Source of the DNA: Tepidisphaeraceae bacterium
GTDB lineage: Bacteria; Planctomycetota; Phycisphaerae; Tepidisphaerales; Tepidisphaeraceae
Assembly (NCBI GenBank): GCA_035998445.1
Contig: DASYHQ010000063.1
Coordinates: 1 to 64,000, forward strand
DNA length: 64,000 bases
Direction: 5' to 3'
Made by a program: the position numbers and the translations under genes. Positions 1-64,000 of this stretch are shown piece by piece. Below the pieces are notes generated by a model. That model was not told the DNA's origin and searched no databases. It saw only the letters and a list, made by a program, of their open reading frames with translations. Numbering within the stretch: position 1 is the stretch's first letter; each line of letters begins with the position of its first letter.

Positions 1-387
1 GGCTGACGGGGCTCCGGCTTCCTTCTGTGACATGTATTCCTTCCGATTGAGATAAGTTCCTGAGTGGTATTCCCGATGTGCTGTAATATTCGTCACGATC
101 GGACCCTCGCATTAGGCGACGGGGCAATTTTCTAATGCACCCCACTTATCGGACAGGCGGAGAAGTCTGCCGGACGCTGAAACACGCCGGCGACGCGTAA
201 GAATCCTGAGCGGATGTGAAACGAAGGGCCAGGGGGGACGCCGCATTCTTCGGGACGACGTGAGTTTTAGGTTGCGCGAACATCCGCCGCATCCTTTCAA
301 CGCGAAAAGTTGACGGGCACGGCGGAGACGTTTTGCCGGCCGCTGGGTCGGCGGTAGGAAGCGACGGGTTCACCGGGGAGGCTGAAC
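1..387. other. No supported gene
   Basis: I see no convincing coding sequence here. Two overlapping minus-strand open frames (about 112-373) have no recognisable domain and biased composition. The only clear signal is a strong Shine-Dalgarno run (GGGGAGG, about 374-380) that serves the GTG start at 388. Confidence 0.5.
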
Positions 388-734
388 GTGCCTAGTTCGA
401 ACGCGAAGATCAGTTATAGCGACGCGAAAGCCGGCCCGTACACCGAGATTGACGGTGCCTATCTCGTAGCTCTTCCCGCAAATGGGCGGCGGCGGCGGCG
501 GCGCACTGGATCGCGCGGGAGCCGGGGCAGATCACCTTTGCTTACCCAACCAAGCGCTTCCAGCGTATCGATTCGATGACACGTAAGGCTCAATACTGGC
601 GTGTGACGTGCGAAGACGGGCCCGACCCAGCGTGGGTAGGTCACCCGCAAAGTCCTGGCCGCATCGGCGACGATGAGCCAATTGCGACGATCCAACTTAG
701 CGGCGCTCCGTTTATTCCGGGCAAAGATGAATGA
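388..734 (+). pseudogene. Frameshifted small hypothetical gene
   Basis: A GTG start at 388 has an ideal GGGGAGG ribosome site 7 nt upstream. The first about 31 codons (SYSDAKAGPYTEIDGAYLV) read naturally. The frame then turns into an arginine run inside a (GGC)n tract at about 484-502. The frame one base away continues as sensible protein (IAREPGQITFAYPTKRF, then WRVTCEDGPDPAWVG) and stops at 732-734. Restoring one base gives about 115 residues. No family is recognised. The tract is a likely site of a sequencing or replication slip, so the gene may be intact in the cell. Confidence 0.55.
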
Positions 735-823
735 ATGCCGGTGTATACCAGTCCTTGCACGCGATCGGTGAGGCGAGCGCACCATACACGCTGGCCCCGT
801 CCCCGTCCTCTTGGCCGCCGACG

Positions 824-1066
824 CTAGTTCAGATTCGTCGTTCGCTGCGGCACGATGATCAACGCGAGGTCGGCCTGTGCGACCTTGTTCAGGTTCTGGA
901 TCAGCTCCTCGTAGGTGTCACCCAGTACTTGGGGGGCAGCGACGATGATGGCGTCGACCTTGTTGCGCGGGGTGCCGCGGCACAGCCGGTCGAGCTCCGC
1001 GAACTTGTCGGTTGTGACGCTGAGGTCCCGGGTGTACGAGGCGGCCCTCGTCGCTTTGTGTGGCAT
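824..1066 (-). CDS. Small hypothetical protein
   Basis: This 80-residue frame has ordinary protein composition, with segments such as VTTDKFAELDRLCRGTP, NKVDAIIVAAPQVLGD and an amphipathic stretch LIQNLNKVAQADLALIIV. The ATG at 1066 is preferred to the upstream ATG at 1147 because the extra N-terminus is low-complexity. There is no strong ribosome site. Spacing of charged and hydrophobic residues suggests an alpha/beta fold, but I recognise no family. It is transcribed away from the efflux operon. Confidence 0.45.
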   Translation of the reverse strand: MPHKATRAASYTRDLSVTTDKFAELDRLCRGTPRNKVDAIIVAAPQVLGDTYEELIQNLNKVAQADLALIIVPQRTTNLN

Positions 1067-1265
1067 GGGCGGCAGAATATCACATCCCGCCCAACCAGAA
1101 CTCTGCTTGGCCGATCCTGCAGTTCCTCGCGCGCTACGGTTGGTCACGCCACAGGGAGTCGTGACAATCTTCGTAGGCCCCTAAGCCCTTCTATGTGGGC
1201 GCGCATTGTCAGGGGCTACAAGGAACCTTTAGGCGCTCGACGCACGTTATAAACAATAACGACCC

Positions 1266-2699
1266 ATGCAAACTCCCTTGTTCAATTGGCGATGGCTGAT
1301 CCCGCTGCCGGCAACCCTGTTTCTCTCTGGCTGCGTGTTTGCGCCGAGGGCGGCGAAAATTGAACAGGATCGCGTCACGCAGGCCGGAAGGGCATACGCG
1401 GCAAGTCGATCGGCGCGGGTGGTGGCCAACCTGCCTGTCGGTCAAACTGAAATCACCTGGCGTGAAGTGCTGGGTCGCGCACTGCTGGCCAGCGGGGAGC
1501 TGGAGGCAGCCTACTACGAGTGGGCGATGGCGGTGACACAAATCGATCAGAAGGGGACGTGGCCGCAGCAACCACTTGAGCTCGGCTTCGACTACATGTT
1601 TTCCGCCGAGCGGATGAAGACATTAGACCGCATGACGTTCTCCGCCGGGCTGATGGACGCGACGGGGCTCCCGAACAAAGCGTACCAAGACGCGAAAGTT
1701 GCCTGGCGCGACGCAGAGGCGGCGGGGGAACGGTTCAGGCAGGCGAAATTCGAACTTCAGCGGAAGGTGCTGTCGGCATGGGCGGATTATGCCCTGCAGG
1801 CCGAGAAGGTCCGGGTGCAGGAAGAGAACGTCCGGCTGCTGCGACTCGTGAGCGAGACCGCCGGCGCGCGGGTGCGGGCGGGTGCGCCTCAGCAAGATCT
1901 GCTGCGAGCGCAAGTCGAACTGAAGCAGGCAGAGAACGAACTGTCGACTATGAGGTCGGAAGTGCAGAGGCAGCGCGCGACACTGAACGCGCTGCTGGTG
2001 AGGCCGGCCGAGTCGCCGCTCCCACCCCCGGTGCGGTTGCCAGAGCCGCGGCCGCTGATCGCAGACGATTCAGCCCTGCTGGCGATGGGAGTGCGAAACA
2101 ACCCGGAGCTGGCGGCTTTGGACAAGGACCAGCTGGCGCGCGAAGCGGCAATCGTGCGGGCAAGGTTGGATTACCAGCCGGAGATAAACCTCACGGCGGC
2201 CTTCACCGGTTCCATTTCGCAGACGGTCGGCGGGATGTTGGTGGTCCCGACGCGCCTGCCGGCTATCCGCGCGATGGTGCGCGAGGCACGATCGGACCTC
2301 CGACGGGTCGAAGCCATGGCGGATCAGGCTCGTTCGGACCGCGGGGCACAGTTTGCCGCGACGCTCGTGGCGCTGCGCGATGCCGAACGGCGGACGCGGG
2401 TGTTTGAAGCGGAAATCGTACCGCTCGCGACCCGAACGCTTGACCTTACACGTCGGGCGTACGCGAGCGGGTCAGCAACCTATCTGGACGTGATCGAGTC
2501 GCAACGCACGCTACTCGATGTGCGACTGATGGTGGCCGACGCCCGGGCGATGCGGGAGCGGATGCTGGCCGAGCTGGAGATGCTTGCCGGCGCAGACGTC
2601 GAAACCCTCGCCGAGGCCGTAAAGCCGGCCACGCAACCAACGTCACCGATGACCATGCGGACGAACGCAGTTAAGACCGTGATGGAGGCCCAGCCATGA
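1266..2699 (+). CDS. TolC-family outer-membrane efflux lipoprotein
   Basis: This 477-residue protein has a lipoprotein signal (LPATLFLSGC, cysteine near residue 23) and then long alpha-helical coiled-coil segments typical of the outer-membrane efflux protein family, for example RRVEAMADQARSDRGAQFAA and RTLDLTRRAYASGSATYLDV. The duplicated pattern of helices and the motif RAYASGSATYLDVIESQRTL near residue 400 are characteristic. It would form the outer-membrane duct of a tripartite metal efflux pump. Its stop overlaps the start of the adaptor gene (ATGA at 2696-2699), so the two are translationally coupled. The ATG at 1266 places the signal sequence correctly. This is the only intact gene of the operon. 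Confidence 0.88.
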   Translation: MQTPLFNWRWLIPLPATLFLSGCVFAPRAAKIEQDRVTQAGRAYAASRSARVVANLPVGQTEITWREVLGRALLASGELEAAYYEWAMAVTQIDQKGTWPQQPLELGFDYMFSAERMKTLDRMTFSAGLMDATGLPNKAYQDAKVAWRDAEAAGERFRQAKFELQRKVLSAWADYALQAEKVRVQEENVRLLRLVSETAGARVRAGAPQQDLLRAQVELKQAENELSTMRSEVQRQRATLNALLVRPAESPLPPPVRLPEPRPLIADDSALLAMGVRNNPELAALDKDQLAREAAIVRARLDYQPEINLTAAFTGSISQTVGGMLVVPTRLPAIRAMVREARSDLRRVEAMADQARSDRGAQFAATLVALRDAERRTRVFEAEIVPLATRTLDLTRRAYASGSATYLDVIESQRTLLDVRLMVADARAMRERMLAELEMLAGADVETLAEAVKPATQPTSPMTMRTNAVKTVMEAQP

Positions 2700-4652
2700 G
2701 CAGTACTGAATCGACTAATAACGGACACGGCGACGAGCAGCCGAAGATCGCGCCGCGAGAGTTCGGCACCGACGCGACCCCTGAGATGGACCATGCGGTC
2801 GAACACGCCCGGCGGCGCTACGTCCGAAACGGCGGATGGAGGTCGACCGCGATCTTTGCGGCCGTCGCGGTCGGCGCGTTTGCGGTCGGTACCTATTGGG
2901 GTAGCGACGCTCTACGGATGGCCGGAATCTCTTCGCATCGGCATGACGAGGGCCCGTCCGTCGCCGCTTCAGGCCCGTCGTCTGCGCCCGTCATCGGGGC
3001 CAACCACGACGCGGGTGATGGGGGCAAGTCACTCTGGACCTGTTAGATGCACCCGCAGGTGATCCAGCCAGCTCCCGGCATCTGCCCGATCTGCCACATG
3101 GAGCTCACGCCGTTGAAGTCTGACGGTGCCGGCGGCGGGACCGTGAACATCGATCCGGTGATCGTCCAGAACATGGGTGTCCGCACCGCAGAGGTCCAGA
3201 AGGGTCCGATAGTCCAGAGCGTTCGGGTGGTGGGTTACCTGGAGGAGCCCGAACCGCTCCACCGGGACATCAATCTCCGCGTGAACGGGTGGATCGAGAA
3301 GCTTTACGCCAACGTCGACGGCATGTTGATCAAGGACGGGCAGCCCCTCTTCGACCTATACAGCCCTGAGCTCACCGTTGCCATCGACGAGATGATCTCG
3401 GCTGCCAAGCAGCTCAAGATCGCGCCGGAGGATGAGACCAGCAAAGCCCTGATCGACGCGTCACGACGCAAGCTGCTGCAGTACGGTCTGACCGACGGCC
3501 AAGTCACGGAACTCGGCAAGCTCGACGCCGCCCCACGGACGGTTCCGATCATCGCGCCAATCGGCGGGCACCTAACCGCGAAGATGGTGTACGAGGGTGC
3601 AGCCGTTAAGGCCGGGGACCTCGTTCTCAGGCTTGCTTCCCGGCACCGGATCTGGATCGATGCGCAGGTCCCCGAGCAGCAGATGCCGCTGCTGTCCGAC
3701 GGCCAGCCGGTCCGGGCGACGCTCGTCTCACAGCCGGGAAAGGTGTTCGACGGGAAGCTATTGTTCGTTCACCCTCACCTCGATCCGAAGACGAGGACCG
3801 CACTGGCGCGGATCGAGATCGACAACCCGGACCTGCACCTGCGCCAAGGCATGTACGCGACGGTCGAGATCGCGGCCGATGATTACCGGGAGGCGACGGT
3901 CGTGCCCCGCGAGGCGGTGATCGACTCCGGTCGGCGGCAGCTGGCGTTCGTCGATCTTGGTGGCGGGCGGTTCGAGCCGCGCGATCTCAAGCTCGGGCTC
4001 AGTGGGCAAGACGACACGGTCGAGGTCTTGGAAGGGGGTCAAACCGGGCGAGCGGGTCGTGACGTCCGGTCAATTCCTTCTCGACAGCGAGAGCCGGATG
4101 AAGGAAGCCGTCGCTAAGCACCTCTCGGGTGGACTCGGAGCATATGCCGGCGGCGCACCAGCGGCGTCCAAGGGCGCGACGACATCGCCGGCTGCCCCCG
4201 TAACCAAAGTTGTCGTTCCCCACACCGACGACATCGTAAAGGCATACCTGTCGCTCGCGAAGAAACTCGGCGAACGTCAGGCCGACCAGACGCCCGTCGA
4301 TCCCGGACGACTGGCCGACGTCGCGGCGTTGGCGGCAGGCCATGCGTCCGGCGAGGCCAAGGCACTCGCCCAGTCTGTATCGGACGCAGCGGCGGGCCTT
4401 AAAGGTAAGCCCATCGCCGAGCAGCGGAAGGGATTCATCGCGGTGTCGGACGCGGTCGTCGCGCTCGTGCGAGCTTTGACCCCGAGCGATGCGGTCGCAC
4501 CCCCGCTCTTTGTGATGCACTGTCCGATGGCATTCGACGACAAAGGGGCTCTCTGGCTGCAAGACGATGAGACGCTCGCCAACCCCTACTACGCGACCGC
4601 GATGAAGCGGTGTGGCGAGGTTCGCGAACAGATCGCGACCCGAATGAAGTAA
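2696..4652 (+). pseudogene. cusB: CusB-type metal efflux periplasmic adaptor, interrupted
   Basis: Three open pieces make one adaptor of about 651 residues. Piece 1 (2696-3046) has a cytoplasmic tail and one membrane anchor (AIFAAVAVGAFAVG). An in-frame TAG at 3044-3046 falls inside the heavy-metal-binding motif, which reads TC-stop-MHPQV, then PGICPICHMEL. Piece 2 (to about 4036) holds the barrel-sandwich and beta-barrel domains (VNGWIEKLYANVDG, IIAPIGGHLTAKMVYEGA, ALARIEIDNPDLHLRQGMYA). An extra G in the G5 run at 4034-4038 shifts the frame. Piece 3 (to 4652) resumes at VKPGERVVTSGQFLLDSES and ends in a DUF3347 metal-binding domain (MHCPMAFDDKGALW, NPYYATAMKRCGEV). CusB hands Cu(I)/Ag(I) to CusA. 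Removing one base restores 652 codons, with the single TAG remaining. Whether the breaks are real is unresolved. Confidence 0.85.
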
Positions 4653-4674
4653 GCGAAGCCGCCGGAGACCACCC

Positions 4675-7600
4675 TTGATCGCACGCATCATCGAATTTTC
4701 CGTCCGCAACCGCTTCCTCGTTGTCTTGCTCACCGGGGTGCTTGCTGCGCTCGGCGTCTGGGCGGCGAAATACATCCGACTCGACGCGCTCCCCGATCTG
4801 TCGGACGTGCAGGTGATCGTCGTCACCGAGTTCCCCGGTCAGAACCCCGAGGTCGTCAACGATCAGGTCACTTACCCCCTCACCTCCGCGCTGCTCGGCG
4901 TGCCAGGAGCAAAGGATGTACGCGGCTTCAGCATGTTCGAGCTGTCGTTCGTGTACGTCATCTTCGACGACAAGACGGACATCTACTGGGCGCGTTCCCG
5001 CGTGCTGGAGTACCTGAATTTCGCACGCGACCGCCTGCCACAGGGCGTGCAACCGGCGCTCGGCCCGGACGCCACCGGGCTGGGGTGGGTGTATCAGTAC
5101 GCACTCTATCCGGGGTGGCACTCCCCCGACTTCCCCCGCGAAATTTGGCACGACAAGGAAGTGGACAAGTGGTACGCCCAGCCCGAGCAGGCTCCCGAGA
5201 GGCGCCGCGAGCACCTGACACGCGTCGGCGGATTTGAGCAGCCCGGCAAATGCCCGATCACGGGCAAGGACCTCCTCCCTGCGAATCAGGACTTGGCCTC
5301 CCTTCGCTCCCTGCAGGACTGGTACCTCCGTTTTCCCCTCACCTCGGTCGCAGGCGTCTCCGAGGTCGCCCCGATTGGTGGCTTCGTCAAACAGTTCCAA
5401 ATCGTCGTCGACCCGCAGCGACTGCAGGCGTTCGGTGTCTCGATCCGCGATGTGATGATGGCCGTCCAGCGCAGCAACAACGATGTCGGTGGTTCCGTCA
5501 TCGAGCGGGCCGAGAACGAGATCATGGTCCGAAGTCGCGGTTATCTGAAGACGACGCAGGACGTGGAGAAGGTGGTCGTTGGGATGCCCGCCGGTGCGGG
5601 CGAAGACATGGGCGGCAACGACGGTGGAAACGTCCCTGGCGGGGCCGGCGCGCGGGGTACAGCCGTGCTACTGCGGGACGTCGCCACGGTGCAGATCGAC
5701 GGGGAGATGCGCCGCGGCGTCGGCGAGCTAGACGGTAGAGGCGAGGCCGTGGGCGGCGTCATTGTCGCCCGCTTCGGTGAGAACGCGCTTCAGGTCATCC
5801 AGAACGCAAAGGCCAAGCTGTTCGAGCTCGAGGACGGCCTCCCGCCCGGCGTGTTCGTCAAGGCGACCTACGACCGCTCCGCACTCATCGATCGCGCCGT
5901 CGGCACGCTCCGCTATGCCGTCATCGAATGCCTCATCGTCACGGCTCTGATCTGCCTGGCCTTCCTGTTCCACATTCGCTCGGCCTTGATCGCGATTCTC
6001 GTGCTCCCGATCGGGCTGCTCGCGTCGATCCTCATCATGAACCTGTTGGGAATCAACGCCAACATCATGTCGTTGGGCGGGCTGGCGCTCGTCATCGGCG
6101 TTATGGTCGATTCCTCGGTCGTCATGATCGAGAACGCCCACAAACACGTGGAGGATGAGGCGGATCGCATTAAAGCTGGCTTCGCGCCCGCGGACGGACC
6201 CAGATCATCGTAGGCGCCGCCACCGAGGTGGGCCCCAACCTGTTCTTCTCGCTGCTCGTTATCACCGTCAGCTTCCTTCCGATCTTCGTCCTCGGTGAAC
6301 AGTCGGGCCGGCTGTTTACCCCGCTGGCGCTGACCAAGACCTTCGCGATCGCCGCCGGGGCGTTGCTGGGCATCACGATCGTCCCCGTTCTGATGGTCTA
6401 CCTGATCCGCGGGAAGATCCCGAAGGAGGATCGCAACCCGCTCAACCGCTGGTCGCAGAAGCTGTACGAACCGTTCTTCTGGTTCGTGATGCGTCACCCG
6501 GCCATCACGCTCGTGACGGTGCTGCTGCTCGGGGCCTCCACGATTTACCCGCTCAGCAAGATGGGCAGCGAGTTCATGCCCCCGCTCGATGAGTGCGACC
6601 TGCTGTACATGCCGACTGTCGATCCGTCCGTCTCGATCACGAAAAGCAAGGAGCTGCTTCAGCAGACGGACAAGTTGATCAAGTCGTTCCCCGAGGTCGT
6701 GTCGGTGCACGGGAAGATCGGCCGCGCCGACACGGCCACCGACCCCGCTCCGCTGTCGATGATCGAGACGGTCGTGCAGCTCGAGACGGATCGAGACAAG
6801 TGGCGTCAGCGCGACGTCAACCGTTTCTTCTCCGACTGGCCTGACTGGACGAAGTTCATCTTCACGAAGACCTTCTGGCCCGAGTCCCGCCCGATCAACG
6901 TTCAGGAGTTGAAGTTCGGCTGGCAGGATGCGGACGGCACGCGTCATCCCGGCCTCAACGACGCCGTCTCATTCCCCGGCATGGCCAACGCGTGGCCGTT
7001 CCCGATCGAGAACCGGATCAACATGCTCTCGACGGGCATCAAGACGCCGGTGGGCATCAAGGTCTTGGGCCCCGACCTCGCCACACTGTCCCGCCTTGCC
7101 GACGAGGCGGCGGCGGCCGTGCTTACGGTCCCGGGGACGCTTTCGGCTTACCTGAGCGCACCACCGGTGGCTACTACCTCGACTTCGACATCGACCGTGA
7201 GGCCGCGGCCCGGTACGGGCTGACCACCGGCGACGTACAGGATGCGATCCAGTCGGCCGTGGGCGGCATGAACGTCACGACGATCGTTGACGGCCCGGCC
7301 CGGTACCCGCTCAACCTGCGATACGCCCGTGAACTGCGCGACGACCTGCCCGCCCTTCGTGAGGTGCTCGTTCCCACCCCCACGGGGGCGCAGATTCCCC
7401 TCGGCCAGATCGCCGAGCTTTCGATCAACCCCGGCCCACCGATGATCCGTAGCGAGAATGCCCAACTCGCGGCGTACGTGTTCGTCGACATTCAAGGACG
7501 TGACCTCGGCGGGTACGTTGCCGAGGCCAGGAAGGCCGTCGCCGATCGCGTGCAGTTCCCTGCCGGCTACCACGCGCAGTGGTCCGGCCAGTTTGAATAC

Positions 7601-8200
7601 CTTGAGGCCGCTAACCGACGACTGTCAATCGTCATCCCGATCACGCTTTTGGTCATCGTGCTGCTACTCTACATTAGCAACCGCAGCTGGTTCCGCGTTG
7701 GGGTGGTCATGCTCGCGGTCCCGTTCAGCATGATCGGCGCGTTCTGGTTCCTCTGGGCATTGGATTACAACATGAGCCTCGCTGTCTGGGTTGGCATCAT
7801 CGCTTTGCTCGGCGTTGATGCTGAGACGGGGCAGGTCATGCTCCTCTACCTCGACACGACCTATGACAAGTTCGTGAAGGCGGGACGAATGCGCGACCGG
7901 TATGACCTGATCGCCGCAGTCCACGAGGGTGCCGTCAAGCGCATCCGCCCTAAGACGATGACCGTCGCCACGGACATGATCGGTCTTCTCCCGCTGCTCT
8001 GGGCCACCGGCACCGGCGCCGACGTTACCCGCCGCCTTGTCGCCCCCCTGATTGGCGGGATCACGGTGAGTTTCATCATGGAGCTGCTCGTCCACCCCGT
8101 GATCTTCTACCTCTACAAGAGGTGGCAGCACCGGCACGAGTGGGCGCGAACGTCGTCGCCGGCATATGCGACTGCACCGGGAGCAATGGTGCCTGCGTAG
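4675..8200 (+). pseudogene. cusA: CusA-type heavy-metal RND efflux pump, frameshifted twice
   Basis: This is an HME-RND permease: IIEFSVRNRFLVVLLTGVL at the N-terminus, LPDLSDVQVIVVTEFPGQNP, the proton-relay helix VIGVMVDSSVVMIENAHKH, and a late transmembrane block (WVGIIALLGVDAETGQVML). The first frame ends after KHVEDEADRIKAGF. The protein resumes one base out at TQIIVGAATEVGPNLFFSLL (break at about 6170-6200). It breaks again at about 7147-7152, before PERTTGGYYLDFDIDREAAA. Both breaks behave as one-base deletions, and repairing them gives 1,175 residues, a normal family length. The start is TTG at 4675 with GGAG 8 nt upstream. An insertion of about 60 residues in the first periplasmic lobe carries a CPITGKDLLP motif. 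It lies 22 bp after cusB, so the genes form one operon. Confidence 0.88.
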
Positions 8201-8235
8201 ATGGCGGCAGACCAGTCGCGCAGTCCGGCGGACGG

Positions 8236-8836
8236 TCACGGTGCGCTGTTGACAGCGCCGGCGACAACCGACTCGCCCGACTGCCAGGCCGCGACGACGG
8301 TCCCGCCACGGGTGGTCGCCACCGAAGGGTAAGAGGCTCGCTCCGCGAGAAGGGTTGGTTTGCCGTCGGGCCTGCGGATGACGAGGTCGGTCCCTCGCTG
8401 CCAAAACAGGTAAACGCCGTCCGGCGCTGCGGTAAGGACGGGCTGCGTGCCCTGCCCAAGTTTCTGTTCGGTCGATCCGGGCTTGGAAAGGAAAATCTCG
8501 CGGTCGCGGCGCTATGTCGTAACGGTCCGCTCGCCGGAGAAGGTCACGTCGCCGCCGTCCATTGGGCAGGCGTTGATCTTCCACGTGCCCTCACCGAGTT
8601 TCGTTGCCTCGGAAAAGGTCTGGCCGCCGTCCGCGCTCGTTACCGTGAACATGTCACGCGCCAGCGAGGGCGTTGCGGAACATAACCACCAGGCTGCCGG
8701 CGTGGTCGTACGCTACGGACGGACGGGTGGCAGCATTCGCAGACGGTGCCGCCTTGTAGGCCGGGCGATCTCCGCTCCAGGTCTTGCCACCATTTTCGGA
8801 TGTCGCCATCCAGACCTCCGTGCCCCCAACCGGGGG
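8236..8836 (-). pseudogene. C-terminal remnant of a sialidase-like BNR-repeat protein
   Basis: The minus strand between cusA and the chemotaxis gene still encodes a beta-propeller fragment with two Asp-box repeats (SENGGKTW and SADGGQTF). It also has RPSVAYDHAGSLVVMFRNAL, then KINACPMDGGDVTFSGERTV. It is broken by an in-frame stop just upstream (8837-8839), an indel near 8655-8662, and a TAG at 8512-8514 after GERTVTT. It continues as RRDREIFLSKPGSTEQKLG, then FWQRGTDLVIRRPDGKPTLL, and stops at 8236-8238. The N-terminal half and signal peptide are missing. In homologues this propeller is secreted. The substrate cannot be inferred. Confidence 0.65.
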
Positions 8837-8854
8837 CTAGAAAGGCATAATCAA

Positions 8855-9435
8855 GTGTTCAGAAACCTCACCATCGGCAAACGCATCACGTTCGGCTTCG
8901 CGGTCGTGCTGGCCATCACAGTCACGCTCGGCGCGTTCGCGTGGAACCGCGCCCGCGCGCTCTCGGGCAACATCGACACGCTGGCGAACGACTCGATCCG
9001 GGCGTCTACAGCAGCGGCCAGATGATGGCCGTCGCTCAGGAGGCCAATGGCTACCTGTTGCGGCACATCACCGCCGATGAGCCGAAGGAGATGGAGCGGC
9101 TCGACGGGCGGATCAACGCGCTGATCGGCGAGATCGCCGCCGCCAGCTCCGAGCAGGCCAACGGGATCGGGCAGGTGAACACGGCGGTGACGCAGATGGA
9201 CCAGGTGACCCAGTCCAACGCCGCCAGCGCCCAGGAGTGCGCGGCGGCGGCGGAGGAGGAGCTGAGCAGCCAGGCGGAGCAGCTGTCGGGCGTCGTCGGT
9301 GAGCTGGTGGCGCTGGTCGGGGGCAAGGCGGCTGCGGAGCGTACACCGTCGCGAACTGCGCCGGCGAGGAAGGTGATCAAGGCCAAGGCTCCCGCCCGCG
9401 TCGGACCAAAGGCCACCAGCGCTGCCGCCGCGGCC
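8855..9435 (+). pseudogene. Methyl-accepting chemotaxis protein with internal deletion
   Basis: GTG at 8855 begins a typical chemoreceptor N-terminus (MFRNLTIGKRITFGFAVVL, a first transmembrane helix). One C appears to be missing at about 8996-9000, where the frame moves from ANDSI to PGVYSSGQMMAVAQEANGYL. After MERLDGRINAL the sequence jumps directly to IGEIAAASSEQANGIGQVNT, the C-terminal part of the signalling helix. The second membrane helix, the HAMP domain and the CheA/CheW-contacting hairpin are therefore absent. The remaining tail (AEQLSGVVGELVALVGG plus an Ala/Lys/Pro linker) runs in frame into a DprA-like segment. A functional receptor is not possible from this sequence. Confidence 0.7.
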
Positions 9436-9876
9436 CACCGCGGTGCAATCGAAGCTGGAGGCAGGACGGTCGCCGTCATCGGCACACCGCTCGACAAGTC
9501 CTATCCGAAGTGCAACGCCGCGTTGCAGCAGCAAATCATGGATGAGCACCTCGTGCTCTCTCAGTTCCAGATCGGCCGCCCCACGACCCGCGGCAACTTC
9601 CCCACGCGTAACAGGGTGATGGCACTGATCTCTGACGCCACGGTGATAATCGAGGCTGGCGGATCTAGCGGATCGCTTTCGCAGGGTTGGGAAGCACTCC
9701 GGCTCGGCCGCCCGCTGTTCATCGCGCATTCGGTGGTCGAGAACCCCGCCCTCACGTGGCCGGAGGAAATGCTTCACTACGGTGCCTACATCCTCTCTGA
9801 TAGCGCGCTTGACGACCTGTTCGCTTTGCTGCCCGATCGCAGCGTGGGAGCCCACGCCTTTGAACTGGCCTTTTAG
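9436..9876 (+). pseudogene. DprA/Smf-like C-terminal half, fused to chemoreceptor tail
   Basis: From about 9421-9436 the frame reads AAAHRGAIEAGGRTVAVIG, then TPLDKSYPKCNAALQQQIM, PTTRGNFPTRNRVMALISDA and VIIEAGGSSGSLSQGWEAL. These are the hallmarks of the Rossmann-like DprA (Smf) fold: the AHRxAxxxGG strand, GxxLDxxYP, RGNFPxRNR and VVEAGxxSG. The N-terminal half of the fold, including the region before GIDAAAH, is missing. It is replaced in frame by the chemoreceptor tail, with an alanine run at the join. It stops at 9874-9876, overlapping the probable TTG start of the phosphoribosyltransferase gene. Stand-alone DprA-like proteins next to phosphoribosyltransferases are not the housekeeping competence DprA, and comparative genomics has suggested an immune role for them. 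Confidence 0.72.
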
Positions 9877-10531
9877 CGTCAACTTCGCCTCGTTCCTGCA
9901 ATACTCGCCGCGCGGAACTTCGAAGGTTTCTCGATCGTCAAAGACGATCGGGCTGGCCATCAAGAACGATACTTACTGCCAGACGAAGGCGGGTGCGCAA
10001 CGCGCCATCCTCCCTTACAGCGTGCAGCGTCTCCGTTAGGAGATCCCCCGGTCGCCCGCGATGGCAGATACATTCGTGCCGGGCCTGATCACGGTCCCGA
10101 TGCCGAGGAGTGCGCCGCTCGTCAAAGATGCGCTCTGGCCAGCGCTGAAGCTATGCGAAGCAATGCTTGCCGAAGGGCTCGTCGCCGACGTCCTGCCACT
10201 GCTCGTGCGCTTCCACCCGATAAGCAAATCAGCGTGGGCTCTTCAGGGCCGACGGCCAGGGCCAAAAGATCACTACGATTCGATCGGCATTGATCGTCCG
10301 AACGTGATGCTCGGTGTCCACACGAAGCTGATCTTGGTTGATGATGTGGTCACGCGTGGGGCGACCATTATGGGCTGTTACGCGCGCATGCATGACTACT
10401 TTCCGGCGGTGCCAATCGCCTGCTTTGGCATTACCCGCACGATCAGCACTGGCGAGAATTCCAGTGTCGTGTTGCCGTCTACTGGCATAATCACCGCGAC
10501 GTCAAACGATCACATACATCGACAGCCGTAG
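9860..10531 (+). pseudogene. Phosphoribosyltransferase-like partner of DprA, interrupted by TAG
   Basis: A probable TTG start at 9860 begins NWPFSVNFASFLQYSPRGTS. An in-frame TAG sits at 10037-10039 after YSVQRLR. The same frame continues EIPRSPAMADTFVPGLITVP, then MPRSAPLVKDALWPALKLCE. The PRPP-binding loop of type I phosphoribosyltransferases is clear (LILVDDVVTRGATIMG, near nucleotides 10330-10375), as in ComF-like proteins. The frame ends GIITATSNDHIHRQP. It overlaps the DprA-like frame by 17 nt, so the two would be co-translated. The substrate base or nucleotide cannot be told. With the TAG read as sense it is about 223 residues. Confidence 0.72.
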
Positions 10532-10656
10532 CTGTCAGCGGTCCCCACTCGGGGGTGCTGGATAGAGCATACTGGACCGAACGCGGCTTGACACCGGACG
10601 CCGTAGTTCTGACTGCAGCTGAAGCTGCCGACGCGTTGACGTCCATCTGCCGATGA
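10520..10656 (+). pseudogene. Unassigned coding-like fragment
   Basis: After the phosphoribosyltransferase stop, a different plus frame reads AVSGPHSGVLDRAYWTERGL, then TPDAVVLTAAEAADALTS, and stops at 10654-10656. The composition is that of real protein, but there is no start codon and no recognised family. It may be the tail of a third gene of the DprA-phosphoribosyltransferase locus or an unrelated remnant. Confidence 0.35.
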
Positions 10657-10719
10657 TTACGCTCTTCTGGCGCCAGTAGCGACCTTCTTGCCATCGAAAC
10701 ACCTGTGGGAGGTATGACC

Positions 10720-12348
10720 ATGGATGCCAGCCAACAAGAGTTCAGCCGATTGCAGGCGGAGTTTGAACTCTTTCGGTTGATGATCGATGGAGTGAGAGAC
10801 TACGCAATTTTCATGTTGGACCCCCTCGGCCACATCACGACGTGGAACTCGGGGGCCGAGCGGATCAAGGGCTATAGGGCCGAGGAAATCATTGGCAAGC
10901 ACTTCTCGCAGTTCTACCCACAGGAAGACGTGGCCGCGGGCAAGCCCCAGCGAGAGCTACTGATCGCCCGTCAGCAGGGGAAGTACGAGGAGGAAGGATG
11001 GCGCCTTCGCAAGGACGGCGGGACCTTCTGGGCTAACGTGCTGATCACGGCGCTGTTCGATGCCGCGGGAGAACTTCGCGGCTTCTCGAAGGTGACGCGA
11101 GACGTGACGCAGCGGAAGGAGGCGGAGCGGATCCTGCTCGAGTCCAAGGAGCAGGCCGAGCGCTTAGCACGAGAGGCTGAACAGGCCCGGGACGCCGCCG
11201 AGCATGCCAACCGCGCGAAGGAGCAGTTCCTTGCCGTCCTCTCCCACGAACTGCGCACCCCGCTTACGCCGATTCTGGCAACGGTGAGCCTGGTGGAGAG
11301 GCGCCCGGACCTGCCGGAGGAACTCCGCGTCGAGATCGGCACACTGCGACGGAATGTCGAGCTTGAGGCGAAGCTGGTGGACGACCTTCTGGACATGACC
11401 CGCATCGCCCGCGGTAAGCTATCGCTCCACGCCGAGGTAGTGGACGGACACGACCTGGTTCGTCTATCTCTGCAACTCGTGCAGAAGGAGATCGAAGCGA
11501 AGGGGCTGGACCTGCTACTCAGCTTGCGGGCCAAGCACCATGAGCTGTGGGCCGACCCCACGCGGCTCCAGCAGGTGCTCGCAAACCTGTTGCAGAACGC
11601 CGTGAAGTTCACGCCAGAGGGTGGGAACATCACCGTGCGCACCTCTAACGATGGCGACAAGTTGAATCTCGTGGTCATGGACACCGGCATTGGAATCGAG
11701 CCGGACGTGCTGCCGAGGCTGTTCAACCCATTTGAACAAGGCGAGCGCACGGTGACGCGGAAGTACGGCGGGCTGGGGCTGGGGCTATCGATCTGTAAGT
11801 CAATCGTGGAAATGCACCACGGCACCCTCACGGCTGCGAGCGAGGGAACGGGCACGGGTGCAAAGTTCACCGTGACGCTTGAAGCTCTGCCCGTTCTTGC
11901 GGAGCGGGGAGCTTCAGTGATGTCGCCGGCTATCGACCAGCCAGATCGAATCCCATCGATCACTGCTGCCCAGCATGCAGATCGAACAGGAGGCCGAATC
12001 CTGTACGTCGAAGACCATGACGACACGCGCCGAGTGATGGGCACGCTGTTGAAAAGCTTGGGCTATACCGTCAAGACTGCCGCCACCGTGGCTGAGGCAA
12101 TGAAGATTGCGGAACGTGAGGAGATCGACCTGCTGGTCAGTGACATCGGGTTACCGGACGGAAGCGGGCACGACGTGATGCGGCACCTGAAGCCGCGCGG
12201 GATCAAGGGGATTGCCCTCAGCGGCTTTGGTCAGCAGGAAGACGTCGCCCGCAGCGCAGAGGCTGGCTTTGAAACGCACCTCATAAAGCCTGTGAACCTG
12301 CAGACGCTGGAGGGGGCCGTGCGGCGATGCACGGCTAGCGATTCCTGA
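10720..12348 (+). CDS. Hybrid sensor histidine kinase (PAS-HisKA-HATPase-REC)
   Basis: The 542-residue protein has an N-terminal PAS domain (about 15-135, DYAIFMLDPLGHITTWNSGA), a short coiled coil (about 140-170), a HisKA dimerisation domain with phospho-acceptor His176 in FLAVLSHELRTPL, and an HATPase domain. The ATP-lid motifs are LLQNAVKFTPEGG, DTGIGIE and KYGGLGLGLSI. The C-terminal receiver has Asp475 in LLVSDIGLPDGSG. It has no membrane segment, so it is a cytoplasmic sensor whose signal is unknown. ATG 10720 is chosen because GGAGG lies 7 nt before it. GTG 10705 and ATG 10714 are in frame but poorly placed. The attached receiver implies an internal phosphorelay. No output gene is adjacent. 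Confidence 0.9.
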   Translation: MDASQQEFSRLQAEFELFRLMIDGVRDYAIFMLDPLGHITTWNSGAERIKGYRAEEIIGKHFSQFYPQEDVAAGKPQRELLIARQQGKYEEEGWRLRKDGGTFWANVLITALFDAAGELRGFSKVTRDVTQRKEAERILLESKEQAERLAREAEQARDAAEHANRAKEQFLAVLSHELRTPLTPILATVSLVERRPDLPEELRVEIGTLRRNVELEAKLVDDLLDMTRIARGKLSLHAEVVDGHDLVRLSLQLVQKEIEAKGLDLLLSLRAKHHELWADPTRLQQVLANLLQNAVKFTPEGGNITVRTSNDGDKLNLVVMDTGIGIEPDVLPRLFNPFEQGERTVTRKYGGLGLGLSICKSIVEMHHGTLTAASEGTGTGAKFTVTLEALPVLAERGASVMSPAIDQPDRIPSITAAQHADRTGGRILYVEDHDDTRRVMGTLLKSLGYTVKTAATVAEAMKIAEREEIDLLVSDIGLPDGSGHDVMRHLKPRGIKGIALSGFGQQEDVARSAEAGFETHLIKPVNLQTLEGAVRRCTASDS

Positions 12349-12373
12349 AACCGGCTCTCGGGGGCGAAGCGCT

Positions 12374-12892
12374 TCAAATCGCAGGGCGGATGGTCGTCTT
12401 TGCGGAGGTATGGTGCTGATGTCGAAGCGAGTGATGTTTTTGGCCTCCTCTTGCCCGCAATCCGCTATACGCGCCTATTGCGACGCCAACATTTTCGCGG
12501 CGAAGGTACGCGGGCGGTGTTGACGGCACTCGGTGATACGGCGGGCCGAGCGCTGCAAAAGGAGTGAAGCCCTCCCGAACGGGCGAGGGCTTCACGCGAG
12601 GCGGTGTCGACCTGCTGGAACATCTAGCAGGTCGACCCTCTACTGGTATATCGGTCGGTGCCGGAGGCGACTTAACCTTCCGACGCATTGGGGAGAGGAG
12701 CGCCGCGAACACCGAGTCGGGCTTGGCGTCGATCGGGCCGCTAATAATGCCGTTGAACGCGGCCCCGACCTTGAACGCGTGTTCCCCAAGCGGCCTACAG
12801 TGCCGGACCGTGTACACCACTTGGCAGGCGTGCTGCGCCAGTCGCAACTCGACGAGGAACTGATCTTCGGCCCGCATCGGTTGCTCGGCCAT
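12374..12892 (-). CDS. Hypothetical protein
   Basis: The first about 80 residues read like real protein (AEDQFLVELRLAQHACQVVY, then AFKVGAAFNGIISGPIDAKP). The rest of the 172-residue frame runs through two strong hairpins at 12564-12636 and is low-complexity. The true C-terminus is probably near 12640 and has been lost, or the frame is broken. No family is recognised. Confidence 0.35.
   Translation of the reverse strand: MAEQPMRAEDQFLVELRLAQHACQVVYTVRHCRPLGEHAFKVGAAFNGIISGPIDAKPDSVFAALLSPMRRKVKSPPAPTDIPVEGRPARCSSRSTPPRVKPSPVREGFTPFAALGPPYHRVPSTPPAYLRRENVGVAIGAYSGLRARGGQKHHSLRHQHHTSAKTTIRPAI
12564..12595. terminator. Hairpin 1: 11-bp perfect inverted repeat
   Basis: GTGAAGCCCTC (12564-12574) pairs exactly with GAGGGCTTCAC (12585-12595) around a 10-nt loop. 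It is the first of two adjacent stems downstream of the histidine kinase. There is no long U tract, so it may be a bidirectional terminator or a structural element. Confidence 0.55.
12606..12636. terminator. Hairpin 2: 11-bp perfect inverted repeat
   Basis: GTCGACCTGCT (12606-12616) pairs exactly with AGCAGGTCGAC (12626-12636) around the 9-nt loop GGAACATCT. It lies 10 nt after hairpin 1. Without a U run, its role as terminator is inferred from position only. Confidence 0.5.
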
Positions 12893-13158
12893 CAGTCCGA
12901 GCCCGTGTGGCGAACAGTCGAAAGGAGTGACCGATAGGCACGTCTGGTCCGGCGTCGCGGTGAACGGCAGGATATCAACAGGCGATCGCGCGCGGCTCGC
13001 GCCGCCTCTTGTCGGGCATCCGCGATCCGTGAAAGTCGCCCAAGGCTAATGCTCCGCCCGCTCGACCGCTGTTGTGAGACATACTGGCACCGTCGGTTTC
13101 CGGGGTGCGCTGGTTTAGCCGGCGAACCCCGCGAGGATGGCAAGCCTTTTTCTTGACT

Positions 13159-13190
13159 GGGCCGCAGGGGCAACCCTGCGGCCCTTTCTT
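13159..13190 (+). terminator. Rho-independent terminator
   Basis: GGGCCGCAGGG (13159-13169), loop GCAA, then CCCTGCGGCCC (13174-13184) followed by TTTCTT. This is a textbook 11-bp GC-rich stem with a tetraloop and U-rich tail. No gene I can support ends just upstream, so the terminated transcript is unknown. The surrounding stretch 12893-13491 otherwise holds no gene that I can defend. Confidence 0.75.
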
Positions 13191-13491
13191 CATGCGAGCG
13201 TCATGGCGGCTCCGGCAGCAGGCCGATCGGTGCGTAACCTACTTCACATCTCGGTGTAGATTGGTCAAAAGCATAGTTCCTTTAAGCCAGTTGGCTGGTT
13301 GCTTGATCCGAAGCCCCGCGCGTAATAATGCCGACGGGCGCAGAAGGAGGGCGGGGAATCCTTGGGGATCGAATTCTTGTAGACCGTCGTGGCCCCGTAC
13401 GCGCTTTTCCACGGATTTTGAACTTCGGGGGTGGGGCTCGGTGAGGGCGGCGACGTGCCCGTCTCGCAGATTATCTGGTACCGTATTCCCC

Positions 13492-14139
13492 ATGAAGATC
13501 CGCGTGTTGCTCGTCGACGGTCACCGGCTCGTCCGCCAGGGACTGAGGTCGCTGCTGGACCAATGCAGTGACATAAAGATTGTGGGCGAGGCCGATGATG
13601 GGCCCGAGGCGGTCGAGCTGGCGCGACGGCTACGCCTTGACGTGGTCGTGTTGGACCTGCAGAAGTCCAAGTTGAGCCGTGCCGGGGCTGCGCGCCAACT
13701 CTTGGCGGCGGATCCGCGCCCGAAGGTCATCTGCTTGTCAGCGGAGAAGGACCTGCGCGCCGCGACCGAGGAACTGCGCGCAGGCGCCCTCGGCTACGTC
13801 CTCCATGAAGCTGACTTCAGAGACCTGGCAGACGCGATCCGTGCCGGGATGAGAGGCGAGGTTTACCTCAGCCTCGCGGTTGTTCAAATGCTGACGAAAG
13901 ACTTCGCCCGCAGTGCCGGCGCCGAGCCTGACTCACCGTACGGTGGTCTGTCGGACCGTGAACTGACGGTGTTGCAAGTGATTGCCGATGGCAACACGAC
14001 CAAGGAGATCGCGCGGCACCTGCTTGTCAGCGCCAAAGCCGTGGAGTCGCATCGTTGCAACACGATGCGCAAGTTACAGGTCGACAGCATCGCGGGCCTC
14101 ACCCTGTTCGCCCTGCGGCACGGCCTCACATCCCGCTGA
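13492..14139 (+). CDS. LuxR/NarL-type response regulator, atypical receiver
   Basis: The 215-residue protein has a receiver domain (1-120) and a LuxR-type helix-turn-helix (about 150-210; LSDRELTVLQVIADGNTTKE, then IARHLLVSAKAVESH). The acidic pocket (VDGHR) and probable phospho-acceptor Asp55 (VVVLDLQKSKL) are present. The usual MPxMDG after the Asp is replaced by QKSKLSRAG, and the conserved Lys position reads LHEA instead of LK-D/E. This suggests phosphorylation-independent or altered activation. ATG 13492 aligns with the family start. The upstream in-frame extension to 13105 is low-complexity. No kinase is adjacent in the same operon; the hybrid kinase at 10720-12348 is the nearest candidate partner. 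Confidence 0.85.
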   Translation: MKIRVLLVDGHRLVRQGLRSLLDQCSDIKIVGEADDGPEAVELARRLRLDVVVLDLQKSKLSRAGAARQLLAADPRPKVICLSAEKDLRAATEELRAGALGYVLHEADFRDLADAIRAGMRGEVYLSLAVVQMLTKDFARSAGAEPDSPYGGLSDRELTVLQVIADGNTTKEIARHLLVSAKAVESHRCNTMRKLQVDSIAGLTLFALRHGLTSR

Positions 14140-14261
14140 CCGGCTGTGTTGTACGGTAGGCGGTCAACCAGCTTCGCCAGGCGGTTCAGCCGACGCTGTG
14201 GCGAGCCGAGGTAGACGTCCAGATGGCGGAACTGCTCGTGCGTGAGGGGCGGGCGAGGCAT
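14120..14261 (-). pseudogene. N-terminal fragment of a hypothetical protein
   Basis: ATG 14261 opens MPRPPLTHEQFRHLDVYLGS, then RLNRLAKLVDRLPYN, natural in composition. The frame then runs antisense to the end of the response regulator and loses protein character. It follows the small membrane protein at 14318-14560 on the same strand. It may be truncated; no family is recognised. Confidence 0.3.
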
Positions 14262-14317
14262 GACCGCCGCGTATCCGTCGGCGGAACGGGCGCGAACGAC
14301 GTCTGGGCGCGGTTGGT

Positions 14318-14560
14318 TCAGAACTGGACGGGCGGGCGGGTCTGGCGTTCGATGAACACGAGATCGATCGAGTATGGCTGTTCAGATCGCTCGCGTTCGT
14401 CGGCGACGACGGGAAACGCAGGCGCGTTCCGCTCCTGCCGGAGTCGGGCCTTCCGCTGCTCGCGGATCTCCGTGACGAGCCAGTGGACGAGGAGAGTGCT
14501 GCCGATCACGAGGATCGGCAGCGCCTCATCGATCCAGATGCTGATGATCTGCTGAAGCAT
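14318..14560 (-). CDS. Small single-pass membrane protein
   Basis: The 80-residue frame starts MLQQIISIWIDEALPILVIG and continues STLLVHWLVTEIREQRKARL, a membrane helix followed by a basic, helical cytoplasmic stretch and a polar tail (DERERSEQPYSIDLVFIE). The membrane-plus-basic arrangement is typical of small inner-membrane proteins of unknown role. There is no strong ribosome site. The likely orientation is C-terminus inside. Confidence 0.55.
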   Translation of the reverse strand: MLQQIISIWIDEALPILVIGSTLLVHWLVTEIREQRKARLRQERNAPAFPVVADERERSEQPYSIDLVFIERQTRPPVQF

Positions 14561-14689
14561 CGCTGTTTCGCCGGGGACTGAACGAGTCGAACGCTTCCCG
14601 CTTGCTCGGACAGTCCGGGTCGCCCGTCAGTACGGTTCTGGTGCACTAAGGTATGGTCGCGCTTCGACGAGTGAAGCGTGGCGTCAGGC

Positions 14690-14962
14690 TCAGTCGGTCG
14701 CCCCCGCGTCTCCGTAATACACCAGCGGATTTGGAGACACGATATCCTCGTCCACGTCGTCGCGCTGCTGGATGGGGAACACCGGTTCGCGTCCAGGAAA
14801 AGCGAAGGGATTCGCCAACGCCCGCGACTGCTGTTGCATAATGGTCTTGCTCCGCTCCATCACCCCAGCCGACCGCTCGCGTAGCTCCGCCGCGCCCGCG
14901 AGGATGCGTTCTACATTCAAGCAATCGGCCGCGACCTTAGGCGTGTGACTGGAGTCCATCAT
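14690..14962 (-). CDS. Small hypothetical protein
   Basis: The 90-residue frame has a helical central part (AADCLNVERILAGAAELRER, then SAGVMERSKTIMQQQSRALA) and an acidic, proline-containing tail. It lacks membrane segments. It is divergent from the plus-strand gene at 14991, with only 28 bp between the starts, so the two probably share a regulatory region. No family is recognised. Confidence 0.55.
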   Translation of the reverse strand: MMDSSHTPKVAADCLNVERILAGAAELRERSAGVMERSKTIMQQQSRALANPFAFPGREPVFPIQQRDDVDEDIVSPNPLVYYGDAGATD

Positions 14963-14990
14963 GGAGCGAATTATACCCCTCGCGTGAACG

Positions 14991-15272
14991 ATGGTGACGG
15001 AAAATCAGGAATTTGCACCACACTTTCCCGATGCACCCGATCGGCCTTCAACTCGCATAGGGGGCTCGACCAGCGCTATGGAGACATCGATCGACCAGCA
15101 ACTGGAAGAGGTCACCGACGAGATGGACGCGCTGCACCAGTCGCTGTCGACCGCACACCCCGACGAAGCGGCGAGGCTAATCGTGCGTGCGAGATCATTG
15201 GTTCAGCGTGGCCACGCGTTGCTCTCAACGAACCGAGAGGGCGAGGCGAACGTTAGCCATGCGACCCGTTGA
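14991..15272 (+). CDS. Small helical hypothetical protein
   Basis: The 93-residue frame contains a heptad-like helix (IDQQLEEVTDEMDALHQSLS) and a second helix (DEAARLIVRARSLVQRGHAL). The ATG at 15078 is an alternative start that would keep only this helical core. It is divergent from 14690-14962. The function is unknown. Confidence 0.55.
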   Translation: MVTENQEFAPHFPDAPDRPSTRIGGSTSAMETSIDQQLEEVTDEMDALHQSLSTAHPDEAARLIVRARSLVQRGHALLSTNREGEANVSHATR

Positions 15273-15387
15273 ACGGGAGGACGCGAATACAATTGACACG
15301 GTCAACCGGTCGCCGTCTCGGCGGGGGAGAAGCCACGGAACTGTTCAGGGCCCGCGGCAGCTGACCGCGTCAGTCGTGTTCATCGAT

Positions 15388-15569
15388 CTACCGCCGCAGC
15401 AACTCGCTGGCGGTGATGCCCAGCGTGGCGGCCTGCGCCTCGAACTTCAAGCGGTGCGTGAGGTCGGACAGGTTCATCGGCTCGCAGCGGCGGCCCTTGG
15501 GCAGGGCGCGTTTGCCTTTGGGGGAGCGGGCGGGGCGGCGGGGGCTTGTACGTCGTCAATGTTGCGCAC
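15388..15569 (-). pseudogene. Frameshifted small conserved-looking gene
   Basis: GTG at 15569 opens RNIDDVQAPAAPPAP. After a five-base G/C run (15520-15524) the neighbouring frame continues PKGKRALPKGRRCEPMNLSD, then LTHRLKFEAQAATLGITASE, and stops TAG at 15388-15390. Adding one base in the run restores about 60 residues. The C-terminal half looks like a short helical, possibly ribbon-helix-helix-like protein; this is a guess from pattern only. Confidence 0.5.
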
Positions 15570-15716
15570 GGTATGCGCGCGCTGTGCGCATCGACATTGT
15601 GCCACCACGATTTACGAGCGGAAATCACCTTTTTCGCGTGCCATGTTGTCGGTCCGCAATACTTCCTAGGGCCGGTCGTGACGCCGGCCCCTGTTGTAAG
15701 AGTGAAGGGAGTCAGC

Positions 15717-15960
15717 GTGAGTACCGCCACCAGCGCGATCGCCGCGCGCGCCGTCACATCACCGTACCTGCGCGCGGCAAACCCGCGCGGCCGCCGCGTC
15801 CCCGGCACGTGCTGGGCTGCGACTGCTGGGAGTGCCCGGCCGAGTCCGAAGCGGGTCGCCAGCGCCGGTGGGCCAGCTACGGAAACGGCGTGCCTGGCGC
15901 CCGGGCCACCGCCGCCCCGTACGAGCGGCGCCGGACCCGGTATCTGGGCCGCAAGGCGCG
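15717..15960 (+). pseudogene. Possible small Cys-rich gene, frameshifted
   Basis: A good ribosome site (GAAGGGAG) precedes GTG 15717, which opens STATSAIAARAVTSPYLRAA. After one apparent base loss near 15800 another frame reads RHVLGCDCWECPAESEAGRQ, then RRWASYGNGVPGARATAAPY, with a CxCxxC cluster that could bind zinc. There is no stop near its end, because the frame runs antisense to the NPCBM gene. Support is weak. Confidence 0.3.
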
Positions 15961-18045
15961 GGACGTTCAGCGCGCTGCCCGAACTGAGGAACCCGTCCGC
16001 GTCGCGCGTCAACTGGTCGGTCAACTCGATGTACGGCGAGCCGTCGGCGAGCACGCCGGATTGGCCAACTACCGAGACGTTATCGACATCGATGTCCGAC
16101 ACGACGAGCAGCACGCGACCGCGCAGCTTGCCAATCGCATCAGTGTTTCGGACACGGCTGAGGCCGGCGTAAAACCGCGCCGCGATGGCGTCAAGGCTCG
16201 TACGCCCGTACTACCTCGTATAGTCGCCGGTGACGTCGTAGAGGTCCTCGCCCGACGGCAGTTTCAGCTCACCGGTACTCGTTGCCGGACCTGGGATCGG
16301 TTCCGCACTGGCCATCGTCGTCGTCCACATCGACATCAGGCTACCGCCGCCCGTCAGTGGCACTTCCGCCGGGTCGAACAACATCGCGTCGAACAGCAGG
16401 TCCGGGCTGCTGGCGCTGAACTGGTGGACCTCGACCGCCAGCACGTTCGTCCCCGTCGTCAGCAGCGACGGGCTGACCGACTGCTCGAACCACTTGTACA
16501 GGTGCCCCTCCGAGCCGATCACGTTGCTCGAGGCCAGCGTCGTGTAGCTGATCGTCCCCGACGGCATGTTCGTGCGGAACACCTCGGTGCCGTTCAGGTA
16601 GACGACCGCCCCGTCGTCCCGCTGGATCCGCAGGATCAGCTCGTCGATCGCGCTGGGGTCCGCGACCTCGAACGCCTTGCGGAAGTACGTCGTGCGGTAC
16701 TTGTTGTTACTGTTCGACCCGTAGCCCACCGTCGTCTGCTCTTCCCCCGTGTTGTACCCGAGCGGCACCGCGCCGCTCGACCAGCTGCCGTCGCTGAACG
16801 AGGTCGCCCGCCAGGCGGTACCTTGGTTGGACCCATTGTCCCGGTACTTCCAGGTCGACTGCGCCTGCACGAGCGAGTTGTAGGTGCGCAACGCCACCCT
16901 GTCGAAGGGCGACGTGTTCACCGTGGCCGCGTCACCTGCGGTGACGGCGAGGCCCCCGTACGCGGTGGTCCCCATGTCGACCACGCCGGACGACACCGCC
17001 ACCCAGGTGGTGCCGTCGGTCGAGTAGTAGCCGGTGAACGTGTCGCCGCTGCGGCCGACCTTTACCCAGCCGGGCGTCGTCAGGTCCGTGCGCGACAGCG
17101 TCTGCCCGCCGGCGGTCGGGCGGAACAGGAACATGATGGTCCCGTCGGGCCGGACGACCATCGCCGCGTGCGGCGCGTCGTCGGTCAGGCCAGCGCGGAT
17201 CATCACCCCCGCCTTCGCCGCATCGTCCGTATTGCCGACCGACGTCACCTCCGCGACGAGCTCGCCATCCCCGGCGAGTACGTCGTACGCAAATTGGAAC
17301 TGGTCCTCGTCGTTGTAGATGTTCGTGCCCGACGCGGTGAGCGTGAAGGTGCCCGTCGCGTCGTCGTAGTTCGACGTCCCGGCGGTCAGGACGCCGCCGA
17401 CGTCTTGGGCCGCCCAGCCCGCCGGCAGCGACAATGGCACCTCGACCTCGACGGCAGTCGCGAACGCGGACTCGCCGCCGCCGGCGAACGCGAGGACCCG
17501 GTAGTGATAGGTCTCGCCGGGCTGCAGCGCCGCGTCGCTCCCACGTGTCATGCCGGTCGGCAGGATCGCCACCGCGGTGTAGTTCGCGCCGTCCGTGGAG
17601 CGTTGGAACTCAAACCCCCACTCGTTTGCCGAAGCGTCGGTCCACGTCAGCGCGGCGGTCGTCGGCGACGCGGCCACGCCGGCGAGCCCGGTCGGTGCGG
17701 TCGGCGTCGCGGGCGTGCCGCCGACGAGCCGCGCGCCGGCCCACACGGACAGCCCGGGGTCAATGTCGCCCCAGTCGTCGAGCGCGACCAACTTCAGCTC
17801 CTCCACGCCCGTTACGTCCACGCTGACGTTCGGCGTCGCCGAGGCGCTCGTCAGCACGCCGCTGTCGTACAGCTTCACGCCGTCGCCCCAGACCTGGAAC
17901 GCGACGCGACCGGGCCCCAGCCGCGTGTCGGTCGTCGCGAAGTCCGCGAGGAACCGGTGGTAGCCGCCGCCGCCGATCGAGTAGACGACCTCCGAGCTGG
18001 CGCGCACGCCCAAGCCCTTGGGGTGCGCCACCCCGTCAACGACGA
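15930..18045 (-). pseudogene. Secreted NPCBM-FN3 multidomain protein, truncated and interrupted
   Basis: The main frame (GTG 18031 to TAG 16211-16213, 606 residues) contains an NPCBM domain (AHPKGLGVRASSEVVYSIGG, then RVAFQVWGDGVKLYDSGV). An FN3 domain follows (PTGLAGVAASPTTAALTWTD), then a concanavalin-like module (MIRAGLTDDAPHAAMVVRPD). A C-terminal beta-sandwich (TYFRKAFEVADPSAIDELIL, then IQRDDGAVVYLNGTEVFRTN) ends it. After the TAG the same frame continues for about 90 residues (SLDAIAARFYAGLSRVRNTD, then VLLVVSDIDVDNVSVVGQSG). Upstream of 18031 only IVVDG remains before a TGA, so the signal peptide and any N-terminal catalytic domain are gone. NPCBM domains usually accompany glycosidases, so a polysaccharide-binding role is likely. 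Confidence 0.72.
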
Positions 18046-18065
18046 TGGGGCCCCATCACCGGTCG

Positions 18066-20072
18066 GGTAACGACGCACTGGACTACCGCCTGCTGAGTGG
18101 CACGACCGGCGAGTCGGCGGCACAAGAGCTCGTGGAGCTGTTCGAGTACCAAGCCGACGGCTCGCTGCAGCCCGTCACTTTTGGGCAGCGGGAAGCGCAT
18201 GCAGATCACGACCGAGGGCAGGATCACGTGGACGCTGTCGGCCGTCCGCGTCGGGCATCAGTACCGCGTCCGCCTGCACGTCCGGGAGTCGACCACGGTC
18301 GATCAGTACTCGGCCGTCCAGGAGTTCGACTTGATGGTTTTGGTCGACCCGGCCAACCGCCCGCCGGTGATCGTCAGCGAACCGACGTACGTGCACCGGC
18401 TGCCAGCCGACCCACTTCCGTCGGACGGCGACGTGACCCCGGTCGACGGACTACATTTCGCGGTCGCTCCGAACCAAACTATTACGCGTCAGGTCTCCGT
18501 CACCTTGCCGCCGGGGTCCCCTGAGATCGACGTCGACGTGTTTTTCCTCGTTGACACCACCGGTTCGATGGGAAGCCTGATCGACTCGGTGAAGACCGGA
18601 TTTGCAAACATCGCGAACGAGTTGATCTCTGATCTTCCCAACGCGGACCTGCATTTCGCCGCAGCTGAGTTCAAGGATTTCGAGGACGGCGGGTCCTTCT
18701 CGAACGGTCTCGAGATAGATCAGTCCCTCACGTCCAACCTTTCCGCCGTCCAGGGGGCGATCAACGGGTGGTCCGCCAGCGGAGGCGGCGATACGCCGGA
18801 ACAGAACTTGGCGGCCATGGAGAAGCTAGCAAACAACTGGTCGCTTTACGGTGGTCGCCAAGGCGCGCAGCAGATCGTCATCTACGCGGCCGACATCCTC
18901 GGTTGGGAAGATGGCGCCAAGGGTTATCCGTACCCGTCCCTCGATGTTGTGATCGGCTCGCTGGTGGCAGCAGACGTGGCAGTTTACGCCCTGAGCAATT
19001 ACGGTGTGGGCGAGAGGCTGGACGCGGATGGCTACCTAGACTGGTACCTGCAAATTCCCGAAGATGGTCGGAAGCAAGGCTCGGCAATCGCCGCAGGCAC
19101 GGGCGGAGAAATCTTCTACAACGTCAACTTTGGCGACGTGGCAAGCGTCAGCGACACCATCACGGGCAGCATTACGAGCGCCGTCAACGATATTACCGTT
19201 GACGTTATTGCGTCCGACCTGTCCGTTCAGTTCACCAACACGACCGGCGTCGTCGGCGTCATCCATCCCGGCGACACGGCGACGTTCGACGTCACGTTCA
19301 CAGGTGACGGCCAAGCCCACTCCTTTGACCTGCAGTTCGTCCGAGCAGGAACGGGCGTCCAACTCGGGAAGCTGCCGGTCACGGTCAACGCCGACTGGAG
19401 CTACGATGTTGACGCGATAGACCCCGGCGAGGACGACGTAACTTACCAGCCGATAGGCGACTCCCACGGCGCATCCATCGCACCCGGGTCCGGCGTGATT
19501 GCGTGGCAGCCTATCGAGTCCAACCGGAGCTACGCGTTCACGGTCCAGGCACGTAATAGCCGCGGCGGCACGCCACTCAGACGTGGACGGTCCTCGTCGA
19601 CGACTCGAGCGATGGGAATGCGAGCCCCATAATCGATGAAAGAACCGGGCCCGTGCCGTCAGTCGGCCGGGAGTGGTCGTTTGACATCGATGCGTCCGAT
19701 CCCGACGGAGACCGACTGCGCTACTTCCTGAAGAGCGGCACGGGTGATGAAGCCGAGATCGATCTCAACAGCGGCGTCCTCAGGTGGACGCCGACCAGCA
19801 GTAATGCGGTGACGTTTACCGTCCGCGTCACGGACGGGAACATGGGAGCAGACGAGTGGACGTTCACGCTCACGCCCCAAAGCCTCAATCTGATCGCCAA
19901 CCGCCCGCCGAGCTTCGTCTCGCCCCCTCTCCGCGCGGCCGTCGTCGGCGAGTCGTACTTTTACGATGCCGATGCCGTCGATCCCTATGCCGACTCGTTG
20001 ACCTTCACGCTGGCAGAAGGACCGGAGGGCATCGTCGGCGGCACTGTAGGCTTTGCGAGTCCTTCCAGGTAG
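18066..20072 (+). pseudogene. Secreted von Willebrand factor A protein, truncated and frameshifted
   Basis: The first fragment (NDALDYRLLSGTTGESAAQE) moves frame near 18180 to SGKRMQITTEGRITWTLSAV. A vWA domain follows (about 18530-19190) with a MIDAS-like VDTTGSMGSLIDSVKTGF, then SASGGGDTPEQNLAAME and YAADILGWEDGAKGYPYP. Another break near 19570-19585 leads to cadherin-like/putative-Ig repeats (TWTVLVDDSSDGNASPIIDE, then DPDGDRLRYFLKSGTGDEAE, ANRPPSFVSPPLRAAVVGES). The frame ends abruptly at 20072. Both ends are missing: no signal peptide at the 5' side and no natural C-terminus. vWA/cadherin proteins of this kind are surface-exposed and bind metal-dependent ligands. Confidence 0.7.
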
Positions 20073-21272
20073 CCAAGATGCTCGATGCCGACAAGTTGGG
20101 CAAGCCACTTGGGGCGGATCAGGAGGTTGTGCCGCACGCGTGCGACGTACGCCGACCCGTTCGCCCGCCCGTGTGAAATGCATCTGGCCGTACTCGTAGG
20201 TCGAGAGCTTCGGCGGCGTACCGTCGCGCGCAACTCCGACCCAGCCGATAACGGCGTTTCGACGTGCGGCAGCGACTCTGGGACTATCCGTTCCGACCGC
20301 AGGATAGGCCCGGTTCGTGGCACCGTCGCACCTCGATGCGCGGTAGCGAACGCCTCGACGTCCAATAACCTCTATGTGCGCGAACTGCCGCCATGCTCGC
20401 CGCCCCGGGAATTTTTCTGAAGCTCCTCGGCCAAAGCACCGGACTTGCAGGCTAAAGCGCCACCCCCCCGGGGGGCCATTGCAGTTGGGTCCCTTGCGTC
20501 ACGCCCTGCCCTACCCCTGTTCGACGACTACAAAGTGAAGGGGCGTCCAAAGCCCCCCAGCCGCTCCTTCGAGCGTCCTGGCCCAGACGGCGTCCATACC
20601 GCTCCAATTTTTGATTCCGATTTCTCATCAACGGCCGCGAGCGTAACCCTGAGGAGAAGCGGTGGGGCGGTGACCTCATCTTTGGGTCTTCGGGAGGACT
20701 TCCGGTGGACAATGCGCAGGAGGGTTGGGTCGCTGCCACGGCTAACAGGCATTCGCGACGGCCCGGCAGGCCGCGGACGGTCAACCGAAAGCTGGCTCCG
20801 TCACGGTCGGACGCGTCACCTCCAGGTAGCTGAGGCGGACACAGTCGTACCACTGACACAACGGTGTCGGTCGCGGCCGCATGCCGAACGCCACTGGGGC
20901 GTGGCCATCGAATCGATGGCTTCAGTTCAGCGGCGGGAGATGAAGTGCTCGTGCATCCAGACGCAGGGCGACCCACGAGCTGGTGCTGGCGGGGGAAGTT
21001 GGAGGCTCCGCTATCTGCTCCTACGGAACGACCAACCCCATTGAATGAGCGAGATGCCTTAGTGGGCCGAGGCCGCAAGCCGACGTGCGGAGCAGGCAAA
21101 TGTTCTTGGTAGAACCCTCGAACATGGTTAATTTTTGTACAGGTCGCGGCGGTGCATTTTTGCACAGGCTTATGCAGCAGGGATGGTAGGGGCCGTGAAG
21201 GCGGGGCACCTGGCGACAGCGCGGAGGACGAGCCTAAGGAGTCGGGGAGCGTTTCTTAGTCCCGCTTGCAGC
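20073..21272. other. No intact gene; weak fragments only
   Basis: On the minus strand about 20300-20060, two frames read partly like protein (GWVGVARDGTPPKLSTYEYG, then SAYVARVRHNLLIRPKWLAQ), possibly one frameshifted fragment of unknown family. The rest (20300-21270) has long open frames on both strands without domain character. A 21-nt motif at 21185-21205 recurs near 27228. Confidence 0.35.
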
Positions 21273-21477
21273 TCACTTATACCCCTGCACACGCGGATCT
21301 GCCAGTGACGTTGAACTCCTTGAGTCGTTGAACGTGTCCATGCCCCAATTGCGACGCTCCGCACCAAGGCCGAGGTTGACCGGCTTCTTTGAGCCCACGC
21401 GCGTGTACTGGACATTCGCATCCAGGTACCCCCTGAAACATCACCGACAACTGCCGAATGGGTAAATAAAGCCCCAT
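21273..21477 (-). pseudogene. C-terminal gene fragment, frameshifted
   Basis: The frame from 21477 (LPIRQLSVMFQG) meets a five-G run and the neighbouring frame continues YLDANVQYTRVGSKKPVNLG, then LGAERRNWGMDTFNDSRSS, ending LADPRVQGYK and TGA at 21273-21275. It is natural in composition but not recognised. It is probably the tail of a larger secreted or pilin-like protein; that is only an impression. Confidence 0.45.
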
Positions 21478-21567
21478 TCATCCTTTACGCGCCTGAAGGA
21501 CCTCCGTCGTCGGTGGCGCGACCCCCTTCTGTCTGTAACGGGGGTCGACCCGCACGCGTGACTGGCG

Positions 21568-23409
21568 TCACGCGCGTTGTGGACCACGGAGCCGCATTGC
21601 AGCCGTGACCGCGTTCTGCGGCACCTCGAATCGGCCATCGCGCGGAAGCGAGAGGTGGAACGTCAACTGTCGCGTCGCGCGCGCCGCGGCCGGGTGTAGA
21701 ATCGCAGGGACGCTCACGGCGGCGTCGTCGCATCGCGCGTCGACGCCTTGGGGGATCGTGAGATACGCCGTGCTGGGCAGCAGCACATGCACGGCGGTCC
21801 ACACTTGCCCGCGTGCGACCGATGGGCTCGATACGGTCAGCATTGGCTCCGGCAGCCTCATGCCGGGGCGGCCGCGCCCTTCAAAGCGGAGCTCGGGCGG
21901 GTTCGCGTCGACGTGGTCGAGGAACGCCTCCAGAGAGGCGTGTGCGCCTGCCATCCTGCGGACGGCGGCTAGCTCTGCCATCCTGTCGAAACTCCGATCC
22001 TTGTAACGACGCGCCAACTTCGTCCTCGCAAACGACAGGATGGCACCGAACTGGTCTGTGGGTCGCTCCAGCCGTGCGATGTGGCGCAGCGCGTCACAGA
22101 GGGTGGCCACGTGATCGGAGTGACGCGGAACCTCCAACGCCGCCATATCCGCAACCCGAGCCAGCGCGGATTCCAAGGACGTAGTGGCCCCGGCCTCGTT
22201 TACCAAACGGGCGATCGCCTGCTCCCCGAGCGACGTCATCAATCGCAGGGCTTGCGCCCAGGCCCACGCATTACGGTGATTCGCCGCGATCCGCAACATC
22301 GAGAGCGCGTCGCTCGCGTGAGCGAGCCGATCGATACCCTGAGGCCCGACCAGGCGGAACGGCACGTCGGCGTTGGCCAACAACTGCTGGAGCCCGAGCG
22401 CGTCGTTTGCGTCAAAGCTCAAGACCGCTTGGTCCGTCAGCGACACTCCGCGCTTGGCGAGCCGAAGAACGTCGGAGAGGATCCGGCGATCACGTGAGCG
22501 TTCATCGGGCGATACGCGAATCAGGGGCACGGAACCCTTCGGCTTCACGCCTGACGGCGACACGGATGCCGTCGGTTCCGAGCCGCTTGCCGCTGCCCGC
22601 AGCACCTCCAGCAGTCGTTCGAGGTAAGGGTCGCGCCGAGACCTCGACGATGCATTGAAGCGCGTGACCGAGGGCAGCCGTGCACATAGTTCAGCGGTCG
22701 TGTCACCCCGCGGGATTAGGAACGAGTCCGAACGGAGCGACTCGTGGGCGTACACGAACAGCTTAGCTTGACTACCAACCATCAGGCATAGGCAGTCCAG
22801 CGCGATGGCGGTCAGCATCTCCGCCCGGTCGACGATGACGTGCTTGACGCTTCCCATGATCGGACCCTGCAATCCCGGCGACGAGCGGAGCGCCTCGGCC
22901 AGCGTTGCGCGGACGGCCGCGGCGGTGATGTACCCGAGCGCTTCTCCTTGCCTTTTGTGCTCCGCGCGAATCGCTTCAACCCCTGCCTCGTGTCCGATGA
23001 ACCGCGGATAGCGTTCGCGGATGAGCCTGCCCACGGTCAACCGCGGGCGAGCCGTCAGGATATCGAATATCTCCAGCAGGTCGCGGGCCACGGTGTGACC
23101 GCGACGCCGGTCGACGAGGCCGATCTTCTCCGCCAAGGTGGCAATCGCGCCGGCAGCGACGTCATTGTCGAGCCGATAGACGTTGGCCGCGACCCGCGAC
23201 CCGCCGCCGGCCCGCCGCAGCGCCCGCAGCAGAAACCAATCGACCGTGCCGACGAGGAGCCGGTCGAGCACGCCGTCCGCAAGCGCCGGCAGTAGGTCGG
23301 ACGGGCGGCGGTTGGCGGCCAGTACCGCGATTTCGGACGGGTCGACCCCTCGCTCGATCAACTGACGGATCCGGAGAGGGAAGACGTCGGCGCGGCCGTT
23401 ATCTGCCAT
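21568..23409 (-). CDS. UvrD-like superfamily 1 helicase relic, ATPase motifs absent
   Basis: The 613-residue frame follows the UvrD/PcrA layout: IRQLIERGVDPSEIAVLAAN (motif Ia region), LLVGTVDWFLLRALRRAG, then a Walker-B position reading KHVIVDRAEMLTAIALD instead of VDEaQD. Next come QAVLSFDANDALGLQQLLAN, VPFRLVGPQGIDRLAHASDA (UvrD-like lobe 2), TVSSPSVARGQVWTAVHVLL at motif V, and RQLTFHLSLPRDGRFEVP at motif VI. No GxGKT Walker A is found even in the longer frame from 23577. The start ATG 23409 has AAGGG upstream. It is either a pseudoenzyme retained for DNA or protein binding, or a decaying gene with an open frame. Assignment to the superfamily is by pattern and needs a profile search. Confidence 0.5.
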   Translation of the reverse strand: MADNGRADVFPLRIRQLIERGVDPSEIAVLAANRRPSDLLPALADGVLDRLLVGTVDWFLLRALRRAGGGSRVAANVYRLDNDVAAGAIATLAEKIGLVDRRRGHTVARDLLEIFDILTARPRLTVGRLIRERYPRFIGHEAGVEAIRAEHKRQGEALGYITAAAVRATLAEALRSSPGLQGPIMGSVKHVIVDRAEMLTAIALDCLCLMVGSQAKLFVYAHESLRSDSFLIPRGDTTAELCARLPSVTRFNASSRSRRDPYLERLLEVLRAAASGSEPTASVSPSGVKPKGSVPLIRVSPDERSRDRRILSDVLRLAKRGVSLTDQAVLSFDANDALGLQQLLANADVPFRLVGPQGIDRLAHASDALSMLRIAANHRNAWAWAQALRLMTSLGEQAIARLVNEAGATTSLESALARVADMAALEVPRHSDHVATLCDALRHIARLERPTDQFGAILSFARTKLARRYKDRSFDRMAELAAVRRMAGAHASLEAFLDHVDANPPELRFEGRGRPGMRLPEPMLTVSSPSVARGQVWTAVHVLLPSTAYLTIPQGVDARCDDAAVSVPAILHPAAARATRQLTFHLSLPRDGRFEVPQNAVTAAMRLRGPQRA

Positions 23410-23916
23410 GTCCCTTATTACCACGTGGCCGGCCAGCGCAGCCGAGAGGCCGAGCGCCGTCGGCTCGGCGACGCGTCCCCTCTCCGGTGCGGCCGGGGCG
23501 AGATCGTGTTGCGCGCGCGGGCATTCAACGCCGATGTGCGTCACGTTATTGATGCGTCCAAAACCTGGTCCGAACATGTGGATTCCTACTTCTCACGCGC
23601 GTCGTCTGCGCGAGGCAAAACATAAAAACTGTGCGGCCCCGCAGGACCCATCCTGCATCCGGCACATCGCGAGCGGTCGGTCGCGCTGCGTTAGGCCGCG
23701 CCACGCCGGCGTCGCGGCTACCGCGGCCGCCGCCGCGACCGTCGGTGCGAGGGCAGCGCGGGCTGGTGCGAGTTCAACGACCATTCGTTGCGCGGGCGCG
23801 GGTCGGAGGGTCAACCGCTTCGCATCTCACCGGGTCCCGACACCAAGCCGGGGCAAGTCAGACGATACGATGGTGGACGGTGGGAAATCGTGTACCGCTC
23901 GGTGGGAATGAGTGGC
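23410..23916. other. Intergenic, no supported gene
   Basis: Overlapping frames on both strands are low-complexity and alanine/arginine-rich. A short plus-strand stretch (QVRRYDGGRWEIVYRSVG, near 23850-23905) looks protein-like but has no start or context. Confidence 0.4.
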
Positions 23917-25006
23917 CTACCGGTCTCCGGACCGTTCCACGATCCGATATCCCTTGCCCGCGCTCTCCGGGAACTGAATGACTCGCGCCCAGTTCGGGTG
24001 CGACTTGGCGAGCGACTTGAGCGTCTTGCGCGCGCCGCTGCTGACGGCCTCTAGCTGATCTTTGGACAGTCCCACGTCGCCAGTCAGAAGTAGCTTCTCC
24101 ACCAGCCGATAGCGTGCGTCGCTCAGGCGAGGAAGTTCTTGGCCTAACACGAGCGGTTCAGCACCGAGCCCATTGAGCACGACACTTCGCGTGATCGCCG
24201 TACCGTAGAGCCGGCGTTTCCCGACCAGATGCGCCGGCCTCTATGGCCACCAGCGGCGCGAGCTTTCCAATCGCATCCCACAGCAGATCGGGGTAGTCCC
24301 AGCGAACCTCCGGGCGATCGTCCCAGAGATCCCCCCAGTCCGAGACGACCTGCGGCCTCGGCGACCGTTCGCAGGCGGCGCGGATGGTCTCGATGTCCGC
24401 GTCGACCATCCACGCCGGGCGTGAAGCACTAAGCGAAGCCCCGACAGATCGGGCGACCGCCTGATGGCTGTCGATCATCAGTCGGTGGCGTGAGCCCTCG
24501 AATCGCCAAAGCGCGTACGCCGGCACCGGGAACTGGCCCGTCAGGCTCCTGAGGGGGCGGCCCATCGATCCAGTTCCTAAGGCGCGCTGTTGTTCCGCCA
24601 GCCACTGGTTGATCCCCGCGTCGTGCTGCAGGATCGCGTCCGCGGGTCGGGTCGTTGCTGGGGCGTGAAGATCGAGGCCGAGGATGTCGTAGAGGCGACC
24701 CTTGTCCGGCGTCATTTCTAGCGGCACATGAATGTGGGACGGGCTCGCCTGCCACAGGAACAACAAACGGTGTCGTCGCAACGAATGTTCGATTGACCGG
24801 ACGGTCGGCGACGTTGCCGATCCCGTGAAGTCGAACTCGATCGGCAACGGGGCCACCACGGCCGGCTCGTCGTCGGGAACCGGTAGCCGCTGTAGCGACG
24901 ACGGGTCGGCCGGGTCGTAATCCGGCGGAGGCATGATCATGTGGAAACCGGTAACGGGCGAAACCGGGGGCACTTGGGTGGGCCACTCTCGTCGTTTCAT
25001 GGGCAC
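23917..25006 (-). pseudogene. Hypothetical protein, one frameshift
   Basis: The first frame (ATG 25006) carries FDFTGSATSPTVRSIEHSLR, then LLFLWQASPSHIHVPLEMTP and ALWRFEGSRHRLMIDSHQAV, up to LLWDAIGKLAPLVAIEAGA near 24240. One base out, the protein continues HLVGKRRLYGTAITRSVVLN, then PRLSDARYRLVEKLLLTGDV, and ends GKGYRIVERSGDR at 23917. The combined length is about 363 residues. The C-terminal 80 residues (LSKDQLEAVSSGARKTLKSL) look like a winged-helix or recognition-helix segment. No family is identified. It lies upstream of and codirectional with the helicase-like gene, 507 bp apart, so an operon is uncertain. Confidence 0.5.
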
Positions 25007-25906
25007 GATGATATCCCGTCCGAGCGGCAGCGCAGAGGTATGATTTTGCCCGCGATCGAATCGGACTCCCCCGCGTCGTGGTACCGGGGGCGTCGTCGAT
25101 GCGCAGGACCCTTGGCTACGGAGAGTAGAATTCGTCCCCTCGAACGCGCGCCCGATTTTCTGATTGACTATAGGTGGGGGACGGAGATGTACGAAGATGG
25201 GAGAGGACTATAGAGGTTTCGTAGCGACGCGCGGGCTTGCCTCAACTGCGTGGCACTCAGGGTGCTCCACGCCTTCCCCAAAGCCACCGGCCAAGAACGA
25301 CCCAGAAGACCCGATCGCATCCCCCGCACGGCCGTACGGCGCTGCCCCGCGGTGTGAGGGTGGATCCATCGGGGCGTAGGCAGGCAGACGGCACGCGACG
25401 TCGCCGGTCACGAGGGCGAGTTCCACGACCCAACCAAACCCAGGCGACGCCGACCCTGCGACCTGGTGCCTGACGACGTCGTGTCTTGCAGCCCTCGGGC
25501 GAATTTTGCACTCGCCCCTCTCCACCCCGCGGCTTCGGCCACGGCATGCCCACCAAGATCGGGTATAGCCATGGCGGCAGGAGCCACGAGCCGATTCCGG
25601 GCCACGAGGACCCGGAAGACAAGGCACTGCCCTTGCGGGCACGGGTAGGAGGGGGGTCAGGCAGATTGGGTCGCGGTGCGCGCTGGCGTTGCCCGGACGC
25701 CAGACGAGGGGGCCACGATGTGGTGGGGAGCGAGCTTACGCGCTCAAGAGCGCAATGACGTTCCCGTTGCCATCGACGCCGCGCGGAACGTGCGCCGGAG
25801 CCCGCGATCGTGATCGCAGACTATTGCAGGGCCAGGTGCGGGTAATTCATGCGTCCATCCCTCGGGGTTGATGTCGTGCTAGAATGGGACGCGAGGAGAT
25901 TCACGG
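25007..25906. other. Long non-coding or degraded stretch
   Basis: About 900 bases with several short overlapping frames but no domain, no consistent codon pattern and no ribosome site until GAGGAG at about 25893-25898, which serves the gene at 25907. Confidence 0.5.
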
Positions 25907-26443
25907 ATGGATGGGAAGACGATCCGCGTAGCGTTGGCGGAGGTCGGCGAAGCGTTGGCTGCGGGCGAGCAGATCGACATCCTGATCGTGGGAGGAACGG
26001 CTGGCATGCTCACGGGGCTGCTGCCCGACTACGTCGCGACCGACGACGTTGACGTGATGGACTGCCACATGCCGGCGGACAAAGAGGCGGTCTTCGACGC
26101 CGCAGAACGGGTGGCCCTAACGCTTGGCCTGCCCGGTTCCTGGATGAGCGACTTTGCGGCGCTGCACCGTTGGAAACTGCCGCGCGGTTGGGACGAGCGG
26201 AAGGTTCTGGTAGGGCTGTTCGGACGTTTGGTCGTCCACGCGGTTGGCCGGCAGGATTTCATCACGATGAAGCTGCTGGCACATCGCCAGAAGGACATCG
26301 ATCACCTTTCGCACTTGCGGCTTGTTGCTGACGACCTCAAGTTTGTCCTTGATCGATTCGATGAATTAGAGGAAGATCATCCCGAGGAACGCGATGCGAT
26401 TGCTCTAAGCCGAGCGATCGTGAAGGAATGGAAGTTGCCGTGA
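25907..26443 (+). CDS. DUF6036-type nucleotidyltransferase-like protein
   Basis: The 178-residue protein has an N-terminal LAAGEQIDILIVGGTAGMLT and then TDDVDVMDCHMP, the GG and DxD-like pattern of minimal nucleotidyltransferase folds. A C-terminal helical part has VGRQDFITMKLLAHRQKDID and LDRFDELEEDHPEERDAIAL, matching the DUF6036 family as I know it. A good ribosome site (GAGGAG, 8 nt) sets ATG 25907. The gene overlaps the next by four bases if that gene starts at GTG 26440. Related nucleotidyltransferases often act in toxin-antitoxin or abortive-infection modules by modifying a partner. The role here is inferred from that context only. Confidence 0.65.
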   Translation: MDGKTIRVALAEVGEALAAGEQIDILIVGGTAGMLTGLLPDYVATDDVDVMDCHMPADKEAVFDAAERVALTLGLPGSWMSDFAALHRWKLPRGWDERKVLVGLFGRLVVHAVGRQDFITMKLLAHRQKDIDHLSHLRLVADDLKFVLDRFDELEEDHPEERDAIALSRAIVKEWKLP

Positions 26444-26967
26444 ACGCCGATACCCTCAAATCCATGGCCTCCAAGTGGTCCAAGTTGGGCGCCATGATTG
26501 GCGGCTCCGTGGACACTTCGTGTTCGGTCGACGTCGAGCAGCTGTTGCTGGACACGGCTCGGTGCGCCTCCTCCAACGTTCGCCTGTTCGAGCTGGCGGT
26601 GACGTGGCTGGCGTCGTACGGCCACGTGGTCAACGCCCGAAGGCTCACGAAACTGATCCGGCTCCAGCTGGAACTGGCGCATCGTCCCACGATGGGATTG
26701 ATGCTTGAGACCGCTGCCGTCCTGGGTCCCGTGAACGCCTCACTGCGTTACGGTGAGGCGATCGCTGCGTGCGGCCGAGCCATCGATCAGCGGCCGCTCT
26801 CCGACGCGTCCTGCTCTAACGACGTCCTCCGGGGTCTCGCCGAACGCACGGCCTCTGGGACCTCTCGCAGGTGGGGGCGGTGGATCGAGACGTTCGACCT
26901 GAAGCTGAACGCGTTGCGGCCCCGGGACTGGGTCGCGGAGCACAATCCCAGCTTGTTCGCTGCCTAG
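26440..26967 (+). CDS. Hypothetical partner of the DUF6036 protein
   Basis: The 175-residue helical protein has LKSMASKWSKLGAMIGGSVD, then VEQLLLDTARCASSNVRLFE, LAVTWLASYGHVVNARRLTK and SRRWGRWIETFDLKLNAL. GTG 26440 overlaps the previous stop (GTGA), a classic coupling; ATG 26428 is an alternative. The middle part resembles a winged-helix or HTH-like fold. I recognise no named family. The cassette is closed by a strong terminator that begins at its stop codon, so the two genes form a self-contained transcription unit, as expected of a toxin-antitoxin-like pair. Which protein would be the toxin is not visible. Confidence 0.6.
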   Translation: MNADTLKSMASKWSKLGAMIGGSVDTSCSVDVEQLLLDTARCASSNVRLFELAVTWLASYGHVVNARRLTKLIRLQLELAHRPTMGLMLETAAVLGPVNASLRYGEAIAACGRAIDQRPLSDASCSNDVLRGLAERTASGTSRRWGRWIETFDLKLNALRPRDWVAEHNPSLFAA

Positions 26968-27013
26968 AACGGGACCCGAGAAGGTCGACGCGATACTTTC
27001 TCGGGTCCCGTTC
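26967..27013 (+). terminator. Strong terminator, 16-bp perfect stem
   Basis: GAACGGGACCCGAGAA (26967-26982) pairs exactly with TTCTCGGGTCCCGTTC (26998-27013) around a 15-nt loop and is followed by TCCTCTTC. The stem starts at the last base of the TAG stop of the preceding gene. Confidence 0.85.
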
Positions 27014-27353
27014 TCCTCTTCATCCCAGCCTCACGGGCACCGGCGACATGCGGCCTTGGGCGTCACCGTTCGGCGGATGATCGCGCCGAGCGGCAGCCAT
27101 GAGTTCTCCGCGTCCCCTATTGATCAATCACAAGACGATTGGGTCGAAATCACCCGTGCGGCGCACGCACCTGTACATTTTTGAACCATGGACATGTTCA
27201 TTTCTCCAGAGGCCAGCGCAGTGGGGCGGTAGGGGCCGCGACGGCGGGATATCGTGGCCTTGGGCACGGGACCTTTAGTACCGCTGCGAGCGCATCGAGA
27301 CGTTGCCCCGGCGGACCGCCCAGCCGATCGCCTGCTGCCTGCGATCGCATCGA
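27014..27353. other. Intergenic with a short repeat
   Basis: There is no defensible gene. The 21 bases at 27228-27248 match 21185-21205 at 19 positions (GGTAGGGGCCG, then GGCGGG), and both copies have a TGTACA plus T-run sequence about 50-60 bp before them. They may be remnants of the same mobile or regulatory element. Confidence 0.4.
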
Positions 27354-27815
27354 TCAATCGTGGTAGACCAAGGTGATCGAGCCCGACCTGAGGAGCGGCA
27401 GCAGGTCCGCCACCAGCATCTGCCGATCCAACCCCAGCCACTGGAGCGGGCTTGCACGCGTGAAGAAGATGTCCTCGTCGTGTTCGAGCTCGAGGAACTG
27501 GTTGTGGCTCCCCGCGTCGGGCAGGGCCAGTTCGATCGCGTCGGCGAGCGCCCCCGCCTCAGCGGCGGACAAAGTATCGCGGCCCCCTGGGGCGAAGGAT
27601 CGACGCGCACGGAGTCGGCCCAGCGCGATGGCTCGGGTCGTCCGCCCACTGGTCCCCGTCGTCGGGCCTGAGCGATCCGCGTGATCGGGCATCCAGCCGT
27701 AGAGCTGGGCGACGTGCAGGAGCGCGTGCCAATACGGTAGGATCGTGCTCTGCGACCGCCCTGTCGCACCGCACAGCGTCACGTGGATCCTCGGATTGTC
27801 GTGGTCATCCTGCAT
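27354..27815 (-). CDS. Hypothetical protein
   Basis: ATG 27815 starts MQDDHDNPRIHVTLCGATGR, then ILPYWHALLHVAQLYGWMPD and GALADAIELALPDAGSHNQF, ending DLLPLLRSGSITLVYHD. The 153-residue protein looks globular and acidic. The WHALLHVAQLYGW motif and the DAxxLADAIExAL segment suggest a family present in related genomes, but I cannot name it. The longer frame to 28028 adds low-complexity sequence and is not used. Confidence 0.55.
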   Translation of the reverse strand: MQDDHDNPRIHVTLCGATGRSQSTILPYWHALLHVAQLYGWMPDHADRSGPTTGTSGRTTRAIALGRLRARRSFAPGGRDTLSAAEAGALADAIELALPDAGSHNQFLELEHDEDIFFTRASPLQWLGLDRQMLVADLLPLLRSGSITLVYHD

Positions 27816-28049
27816 TTCATGCTCAACGCCGGCTGATCGCTCCAGCACCGTACTCGTCACCGCACCGGACGCGCCTGGGAGGGCGGCGAGGCGCGTCCTC
27901 AGTCCCGCCCCCCGCGTCGCACGCGCGGCATCGGGAGGGCCCGCGGTCGGCATCGTCCGGATCGAAGCTGTGGAATCCCTAGGTAGCTTGACTGCTCCGC
28001 TGCCCGCAGGAAGGCGCCTTCCGGGCATAGTCAGGAGGTACGATTCATG

Positions 28050-28350
28050 TCAGGTCTCGACACGTAAATCGGGCGTCCCCCCGATAACGTCCTCCCGGGT
28101 GATGCCGGGCATCAGGCTGAAGATCGGCTCGGCATCGGCGATGGTGTGGACGGTCACCAACCCCCTGAAGAGCATTAGCCCCGAGGTCTTGGCCCGGCAG
28201 CACCAATGGCGTTACGGTCGCGTGCGTCCGATCGGTTGGGTCCCGATCGAAAGTCGAATTGCCGACCCGTCGCCCGCTGGCAATAATATCCTTGGCCGAG
28301 GACAGTAGCAACCGCGGCTTGCGGCGGTCAACGGGAGTAAGGTCAGTCAT
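28050..28350 (-). pseudogene. Small hypothetical gene, frameshifted
   Basis: ATG 28350 reads MTDLTPVDRRKPRLLLSSAK, then GNSTFDRDPTDRTHATVTPL. The neighbouring frame takes over near 28180 (LMLFRGLVTVHTIADAEPIF, then SLMPGITREDVIGGTPDLRV) and stops at 28050-28052. With one base corrected it is about 99 residues. It lies 234 bp upstream of and codirectional with 27354-27815. No family is recognised. Confidence 0.5.
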
Positions 28351-29441
28351 GCCCGGCAACCCGACGAAGCCCGGGACGGGACGCCGCGACGCGTTCGCAC
28401 CTACCGTTTGCTCGCTCGCTATGGCGTGTCCAGTACATTGGCGGGTAGGGCTGTTCCCGACCTGCCCGACCGCGGTCGACGCACGCCGGTGCGGCTCATC
28501 CCTCGCCTGATCATCGTGCGACCACCTTCGGGAAGAGACGGGGGTCGACCGACCCGTCACGACTACGCCGCGCTATGGCACCGCCCCATCCAACACATCG
28601 GTCGCCACCGATTAGGCGGAGCAAGCGAAAGCGACAGGTAAAGCGTCAGGCGTCGCGCAACAGGCGTGAACAAGGAGACCGGTTGGCGATCGAGGACTTC
28701 ACTCCCATCCGCATTGCGGTTCTGGGTCTGTTTTGGCCTTCGGATGTGGGCCGAGTGGGTGCAGGCGTGGCGGGTTCACCGGCGAACGGCGTGCGCGCGA
28801 ATGGCAAAATCCGCGAGAGTGTGAGCCTCTTGCGCCTCAACCCCGTACGTCGACACGTAAGTTATTATAAATGCTCAATCTGCCATATTGGCTGCCCTGG
28901 TTGATTGCTGGACGAAATGGATGAAATGGACGGAATAGGCTCCGTGCGTCGGTCGTATCGGGATGCGGGATTTTGGTGCAATAATGCACCGGTCGTGGTC
29001 CTTAGTGAAACGCGCCACGGCGGCACTACGCAGTCCTTTGATCGGGGCGGGATCTCCATGCACGTCGGTGTCCGATGTTGGCGGCTTCCAAGACTCGAGC
29101 AGGTGGGCTGCGGCTCGCGACGATGTGCTGGACGGCCAGTTCGGTCCCTGACCGCACCCTGTGCGTCCCACTGGCACCGACCGAAGCCTCGGTTCCACCC
29201 GTACGCAAGCGAGCCGGGAATACCGTCAACCGTTCCGGGGGATTCGCCTTTGCACGAGATGACGATCGGTCGTTGCGGACATGGTAAGAAAGATCCCCCA
29301 CCCCTTCCTCCCGCCAACTCGGGAGTTAACAGGTAGGCAGCCTCGCACACTTCGCGAGTCCCACACAACCCGTTGCCAGGCCTCACGCCGGCCCATCACG
29401 GAAGGTCGTTGCGGTCATCGCCTCCTACTGAAGGAGCAACG
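28351..29441. other. About 1.1 kb without a supported gene
   Basis: Several open frames exist on both strands, but none shows a domain, a good start or stable codon use. The last about 90 bases lead into an AAGGAG ribosome site for the micro-gene at 29442. Confidence 0.45.
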
Positions 29442-29516
29442 ATGGCCAAGTACCCCGACCCGTCCGACCCGCAGAACATGAGTGTGGAGGACCGCTTCAA
29501 CGAGGAGGCGTTTTGA
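29442..29516 (+). CDS. 24-residue micro-ORF
   Basis: AAGGAG lies 6 nt before ATG 29442. The frame reads MAKYPDPSDPQNMSVEDRF and ends NEEAF with TGA at 29514-29516. The ribosome site and clean composition support translation. It could be the surviving N-terminus of a longer gene cut by the rearrangement that brought in the ComM fragment immediately downstream. Confidence 0.45.
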   Translation: MAKYPDPSDPQNMSVEDRFNEEAF

Positions 29517-29590
29517 TCCTAAGCGGTGGCAGAATGCCGGGAATACGCTGCGCGAGCATGGTCTTCCCCGTGCCCGATGACATAGCGCTC
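29516..29590 (-). pseudogene. comM: ComM / Mg-chelatase-like Walker A fragment
   Basis: Read on the minus strand from about 29590, the sequence encodes MSAMSSGTGKTMLAQRIPGI, then LPPLRI. In ComM (YifB) the Walker A region reads GPPGTGKTML followed by RxPGILPPL, so the match is specific although only about 25 codons long. No other part of comM is present on either side. It is a relic, and with the DprA-like fragment it is the second competence-associated remnant in the window. Confidence 0.6.
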
Positions 29591-29633
29591 ATGCGTTCCT
29601 AGTTATTGCCACCGCGGTCCCCGCAGAGGGGGG

Positions 29634-29982
29634 GTGATCCCAGACCAAGTACAGGGCTGCCAACTGAAGGGTGCTAGTGCCGCGAATAACGAGACGCAGT
29701 GGGATTTCGTCAAGCCGTCGACGTTCCACCGCAAGGCCACGGTCGAGACGAACAACCAGATTGGCGTCGAATCGTGGAACTTCGTGCGGACGCACTTCGC
29801 AGGCTACGGGAAGGACAAGCGGTCGATGTAGGTCTTCCACCACACGCCAGCGATGTCACCTAGCTCGCTGCCCGCCCACGACCACCGGGACAACCTCAAC
29901 GGCGGGTTTGCGTTCTCTGAGGTCACACGGACCACGGCATCTGCGGCACCCCGTGCCCGGATGGTGAACCGTGATAGATAAC
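29634..29982 (+). pseudogene. Hypothetical gene piece with in-frame TAG
   Basis: The frame reads VQGCQLKGASAANNETQWDF, then VETNNQIGVESWNFVRTHFA, and reaches TAG at 29829-29831 after GKDKRSM. The same frame continues VFHHTPAMSPSSLPAHDHRD, then NLNGGFAFSEVTRTTA, and stops at 29980-29982. Either the gene ends at the TAG or it is another amber-interrupted gene. No family is recognised. The ATG at 29646 region is weak and no ribosome site is clear. Confidence 0.4.
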
Positions 29983-30395
29983 GAACTCACCTCTGTCGAG
30001 TTGATGTCGGGTCTCGAATACGTCAGAGCCATCGGGTACGCGAGGGCTACGCCACGGCAGAGCTGATCTGTAACCCCATCGCCAACGGCCAGGCAATCGA
30101 GTTGATAGAGGTCGAGGTGGTCGTCAATCACGATGACTCGGCCGTCGCCGTTGCGATCCGTGACGACGCCGCGCAGGCGACGTCGGCGGGGTGGACGTGG
30201 AACCTATTCAACCTGACGCCAGGCATCGGGGGCGCCGATGGCGACGGTGTCTGGACCGCAGAGGAGAAAAACTTTGGCTTGGGCCTCATGAAGGGAACGA
30301 GCCGCCGTAAGCTGGCAACGTTAATCAAGACGTTCAACACGGCCAACGTCATCGAGGCTCAAAGGCTGTCAGACTTCGTGCCACCAGCCGCGTAA
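29971..30395 (+). pseudogene. Hypothetical gene, frameshifted
   Basis: GTG 29971 opens IDNELTSVELMSGLEYVRAI. Near 30035 one base is missing, and the next frame reads EGYATAELICNPIANGQAIE, then VVVNHDDSAVAVAIRDDAAQ and DGVWTAEEKNFGLGLMKGTS, ending SDFVPPAA. The restored length is about 141 residues. The D-x-D-G-x-W-T segment resembles an EF-hand-like loop (GIGGADGDGVWTAEE). It ends 75 bp before the 21-bp palindrome upstream of hamA. Confidence 0.5.
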
Positions 30396-30470
30396 AAGAC
30401 CTCATTAGCAGTTACCAGACACGGGTGTTTCGCGGAGCGGCAATGGGAAGCAAAAATATTTCAAAGCGGG

Positions 30471-30521
30471 TTGGGCGGGTAGGTTGAGTACGAATTTCAG
30501 GTACTCAACCTACCCGCCCAA
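30471..30521. repeat. Perfect 21-bp inverted repeat upstream of hamA
   Basis: The arm at 30471-30491 (TTGGGCGGGTAGGTTGAGTA plus C) pairs without mismatch with 30501-30521 around the 9-nt loop GAATTTCAG. It sits between the stop at 30395 and the hamA start at 30652. There is no clear U tract on either side. It may be a bidirectional terminator insulating the defence genes, an operator, or a recombination site. Confidence 0.8.
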
Positions 30522-30651
30522 ATTTCCACTTTCAAGCCCTTGCCGAATAATCCTTGTGAAAGTATCTGGACACCTGTCTACAATATCTGGGGGTGGCAGA
30601 TCGGCGTCCGCTGATCTGGGTCTACAGCTGGGGGCAGGGTCGGAGTATGAC

Positions 30652-31569
30652 ATGTCACAGAAAGTCGCTGTCCAGCTTGGCGGACTCTCGAAGTATCTTG
30701 AGGCGTCTTCAGAGAATTACAAGGCGTGTCTAGATTGCTTGAAGCATGATCTCGTCATCGATGGGGTCGCTGTTTGTCTCCGTTTTCACTACTTAAAGTT
30801 CGACCCCAACGGGCGTCCGAAGTTCAAGGATCTGGCTGAATGCCTCGCTGATCACCTAATCGAATATAGCTTCTCCGCAAGTAGACGTGGACGGCCGGAG
30901 AAGGCTCATCACTACAGCCAACTTCGCCGCGAGGCAAAAAAGCTGCTGCGAAAGTCGTCCATGTCAGGTGAAGCGGGTGAAGTGCTTCTGTACTTTTTGC
31001 AGGAGGCAGTGCTTGGTGCCCCGCAGATGGTTTCCAAAATCGATCTCAAAACCAATCCCAATCTTGAAAGTCACGGGTCCGATGGTTTGCACATGAAATG
31101 GCATCAGGCGGACCAAGTGCTCGACATCTACCACGGTGAAGCGAAGCTCGAGAAAAGCGTTTCCAAGGCCATGTCGAACGCGTTCGAGAGCATGACGAAA
31201 TTTCATGCAGACGAACTGGATGATCACGAACTTCGGCTCGTCACTAGCCATTACAAATGGGCCGATGGTCCGCTAAAGGACGCAGTACTGAGGTATGTAG
31301 ATCGGAAACAGGGCGGCGGTGACTGTCGGGTGAACCATGCGTGCTTGATTGGCTACGACTGGAAGCTCTATAAGGGGTTGAGCGGGGAGGTGAACCAGAT
31401 CATCGCGGACTTCAAACAGGCATACACCCTACGCGCTCCTAAATTACGTGACATGCTGGCGCGTCGTTTCGCTGCTTCAAATCTGAAGCAATTAAGGTTT
31501 GAGTTTTTCTTCATGCCATTCGATAGCGTTCAAACATTTCGCGACGCATTCCATGAGGCATTGGCGTAA
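30652..31569 (+). CDS. hamA: Hachiman HamA nuclease (DUF1837)
   Basis: The 305-residue protein matches the HamA/DUF1837 family. SGEAGEVLLYFLQEAVLGAP is followed by KIDLKTNPN, GSDGLHMKW and LDIYHGEAKLEKSVSKAMSN, a PD-(D/E)xK-like arrangement with Asp144, Glu163 and Lys165 as probable catalytic residues. HamA is the effector nuclease of the Hachiman anti-phage system and is held inactive by HamB until infection. ATG 30652 is chosen for the GGAG 8-11 nt upstream and because the in-frame extension to 30484 crosses the palindrome. hamB follows 20 bp later. Codon use and base composition are more AT-rich than in the flanking planctomycete genes, consistent with transfer. Confidence 0.88.
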   Translation: MSQKVAVQLGGLSKYLEASSENYKACLDCLKHDLVIDGVAVCLRFHYLKFDPNGRPKFKDLAECLADHLIEYSFSASRRGRPEKAHHYSQLRREAKKLLRKSSMSGEAGEVLLYFLQEAVLGAPQMVSKIDLKTNPNLESHGSDGLHMKWHQADQVLDIYHGEAKLEKSVSKAMSNAFESMTKFHADELDDHELRLVTSHYKWADGPLKDAVLRYVDRKQGGGDCRVNHACLIGYDWKLYKGLSGEVNQIIADFKQAYTLRAPKLRDMLARRFAASNLKQLRFEFFFMPFDSVQTFRDAFHEALA

Positions 31570-31589
31570 GCAACGAAGGGGATGCGGTC

Positions 31590-34220
31590 GTGGAAGAACA
31601 GCTATCTGCAGGGTTACAGGGGCAAATTGCACGTTTGATCCTTGCTGATGTCGAACGACAGCTGCCTGGTCAAGGCGTGCAGACCTGGCGTTTCGACGCC
31701 GAAATTGAAGATTTCTTTCCCGATGCCGGCGTTGCCCTGATGACTTCGGAAATCTTCGAGATGATCTCTGCGGCGTCATGCCTCGCACTGTCTCCGCTTG
31801 CCGATGACCGCACGTGGGCCTTCGAGATCATCACTCGCGCTCTGCGCGTCGATCGCGGTCGTACACCCGCTATACGCTCCGCAGCCGAGATGGTCCTCTC
31901 GAGGCTTGGGAACTTTCCGGGCCGCAAGTTGCTTCGTGACGAATACGGCGTGGGCGAGGATGATTCAGGGCTCTCTCCTTACCTTTCGCTTGAAGTAGTC
32001 GCCCGTGAGATCGACAACACCGTTGATCTGCCAAGCGGGAGGGCACTTGCGCTAACCGATTTTCAGTACGACTTGTTTGAAGAGATGGGCAACTGGCCAG
32101 CTGCGAGCATCTCCGCCCCAACTTCGGCTGGTAAGTCGTTCGTGTTGACGCTGGACGTAGCACGGCGGATCCGCTCCTCCAAACGCTTTTCTAGCATCGT
32201 GTATGTCGTTCCAACGCGTGCCCTGATACGGCAAGTAATGCTGGATGTAATTCACGAGCTAGATCGCGAATCGATGACGGACGTTGCTGTGCGTTGCGTT
32301 CCGATACCCTTGCAGCCTAGCTCCTCCCGTCGCGCAGTCGTGTACGTCCTTACCCAGGAAAGACTGGTGAGCCTACTGCAGTCTGATGAAGGGGAGCCCG
32401 ACGTGACAACGCTAATCGTCGACGAAGCTCAGGGCATCGGCGACGGATCGCGTGGCATTATCCTCCACTCTGCGACCGATGCCGTGCTGGCCAGATTTCC
32501 GAAATGTCGAACCTATTTTGCAAGTCCGACCTCTTCAAATCCTGGATATCTACTTCAGATTTTTCACCGCGAACGGGCCGCGCCGCCTCTCATCGAGGAG
32601 CATTCGCCGGTTTCGCAAAACATCATCTTGGTTCATCCGAAGAAAGGCGACCCGGAACGGGTAGACTTCTGGGTCTTGGTGAACCGGAGGAGTGTGTACC
32701 TTGGGGAGTGGGCGTTGGGCTTTCGGTTTGGCGGCGAACCGGTTCTCTTGCGGCGTGCGAGGATAGCGGTCGCGATCACGCGTTCCGGCGAGAGCACCAT
32801 CGTTTATGCGAACGAACCCTCACAGGCCGAGGCATTGGCTGCGCTCGTGTCGGAGATGCTCGTAGAAAAACACAGCAACGAGCCGATTCCGACGGCGATT
32901 CAGGAGGTCGCATCCTTCCTGCGGGACCACATCCATCCCGATTACGGACTGATCAAGGTTTTAGAGCGAGGCGTCGGCTTCCACTACGGCGCGATGCCAT
33001 CCGTAGTTAGATACGCGGTCGAGGAATTGTTCAGCGGCGGGCACCTTCGCTTCATCTGTTGCACGAGCACGCTGCTGCAGGGTGTGAATCTTCCCGCAAA
33101 GCACATCGTCATCGAGAACCCAAGTCGAGGTCGCGGGAGACATATGAGCCGCCGTGACTTCGTGAACTTGGCGGGGCGAGCCGGCCGACTCTGCAAAGAG
33201 TTTCAAGGTAATGTTTGGTGCCTCTGCCCAGAAGCGTGGGAAGTGAAGTCTTATCGGGGAGACGTGTTGCAGCCAATCACGTCGTCATTCGAGGAGACCC
33301 TCTCTGATGGTGGCTCACTGATCACGCAAGCTATCGACGGGACCGTTCCACCGGACAAGGTCGAGCTGGCCACGGCCGCATTGGGCAAGGTCTTTGCAGA
33401 GTTCACGCAGGCAGGGAAGAGCTTGGCCGACTCACAGTACCGGACGGACAGCAACGCCGAAGGTCTACGGCAGACTGCGGAGCGTTGCGCCGCGATCAAA
33501 GTGGACCTTCCGCCGCGCATCTTCGAGAGGAACGCGACCATTCTTCCGATGCGGCTGCAGGCTCTATATGAGTATCTGCGGAATCAACCTGATCTGATGC
33601 AATGGACCCCGCTACCAGTTCACAATTCCGGCTCCCAGGTTCGGTTGAAGCTGATCTTCCAGACTGTCGAACAGATTCTGGAGGAACGTCCTCCCGAAGA
33701 TGAGGGGTACACGCTGTGCGCGTGGTTGGCTGGCGAGTGGATCCGCGAGGTCTCGCTGAAAGATATTATTGAGGAGCGACGCCGGTGGTTGGTCAACAAC
33801 GACCGTGATGCCGAAATCGACAAGGTCATCGCGGATATCATGGGGATTCTTGAGAACGATCTCCGGTACAGGTACACGCGTAACCTGCGAGCATACAGCG
33901 AGATTCTCGCCGTAGTGCTCGACGACGTTGGGCTGCACGAAGCCGCAGACCATCTAGTCCCGCTGCAACTGTTCCTGGAATGCGGCGCATCAAACCCGAT
34001 CACGATCAGCCTGATCTCGTTGGGGCTGTCGCGCACGACAGCCTTGCTTATCCGCAAACGACTGCCATTCCCCGTCAACGCTAACCCGGAGGAATGCCTC
34101 GCGATCATCGCCGCCAGCGACGATTCCCGGTGGAATATTCCGGCGATCTGCGCAGCAGAAATCAAGTCACTGTGTTGGTCGCCAGTCAGACGTGCGGAGG
34201 CACAGCGAGCTAGACCATAA
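31590..34220 (+). CDS. hamB: Hachiman HamB DEAD/DEAH-box helicase
   Basis: The 876-residue superfamily 2 helicase has Walker A SAPTSAGKS (about 176-183), the Walker B box LIVDEAQG (about 275-282), motif III YFASPTSSNP, CCTSTLLQGVNLPAKHIVIE in lobe 2 and the arginine-finger motif NLAGRAGR (about 523-530). An N-terminal helical region of about 150 residues and a long C-terminal helical region (after 600) match the Hachiman HamB architecture. It is predicted to sense aberrant DNA and release or activate HamA. It begins 20 bp after hamA, and its end overlaps the next gene by 29 bases. Confidence 0.88.
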   Translation: MEEQLSAGLQGQIARLILADVERQLPGQGVQTWRFDAEIEDFFPDAGVALMTSEIFEMISAASCLALSPLADDRTWAFEIITRALRVDRGRTPAIRSAAEMVLSRLGNFPGRKLLRDEYGVGEDDSGLSPYLSLEVVAREIDNTVDLPSGRALALTDFQYDLFEEMGNWPAASISAPTSAGKSFVLTLDVARRIRSSKRFSSIVYVVPTRALIRQVMLDVIHELDRESMTDVAVRCVPIPLQPSSSRRAVVYVLTQERLVSLLQSDEGEPDVTTLIVDEAQGIGDGSRGIILHSATDAVLARFPKCRTYFASPTSSNPGYLLQIFHRERAAPPLIEEHSPVSQNIILVHPKKGDPERVDFWVLVNRRSVYLGEWALGFRFGGEPVLLRRARIAVAITRSGESTIVYANEPSQAEALAALVSEMLVEKHSNEPIPTAIQEVASFLRDHIHPDYGLIKVLERGVGFHYGAMPSVVRYAVEELFSGGHLRFICCTSTLLQGVNLPAKHIVIENPSRGRGRHMSRRDFVNLAGRAGRLCKEFQGNVWCLCPEAWEVKSYRGDVLQPITSSFEETLSDGGSLITQAIDGTVPPDKVELATAALGKVFAEFTQAGKSLADSQYRTDSNAEGLRQTAERCAAIKVDLPPRIFERNATILPMRLQALYEYLRNQPDLMQWTPLPVHNSGSQVRLKLIFQTVEQILEERPPEDEGYTLCAWLAGEWIREVSLKDIIEERRRWLVNNDRDAEIDKVIADIMGILENDLRYRYTRNLRAYSEILAVVLDDVGLHEAADHLVPLQLFLECGASNPITISLISLGLSRTTALLIRKRLPFPVNANPEECLAIIAASDDSRWNIPAICAAEIKSLCWSPVRRAEAQRARP

Positions 34221-34812
34221 AGAGCTTGCAGATCAGTTAGACCAGCTGGAAGAGCTGGCGGGGGTATTCTGCGCCACAAAAGATTCAAAGGTCTACAAAG
34301 CGATCTCGTCAGTTTTGCGAATTGTACTGCTGGGTTCGAGCGGCAATGCCGCGCTCGTCGCGGACGTTCTACCGCAGGTGGATCTGCCTGTTCTCGTGTG
34401 CCCAGCTAAGGGGGATAAGAGTTTGACGTCCATACAGCTCCCTGCTCAGCTGCAAGTCAACGGACCGAGTGGGATCACGTTCGGTGCGGGCTGCGCGTTC
34501 GGGCAGGTCAGGATGAACCTGAACGCATGTAACTTGGCACTCTCGGGCGTTCTTGCCACTGACGGAAGGACGATGAAACTTCCCCAATGGCTCGCGCAGA
34601 AACTACTCAAAGGGCATTGGACCATTGCGCACGTGATCAAAACGATCGCAAACAAGGGCGGTGGCGCCCACTTCGAACCAAACGCTGACATTAACGCCAT
34701 GGAGGCCGTAGTCAATTTCCACCGGATGGCAATCGCCAGAATTGGCACGGAACTGGCGCCGGCGATCCGCCACCAGCTCAATATCGCATACCCAACGACC
34801 GCGCGTCGTTGA
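34192..34812 (+). CDS. Third, overlapping gene of the Hachiman operon, unknown
   Basis: GTG 34192 lies inside the end of hamB in another frame (29-base overlap) and opens a 206-residue protein. It has a helical N-terminus (LDHKELADQLDQLEELAGVF), a central beta-rich part (LPVLVCPAKGDKSLTSIQLP) and a C-terminal motif IKTIANKGGGAHFEP followed by VNFHRMAIARIGTELAPAIR. The ANKxGGxHxdp motif occurs in proteins of unknown function known to me only by pattern. HamA and HamB alone are the described system, so this is either an accessory component or an independent gene using translational coupling. Composition matches hamA/hamB, supporting joint transfer. Confidence 0.7.
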   Translation: MRRHSELDHKELADQLDQLEELAGVFCATKDSKVYKAISSVLRIVLLGSSGNAALVADVLPQVDLPVLVCPAKGDKSLTSIQLPAQLQVNGPSGITFGAGCAFGQVRMNLNACNLALSGVLATDGRTMKLPQWLAQKLLKGHWTIAHVIKTIANKGGGAHFEPNADINAMEAVVNFHRMAIARIGTELAPAIRHQLNIAYPTTARR

Positions 34813-35014
34813 TTTCTGCTGCCAAGCAATGTTTCATTCAGATGGAATCGCGCTGTGCAACCTCAGCTGCTTGTCCCAGACACGAAATGAAGCACGCATA
34901 ATCAGTCTGCATTCAGAAACGTCCGTTCGGGAATGGCATCGCAGACGCGCCCGAGACCGGTGTAGGCACGTCGCGAAGGGCGATGACCGCTGACCGTTTC
35001 GGAATGGCTGCCGC
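34813..35014. other. Convergent intergenic gap
   Basis: Two hundred bases separate the Hachiman operon from the converging DUF262 gene. I see no gene and no strong hairpin in it. Confidence 0.5.
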
Positions 35015-37615
35015 TTAGGCCTTCTGCAGATGAGCGTCGTACAACGCGCGGTACCGCCGCAGCGTGTCTTCCAGCCACGCAAACCGCTCCTGCCACGACG
35101 TCCAATCCGCGAAGGGCGTGAACCGGTACACGCCGACCCAGTGCCAGTCGTCACCGGGTTCCATCGTGGCGTTCGGCACCGGCGGTGCCGCCAGCTGTCC
35201 CACGTTCGCGACGGTGATCTCGTAGTGCTTGAGCGCATCCTTACCGGTGAACTTGAAGCCCACCCACACCCAGTTTCGTTCCGGTGCGATCTGGACCACC
35301 AGGTGGATGCCACGTTGTAGCTCGCCCTGACGAACGTAGCGTTCCTTCGACTTCTCAATCACGACGACATCGTCGAAGCGCAAGCGGTCAGCGTTCATCT
35401 GGAAGCCTTTCCAGAACGTGGCGCTGGCATCTTTCAACGATTCGTTGTCATCGTCGAACTTCGTGAGGATCCGCGGCGTGAAGACGTCATGAAATCGTTT
35501 GAGCTGCACGGCGAGCCAGTCGTGTTGCCGTGACCAGTCGCCCCGATCGGCGGCCTGGGCTGAATCGAGGAATACGGCCACCCTGGGCGTCCGCTCGTCC
35601 GACAGCCACTCGACTTGGTAGCCCAGCTCCGACTCGATCGCGGTCTCGTCCTGGCGGACGATCTCCAAATCCCTGATCGCGCCGGCCCCGCGGAAGTAGA
35701 GCTCGACGTTGACGCACGCCTCGTCCGTGTCCGTGGCAACGGCGAACGCTGCCCCGGACCGACCGGCACTGTACGACACATGATCTCGATCGGACGGTTT
35801 CGCCGGTACTAGGTCGGGTGCCACGGTGGCAAGTCGCACGCTGAACTCTTGCCAGTACTCGCCCCGCAGGGACTTGAGGGTCGCCTTGTCCGCGTCGGTG
35901 ACGACGACGCCGTCCGACTTTCCGGGGCGGTAGGGCGCCTTTGAAAGACGCGGCCACAGCTTGGCGATATCGCCCGCCAGTGTCTGTCCCCGCTTGCCAA
36001 TGTCGGCAGCGTTCCACGTCGCCAGCGTGGTGAAGTACTTGTTGAGCTGAGCGTTGCTCTTCTTGAATAGCCCTCGCTTCACGTCGAACGGACGATTCGA
36101 GAGGTTCGGGTTGTACCCGGTGAGCGTGAGATTGCCGATCGTGTGCAGCCACGCGTCGTGAGCCGCCTGCCAGTCGACGCCGAGCATCTCCTGCCACGCG
36201 TTCGCGAACTTGCCGTTGCCGTCGATCGACTGCGGCAGCACGTGCTCGATCGTTAGCTTCTCCAGTTCGGGGCCTTCTTTGTGACCGTGTGCCCGTTCCA
36301 GCCCGCGGAGGACCAGCTCACATTTACGGCGCTCACGCCGATAAATGGGGAAGCCCAGCAGGGCGGTGGTAAACGCCGCGTCGTCCGGCCAGCCCTTGGC
36401 CGCCCAGTACGTCCGCAGGTCCTCAACCGGATTGCCATCGATCGCCTTGATGGCGGCAGTCATGAGTTCGTTGTAGGAGCGCGTCGACTCACCGCAGATC
36501 GAACGCCGAAGGACGAAGCTCTCGAGGTCCGCGATGCACGCCAACACGGCGTCAAGGCTCAGCGAGCCGGCCGCCTCCCGGGCGAGCAAGTGCATGAGCA
36601 GGGGGTACGCCGTCGTTACGTCCAACAGGCTGACGCGGTCGAGCGCGGACTCAAGGCGGCCGTCGGCGGCCGTCCCTTTCCGCCGGAGGAGTTCCTCGAA
36701 CTTGGCGAAATGGCGGAGTTCGGCGAGCAGATCTTCCGCACCGATGTCGCGGGCTCTGACCTGATCTTTGAAGTCCACGAACGTCGCGCCCCTGCGGGCG
36801 TAGGCGCCGTCCCGCATGAGGTAGTTGCGGTAGAACGCCGTCGGGTCCAGCGACTCCTGGTCCTCGCCGGCCTCGAACACGGCCTCGAACGGCACCCAAT
36901 TCTGACGGTTGAACTCGTCCTGTTCGGCGAGCGGCACCCTCATGAAGATGAAGTTGCGGATCAGGTCCGACTCGGCGAGTGGCAGTCCCGTGGAGTTCAG
37001 GCTCTCGAAGATCTCGTATGGGTTCTCGCCCTCGACGGTGACGACGACCAGCGACAGCCGTCCCGTCGCCGCGGCCAACAACGACTTGAGCCGTCGCTCC
37101 TCATCCCCCTTGGCGTACTCGCCGACCGACGCTTTGAAGAATCGGTGGGCCCGGACGATCCCGTCGCGGCGGGACTGCTCGGCGGCCTTCCCGTCCACGA
37201 TGGCGAACAGGACCTCACGGTCGCCGACACGTGGGACGACCTTGTACCGCTTGAGGCCCTTTGCCCGCTTGTGCCAGAGGAACGTCTCGCTGACGTCCTC
37301 CGCAAGCTCGGGCAGTTGGGCCTCCGCCGCCACGTCGCGGATCGCCGTCAACAACACCGTGAGCGTCGTCAGCCGCTGTTGCCCGTCAATCAACAGGTAC
37401 TCTGGCGTCTCGCCGGGCATGTGGTTGACCGGCGTGCACACGAGCGGGCCGAGGAAGTGAACCCGGAGCCTCGCATCCTCGACCAGCGACCGCAGGTCGT
37501 CCCATAGGCGTTGCCAGTTCTTCAGCTTCCAGGAGTAATGACGTTGGAAGAACGGGATCAGGTACTGATCGCCCACGTACAGGATGTCTCGAACGGTCTT
37601 CGCCTTGGCGTCCAT
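35015..37615 (-). CDS. DUF262-DUF1524-DUF4268 restriction-like protein
   Basis: The 866-residue protein starts at ATG 37615 (GGAGG 6 nt upstream). An N-terminal DUF262 domain has the IDGQQRLTTL signature (about 76-85) and FQRHYSWKLKNWQRLWDDL. A middle DUF1524 HNH-type nuclease has IEHVLPQS (about 452-459) with HTIGNLTLTGYNPNLSN. A C-terminal DUF4268 domain (about 630-750) has ESELGYQVEWLSDERTPRVA, followed by about 110 more residues. DUF262/DUF1524 proteins of the GmrSD type are nucleotide-dependent endonucleases acting on modified foreign DNA. This single-chain version next to Hachiman fits a defence island. All key motifs are intact. Confidence 0.85.
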   Translation of the reverse strand: MDAKAKTVRDILYVGDQYLIPFFQRHYSWKLKNWQRLWDDLRSLVEDARLRVHFLGPLVCTPVNHMPGETPEYLLIDGQQRLTTLTVLLTAIRDVAAEAQLPELAEDVSETFLWHKRAKGLKRYKVVPRVGDREVLFAIVDGKAAEQSRRDGIVRAHRFFKASVGEYAKGDEERRLKSLLAAATGRLSLVVVTVEGENPYEIFESLNSTGLPLAESDLIRNFIFMRVPLAEQDEFNRQNWVPFEAVFEAGEDQESLDPTAFYRNYLMRDGAYARRGATFVDFKDQVRARDIGAEDLLAELRHFAKFEELLRRKGTAADGRLESALDRVSLLDVTTAYPLLMHLLAREAAGSLSLDAVLACIADLESFVLRRSICGESTRSYNELMTAAIKAIDGNPVEDLRTYWAAKGWPDDAAFTTALLGFPIYRRERRKCELVLRGLERAHGHKEGPELEKLTIEHVLPQSIDGNGKFANAWQEMLGVDWQAAHDAWLHTIGNLTLTGYNPNLSNRPFDVKRGLFKKSNAQLNKYFTTLATWNAADIGKRGQTLAGDIAKLWPRLSKAPYRPGKSDGVVVTDADKATLKSLRGEYWQEFSVRLATVAPDLVPAKPSDRDHVSYSAGRSGAAFAVATDTDEACVNVELYFRGAGAIRDLEIVRQDETAIESELGYQVEWLSDERTPRVAVFLDSAQAADRGDWSRQHDWLAVQLKRFHDVFTPRILTKFDDDNESLKDASATFWKGFQMNADRLRFDDVVVIEKSKERYVRQGELQRGIHLVVQIAPERNWVWVGFKFTGKDALKHYEITVANVGQLAAPPVPNATMEPGDDWHWVGVYRFTPFADWTSWQERFAWLEDTLRRYRALYDAHLQKA

Positions 37616-37745
37616 CAACCCCTCCGAAGTGGTCGGTCGTGTAACTCGGTCACCTGAAATCGGACGATCCGTTTCGATCGCCACCGTCGTGTTCGCGGCG
37701 TGGATTTTACAAGCAAGGCGACACTTTACGAAGACCCCCGCCTCA

Positions 37746-37772
37746 CCGTCCGCCCCGTCCGCCCCGTCCGCC
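37746..37772. repeat. Three tandem copies of a 9-bp unit
   Basis: CCGTCCGCC occurs three times in a row upstream of the DUF262 start. In the in-frame 5' extension it encodes a Gly-Ala-Asp repeat, which is one reason for rejecting that extension. Confidence 0.7.
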
Positions 37773-38010
37773 GAATCGAACGTGGTTGTCAGCGTCCCCA
37801 TTGGTCCCCGCCGGCTCCGATCCCTCTAATCGCCGACGAGGGCACCTTCCATCCTCTCGGGGGCCCTTGCGACCTTCGCGAGGATCAGAAGAGGGTCCCC
37901 AACATCCAGGGGGCTCCCCGTGTCACACCGAATGAACAACGGGGTGCTAAGGGAGGGCGGACGCTGCGGACGAGGCGGACGGCTGCAGGAGACTGGACGG
38001 AGCCCGGCCA

Positions 38011-38742
38011 TCAAGCGACCGTTCCACTGTTCCGGCGTTCCAACCACACATCGACTTGGGACGGAAAGGATCGGAAGGGCACGGCGACATCTTCCTCGGC
38101 ATCAGCTTGGGGAGTCGCCACTCCATCCCGCGATGGGATGAACATCAGCCCCTCGCCAGCCTTGCCGAACGCCTCGGCTTCACCGGCCGAGTAACACCGG
38201 GCCGTGTACGCACAGAGCACCGCGTCCAGTTGGTGATTCGTGAACCCACTGCAGTCGATGCCGGTGATGCCTGCCACCGAGGCGCAGATCGCCCCGGCGT
38301 GCTGCTTGTAATCCTTCGGCTTGTGCGGGATGCCCAGCCGCGCCCACACCGCCCGCGGGTACGTCTCGATCACCTTGACGTCCGCCAGGTGCATCGACTC
38401 AATCTCGTACCATCGCACGAACAGCGAGGCGACGCCCGCGAAGGACCCGACGTGCTCGCCGGTCGCCGCCTGCAGCATCGTCTCACAGCTGCGCCGCGCG
38501 TAGTTCTCGGCAGTGTGATCGGGCACCGACCGGGGCGCATCCACCGCCACGATTATGCGGTCACGTGGGAAACGGCTCATGTACCCGATCAGCTCCGAGG
38601 ACCTGCGAAAGTGGTGGGGCGGCTCGACCAGGGCACCTCCCGCATTGAGTACGGCGACCGCGGACGAGGCCTTGGCACTGACCGCCGAGCACCCGAGGTC
38701 GATGCCGACGTGGTATTCGTAATGGTTGCCAAGTCCTATCAA
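38011..38742 (-). CDS. DUF429-family protein (RNase H-like fold)
   Basis: The 243-residue protein opens with VGIDLGCSAVSAKASSAVAV, the first strand with its Asp as in RNase H-like folds. It has RIIVAVDAPRSVPDHT with a second acidic strand, VKVIETYPRAVWARLGIP, and HQLDAVLCAYTARCYSAGEA near the end. This pattern is characteristic of DUF429, whose biochemical activity is not established; a nuclease has been proposed. The start is TTG 38742 with a G-rich sequence upstream. It lies in the defence island but on its own promoter. Confidence 0.7.
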   Translation of the reverse strand: MIGLGNHYEYHVGIDLGCSAVSAKASSAVAVLNAGGALVEPPHHFRRSSELIGYMSRFPRDRIIVAVDAPRSVPDHTAENYARRSCETMLQAATGEHVGSFAGVASLFVRWYEIESMHLADVKVIETYPRAVWARLGIPHKPKDYKQHAGAICASVAGITGIDCSGFTNHQLDAVLCAYTARCYSAGEAEAFGKAGEGLMFIPSRDGVATPQADAEEDVAVPFRSFPSQVDVWLERRNSGTVA

Positions 38743-38899
38743 GGTCCGCCCTCACCCCTGTGAGATGGGGTCATAGAGCACAATAGCGTCTATTGGGCGT
38801 TATTCAACGGTGCGATAGGACCTGTGGGGCGGTTTAGTGGTTCCGTCGCCGCCATACCCTTGCCAACTGGGGAACAGTGACCCAGGGCACGGGAGCGAC

Positions 38900-39265
38900 A
38901 TGGCGGCGGCAAAGGGCGATCTGGCGACGGTCTTCGGCAAGCGGCTGCTGGCGCTGCGGGATGCGGCGGGGCTGACGCAGGAACAGCTCGCCAAGGCATC
39001 TGGGTTTGACTACAAACACATCGGCTCGCTCGAGCGGGGCGACAAGACCCCATCGTTCGAGGCGATCGAGCGCATCGCCGGCGCCCTCAAGGTGCACTAC
39101 TGCGAGCTGTTCCTGCCCGCCGACCTTTCCATCGTAGCCAAGGGCGAGCAGGGCCTGCGGATCCTCGTGCGCGACTTGGAACGGCACGGGTCGCCCGCCC
39201 TTAAACGCTTCCTCGCCCAGTCGCTGGCCGCCGCCGTCGCCCTCGCCAAGTCCGATCCCAGTTGA
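38900..39265 (+). CDS. XRE-family transcriptional regulator
   Basis: The 121-residue protein has a Cro/C1-type helix-turn-helix at about 12-68 (FGKRLLALRDAAGLTQEQLA, then KASGFDYKHIGSLERGDKTP) and a C-terminal helical tail. ATG 38900 has GGAG 5-8 nt upstream. It is divergent from the DUF429 gene, so it may control that gene or the recombinase operon that follows 107 bp downstream. Confidence 0.85.
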   Translation: MAAAKGDLATVFGKRLLALRDAAGLTQEQLAKASGFDYKHIGSLERGDKTPSFEAIERIAGALKVHYCELFLPADLSIVAKGEQGLRILVRDLERHGSPALKRFLAQSLAAAVALAKSDPS

Positions 39266-39371
39266 CCACTGTACCGGACGCCATCCGAGCCCAGATAATT
39301 GTCGAGATCTATTAGAAGGGCGAACTGCGCCCATAATTGTTCGATAAATTGTCGGGTGATTTAATGGTGCA

Positions 39372-39673
39372 ATGAATAATGCAAACGTCCTGCTCCACGC
39401 GGGTGGCCACGGCGCCTGGGACCCTATCAACCCGGTCGACATGCCCCCGTCTCCTTCGACCACGTCGACATCACCCTCTACCCGCTGAAGCACACCGCGC
39501 GGCGAGTGCGAACGTACGTCGCCATCCTGATGGAACGGCGGAACGTTGGAACGGTCCTGTGCCGGTCCAACGGCACGTACGAGGCGACGCGGGCGACCGG
39601 CGGCCGGACCGAGTACCACCACTCATTGGCAGAAGCCGCGACCTACCTGGCCGCAGACGGGATCCTCTCATGA
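39372..39673 (+). pseudogene. Small mobile-element-type gene, frameshifted
   Basis: ATG 39372 opens MNNANVLLHAGGHGAWDPIN. In the run CCCCC at about 39440-39446 one C seems missing. The next frame continues VSFDHVDITLYPLKHTARRV, then YVAILMERRNVGTVLCRSNG and YHHSLAEAATYLAADGILS, and stops at 39671-39673, overlapping the next start (ATGA). The restored length is about 100 residues. No function is known. It is the first gene of a three-gene operon ending in a recombinase. Confidence 0.6.
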
Positions 39674-39951
39674 ACGGGATCACACGCTTCGCCACGGGCA
39701 AGATCGTGGCCACGCCTGGCGCCGTTGAGGCCGTCGATGCGTCCGGGGAGGGCTTTGGTCCATTTCTGGCTCGGCACTGCGTAGGGGACTGGGGCGAGGT
39801 CTCAGCGTCGGACGCCCGGGCGAACGAGCGTGCCCTGGCCAGCGGCGAACGCCTCCTTTCGGTCTACCGGACGGCTTATGGCGTCAAGATCTGGATCATA
39901 ACGGAGGCCGACCGCTCCGTTACGACGGTGCTGCTGCCGGAGGACTACTGA
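39670..39951 (+). CDS. Conserved mobile-element-associated small protein
   Basis: The 93-residue protein reads ATGKIVATPGAVEAVDASGE, then FLARHCVGDWGEVSASDARA and YGVKIWIITEADRSVTTVLL, ending PEDY. Proteins with this TPGA...LARHxxGDWGE...IITEADRSxTTxLLPxEY pattern are familiar to me from plasmids and integrative elements of many bacteria, with no assigned function. It overlaps both neighbours (ATGA before, TGATG after), so it is translationally coupled to the recombinase. Confidence 0.72.
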   Translation: MNGITRFATGKIVATPGAVEAVDASGEGFGPFLARHCVGDWGEVSASDARANERALASGERLLSVYRTAYGVKIWIITEADRSVTTVLLPEDY

Positions 39952-40580
39952 TGTCAGAGTTTGTTAAGCCCGTCGCCATCTACGCTCGCGTCTCGACCTC
40001 GGACCAGACGCTCGACGCTCAGCTCTGTGACCTGCGCGAGTACTGCCGGTCCCGCGGATGGCGGGCGGTCGAGTATACGGACCAGGGCGTGAGCGGGGCG
40101 AAGGACAGCCGGCCGGGTTGGAACGCGTGCTGGGACGCCGTGCAGAAGGGGCACCATCCCGCGCTGGTCGTCCACGCCTAGGACCGGGTGGGGCGATCGT
40201 TGCCGCACCTGGTGAAGATCATCACGTTCATGTCGGAGCGGAACGTTGCGCTCGTGTCGTACCGCGAGAACCTGGACCTGACGACGGCGGCGGGGCGGAT
40301 GCTGGCCGGCATCTTCGGCGTGATGGCCGAGTACGAGCGCAGCATCATCAGTGAACGGACGAAGGCGGGGATGAGGGCGGCCAAGGCGAGGGGGAAGCGC
40401 ATAGGTAACCAGCAGGCTCGCTTCTTCGATCGTAAACGGGCTGCGGAGTTGAGGGCGTCGGGGATGGGACAAGTTCGGATCGCCAAGACCCTGGGTGTCG
40501 GCGTGGGCACGGTGAACAAATGGGCCCGAGCGCAGCAACCACGTGAAGTGATCTCGAGGCCCGCGCTGCGCCCGTTATAA
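39951..40580 (+). pseudogene. Serine recombinase (resolvase/invertase), interrupted by TAG
   Basis: This resolvase has catalytic Ser15 in AIYARVSTSDQTLDAQ, then SRGWRAVEYTDQGVSGAKDS. After LVVHA a TAG (40179-40181) stands where the family has Leu or Trp before DRVGRSLPHLV. The same frame continues FGVMAEYERSIISERTKAGM and a C-terminal helix-turn-helix (RASGMGQVRIAKTLGVGVGT). If the TAG is read through it is 209 residues, the normal size. It would catalyse site-specific resolution or inversion. No crossover site is obvious to me nearby, although the 21-bp palindrome at 30471 is a candidate to test. Confidence 0.82.
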
Positions 40581-40652
40581 GCAATGCGTCAGATTGCACT
40601 AGACGACCATCGTCAATCGTCCGACTATATCCGCCATCACAGAAGGGAGACG

Positions 40653-41563
40653 ATGGCAGAACTGGGGTCGGAACAGCCAACGGTCGCACACGAGGGGATT
40701 GTCGAACAAATCCAGCGACATGCAGCGTGGGGCGTACCACTTGAACTGTTCGTCTACTTCACCGGGTACCTCGCAATGTCATCCTTCGCCGCGCGCGTCG
40801 GTCTGCCAACGAGTAGCCTGCTTGAGCCGCAGTACGTGGCGACTGGCATTTGGATTCTCACTCCGCTAGCGGCGGTGGCAACCTTGATTCACGCGGGGGC
40901 AGCCTCGATTAAGGGCAGTACGTTGGAGCCGGTCGGCAGCGTTAAGGAATGGTGGGCCGAGGTGCGGGCCGGCCTCCCGCGCCTCCTGCTGATGTTATTC
41001 CTGCTCGGTCTAGCTTATACCACGCTGATTCTATTGGTGCTCCCAATGTTGGCTCTGGTCGGGCCGCGATTTAGTGTGCCGAGCGTGCGCGACTCTTTGC
41101 TGACGGCCGCTTGGCTAATCACAACATCGCGGGTATTTACGCGGTTGCCCTGTACCTAGCTCGCATCGTGAAGGCATCCGCGGAGTCGAACGTGTCGTTC
41201 GCTCAGCCGTCGGCTTTCGGTAGATCCGCTGTCGCCATGATGCTCCTGGTCGTGCTTTACCTCGCGTACGTCGGCACGTTCACGAGCTTCTGCATGACCC
41301 ATGTTCCGGCCACGCTCGGGGGGTTCCGGCCACTCCCGGTGCGTTTCCTGCTGAAGACCGAGCCCAGCACACTGATCTCGACAACGACACCGACTGTTCC
41401 CCCGTTATTGAAACCGGATACGGACGATCCGACGAGGTCCGAACGTCGCTATCTGTACCTGGCTACAGACAACGATTACGCCATCGTGGGCGCCGAGGGC
41501 CACGGGTGCATTGTGTTCGACCAGGCCCTCGTCGATGGCTACCAAGTAGAGCCCAAGGATTGA
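40653..41563 (+). pseudogene. Multi-pass membrane protein, frameshifted
   Basis: AAGGGAG sits 5 nt before ATG 40653. Hydrophobic segments include ELFVYFTGYLAMSSFA, YVATGIWILTPLAAVATLIH and LLLMLFLLGLAYTTLILLVL. Near 41130 one base is lost, and the next frame gives AGIYAVALYLARIVKAS, then VAMMLLVVLYLAYVGTFTSF and a periplasmic or cytoplasmic tail ending YQVEPKD. With the repair it is about 303 residues with five membrane helices. The function is unknown. Confidence 0.65.
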
Positions 41564-41704
41564 GCCGCTGGTATTCGAGAGGGTTAGCCGGCAGACCGGC
41601 GTCTGAGCGTCTCGACGTGACCTCGAGAAGGTGGTGCGAGGTCGTTCTCAGATGGTCCTTCCAGAAACATTGTTCCGCCCTGGTGCAAGGGGCGTAGCAT
41701 CTTG

Positions 41705-42724
41705 TTAGGGTTTGGTCGCCCTAATCGTACTGTAAATCGAAAACCTGTGGATCACTTCTGGATCGGCAAAACCGACGCCCTGAAGCAACATAAATACCTG
41801 CTGCTGTAGCAATTTTCCTCCGCCACTGTGAATATAAATCAAAAGATGAAGAACGTGGGTGGATATTGGTGTCGGTTCAGGAGTATCGAGTAGCGCTTCA
41901 TGTATAAATATTACTCCTCCAGTCGGCATATGATCGTATGCCCGCTTAAGAAGAAAAGTAATTTCCAACTCAGGCCAATCATGTAAGATGTTGCTGAAGT
42001 GGTACGCTTCTCCGTACACCCATGGATCAACAAAAAAGTTGGACGGGTGATAACGAATTCTGTCCATGCCAAACGTCGAATTCATCTTCGACGAAGCCAC
42101 ACAAATGTTGTCCAGATCCATGATAGTGATCAACGGCGGACTAACAGCAGATTCTTCCAAACTAAGGGCAACGGCGAGGGCACCAGACCCACCGCCGGCG
42201 TCCACTATCGCCGGTATCCCGTCAAATATACGGGAACGCACCTGTTCTAGCATTGGAGCCATAATATGCCGATGCATTCCAAAGAGGAACCCTCGTGCTT
42301 CCTCTTCGCTGATCAGGCCTCTGCGCCAACGCTGGCAGAAGGTCTCTCGGATACGGGTTGCATCACCAGATATACCAGCAACTAACTTCTGATAAGCGAT
42401 ATTTCCAGTCGAACGTGCCGTAGCGGACCCTATAAAAAGTGGTCCGCTCCATGTAACAAAATCACGAAACTGCGCATCGACAACATACTTACCGTTGCTG
42501 CGTCGTAGGAGTATAGTTGAAGCAGCAAGCAGCTGGAGAAGGCGCTCCAAGCATTCCCTGTCAAGATCGAGGGAGGCAGATATCTCGGATAGATCCGTCG
42601 AGTGATCAAGTGCGTCCAGAACGCCAAAGTGAATGGCGACATTCAGAGCGGCTGGCACATACTCGCCCAACTGCAGCTCAAGCATGGCGTGGTAACCGTT
42701 AGTGTTTATACTCGGCATGTTCAT
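41705..42724 (-). CDS. SAM-dependent O-methyltransferase (caffeate/hydroxyindole type)
   Basis: The 339-residue protein has an N-terminal dimerisation domain (LQLGEYVPAALNVAIHFGVL, then LDLDRECLERLLQLLAAS) and a Rossmann methyltransferase with the SAM loop IVDAGGGSGALAVALSL. DLDNICVAS is the acidic strand and HFSNILHDWPELEITFLLKR carries the catalytic His-Asp. It methylates hydroxyl groups on aromatic or polyketide-like substrates in this family. ATG 42724 overlaps the end of the ATP-grasp gene by 26 bases; ATG 42718 is equally possible. It is the last gene of the biosynthetic operon, which is visibly more AT-rich than its surroundings. Confidence 0.88.
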   Translation of the reverse strand: MNMPSINTNGYHAMLELQLGEYVPAALNVAIHFGVLDALDHSTDLSEISASLDLDRECLERLLQLLAASTILLRRSNGKYVVDAQFRDFVTWSGPLFIGSATARSTGNIAYQKLVAGISGDATRIRETFCQRWRRGLISEEEARGFLFGMHRHIMAPMLEQVRSRIFDGIPAIVDAGGGSGALAVALSLEESAVSPPLITIMDLDNICVASSKMNSTFGMDRIRYHPSNFFVDPWVYGEAYHFSNILHDWPELEITFLLKRAYDHMPTGGVIFIHEALLDTPEPTPISTHVLHLLIYIHSGGGKLLQQQVFMLLQGVGFADPEVIHRFSIYSTIRATKP

Positions 42725-44066
42725 CGTCTTGAGACCCCGGCCCGCCAGTACTGAATTGAGCGTCAATCTTGGCGAAAAGATCGTGCTGCTCGGAGCCCGA
42801 TCGCGTGATGAGGCAGAGCAGGTAGCTGCCATCGCTTATCTCCGTATGGGGAGGGATTCCGAGCATGGCTCCAGTACGCGTCTCCGTGTCATACAGAGCT
42901 CCCGTTCGCCTAAGGCCCTCTATCACTTCCCCGGTCCCCATGGCCGGCCAGTGTGCCGGAGTTAGGTATTGGACGACATGCCGGTCTACTGTGTCCGAGC
43001 TCTTTACGACTCGTTCCCAGATTCCGCCATAGATGGGCAGTGATCCACCGACCCGGGCATTCATTTCGGTAAAATGAACCTTTCCCCGCGAATCGAGAAT
43101 GCCGTCGGCACTCATGTATCCTCGATAACCGATGGCGTGGTAAAGCTCCGACAACTTTCGTGCATGTTCCAGTGCTGTGCGCAGACTTTCCGGCGGGATG
43201 TCCCAGTTGAGCGGCGTGTGCTCACGAACCAACTTTCCACGTTCGTACTCGAGTCCACCTGCCGCAAGGAAGGTAACTTGCGAATCATCCGCTCTGAACT
43301 CAAACCACACCGTCTGGCAGCAGGTTTTTAGCTCTTCAACTATTACGGGGAAGCGGTTATCCATGGACCCCCAAGTCCATAGGTAGGGAATGCTTCCTTT
43401 TAATTCCGAAAGATCATTGACCCATATCGAGCCCGCTGTCCGTGGCGCTGTCGTCCAGTCCTTCCGGATAACGGTGCAGCCCGCCCCCGCACTGTTATGA
43501 GCCTGTTTGACCATAACACCATCAGTGTCCTTGAGCAGGGCGGAGATTGCAGAATTGAGCTCCTCTTGTGTCCTACAGACCGTTCCCCTTGGAATAGGCG
43601 TTCCACTGGCGGCGGCGAGAGCTCGAAAGGTCGCCTTGCTATTGACCAAGGCATCGCCCCCTTGGCTGAAGAACTGTGCCCCTGGCATAGCTAACTCGAT
43701 CTTCAAACGTGTAGCGAGGTCCGCCACTTGAACACCGGGCCAGAGGCAAAGCAGTTCCGAGCAGTCTTTCACGAGGGGGGTCAACAGATCAATGAGATCG
43801 GGTGATACCAAGCTGAGCGGATCAAGTAGCCGCCCCTGGTGTCGACCGGTGGGCGCGATGAGGATCGTGAGTCGCTCTTTCCGAACTCTGAGGAGACTGC
43901 AAACATGGTCGAGGAACTGCTGATCCGGCGGGGAGGGGACAATGACTATGTCGCCTTCCCGGGCAAGCCAAAAAATCCTCTGGACGAACGTTCTCTGATC
44001 TGGCTGTCGGAGTAGCGATCCGTCGACGTGATTTGCAATGAGCAACCGTGCGTGCGCATTCATCAT
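42699..44066 (-). CDS. Pgm1-like ATP-grasp amide ligase
   Basis: The 455-residue protein has a pre-ATP-grasp region (EGDIVIVPSPPDQQFLDHVC) and an ATP-grasp core with DGVMVKQAHNSAGAGCTVIR, then VWFEFRADDSQVTFLAAGGL and the metal-binding HFTEMNARVGGSLPIYG. A C-terminal extension (GALYDTETRTGAMLGIPPHT, then GSYLLCLITRSGSEQHDLFA) resembles the Pgm1 C-terminal domain. Pgm1 of pheganomycin biosynthesis joins a guanidino amino acid to a peptide, so pairing with the amidinotransferase upstream is telling. ATG 44066 overlaps the amidinotransferase stop by four bases. The substrates are inferred, not visible. Confidence 0.82.
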   Translation of the reverse strand: MMNAHARLLIANHVDGSLLRQPDQRTFVQRIFWLAREGDIVIVPSPPDQQFLDHVCSLLRVRKERLTILIAPTGRHQGRLLDPLSLVSPDLIDLLTPLVKDCSELLCLWPGVQVADLATRLKIELAMPGAQFFSQGGDALVNSKATFRALAAASGTPIPRGTVCRTQEELNSAISALLKDTDGVMVKQAHNSAGAGCTVIRKDWTTAPRTAGSIWVNDLSELKGSIPYLWTWGSMDNRFPVIVEELKTCCQTVWFEFRADDSQVTFLAAGGLEYERGKLVREHTPLNWDIPPESLRTALEHARKLSELYHAIGYRGYMSADGILDSRGKVHFTEMNARVGGSLPIYGGIWERVVKSSDTVDRHVVQYLTPAHWPAMGTGEVIEGLRRTGALYDTETRTGAMLGIPPHTEISDGSYLLCLITRSGSEQHDLFAKIDAQFSTGGPGSQDDEHAEYKH

Positions 44067-45205
44067 CTTGTGTAATCTTCCATCGTGCCACTTCGAACCA
44101 TATCCAGGGTGAAGCAATGGAATCCCCCGCCGAAGAGCCGACGGTGCCGATGCCGCACTGGAATAACCAGAAAGCCCTCAAGCTCTAGGGCCCGGATAAC
44201 ATCAGGACAGTCCTGGTTCGCAACAACAGTTTCGGGGTTTACGGACAACACGTTGAGATCAATGTACGGACTCGTCAGCAACAGGTCGCCGTCATCGTAA
44301 ATAGGAAAGTTCTTCTCCGACGGGATAGGTGGTATGATGAACTTCCACTTATTGAAAGGGGCGGGTAGATGGTCGCGAACGCTCAGATCCCGGGCCAAGA
44401 ACACACCTGGACGCAGGGCGAGGATCATGCTGTCGATGTGGTTGTCGCTCAGCTGATAAACGCGGTGCACCCGATACCTCTCGCCTACGTGACGCTCCAG
44501 CCATGAGCAAGCGATCGCGTGGTTCTCGTTGGCAACATTAACGATTAAGTCTTTGCCGAGCCGCAGGACCTGCGCTCCATCCAACATCATGTCCAGACCG
44601 ACATCGTACGGCGAAGACTCAGGATTCTCGATCGGTTCGGTCGGCCCTCCGAGCGTTGTTTCCGTGGCTCGTGCATAGGACAAGTCAAACGATCGGTCAG
44701 TGAGGACCGGCCTCGGCATCGTGGTCCAGCGAGCGCCGACTTCGAAGTAATGATGAAATACCTTGGCCAACAAACGCGTCTCGAGATATCGGGATCGAAC
44801 TGCGGGCGGCGTCTCGATGATCTCGTCACCCAGAATCAGGGTATTATCTCGGATGTTGAGCGCTGGCACAGGCATCGCTTCCCACCCGAAGCCGCGGATG
44901 GTTTCTGCACTGTGGGGCAGCTCGATTGGCCGGTGAACCTTGATGCCAATCGATGCGAGCGTTACGGCAAGCCCCTCCACGTCCTCGTTGAGTTCATCGA
45001 CATACCGCTGCTTGATCCGCCATGCCCGCTCATGCGCTCTACGATCCGTCGATTTCCTAAGCCGCGGGTAGGCCCAGTCGCTGCGAAATAGGTTCTCGTG
45101 AAAGAATATGTCAAACGAGACTTCCCGGTCGTGCGAGGTATAGTTCTTCGCACTTCCGACGACTACCTCCTTAAGAGGAGACCACTCATCGAAGCTGTTC
45201 AACAT
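44063..45205 (-). CDS. Glycine/inosamine-type amidinotransferase
   Basis: The 380-residue protein begins FDEWSPLKEVVVGSAKNY, as do L-arginine:glycine and inosamine-phosphate amidinotransferases. The active-site triad can be placed: Asp in LDGAQVLRLGKDLIV, His in SDNHIDSMILALRPG and Cys364 in GGGFHCFTLDMVR. YDDGDLLLTSPYIDLNVLS is also typical. It would transfer an amidino group from arginine to an amine, making a guanidino compound. ATG 45205 has GGGAGGA 4 nt upstream. It lies 138 bp after the epimerase gene and is coupled to the ATP-grasp gene. Confidence 0.9.
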   Translation of the reverse strand: MLNSFDEWSPLKEVVVGSAKNYTSHDREVSFDIFFHENLFRSDWAYPRLRKSTDRRAHERAWRIKQRYVDELNEDVEGLAVTLASIGIKVHRPIELPHSAETIRGFGWEAMPVPALNIRDNTLILGDEIIETPPAVRSRYLETRLLAKVFHHYFEVGARWTTMPRPVLTDRSFDLSYARATETTLGGPTEPIENPESSPYDVGLDMMLDGAQVLRLGKDLIVNVANENHAIACSWLERHVGERYRVHRVYQLSDNHIDSMILALRPGVFLARDLSVRDHLPAPFNKWKFIIPPIPSEKNFPIYDDGDLLLTSPYIDLNVLSVNPETVVANQDCPDVIRALELEGFLVIPVRHRHRRLFGGGFHCFTLDMVRSGTMEDYTR

Positions 45206-45343
45206 GCGGTCCTCCCGAGAGTCGATCCTACCAAAAACTGAAGACCTCGGTATGTTATCAACTGGCTGCTTAGCCTGCACCAATCAGATCCAGGAACCGT
45301 AACAAGCGGATTTCTATAGCACCTCGGCGCCTCCGGATCTTTT

Positions 45344-46255
45344 TTATACTGGAGTCACTCCCATCGAACGGGCGAGATAACGAATGTGGTCGCGCAAAGC
45401 ACTCTCTGCATTGCATTGACCTCCAAGGAGACTCTCAATTCGTTGCGTACGGAAATGAGGGATCGGATCTCGGCTATCACCCGGCAGGATACGCACGCCG
45501 CCAGAAGAGCCCACACAAGTGACCACTATGCGAGCAATATGCTCCCACGTGAGGATTTGCTGATCGACGCAGATATAGGTCGGCAGGGGATTGTTTGCCC
45601 GGGTCAGAATGCGAACTACCTTCGCCAACGTTGACACGTCCGAGAATTGCCGCCCCTCCCTGCTCACGACCTCGACGGGTAGTCCCTCCGCCGCTGCGCG
45701 AACCATCTCCGAAAGGCGGTTTGGGCTCCGACAAGAGCTGGAGCCAGACACCGGCAGACCTACGACGGGACCTGGACGAACGACAATCCCGGTCATTTGA
45801 TGGCGTGCGCACGCGGCGCGAAGGAATAGTTCCCCAGCCGCCTTATTCGCGCCGTAGAGATCCGTTGGGCTGAGCCAGTCCTCCTCGGACATCTCGCCGG
45901 CGAACGGACGATGAACCGCCGCCGACGACAGGAAGATTCCCCGTTTCAGGCCGGCGTTGCCTGCGGCATCGAAAAGCTTTGAGGTGACGGCCGCATCTCG
46001 ACCCTCGAGCTCGCCGCTCGGATCACCCCAGATGATCGCAGCATGGATACACACATCATGACCTGGAAGCACCGCCCGGACCCGGGCATCATCCTGCAGA
46101 TCAGCTTCGACTACTTGAAGCCGGGACTCGCTCGCGAATCCGAGCAGCTTGTCCGGCGACCGGGCTACAGCGGTGACGTGCTGGCCGTCAGCAAGGAGCT
46201 CTCGAACGATGTGAAGGCCAATGTAACCTCCAGCGCCGGTTAGGAGGGTTCGCAT
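45344..46255 (-). CDS. NAD-dependent epimerase/dehydratase (extended SDR)
   Basis: The 303-residue protein opens MRTLLTGAGGYIGLHIVREL, with the NAD-binding TGxxGxxG. It has the catalytic YGANK (YxxxK) with an upstream FLSSAAVHRP serine strand, and IVVRPGPVVGLPVSGSS. The family includes nucleotide-sugar epimerases and ketoreductases; the substrate cannot be told. ATG 46255 has AAGGAG 9 nt upstream. It sits between the P450 and amidinotransferase genes, 13 bp after the former. Confidence 0.88.
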   Translation of the reverse strand: MRTLLTGAGGYIGLHIVRELLADGQHVTAVARSPDKLLGFASESRLQVVEADLQDDARVRAVLPGHDVCIHAAIIWGDPSGELEGRDAAVTSKLFDAAGNAGLKRGIFLSSAAVHRPFAGEMSEEDWLSPTDLYGANKAAGELFLRAACARHQMTGIVVRPGPVVGLPVSGSSSCRSPNRLSEMVRAAAEGLPVEVVSREGRQFSDVSTLAKVVRILTRANNPLPTYICVDQQILTWEHIARIVVTCVGSSGGVRILPGDSRDPIPHFRTQRIESLLGGQCNAESALRDHIRYLARSMGVTPV

Positions 46256-46268
46256 GCCATCAAACTCC

Positions 46269-47468
46269 TTACGAAGGCGGGACTCTCTCGTTAACAGGTG
46301 ACTGGCCTTGGCGTGAAACGGGAAGGCGAGCGAGGCAGCGGAGAGTCGCCGTGTCGAGCCAACGGGGCTCACCCGCGAGAGCGAACTCAGACTCCCAATC
46401 TGCCAATTGTCGCACGAAGTGCTCCAAGAACCTTTGGGCGGGCATGGCTCCCACACAGAAGTGCGGACCCCAACCGAAACCGAGATGAGGATTCGGTGAG
46501 CGATCGAGCACGAGGTCGTCCGGGTTCACGAAGTGCTTCGGATCACGGTTTGCGGCGGCCATCAAGGTAACTATTGGCTCCATCTTGCGAATCGTAATCC
46601 CACTTATGACTGTGTCGCGAGCGCAGTATCGCATGGTGGCTTGTGCTGGACTGGTAAACCTCAAAAGCTCCTGAACGCCCTTGGTCACCTGTCCAGAGTC
46701 GACGATGCGCCTCGCTAGGCCGGGACGTTCTAATGAAAGTGCAAGGAAGCTGCCCATTGAAGCGTGGGCGGTGCTATATGCAGCGTTGAACATGGCCGCT
46801 ATGGTGTTGCGGACATAGCCAGCCGACATCTCCCTTACACCCCGAGCCAGATTCAGATCGTAAATTACGCTTCCCGGGGCAGCAACGGGGAGTGCCGCTA
46901 AGATCAACTCATTCAGCTCATGAGTGGCTTCGCGACCAGCGTTGTAGCGGTTTCCGTCCAGCGAACTGTCCATTGCCCGCGTCACGCGGACGAAGATCGA
47001 TTCATAGGTTTCAGAAGCTATCTCGGGTACACCGATCAAGCGGCACGCAAAGTGGAGGGCCGCGGGAGCGGCGGCATCGGACATGAAGTCGAAAGGACGG
47101 TCAACGGGTTGCCGGGCAAGGCACTGTTTGAGTCTGTCACCGGCCCCACGACAGACGGTCGCTACGTCAATGCGATCCAAGGTGATCGCTAAGGCTTGTC
47201 GCAACGGAATTGAGTCTGGCGGATCGTGCGACTGAATCGTCATCCCCTCGCGGCTTGTCTCATTGACTCCGAGCAACTTCGCCGGGTCACGAGAGAAGTC
47301 AACCGAGGACCGAAGCACTCGGCTGCAATCGTCATATCGGCTCAGCACCCAAGCACAAAGCTTGTCGTGCCAAGCTACAGGCGCTTCTACCTGCAGCCGG
47401 CGGAAAATCGGATACGGATCCGCGAGCGTCTCAGGGTGCAGCGGTGCGTAGATTTCCGAGCTCAACAC
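46269..47468 (-). CDS. Cytochrome P450
   Basis: The 399-residue soluble bacterial P450 has the heme loop FGWGPHFCVGA (about 331-341, Cys338 as thiolate), the ExxR pair Glu267/Arg270 (QELLR) and AANRDPKHFVNPDD. The I-helix reads FNAAYSTAHAS (about 227-237) where the family has (A/G)GxxT. The acid normally before the Thr is Ser here, so oxygen activation may be altered. It has no membrane anchor. It overlaps the XRE regulator by 7 bases, so it is the first enzyme of the operon. Confidence 0.92.
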   Translation of the reverse strand: MLSSEIYAPLHPETLADPYPIFRRLQVEAPVAWHDKLCAWVLSRYDDCSRVLRSSVDFSRDPAKLLGVNETSREGMTIQSHDPPDSIPLRQALAITLDRIDVATVCRGAGDRLKQCLARQPVDRPFDFMSDAAAPAALHFACRLIGVPEIASETYESIFVRVTRAMDSSLDGNRYNAGREATHELNELILAALPVAAPGSVIYDLNLARGVREMSAGYVRNTIAAMFNAAYSTAHASMGSFLALSLERPGLARRIVDSGQVTKGVQELLRFTSPAQATMRYCARDTVISGITIRKMEPIVTLMAAANRDPKHFVNPDDLVLDRSPNPHLGFGWGPHFCVGAMPAQRFLEHFVRQLADWESEFALAGEPRWLDTATLRCLARLPVSRQGQSPVNERVPPS

Positions 47469-47725
47469 TGGCTGCCATCTGTTGTCTTGGTGTCGTCGTC
47501 GTCAACGAAGAGATTTTCCAGTGGCACCTGAAAAGCCGCTGCAAGTTTGCAGGCAACATGCACCGTAGGTTCGTAGTCGCCCTTTTCCATAAGCGTGATG
47601 GTGTCAACCGGGACTCCAGTAAGCTCGGCCAACTTTTCCGGCGTGTTAGCGTCAGATGGAGCCCGTTTGAGGAGCTCAGAGATTCGTTTCGGACCGAAGG
47701 AGGACGTAATGTGATCGTAAGTCAT
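47462..47725 (-). CDS. XRE-family regulator, first gene of the biosynthetic operon
   Basis: The 87-residue protein has a Cro/C1 helix-turn-helix (KRISELLKRAPSDANTPEKL, then AELTGVPVDTITLMEKGDYE, PTVHVACKLAAAFQVPLENL) and an acidic tail (VDDDDTKTTDG). GGAG lies 7-10 nt before ATG 47725. All six genes from here to 41705 run the same way with overlaps or gaps of at most 138 bp, so this regulator probably controls its own operon. Confidence 0.85.
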   Translation of the reverse strand: MTYDHITSSFGPKRISELLKRAPSDANTPEKLAELTGVPVDTITLMEKGDYEPTVHVACKLAAAFQVPLENLFVDDDDTKTTDGSQC

Positions 47726-47840
47726 CGAATGCTCCAGTTCCTACTCTTGCGACTTTAGAATTGGATTTGCCTTGGCGTAACCACCAAGCTCCGGGAAAAC
47801 CAACATATCATCCTGTTCGCCGCGAAACAAGATTATTGCG

Positions 47841-48331
47841 TGTCACCTGCATACGGGGCAGGCTTTAGGGGGCTTCGTCCTGCGGGCCTAGCTCTACACG
47901 GAGGCCAACACGCTCGTCGTCTCCTGCGGCCCCTTTCAGCAGGGTGGTGAGACGTATGCACGCAGCGTCTCGCTTACCGACGAGGGCCCGGAGCTGACGA
48001 CGACGCGGGTCAATCGGCCCTAGGCCCTTGCAACTAGCCGGGCGGGCACCGCGAGTGGGCCGAGTTCCGGGCCAAGGCGTCCGAGGGGGCGACGACGGAC
48101 CAGACGCCGCGATGGGGCGTGACGAGCATCAGCGGCGACTACGATCTGCGTCCGCCGCGGGCCGGGACGTTCGTCAGCTGGTGGTGGTTATTGGTGCCGA
48201 CCGCGGTAGGGGCGCTGGTGGCATGGCGATGGAACGCTAGCAACGTTAACGAAGAACCCCTTCTCGCGGCCGAGACACCGCCAGTCCGGCGCGAGGCAGA
48301 CGAAGGCCGGGCATCACGATCGGATGGGTAG
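47841..48331 (+). pseudogene. Degraded gene for a membrane-anchored protein
   Basis: One frame reads HTGQALGGFVLRA, then TAG (47889-47891), LYTEANTLVVSCGPFQQGGE and SLTDEGPELTTTRVNRP, then TAG (48021-48023). A second frame, after another TAG (48035-48037), reads GGHREWAEFRAKASEGATTD, then GVTSISGDYDLRPPRAGTFV and a membrane helix SWWWLLVPTAVGALVAWRW, stopping at 48329-48331. A Leu-free Trp-rich anchor followed by a polar cytoplasmic tail suggests a surface or membrane protein. At least one indel and three ambers make this a remnant or badly sequenced. Confidence 0.5.
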
Positions 48332-48361
48332 ATCACGGCCCGGCGGCTACGCGAGCCACCG

Positions 48362-49015
48362 TCAATGTGCGGCCGCCGCCGTCTGAAGCAGCCGCCTGTC
48401 CGCCTCCGTCAGTCCAGCCACGTCCGCCTGAAGGTCCACCACGCTTTGCCCGAACAGCACGCCGTACATCACGCAGGCCACCAGGTAGGAGCCGGCTAGG
48501 CTGGGGTGACTGCCATCACGGTCGTAGATCGCCGGTGACGCGTGCTGCTGCTGTGCAAACGCCTGCCACACGCGACCTACAGGCAGGACCAGCGCCCCAA
48601 GTTCGCTGCCGATCTGCTCGTACGCCGCGGTGATGGCATCCTGCGTCTCGGGCGCATGTCGCCGTGCCCAAGTCATGTACAGGGCGGTCCGGCTGCCGTC
48701 GGCGCGGATGCACTCGTCGAACAGTCGCACGTTCTCGGCCATCCGCTGGGCGTTCTTCACCGGCAGGGTACTCTGTTCCTGCAGGACGACGTAGTCGTAG
48801 CCGCCGCCCTCGATCGCCGCAGCCGCCTCGCGCTTGTTCCAATGCTGCCGTAACGAGGCGCCGCCGGCGCTGATGAGCCGATGGGACAGCGACCGCCCAT
48901 CGGCCGCCGCGATCGTGGCGACCAATCTGGGCAGGTCGTTGCGGGCGGTGAAGCTGTTGCCGATGAACAGCACGTTCAGCGATGAGGGTGGTGCACTACT
49001 TCGCTTGTTCTTCAT
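48362..49015 (-). CDS. SGNH/GDSL-like hydrolase
   Basis: The 217-residue protein starts with a block I motif LNVLFIGNSFTARNDLPRLV (nucleophile Ser in GNSFT), has YDYVVLQEQSTLPVKNAQRM, and ends with the block V motif YDRDGSHPSLAGSYLVACVM (Asp and His of the triad). The layout agrees with SGNH hydrolases of the DUF4886-like type. There is no signal peptide in this frame, so it is probably cytoplasmic. The substrate (an ester or acetyl group) is unknown. It lies 9 bp after the BRCT-MerR-TPR gene on the same strand and may be cotranscribed. Confidence 0.8.
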   Translation of the reverse strand: MKNKRSSAPPSSLNVLFIGNSFTARNDLPRLVATIAAADGRSLSHRLISAGGASLRQHWNKREAAAAIEGGGYDYVVLQEQSTLPVKNAQRMAENVRLFDECIRADGSRTALYMTWARRHAPETQDAITAAYEQIGSELGALVLPVGRVWQAFAQQQHASPAIYDRDGSHPSLAGSYLVACVMYGVLFGQSVVDLQADVAGLTEADRRLLQTAAAAH

Positions 49016-49024
49016 CTCGCGGTC

Positions 49025-50248
49025 CTAGAAGGGGGCTTGGGCCCGCTCGCGGGCGTAGACGCCCCACTGGCTGAACGGGTCGGCAGCCGCGTAGCTGCGC
49101 CACAGCGGCAGGGCGTCGTAGGGCCGGCCCGCCTCCTCCAGCGCATCGGCCAGGTTGTACTGCGCCCGCCCGTAGTCCGGGTCGACCTCCAATGACTTCC
49201 GCAACGCGGCGATCGCCTCCAGCGGCTCGTTCAGCTCCGATAGCAACACGCCCAGGTTGTTCCAGGCGTCGGCCCGGCGGCGGTCCAGCTCCAGCACCTG
49301 ACGGTACCGCTCGGCCGCCTCCGGCCGCCGCCCCAGCTGATGCAGTGCGTTGGCCAGGTCGAAGCAGACGTCGACGTCCGGGCCGCCTACCGACAGCGCG
49401 TGACGGTAGCTGTCAGCCGCGTCCTCGAAGTAGCCGCCCGACTCCCGCTCCAGGCCCTGCTGGTACCACTCGGCGGCCGTTTGCGGCCCCTCGTCGGCCC
49501 GCAGCCGCATGAACGCCTCGGGCTCGTGGGCGTGTGTTGTGGGGTCTTCTTGATCGAAGTCCAGCTGCAGCTGCCCGTCGGGCGTCGCCAGCTCGCCGCC
49601 CTCCAGCCGCACGGCCAGGTCGCCGGTCGCTTCCAGCACCGCCAGTTGCTGCAACGGGCTAGCCACGTCCGGCAGCCACCGCGACAGCTGGCGCAGGCTC
49701 CGCCGCACGCGCCCGATCGGCACGCCACTGCGCACGATCTCGCTGAGCGTATTGGCGGCCGAAACCCGGCGGAAGTCGAAGTGCCACACCCCGTGCAGCG
49801 TCGTCACCGGCTCCACGAGGCCGAGCCGCACCCATGCCTGCAGCCGCTGCCGCGTGATGCCCAGCAGGTCGCAGACCGTCGGCGCTGCCAGCGTAGGGTG
49901 CACCTGGTCGCGCTGCGTCTCGAGCCCCAGCCCGCCGAGGAACTGCTCCTCGTTCAGCACGGTCAGGCCCGCGCGGGCCCGCCGCTTCATGATCCGCGCC
50001 CGGCGCAGCTGATCGGTTGGGAGTCCGTGGGAGCCGATCGGGATCGACCGCTGCCCGACGACGAGCAGGCCGGTGCCGATGCCGAGGCGCACGCCGTTGC
50101 TGTAGGTGCCGCCGTAGGTGCCGACGACGTCGACGAACTGCTCGTGCGTCATCGTCGCCAGCCGCCCGGTGTAGGCTACGAACCGGCCACGGATCAGCCG
50201 GGGCACGTCCGGCGTGTTCACGGTGGCCATTGCGGTGTCGTTGCTCAT
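49025..50248 (-). CDS. BRCT-MerR-TPR protein next to ku
   Basis: The 407-residue protein has three parts. The N-terminal BRCT-like domain (about 15-70) shows RGRFVAYTGRLATMTHEQFV and GGTYSNGVRLGIGTGLLVVG. A MerR-type winged helix (about 105-175) shows TVCDLLGITRQRLQAWVRLG, then SEIVRSGVPIGRVRRSLRQL. TPR repeats (about 255-400) show WYQQGLERESGGYFEDAADS and NLGVLLSELNEPLEAIAALR. ATG 50248 is preferred to GTG 50263 because GAGGG lies 9 nt before it. The BRCT domain and the ku gene 43 bp upstream point to DNA-repair or damage-responsive regulation. This is inference. Confidence 0.75.
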   Translation of the reverse strand: MSNDTAMATVNTPDVPRLIRGRFVAYTGRLATMTHEQFVDVVGTYGGTYSNGVRLGIGTGLLVVGQRSIPIGSHGLPTDQLRRARIMKRRARAGLTVLNEEQFLGGLGLETQRDQVHPTLAAPTVCDLLGITRQRLQAWVRLGLVEPVTTLHGVWHFDFRRVSAANTLSEIVRSGVPIGRVRRSLRQLSRWLPDVASPLQQLAVLEATGDLAVRLEGGELATPDGQLQLDFDQEDPTTHAHEPEAFMRLRADEGPQTAAEWYQQGLERESGGYFEDAADSYRHALSVGGPDVDVCFDLANALHQLGRRPEAAERYRQVLELDRRRADAWNNLGVLLSELNEPLEAIAALRKSLEVDPDYGRAQYNLADALEEAGRPYDALPLWRSYAAADPFSQWGVYARERAQAPF

Positions 50249-50290
50249 GGGCGTCACCCTCACGATTGTCGCTTGCCCGGGCAGGGAAGA

Positions 50291-51181
50291 CTACGCCTTC
50301 TTCCGACCCTTCTTCTCCGCCGCGACCCGCCCAGCCGTACTGGGGGCCACGAGCTTGGGCGGCTTCTGCCCGACGCGGCGCTTCGTCTCGTCCAGGCTCT
50401 TCTGCAGCGCCTCCATCAGGTTGATGACCGCCGGCGGCTCGTCGGCCGTCACGTTCGCCTCGATCGTCTGGCGTCCCTGCAGCTTGGCCTCGACGACTTG
50501 GCGGACGCTTTCGGTGTAGCGGTCCGTGTAGGTCGACAGGTCCACCTCGTCGGCCGCCATCGCGTCGACGAGCGTGCGGGCCAGCTTCACCTCGTCGCCC
50601 GTCACGTCCACTGCCGGGGCCTCGGCGGCGAACTCGCCCGGCTTGCGCACGGCGGCGTCGAGGCTCAGGACCGTTATGGCCAGGATGAGGCCGGCGGGGC
50701 GGACGAGCACCGTCTGGTCGTGGCCGCCACTGACGCGCGTGGCGAAGGCGACGCGGCCGGTGTCGAGCATGACCTTGCGCAGCAGCGCGTAGGGCTTTGC
50801 CGCCAAGGGGCCCTCGGGCAGCAGGTAATACGTGGTGCCGTCATAATAGGCGGGGTCGATCGAGCCGGCGGGGACGAACGACTCGATGCCCACCGTCTTC
50901 TCGTTCTTGAGCCGCGCTTTGCTGATCTCCTGCTCGTCGATGATGACGTACTGGTCCTTGGCGAACTCGTAGCCCTTGACGATCTCGTGGGCCGGGACCT
51001 CGCCGTGGAGCGGGCAGACCTTCTTGTAGTTGATGCGGCTGTTGCAGTCCTTGTGGAGCTGGTTGAACGCGATGCGGTCGCTGCCGCCGCTTTGGGTCGC
51101 GGTGTAGGCCCGGACGGGGACCGTGACGAGCGAGAAGTGAAGGAAGCCCTTCCAGACCGAGCGTGCTGAGGCCATGGCCAT
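50291..51181 (-). CDS. ku: Ku protein, non-homologous end joining
   Basis: The 296-residue bacterial Ku opens ARSVWKGFLHFSLVTVPVRA and contains CNSRINYKKVCPLHGEVPAH, then EIVKGYEFAKDQYVIIDEQE and AFATRVSGGHDQTVLVRPAG. A basic C-terminal tail ends AEKKGRKKA. Ku homodimers ring DNA ends and recruit LigD. No ligD is in the window. The length and all core motifs are normal. It ends with TAG, which shows that TAG is a true stop in this genome. Confidence 0.95.
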   Translation of the reverse strand: MAMASARSVWKGFLHFSLVTVPVRAYTATQSGGSDRIAFNQLHKDCNSRINYKKVCPLHGEVPAHEIVKGYEFAKDQYVIIDEQEISKARLKNEKTVGIESFVPAGSIDPAYYDGTTYYLLPEGPLAAKPYALLRKVMLDTGRVAFATRVSGGHDQTVLVRPAGLILAITVLSLDAAVRKPGEFAAEAPAVDVTGDEVKLARTLVDAMAADEVDLSTYTDRYTESVRQVVEAKLQGRQTIEANVTADEPPAVINLMEALQKSLDETKRRVGQKPPKLVAPSTAGRVAAEKKGRKKA

Positions 51182-51425
51182 CCCTTGGGGTCCAGTGGAT
51201 CCCGGGCTGAGCCATCCGTGACTGGTGTTGCAGGACGACGTCGGGCCAGATTGGCCAAACGGTGTCGGGGCGAACGATCCTACCCGATGCCCCGGCGATC
51301 TTACAACGTACAGTCCAGCCTGCTATAGCGATATGGGCAAAATTGGTCAGGAAGTGGGGGCACGATGTGATGGGCGTGCTGAACGATGCTGCGCCAATCA
51401 CCATGCCCGGTGTACACTCGTACGG

Positions 51426-52331
51426 ATGGAATGGACTGGACGATCTCTTTGCGTTCTGCTGCTTGCCCTTCTCGCGACGCCAGCACTTGCGCAGACCGAT
51501 GTTAGGGAAACGGAACTGAAAATGCTGCGTAGCACCGTGGAGCGTCAAGCTGAGGAGATCCGCCAGCTCAAGCGCCAGCTCAACGAGGTGCCCGCTGCCA
51601 CCACCAGGTCGTCATCGGACGCGGCGGCCACGACACAACCGGCCGCGTTGACATCGGCGCCTCAGCCCGACGCCAACGCTCAGGCCGACCGGCCGCGCAA
51701 AGTCGTTTACGTGCTCGACGGGACCGCAATCGGCTCTGTCGCCCGGCGGGAGCTCGGCCGCTCGGAACTGATGCGAGCGCTGCAGCGGCTTCACCCCCAG
51801 GACCAGTACGCGTTCGTCATCGTCGGCCTCGGCCGCGAGGACATCGAGCTGTCGCCGGCGACTCGCGAGAACATCGACCGGACGATCGCCAACCTCCCGA
51901 CGAACATCCCCTCCACGATCGAGGACGGGAACCCGTTCGATGTCCTCACGCGCGCGGTGACGGCCGGCGCAGAGACCGTGTGGTACGTCGACTCCGGCAA
52001 AATGATCCGCGCCAAGCACGCGAGCCGGATCGGGAAGATGGCGGGGGACCGCGGGGTCCGCATCAACACGACGACGGCCTATACCGATGGCTCGGAGGAC
52101 ACCGCCGCTTACGTCTGGACGCTCGCCAACGCATCGGGCGGCAAGTGCGTCGACCGGCAGGGACGGCCGGTCCCGCGTCCCGCCAAGGCCCTCGACCCTG
52201 AGGTGGCCGCGCCCATCACGGCCGAGGCTCCTCGCCAGGCGCCCGTCGAGGGCCAGCGTGCATCGGATCCTGGTCTACCCACCCCGTCGAGCAGCACGAA
52301 TCCCTCGTCGATCTTTGACTTCAACGATTAA
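51426..52331 (+). CDS. Secreted coiled-coil protein with vWA-like domain
   Basis: The 301-residue protein has a signal peptide (SLCVLLLALLATPALAQTD, cleavage after ALA) and a coiled coil (ETELKMLRSTVERQAEEIRQ). A low-complexity Ala/Thr/Pro linker leads to a globular domain (RKVVYVLDGTAIGS, then HPQDQYAFVIVGLGREDIEL and GAETVWYVDSGKMIRAKHAS). The order of strands resembles a von Willebrand A fold with a degenerate metal site (DGTAIGS in place of DxSxS). ATG 51426 places the signal peptide. The longer frame to 51225 lacks it. It is divergent from ku. Confidence 0.72.
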   Translation: MEWTGRSLCVLLLALLATPALAQTDVRETELKMLRSTVERQAEEIRQLKRQLNEVPAATTRSSSDAAATTQPAALTSAPQPDANAQADRPRKVVYVLDGTAIGSVARRELGRSELMRALQRLHPQDQYAFVIVGLGREDIELSPATRENIDRTIANLPTNIPSTIEDGNPFDVLTRAVTAGAETVWYVDSGKMIRAKHASRIGKMAGDRGVRINTTTAYTDGSEDTAAYVWTLANASGGKCVDRQGRPVPRPAKALDPEVAAPITAEAPRQAPVEGQRASDPGLPTPSSSTNPSSIFDFND

Positions 52332-52361
52332 GTGCCGGCCGCCCGCGCAGGCGTGACACAA

Positions 52362-52652
52362 TCAGCCGTGGTCTGCAAGTCGCGCGAGGTGGCGGTCGAT
52401 GGCCGCGTCCAGCTCATCGTCCACGCACTGCTCCGGATGGATCTCCGGCCCCTCGTACACCACAAACATCAGGTCCTCCTCATCGGTGCCGTGGTCCCAG
52501 ATGATGCCATGGGACCCCCGAGCACATCGAGCCGCTTCAAAGGCTGCGGCGAGGCCGTGCAGCTGCTGCATGGGCGGCGCGGCAGATGGCCGGTAGACGT
52601 GAGACACGCGATAAGGATTCACCGAAGGATTAGCGGCATTTAGCATATTCAC
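52362..52652 (-). CDS. Small hypothetical protein
   Basis: The 96-residue frame (GTG 52652 or ATG 52646) reads QQLHGLAAAFEAARCARGSH, then GIIWDHGTDEEDLMFVVYEG and VDDELDAAIDRHLARLADHG. It is acidic with a clear alpha/beta pattern and no membrane segment. It converges on the secreted-protein gene. No family is recognised. The 246 bp to the giant gene contain no strong promoter that I can name. Confidence 0.55.
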   Translation of the reverse strand: MNMLNAANPSVNPYRVSHVYRPSAAPPMQQLHGLAAAFEAARCARGSHGIIWDHGTDEEDLMFVVYEGPEIHPEQCVDDELDAAIDRHLARLADHG

Positions 52653-52898
52653 AAATTAAAATACAGGTAGTGTAGCGGCACAATGGGGCCTTGATCGGCG
52701 TCAGCGGGGGGGACGCAGTGACTCAATCCTGCCTCCTGCACAATCGCACATCCCGCTTGCTTAGCTTCTCGAATATGGATCCAGGTCGATCTGGGGGTAA
52801 TCCCTTGTCTTTTGTGAAACTGGGGATACTTTGTGTTCTGTAGCGATCTCGTCGGGGGGTCGCTGGCACGGGTGGGCAGCAGCAATTAGAGGCAATCA

Positions 52899-55800
52899 AT
52901 GAGCTTACGCAAGATTCTCGGAATCGGCCGCGCACGCTCCGCGCGCATGCAACGTCCCAAGCAGAGCATCTTCGAGCTCCAGCCTCTGGAGCGCCGCCTC
53001 TTCCTGACCGCAGTCATTAGCGAGCTGCCCGATCGCCAAATCTCGGCCGGCGACTACGTGGACCTCTACGCGAGTTGGCAAGATGCCGAAAACTCAGATC
53101 CACATAGCGCGACCGTCAACTGGGGTGACGGCGTCATCGAACCTGCGTACCTTTACGACTGGGGCGGCGGGGGCGAGGTGTACGCCTATCACCCGTACGA
53201 GGTGGCCGGCACGTACACGGTGACACTCAGCGTCCTAGGTTCCGATAGCAACGTAGGAACCGAATCGTTCACCGCGACGGTTCTTCGCGTACAGCCGCAA
53301 CCCTATATCGATGGTCAGGGAACCGCGGTTAAAGGTGCGCCCTACACGTTGACTCTCTCAGGTTATGGCTCGATGGCCGACATCACGCACTGGACCATTG
53401 ACTGGGGCGATGGTAACTTGGAGATCGTCACGGGCAACCCCGAGTTCGCCCTGCACACATACACTTCGGCACCACAGTCCTATCAGATCACGGCTACCGC
53501 CACCGATGCCTTTGGCTCATATGCGGCGCCGTACGGCGTCAGCGTCACGACCGAGGCGTTCGATGCGCCGACCGACCTTCGCGCGACCGTCATGTCCGAC
53601 CGCCGGATCGACCTCGCTTGGTCCGACAACTCGGACAATGAGGTTGGCTTCTGGGTCGACTACTCCGTGGACGGTGGGACATCTTGGGTGAACTACACAT
53701 CGACCTACGCGAGCCAGACGAGCTGCTCGGTCGCAGGCCTGCTGCCGGATACCGCCTATACCTTTCGCCTGCGGGCCCGGCACACGAGCGGGAGTAATTC
53801 CGCGTTCACCGACTACGTGACGGCGTCGACCCTCGGCGTGTCGGCTCCAGCTGACCTGCAGGCGAACGCTAAATCTTCGACGCGCATCGACCTGACCTGG
53901 GACGACCGCTCCGATGCAGAGTCAACCTATTTGGTGGAGTCCTCCACCGATGCAGGGGCAACCTGGTCGCAGTACACCTCGACCTACGCCAGTCAATCAG
54001 GCATAAGCGTGACGGGCCTATCGCCCGATACGGCGTACCATTTTCGTGTCCGCGCCCGCGATGGGGGTGGCAACTTCTCCGCGTACGGGAACGTCGCGGT
54101 AGCCGCGACGAACGTGTTCGCGGCCCCGGCGAACCTGACGGCCACCGCTGAGGCGGCAACCCGCGTCCGCCTGTCCTGGGTGGACCAGGCGGACGAGGAG
54201 TCCGCGTTCTACATCGCCCGATCGATCGACGACGGCCGCACCTGGCAGGAGTACTCCTCGACGTACGCCAACCAGACTAACTATCTCGCGTCCGGCCTCA
54301 ACCCTGGCAGGACGTACATGTTTAGCGTACGCGCGAGGCACGTGAACGGGACCTACTCGGCATACAGCGCACCGGTGACCATCTCGACGCTCGCGTTCTC
54401 CGCGCCATCGGAGCTGTCGGCCACCGTCAGGTCGGGGAGCCGCATCGACCTGTCGTGGCAGGACAATGCCGACGACGAGACGGACTTCCGGATCGAACGG
54501 TCGCTGAACGGCGGCGCCTCGTGGACCGAGTACACGTCGACGTACGCGAACCAAACGAATTACCAGGTGACTGGGCTCGACCCGGGCGTATCCTATGCGT
54601 TCCGCGTCCGCGCGCGTCATTCAGACGGTTCCTATTCCATCTACTCCGACGTCGTGACCGCGACCACCGTGGCCTTCGCGGCGCCTTCGTCGCTCAGTGT
54701 GACGCCGTTGGCGGGCACGGACGCCGAGCTCCGATGGACCAACAATTCCGACAACGAGGCCGACTACCGGATCGAGTGGACGAGGGACGCGGGACAGACG
54801 TGGTCCGAGTACACGTCGACGTACTCGAATCAGACCAGCTACGTCATGCGGAACCTTGACCCAGGCATCACGTACGGGTTTCGCGTCCGCGGTCGACACC
54901 CGAACGGGAGCTACTCGGCCTACAGTGGCACCGTGACGTTGACCGCGAAGCCGATGGTCGTACCGTCGGGCCTGCTCGTTGTCTCTAAGACGACGACGTC
55001 CATCGAACTGGGTTGGAACGACAATTCCGACAACGAATCCGACTTCCGCATCGAGTGGTCGAGCGACTCCGGGACGACCTGGAGCGAGTACACGTCCACG
55101 TACGCGAGCCAGACCAGCTATGTCGTTAACAACCTCACGCCAGGGACACGGTACGACTTTCGCGTGCGGGCGCGTCATCCCAATGGCTCCTATTCTGCTT
55201 TTAGCAACGTCCTACAGGTCCTGACGACACCGCTAGGCGCGCCGAGCGACCTAACGGCTGACGTCGTGTACGGCAACCGCGTCGACCTGAGGTGGTCCGA
55301 CAACAGTGAGGGTGAGTATGCCTTCCGCATCGAGCTCTCCACCAACGGTGGCTCGACGTGGAGCGAGTATACGAGTACGGGCGGCGAAGTTGAGAGCCTG
55401 GCGGTGACCGGGCTCACGCCCGGCTTGACGTACAAGTTCAGGGTGCGCGCATACCACAATTCGGGCACGTACTCCGGCTACAGCAACACCGTCACCGCAA
55501 CGCCGTCCGGACTCGGCGTACCGGACGGGCTACAAGCGTACGACTACGGCGCCGGTCAGATCCAGTTGTACTGGAGCGACAACTCGGACGCCGAGACCGC
55601 GTACGAGGTACAGCATCGCGTCGTCAACGCGGCCACGTTCGTCATGCATGGCATGGCTGGTCCGAACACGACCAACTACTTCATCGCCGGTCTCGATCCT
55701 GCTGAGTCGTACGAGTTCCGCGTACGGGCGGTGAAGAACGGGTCCCACTCCGCCTACTCGAACGTTGCGCGCGCCGGGATCGCTTCCATAGCTGCGCCGA

Positions 55801-57617
55801 CATCGCTCAGCGCCCAGGTCGTATCGGGTAGCCGCGTGGACCTTGCGTGGACGGATAACGCGAGCAGCGAGTACAGCTACTTCGTCGAGCGATCCGACGA
55901 CAACGGCGCCTCATGGTCGACCAGCTACAATATCGGCAACAACCGTACGAGCTACTCGGCCAATGGCCTGCAGCCCGGCGTCGCGTACCGATTCCGCGTC
56001 CGCGCCATGGACAGCGCCGGCTTGCACTCTGGCGCGTCGAACGCCGTCGACGTCGTCACGCGTGCAGTCCAGGCACCGTCCGGCCTCACCGCCACAGTCG
56101 TCGCGGGAAATCGGATCGACCTCGCTTGGACAGACAACAGCGACGACGAGAACTACGTGCGGCTGCAGCGTTCGGAGGACGGGGGGGTAACGTGGCTCGA
56201 GTTCGCGACGACGAACGCGAACCAGACGGGCTATGCGGTCGCCGACCTACTGCCCGGGCGCACGTACCAGTTCCGCGTTCGCGCCCAGCACGGCAACGGG
56301 ACCTATTCTGGATACTCCAATACGGTCGCCGCCGACACGCTGCCCTTCTCGGCCCCAGGGGCGTTTGGCGCCGTCGTGCGGTCCGGCAGCCAGGTCGACC
56401 TGAGTTGGGCAGACCTGACGCGCTCCGAGAACTACTATCGCCTCGAACGGTCGACCGACAATGGCAGCACCTGGTCCGAGTTCGCTACCACGAACGCGGA
56501 CGTGACCGGTTACTCGGTGACCGACCTGCAACCGGCGACCTCCTACCTCTTCCGTGCCCGCGCGCAGCACGCGGCGGGGTTCTACTCGGACTACGGCACG
56601 GCCGTCTCGGCATCCACAAGTGATTTCCAGCTGCCGACCCAGGTGACCGCGACGGTGATCTCCGGAAGCCGCGTCGACCTGCGGTGGCAGGACAACGCCG
56701 ACAACGAGTACTACTATCGGCTGGAACGGTCGACCAATGGCGGCGTCACGTGGCAGGAGTTCGGTACCACCAACGCCAACGTCACCTCCTACGCAGTAAG
56801 CGACCTGCAGCCGAGCACGGCATACCAGTTTAGGGTCCGTGCGCAGCACGGCAACGGGACCTACTCGGGCTACAGTCAGGTTGTCGCCGCGACCACCGTG
56901 ACCTTCGCGGCTCCGAACAAGTTGACCGTCGGACCGGCCGTGCGCGACACCGTAGAGCTGCGGTGGCAGGACAACGCCGACAACGAGTACTACTACCGGA
57001 TCGAGCGCAGCACGGATGCGGGAAGCAGCTGGCAGGAGGTAGGCACGACCAACGCCAACGTCACCGCCTTCGTGGTGAGCGGCCTGGCGCCGAACACGAA
57101 TTACCAGTTCCGCGTTCGCGCCCAGCACGGCAACGGTAGCTACTCCGCCTACTCGTCCACCGCTCCGCTCGCCGTTGGATTTGCGCCGCCATCCAACCTG
57201 GTTGCGACCGTCGCGACGAGCACGCGCGTCGACCTCTCGTGGGACGACGACGGCGACAACGAGTATTACTTCCGCATCGAGCGCTCCGCCGACAGCGGCG
57301 CGACCTGGCAGGAGGTCGGCACGACGAACGCGCAGGTCACCTCGTTCTCGTCGACCAACCAAATGCCGGGCACGACCTACCACTTCCGGGTGCGCGCCCA
57401 GCACGGTTCGGGCGCCTATTCGGCGTTCTCGACGCCCGCCGTCGCGACGACGGTGACGTTCGACCGCCCAACGGGGTTGGTCGTTAACCGCATATCGGAT
57501 TCGCGAGCCGACCTCCGGTGGGCAGACAATACGGACGACGAGTATTACTTCCGCCTGGAACGATCAAGGATGGCGGGCAGAGTTGGCAGGAGTTCGCGAC
57601 GACGAACGCGAGCGTGA
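52899..57617 (+). CDS. Giant FN3-repeat surface protein, 5' part
   Basis: The N-terminus carries a basic region and the planctomycete sorting-type motif ELQPLERRLFLTA (about 26-38). Two PKD-like domains follow (NWGDGVIEPAYLYDW, IDWGDGNLEIVTG), then about fifteen FN3 domains of about 97 residues. Each opens with (F/V)xAPxxLxA, has DLxWxDNSDNE near the first third and ends FRVRAxHxxGxYSxYS. The frame breaks at about 57567, where one A seems missing (the expected codons would give KDGGQSWQEFATTN). It then reads 16 wrong codons to 57617. Such proteins are exported and act in adhesion or polysaccharide binding. The protein continues in 57569-64000. Confidence 0.88.
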   Translation: MSLRKILGIGRARSARMQRPKQSIFELQPLERRLFLTAVISELPDRQISAGDYVDLYASWQDAENSDPHSATVNWGDGVIEPAYLYDWGGGGEVYAYHPYEVAGTYTVTLSVLGSDSNVGTESFTATVLRVQPQPYIDGQGTAVKGAPYTLTLSGYGSMADITHWTIDWGDGNLEIVTGNPEFALHTYTSAPQSYQITATATDAFGSYAAPYGVSVTTEAFDAPTDLRATVMSDRRIDLAWSDNSDNEVGFWVDYSVDGGTSWVNYTSTYASQTSCSVAGLLPDTAYTFRLRARHTSGSNSAFTDYVTASTLGVSAPADLQANAKSSTRIDLTWDDRSDAESTYLVESSTDAGATWSQYTSTYASQSGISVTGLSPDTAYHFRVRARDGGGNFSAYGNVAVAATNVFAAPANLTATAEAATRVRLSWVDQADEESAFYIARSIDDGRTWQEYSSTYANQTNYLASGLNPGRTYMFSVRARHVNGTYSAYSAPVTISTLAFSAPSELSATVRSGSRIDLSWQDNADDETDFRIERSLNGGASWTEYTSTYANQTNYQVTGLDPGVSYAFRVRARHSDGSYSIYSDVVTATTVAFAAPSSLSVTPLAGTDAELRWTNNSDNEADYRIEWTRDAGQTWSEYTSTYSNQTSYVMRNLDPGITYGFRVRGRHPNGSYSAYSGTVTLTAKPMVVPSGLLVVSKTTTSIELGWNDNSDNESDFRIEWSSDSGTTWSEYTSTYASQTSYVVNNLTPGTRYDFRVRARHPNGSYSAFSNVLQVLTTPLGAPSDLTADVVYGNRVDLRWSDNSEGEYAFRIELSTNGGSTWSEYTSTGGEVESLAVTGLTPGLTYKFRVRAYHNSGTYSGYSNTVTATPSGLGVPDGLQAYDYGAGQIQLYWSDNSDAETAYEVQHRVVNAATFVMHGMAGPNTTNYFIAGLDPAESYEFRVRAVKNGSHSAYSNVARAGIASIAAPTSLSAQVVSGSRVDLAWTDNASSEYSYFVERSDDNGASWSTSYNIGNNRTSYSANGLQPGVAYRFRVRAMDSAGLHSGASNAVDVVTRAVQAPSGLTATVVAGNRIDLAWTDNSDDENYVRLQRSEDGGVTWLEFATTNANQTGYAVADLLPGRTYQFRVRAQHGNGTYSGYSNTVAADTLPFSAPGAFGAVVRSGSQVDLSWADLTRSENYYRLERSTDNGSTWSEFATTNADVTGYSVTDLQPATSYLFRARAQHAAGFYSDYGTAVSASTSDFQLPTQVTATVISGSRVDLRWQDNADNEYYYRLERSTNGGVTWQEFGTTNANVTSYAVSDLQPSTAYQFRVRAQHGNGTYSGYSQVVAATTVTFAAPNKLTVGPAVRDTVELRWQDNADNEYYYRIERSTDAGSSWQEVGTTNANVTAFVVSGLAPNTNYQFRVRAQHGNGSYSAYSSTAPLAVGFAPPSNLVATVATSTRVDLSWDDDGDNEYYFRIERSADSGATWQEVGTTNAQVTSFSSTNQMPGTTYHFRVRAQHGSGAYSAFSTPAVATTVTFDRPTGLVVNRISDSRADLRWADNTDDEYYFRLERSRMAGRVGRSSRRRTRA
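53560..57570 (+). repeat. Array of about 15 tandem FN3-coding repeats
   Basis: Each unit is about 290 bp. The last units (about 56,600-57,570) are most alike at DNA level (shared blocks around GACAACGCCGACAACGAGTA and GCGCAGCACGGCAACGGGAC), suggesting recent duplication or gene conversion at the 3' end of the array. The earlier units share only protein-level similarity. Confidence 0.7.
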
Positions 57618-60600
57618 CCAGCCACGTCGTCAACGACCTGCAGGCCGGCATCGACTATCAGTTCCGCATCCGCGCCCAACGAGGCGACGGCACGTACTCC
57701 GCATACGCGTACGGCGGGCAAAGCACGCCCACCCTCCCGCGCCCGACGAACGTGGTCGCAACGTCGATCGGCGGCGCAGCCGCGATCACGTGGTCGGACA
57801 ATTCCGGTAACGAGACGGGGTTCCACATCGAACGGAGGGACGGTGCGTCCAGCCCGTGGACGCGCATTGGCACGGTGGCGTCAGGCGTCACGAAGTTCAC
57901 AGATCACGGCCTGCCAGGCGACGCGTTTGACTATCGCGTCCGTGCGTACCGGGGAACTTACCTGCTGTCGAACCCCAGCGATGCCACGACGGTCTCCGTG
58001 GACCCCGCCGCGCCGACGAACGTCACGGCCGTTCCGCTGTCCGGCACGGAGGTCCTGGTCCGGTGGGCCGGTGGGACAAGCGCTGAAGACGGTTACACGA
58101 TCGAACGGTCCGCCAACGGCGGAACGACGTTCGACGTGGTGGGCGGCGTCGGACTCGGGTACTCGGTGTTCCTTGACGAGCTCCTGACGCCGGCGACGAA
58201 TTACCTTTACCGTGTTCGTGCTAATGTGGGGACAAGTGCATCTGCGGCAGCGGTCGCGTCCCAGGCGGTGCAGACCTTGTCACAGAATACGAGTGGCCTC
58301 TATCGGGTCACCTCGGTCGGCAGTGTTACCAGCAATCCAGGTGCGCTGACGGTGAGCGGGAACCTGGCACCGGCGCACAGTGGATGGGTCGCTGCAGGCT
58401 CTCCGGCTGGCGCAATCTTCAAAGCCGTGGTCGGATCGGCTGCGGTTCATGAGACGGGCATCACCTACGTTGCCGGTCGGAGCGGCGCCTTTCTGCCCAC
58501 ATCGAGCGGAGTGGTCCTCGAGGATACGTATGCGCGCGCGAACTCCGACGACGATTTCGACGATCATTCCTGGCCCGTCGCTGTGGAGCGGCGGACCGAG
58601 CGTTCCGCGTTCGAGAAGATCGAAGCCGAGTGGTTCGACGCTGCAACGGGTTCCCACCTGATCTCGTCTAGTCAGCTGTCCAGCGGCGGCGGGATCGCGG
58701 GCAACGTGGGCGGCGATTGGGTGCGCTACGACGCGATCGACTTCGGCGCGGGTGCCGCATCCCTCCGGGCCAACCTCGCCGTCGCGAGTGACTATGCCGG
58801 CAAGTTCATCCAAATCAGGCTCGACTCGCCGTCCGGCCTGCTCTTGGGAACATTGAGGACCGATGATACAGGCTCTTGGACGGGCTACTCCCTTAAATCG
58901 GCGCCGATATTGCCAGTCACTGGCGTCCATTCGGTGTTTCTGGTCTTCCAGAACAGCGCCACCGCCAACGGCAGCATTGCGAACGTCGACTACTTCAGCT
59001 TCAGTACGTCGGCGCAGCCGGCGGCACCCGAGAGCGTGGTCGGGGTACTGGTGCCACCGCATGCCGTGGAGCTTCAGTGGAACCCGAACGCTGACCCTGA
59101 GGTGATCGGCTACAACGTTTACCGCGCCGTATCAGAGAACGGGAATTACCGGAAGGTCAACGTCGACTCGCTCGTCGCCACGCCCGAGTTCACCGACTAC
59201 TGGGCCCCAACGGGAGCAACGGCCTATTACCGGATCACCGCAATCGCCAGCGACGGCGGAGCAACCGTCGAGTCGGCTGGCTCGTCGATCGTCCCAATTG
59301 CAATTCCGGCGGTCGGCGGAGCGTCGGCCGCGTACGTCGAAACCGACGTCGCAACCTCCGGGAACTGGCAAGCAACCTACGGCGAACAGGGTGGGCGAGT
59401 CTTCGGTGACAGCTCACGCTACGCGCGGTACGCGGAGGTTACGCCGGTCGGTGGCGGCAACGTCTCGCTTTGGTCGCAGTCGGGCGTGACGAGTGACGCT
59501 CGCGGACTGTATCGGCTGGATGGCTCGGAACGGGTGGCAGCGCGCTATCGGAACGCGGATAGCTTGACGTTCGACATCAACCTCACCGACGGACTCGAGC
59601 ACGAGTTGGCGGTCTACGTGGTCGATTGGAACCGGCAATCCCTCACGCAAACCATGGAGATCCTCGATTCTTCAACGGGCGATCTGCTTGATGCTCGCGT
59701 GGTCTCGGGGTTCGGCGACGGCGCCTACGTTGTCTGGCGGGTCCGGGGGCACGTGCAACTGCGCGTCACGAGCGCCGCGACCGGCACCGACGCCATGCTC
59801 AGCGGTCTGTTCTTCGACCGCATCTCCGTAACGGACGGGCTGGCGGTGACGGGCCATCCTACGGCAGTCGAAGGCCAGCCGTACTACCTCACGCTCGACG
59901 GCCAAGGACGCGGCATCACGAGTTGGACGGTCGATTGGGGTGATAGCACCGACCCGGACACGGTGTACGGCTCGTTCGGTAAGCAGCACGTCTACGCCGA
60001 CGGACCCGGCGGGTACGCGGTCACCGTTACCGCCAGCAACGGGTCGGGCGAGCTCGTGGCGGCCCCGTTTCAAGTGACGGTGCAAAACGCCGCGCCGATC
60101 CCAACGATCTCGGGCACCGGCCCGTACTCGATCGGCGTGCCAATTGAACTGACCGGGGCGGCGACCGACTTGGGTGCAGACCTGCTGGTGTTCTCGTGGT
60201 CGGTCACTAAGAACGACGTCGCCTACGCATCGGTCAATAGCTCGCTACTCAGCTTCATGCCTGACGGCGACGGAGACTACGTTGCAACCCTCAACGTCAA
60301 CGATGGATCGACGATAGCCGAGGTTGCGCGCACGATCCGGTTTAGGGGTGGCATTGACGTTACCGTGGGGGCGCCTAGCGACCTGGCCGTGACCGCCGTA
60401 GGTGAAACATCGATCGGCCTATCGTGGATCGATCGCGCCGATAATGAAGTGCGCTTTGAGATAGAACGGAGCGAACAGGGCAAGGGGCTCGCGACGGTCT
60501 GGCAGGTCGTTGGGACGACGCTCTCACATGAAGGGGTCGCAGGCGCAGTCGCGTTCACTGACTTCCTTGCGCGGTTCGGGCCAGACTACCAGTACCGCGT

Positions 60601-63600
60601 CCGCGCGATAGCAGCGGACGGTGGCGCGTCGATGTACTCGCCGATCATCAACGCGACGCCACAAACGACGGAGCAACTATCGATAGCTGCGAACGCTGAC
60701 TGGACCACATTTAGGTCGCGGAAGGACTCAACGTTCGGCATGCCTGAGTGGTACCTCCATGGCGGCGGTTCCATCGTCACGGAAACGGATTACAGTTCGG
60801 ACTGGTTAGAGGTCTACAACCAGTCAGACCTACCCTACAACCTCGTCGGCCAAGCGTTCCGCAACGCGACGAGCGGTCTGCAGTTCACTACCGGGATAGG
60901 CGGCGCGATCACTCTCGCCACCTTGAACCTCTGGGCGACCCAGGCGTACGATCCCGCCATTCCACAAGACTACGTCACGGGGTACGGTCCAGGCGCGATT
61001 CGTAACGGGAACACCATCGGTTGGGGCGATGCATCTCACCTATTGCCGCCACCTGGCTCGTCTGCGACCACCGTCGGCGTCTACGCCGTCTACGGCACTT
61101 CGGTGACTGAAGGTGAGAGCAATCCTCCCGCGCCGGTTGCGGAAGACGCTCCGATGTCCTTCGTCACGTCGTTCGAGGTCGCCGCTGGCATGCAGAACCT
61201 CTCGATCGACGTGACTAGGTTCGTCCCCAACAACGACAACGTGACGTTCCTGTTCGTCAGCGAGGTAAACGCGCCTCGCGTTCGCCTCATGTCTAGCGAG
61301 AATCACGTCACGATGAGGCCGCAGTTGCAAGTGCAGCGCGAGATCCTTACGCCAACGACGCCCGTACTGTCGCTGGTTCGCTCACCGGAGGAGTACCCGG
61401 CGGCAGACAGCGTCCAGCTCGTGTGGACGGCAGGCTCGCGCGATCCACGGCCACTGACGGGATTCGTGGTCGAGGAGTCGATCAACACCGGCCCATTCGT
61501 GCAGCGGACGGACATCAACGCTTACTTGGGAAGCAATGGGGAGTGGATAGGGGCCGTCGCGTACAGTGATATCGAACCGCGCAACCGGTACAGCTATCGC
61601 GTCCGCTCGTACCGCTTGGACAACAACTACACGGTCTACTCTTCGACCTCCGAAGTCCAGAGCGTCGCGCCGAAAGTCCCACCGGCGCCCGGTGACGTAG
61701 TCGCCGTCGCCAGTTCACCCAGCACCATCGACATCAGCTGGTTGCCGAATCCCGCTTCTACAACCTATGGGTATCGCGTTTATCGAGGGGCTACGCCCGA
61801 TTTCGTGCCGTCGGCGGAAACGCTACTGAATCAGCAGTTGCTCACCCAGACGCACTACGCTGACGCTGGGCTGTCGGGGTCCGCGTTCTACTTCTATAAG
61901 GTTACGGCAGTTGCTGCCGAGAACGTCGAATCAGAACCGGTCCGGGCGATCCAACGTCCTCAAGCGCCTAAGGACCTTACCGCGACGGGCATAGGGACGG
62001 GGAAGATCGCGCTGGCATGGGCGCGCGGAACGGGAAACGCCACGCGGAGTTTCCTGCTGTACCGGAGCCGGGTATCTACTTTCATTCCTGCGCCGGAAAG
62101 TCTGGTGGCAACGATCAATGGGAGCGAGCGTGAGTACAACGACGTAGGCGTCTCGCCCGGCGCGACGTACTACTATTATCTCGTCGCCGTGGATATTGAC
62201 GGGCTGGAATCGATTGCATCCAACCTCGCTTCAGCCATTGCCAAGGCACCCGCGGTCGACCTGAACAACGACGGCGTCCCTGACGACGATTTGGATGGCG
62301 ACGGCGTTCCGGATGACGACGACAAGGATGGCGTTCCCAACAGAGACGACACCGACAGCGACAACGATGGCATCGCCGACCCCGTCGACACCGACAACGA
62401 CAATGACGGCACCCCGGACGATGAGGACAACGACGACGACGGTGACGGCATCGTCGATGACGAAGATGAGGATGGCTTCGGCGGTGGCAATAGCCCGGTC
62501 GGCGAGCCCGATCCGTCCCCCGGTATTCCAGGCGAGAACGGCGCGCCGGCGGTCCCTACCGGCCTGTCGGCGTTGAACCAATGGACGTCTTACGTCTCCC
62601 TGACGTGGGGCGACGCGTCGGACAACGAGAGCGGCTTCGTCATCCAGCAGGCGTCGGACGCGGCGTTCACGTCCGGCGTCAAGTTCTTCAACGTGCCCGC
62701 CAATACGCGCACGCGGTCGATGACCGACCTGAAGCCAGGTACGGCCTACTTCTTCCGGATCAAAGCGTACAACGCAGTGGGACCTTCAGCGTTCTCGCAA
62801 ACTGTCATCGTTGTAACGAAGCCCTCCGGCCTCAAGGCCGAGACGAACGAGAACAATGGTATCGATCTGACATGGGATGCCGGTGGTGGTAACGCCGCGA
62901 TTGTCGTTGAACGCCAGTCGTACTCGGCAACGCACTACAATCCGTCCGAGCCCATGGACGAGTTTGCGGAGATCGCCACGCTTACCCCTGGGCAGAACAC
63001 GTACCAGGATTCATCCCTGGACGCTGGCCTGCGGTACGCCTACCGCATACGAGCCAGGCACGACGAAGCCTACTCGCCCCACACGGCGGCCGTCTACGCC
63101 TACGTAGCGCCCGCCGCCCCCACTGGCCTGTCCGCCACGCTCGCCTCCCATGGGCGATCCCACTGGGGCTTGTTCAACCACCAACATTCCACTGCCAATT
63201 TCAACTTGACGTGGACCGACCAAAGCAACAACGAAGAGCACTTCTTCGTCGAACTCAGTGCCGACGGCGAGACGTGGAACCAATACTCTTACAATTATCA
63301 CTATGGGTATGGAGGCCAGTGGCTCGGCGCCAACGCTGAACACGCTACCATCTCGCACAGCCGAGCCGACGATGACCAGCGGGACCTGTACGTGCGCGTG
63401 CGTGCCTACGCCGGGGGCCTCTACTCCGACCCGTCCAACGTCGTCACCCTCTCTCCGCCCGGCGCGAGCACCGTCGATTTGCCCTACGTGTACCTAACCG
63501 GCGGAGGCACGGTCGCAGAGCAGGCCGGAGACCCGATCGAGCTCACCGTCAGCCGCTCAAACTACTACTATGGCAGCGGTGTCAGCTTCGACGACCCGTT

Positions 63601-64000
63601 GACCGTGCAGCTGTGGGACCCGTCCGGCACCGCGGCCGAGGGGGATGATTACCCATCGTTCCCCAGCAGCGTGACGATCCCGGCCGGTGAGTCGAGCGTG
63701 AAGGTCACCGTAACGCCGACGAATGACGGCTCGCCGGAGCGCACCGAGACCGCCCATTTCGCTATCCGGGGGGCGGCCGGCTACTTGGCGTACGCCCACC
63801 ACTGGGGGTACTGGGGCTACTGGAGCTACGGCCACATGACGATCCAGGACGATGATTGGGTCGACATCGACGTCGATTCGAACAATACGGATGGGTTCGG
63901 TATGCCGTCGCGGGCCGTAAATGATGAGGACTTGATCGAGGACGACGCGAGCAGGCCGGGCAAGATCATCAGTTTAAATGACGATGACTCGGACGACGAT
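57569..64000 (+). CDS. Giant surface protein, 3' part, runs off the window
   Basis: One base out from the 5' part, the frame stays open to the window end (over 2,140 codons). Domains in order: rest of an FN3, two more FN3, a CBM6-like carbohydrate-binding module (AFEKIEAEWFDAATGSHL, then GGDWVRYDAIDFGAGAASLR), FN3 (VELQWNPNADPEVIGYNVYR), and a beta-sandwich (ARYAEVTPVGGGNVSLWSQS). Then come PKD (TSWTVDWGDSTDPDTVYGSF), further FN3, and an acidic thrombospondin-3-like calcium region (about 62240-62480; DNDGIADPVDTDNDNDGTPD). More FN3 and a Calx-beta domain follow (DLPYVYLTGGGTVAEQAGDP, then VTIPAGESSVKVTVTPTNDG), ending in DDDSDDD. The CBM6 and calcium-binding modules support an extracellular, polysaccharide-binding role. 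Confidence 0.85.

Follow-up and report, generated by a model that had tools for sequence, protein, structure and literature searches.

The six-gene operon at 41705-47725 on the minus strand of the window (the whole 64,000-nt stretch of Tepidisphaeraceae DNA analysed here) is best read as a RiPP cluster of the biarylitide-Pgm1 hybrid type, with the N-terminus of the annotated "XRE" protein, rather than an 18-bp mini-gene, as its precursor (probability about 0.8). On sequence grounds, the XRE gene most likely encodes the precursor of a small ribosomal peptide, with the first five to seven residues as its core. The arrangement, a precursor fused to a helix-turn-helix (HTH) domain, has no counterpart in the other clusters compared. 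The first-pass annotation had noted that no RiPP precursor is adjacent; the MTYDH start of the XRE gene is most likely this precursor.

Operon layout and genomic setting

Inspection of the open reading frames revealed six genes, each intact, in the order XRE, P450, SDR, amidinotransferase (AMT), Pgm1-type ATP-grasp and O-methyltransferase (OMT). The XRE gene (47462..47725) overlaps by 4-7 nt the gene of a biarylitide/RufO-type cytochrome P450 (46269..47468), which starts with GTG or with a TTG at 47465 that overlaps the XRE stop. A gap of 13 nt separates the P450 gene from the SDR/NAD-dependent epimerase-like gene (45344..46255, start MRTLLTGAGGYIG), and 138 nt lie between the latter and the AMT gene (44063..45205). 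The AMT gene overlaps the Pgm1-type peptide ligase gene (42699..44066) by 4 nt, which in turn overlaps the OMT gene (41705..42724) by 26 nt. The earlier description of six intact, tightly coupled genes thus holds in all its overlaps and gaps. Likewise, the named families are borne out by Pfam and structure matches: the P450 matches its Pfam family at 5e-12, the SDR matches Epimerase at 2e-23, and the OMT (Methyltransf_2 plus dimerisation domain) reaches 3e-20 in Pfam, with ASMT as the closest solved structure (2e-16).

In agreement with the first-pass annotation, the operon is AT-richer than its neighbours: its GC content is 44-63%, while the flank at 48 kb has 65-72% and that at 40-41 kb has 59-69%. 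A serine recombinase gene at 40188-40580, 1.1 kb beyond the operon end, matches the Resolvase domain in its second half only and is therefore probably truncated. The P450 had a match in one genome only, its own, both in a sample of 392 from the phylum and in a set of 26 from the order. Together, the GC dip, the truncated recombinase, and the presence of the P450 in 1/392 and 1/26 genomes point to horizontal acquisition of the operon. Relatives of the AMT were not found in viral contigs.

Further along the window, a HamA and HamB pair (Hachiman anti-phage defence, 30484-34220) is AT-richer than its surroundings, as is the operon, and adjoins a GmrSD-type (type IV restriction) protein with DUF4268 (35015-37801). 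The region around these genes looks like a genomic island. A Ku protein (double-strand break repair) is encoded at 50291-51181.

The XRE gene and related precursors

The XRE protein opens with MTYDHIT (47705..47725), which continues in frame into a linker and an HTH_3 domain to give 87 residues in total. The HTH_3 domain spans residues 28-70 (1.5e-8; 35 bits against a curated Pfam cut-off of 23). A Shine-Dalgarno (SD) motif, GGAG, is located 6 nt 5' of the ATG, translation gives the complete HTH domain from M1 only, and the first stop in this frame follows residue 87. By likeness to related precursors, the core is predicted to read M-T-Y3-D4-H5-I-T with Tyr3 and His5 as the cross-link sites. 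As in biarylitides, aromatic residues occupy positions 3 and 5 behind a two-residue leader, and the precursor lies next to the P450 gene, the XRE stop overlapping the P450 start. MTYDH is identical to the stand-alone precursors of four other loci (L003, L011, L016, and L027), and residues 6-7 (IT) are shared with the MEYNHIT precursor described below. At the DNA level, the window contains a single copy of the motif, where shuffled sequence leads one to expect 0.01. Alignments to other XRE proteins begin mostly near residue 14, past the core. An AlphaFold model of the 87-residue protein, made without an alignment, is of low confidence (pLDDT 56), with helices within residues 12-64 and residues 1-11 unstructured. 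Operator palindromes or promoters that convince were not found at the operon.

A stand-alone precursor gene (18 bp; 5-8 residues) is absent from 41.6-48.4 kb, and in pattern searches no free-standing MxYxH mini-gene with a plausible start turned up in the rest of the assembled genome. Of six matches to the ATG pattern, four lie inside long frames that stay open upstream and lack an SD motif, one starts a SecD-like protein, and one is the XRE gene of the operon itself. An MxYxH-stop pattern with ATG, GTG, or TTG matched twice in the genome, once with a TTG start and once ending in TGG, which is no stop. As the genome is 95.5% complete, a separate mini-gene could be missing.

Scanning genomes with an alignment of the AMT yielded 41 loci, to which Streptomyces plasmids were added, and 46 other loci were compared. 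Every locus with this P450 has an MxYDH or MxYNH precursor, and in 34 loci (plasmids counted) the P450 is accompanied by a stand-alone five-residue MxY[D/N]H gene. Three assignments are less sure, since the precursor lies just 3' of the P450 in L007 and several kb away in L012 and L048. In L007, a Bacillus arachidis plasmid, the mini-gene just downstream of the P450 (position 7210) encodes MNYNH, and ATP-grasp genes are nearby. The same P450-Pgm1-AMT set is present on four Streptomyces plasmids, where a stand-alone MTYDH or MSYDH gene precedes the P450 by 86-117 nt, and one of these mini-genes is identical to the MTYDH of the window. Overall, the P450-AMT-Pgm1 core occurs together in dozens of genomes, so the co-occurrence elsewhere on which the earlier proposal depended is found.

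Longer stand-alone precursors are present in Leifsonia (MEYNHIT; L013, 7876), Cellulomonas (MTYNHIV; L046, 6412), and Arthrobacter (MLYDHIA; L015, 6742), with seven residues each, and in a Flavobacteriales MAG (MSYDHAPN; L042, 3260), with eight. These loci possibly represent a distinct biarylitide subclass with residues beyond His5. None of the 46 other loci contains another HTH-fused precursor, and the fusion is known from one genome.

The P450 and its partner enzymes

The P450 was placed by PDB matches, a residue map, and a tree. Its best structural matches are RufO entries (8spc, 8spp, and others; about 6e-56), followed by related pentapeptide P450s, with all others far behind, and in the tree it groups with the cluster P450s of the P450Blt/RufO/BytO family. 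Entries 8spc and 8spp were recognised as RufO via PMC10442852, while 8U2M, in the entry group among the P450 structure matches, is named as P450Blt in PMC12186263. RufO acts by nitrating MRYLH, a pentapeptide of ribosomal origin, and P450Blt forms a Tyr3-His5 cross-link in such pentapeptides (PMC12186263). Thus, rather than merely decorating a product, as first suggested, the enzyme falls in a class whose members cross-link or nitrate Tyr in MxYxH peptides. The P450 family, together with the pairing of Asp4 and Pgm1 in PMC13417212, predicts an M-x-Y-D-[aromatic] precursor here. With this placement, a plain guanidino-amide cluster without precursor was abandoned. Of the initial idea of an unknown guanidino-amide, the biosynthetic operon and the guanidino- and amide-forming enzymes stand, while the absence of a precursor does not.

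In RufO, residue 84, Arg188, and Arg231 hold the backbone amides and the C-terminal carboxylate of the pentapeptide, with Arg188 binding the carboxylate (PMC12186263). A tested biarylitide (myxarylin-pathway) P450 left a substrate with one extra C-terminal residue unmodified (PMC12951456). Among 39 aligned cluster P450s, the 34 that are paired with a five-residue precursor all have Arg at position 188. The other five, with precursors that extend beyond His5, have Thr (window) or, in the remaining four, Gly three times and Ala once. These five (the window, L013, L046, L015, and L042) are set apart from the rest by a branch with 99/97 support, so the correlation represents one evolutionary event with no independent replication. 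Since loss of Arg188 is expected if these P450s take the core away from a C-terminus, the P450 of the window most likely takes the uncut fusion as its substrate. Position 231 (Ala in the window) carries no weight because it is also variable among five-residue systems.

Both enzymes that characterise pheganomycin-type systems are present, a Pgm1 ligase (PDB 3wvq, PGM1 of pheganomycin, 5e-55; PreAtp-grasp 1e-18) and an AMT (PDB 1bwd, 5e-46). The AMT has no Pfam match; its structural matches include StrB1 (1e-46) and AGAT (1e-37). In the alignment to 1bwd it retains the Asp, His, and Cys positions of AGAT and StrB1 (LDGAQ, NHIDS, and GGGFHCFT), which we take to be catalytic. By family, formation of a guanidino group by the AMT and of an amide by the Pgm1-type enzyme, as originally proposed, is supported. 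AMTs of related loci are 49-76% identical (most 57-76%, L045 49%), with that of L042 being nearest. AMT-Pgm1 pairs occur without a P450 (L008 and L009), and one AMT homologue (L038) is found together with Pgm1 and a type III PKS, the combination seen in pheganomycin clusters. Our reading is therefore that AMT and Pgm1 form a module for guanidino-acyl transfer, here coupled to a biarylitide module.

The SDR is absent from the 46 other loci compared, as is the OMT, L050 alone having a distant, 25% identical methyltransferase. Roles for both enzymes are guesses; speculatively, the OMT may act on the Tyr phenol. L050, from the family of the window genome, encodes a 51% identical AMT adjoining an O-methyltransferase and a NUDIX protein (377-3369). 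Its genome has no P450 or Pgm1 match, and the locus is another AMT cluster type in this lineage.

Proposed pathway, rival readings, and known systems

In the proposed pathway, the ribosome would make the MTYDHIT-linker-HTH protein that the gene spells out. The RufO/P450Blt-type P450 would join Tyr3 to His5, or otherwise oxidise Tyr3, on the intact fusion, as suggested by its family and the loss of the clamp. Proteases encoded outside the operon, which has no protease gene of its own, would remove Met-Thr and the HTH follower. The AMT would convert arginine and an amine to an alpha-guanidino acid, which the Pgm1-type ligase would activate with ATP and join to the peptide amine, as in pheganomycin. 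OMT and SDR may introduce further changes, although this is speculative. The HTH part would be at least a C-terminal follower, possibly also an autoregulator. We only tentatively suggest that the HTH protein is both transcription factor and precursor: it would regulate its own operon, MTYDHIT would be cross-linked by the P450 and cut off, and the state of the regulator would report substrate supply and maturation.

The XRE protein might instead be an ordinary regulator with a coincidental MTYDH start, the true precursor lying elsewhere or none being used. Small HTH regulators are common in biosynthetic operons, and the SecD-like protein of the same genome (L055) also begins with MTYNH, presumably fortuitously, so the motif can arise by chance. 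However, a motif independently predicted from the P450 family opens the very gene that overlaps the P450, residues 6-7 match as well, and no other precursor was found, all of which makes this explanation very improbable. Less remote, but still unlikely, is an accidental fusion in which a mini-gene lost its stop and ran into a downstream HTH gene, with a passive HTH part and a pathway that is decaying or tolerant. The occurrence in a single genome, the island-like setting, and the free 5-8-residue form of related precursors would fit such an event, whereas the intactness of all six genes and an HTH domain that exceeds the Pfam cut-off speak against it; moreover, the P450 comes from the clamp-less group, so an extended core fits.

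Within the same RiPP reading, the chemistry might also run in the opposite direction, with the AMT amidinating the N-terminus of cross-linked YDH and the Pgm1-type ligase activating the peptide carboxylate and adding an amine. Pgm1-type ligases use alpha-guanidino acids as acyl donors, and the operon lacks a separate amino-acid pathway, both in keeping with this variant. We nevertheless consider it doubtful: the ribosomal peptide of pheganomycin is joined to a free guanidino amino acid, and the AMT-Pgm1 pairs without a P450 indicate that AMT action does not require a P450 product as substrate.

If the preferred reading of a fused precursor is true, this biarylitide P450 would accept a core that is extended at its C-terminus, a property for which the missing Arg188 clamp is the proposed structural cause and which would be useful for peptide cross-linking. 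If the HTH domain is active, regulation and substrate are combined in one molecule. Biarylitide precursors are described as the smallest genes known, and mining tools seek only free ORFs of 5-8 residues (PMC13417212). Such searches would overlook a core that opens an annotated regulator, and the biarylitide family may therefore exceed its current count.

Among known systems, ketomemicin clusters (ktmA-F) also comprise six genes with an AMT and an ATP-grasp peptide ligase, and their products are made without ribosome or NRPS (gene list from PMC11943689). A cluster of this type was ruled out, the operon having no aldolase, PLP C-acyltransferase, or dehydratase. Pheganomycin and resorcinomycin clusters have AMT and Pgm1 ligase in common with the window, and pheganomycin also uses a ribosomal peptide partner. 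In contrast to these clusters, the operon contains neither a type III PKS nor phenylglycine genes, thus no type III PKS-based hydroxyphenylglycine supply, and its precursor and P450 are of other kinds.

Biarylitides (bytA/bytO; P450Blt, myxarylin, RufO) share with the window the P450 family, the M-x-Y-x-H core, and a precursor that adjoins the P450 gene. Their precursors are stand-alone five-residue genes (searched at 5-8), whereas that of the window is an 87-residue HTH protein, and their reported phyla are mainly Actinomycetota, plus Bacillota and Pseudomonadota. Contrary to the earlier view that the set resembles nothing described, 277 biarylitide-type clusters were reported in 2026, 47 of which pair a Pgm1 ligase with an Asp4 precursor (PMC13417212). 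Such hybrids (e.g. L003-L006, L014, and L016-L020) combine P450, Pgm1, and Asp4 precursor as in the window, and in these loci also an AMT of about 65% identity. The Streptomyces-type hybrids add an Asp/Asn beta-hydroxylase, a second ATP-grasp, and often an APH-like kinase, whereas the window has SDR and OMT instead, a different gene order, and a fused precursor. The exact gene set thus does appear undescribed, as first supposed, the HTH-fused precursor and the SDR/OMT pair setting it apart from the reported hybrids.
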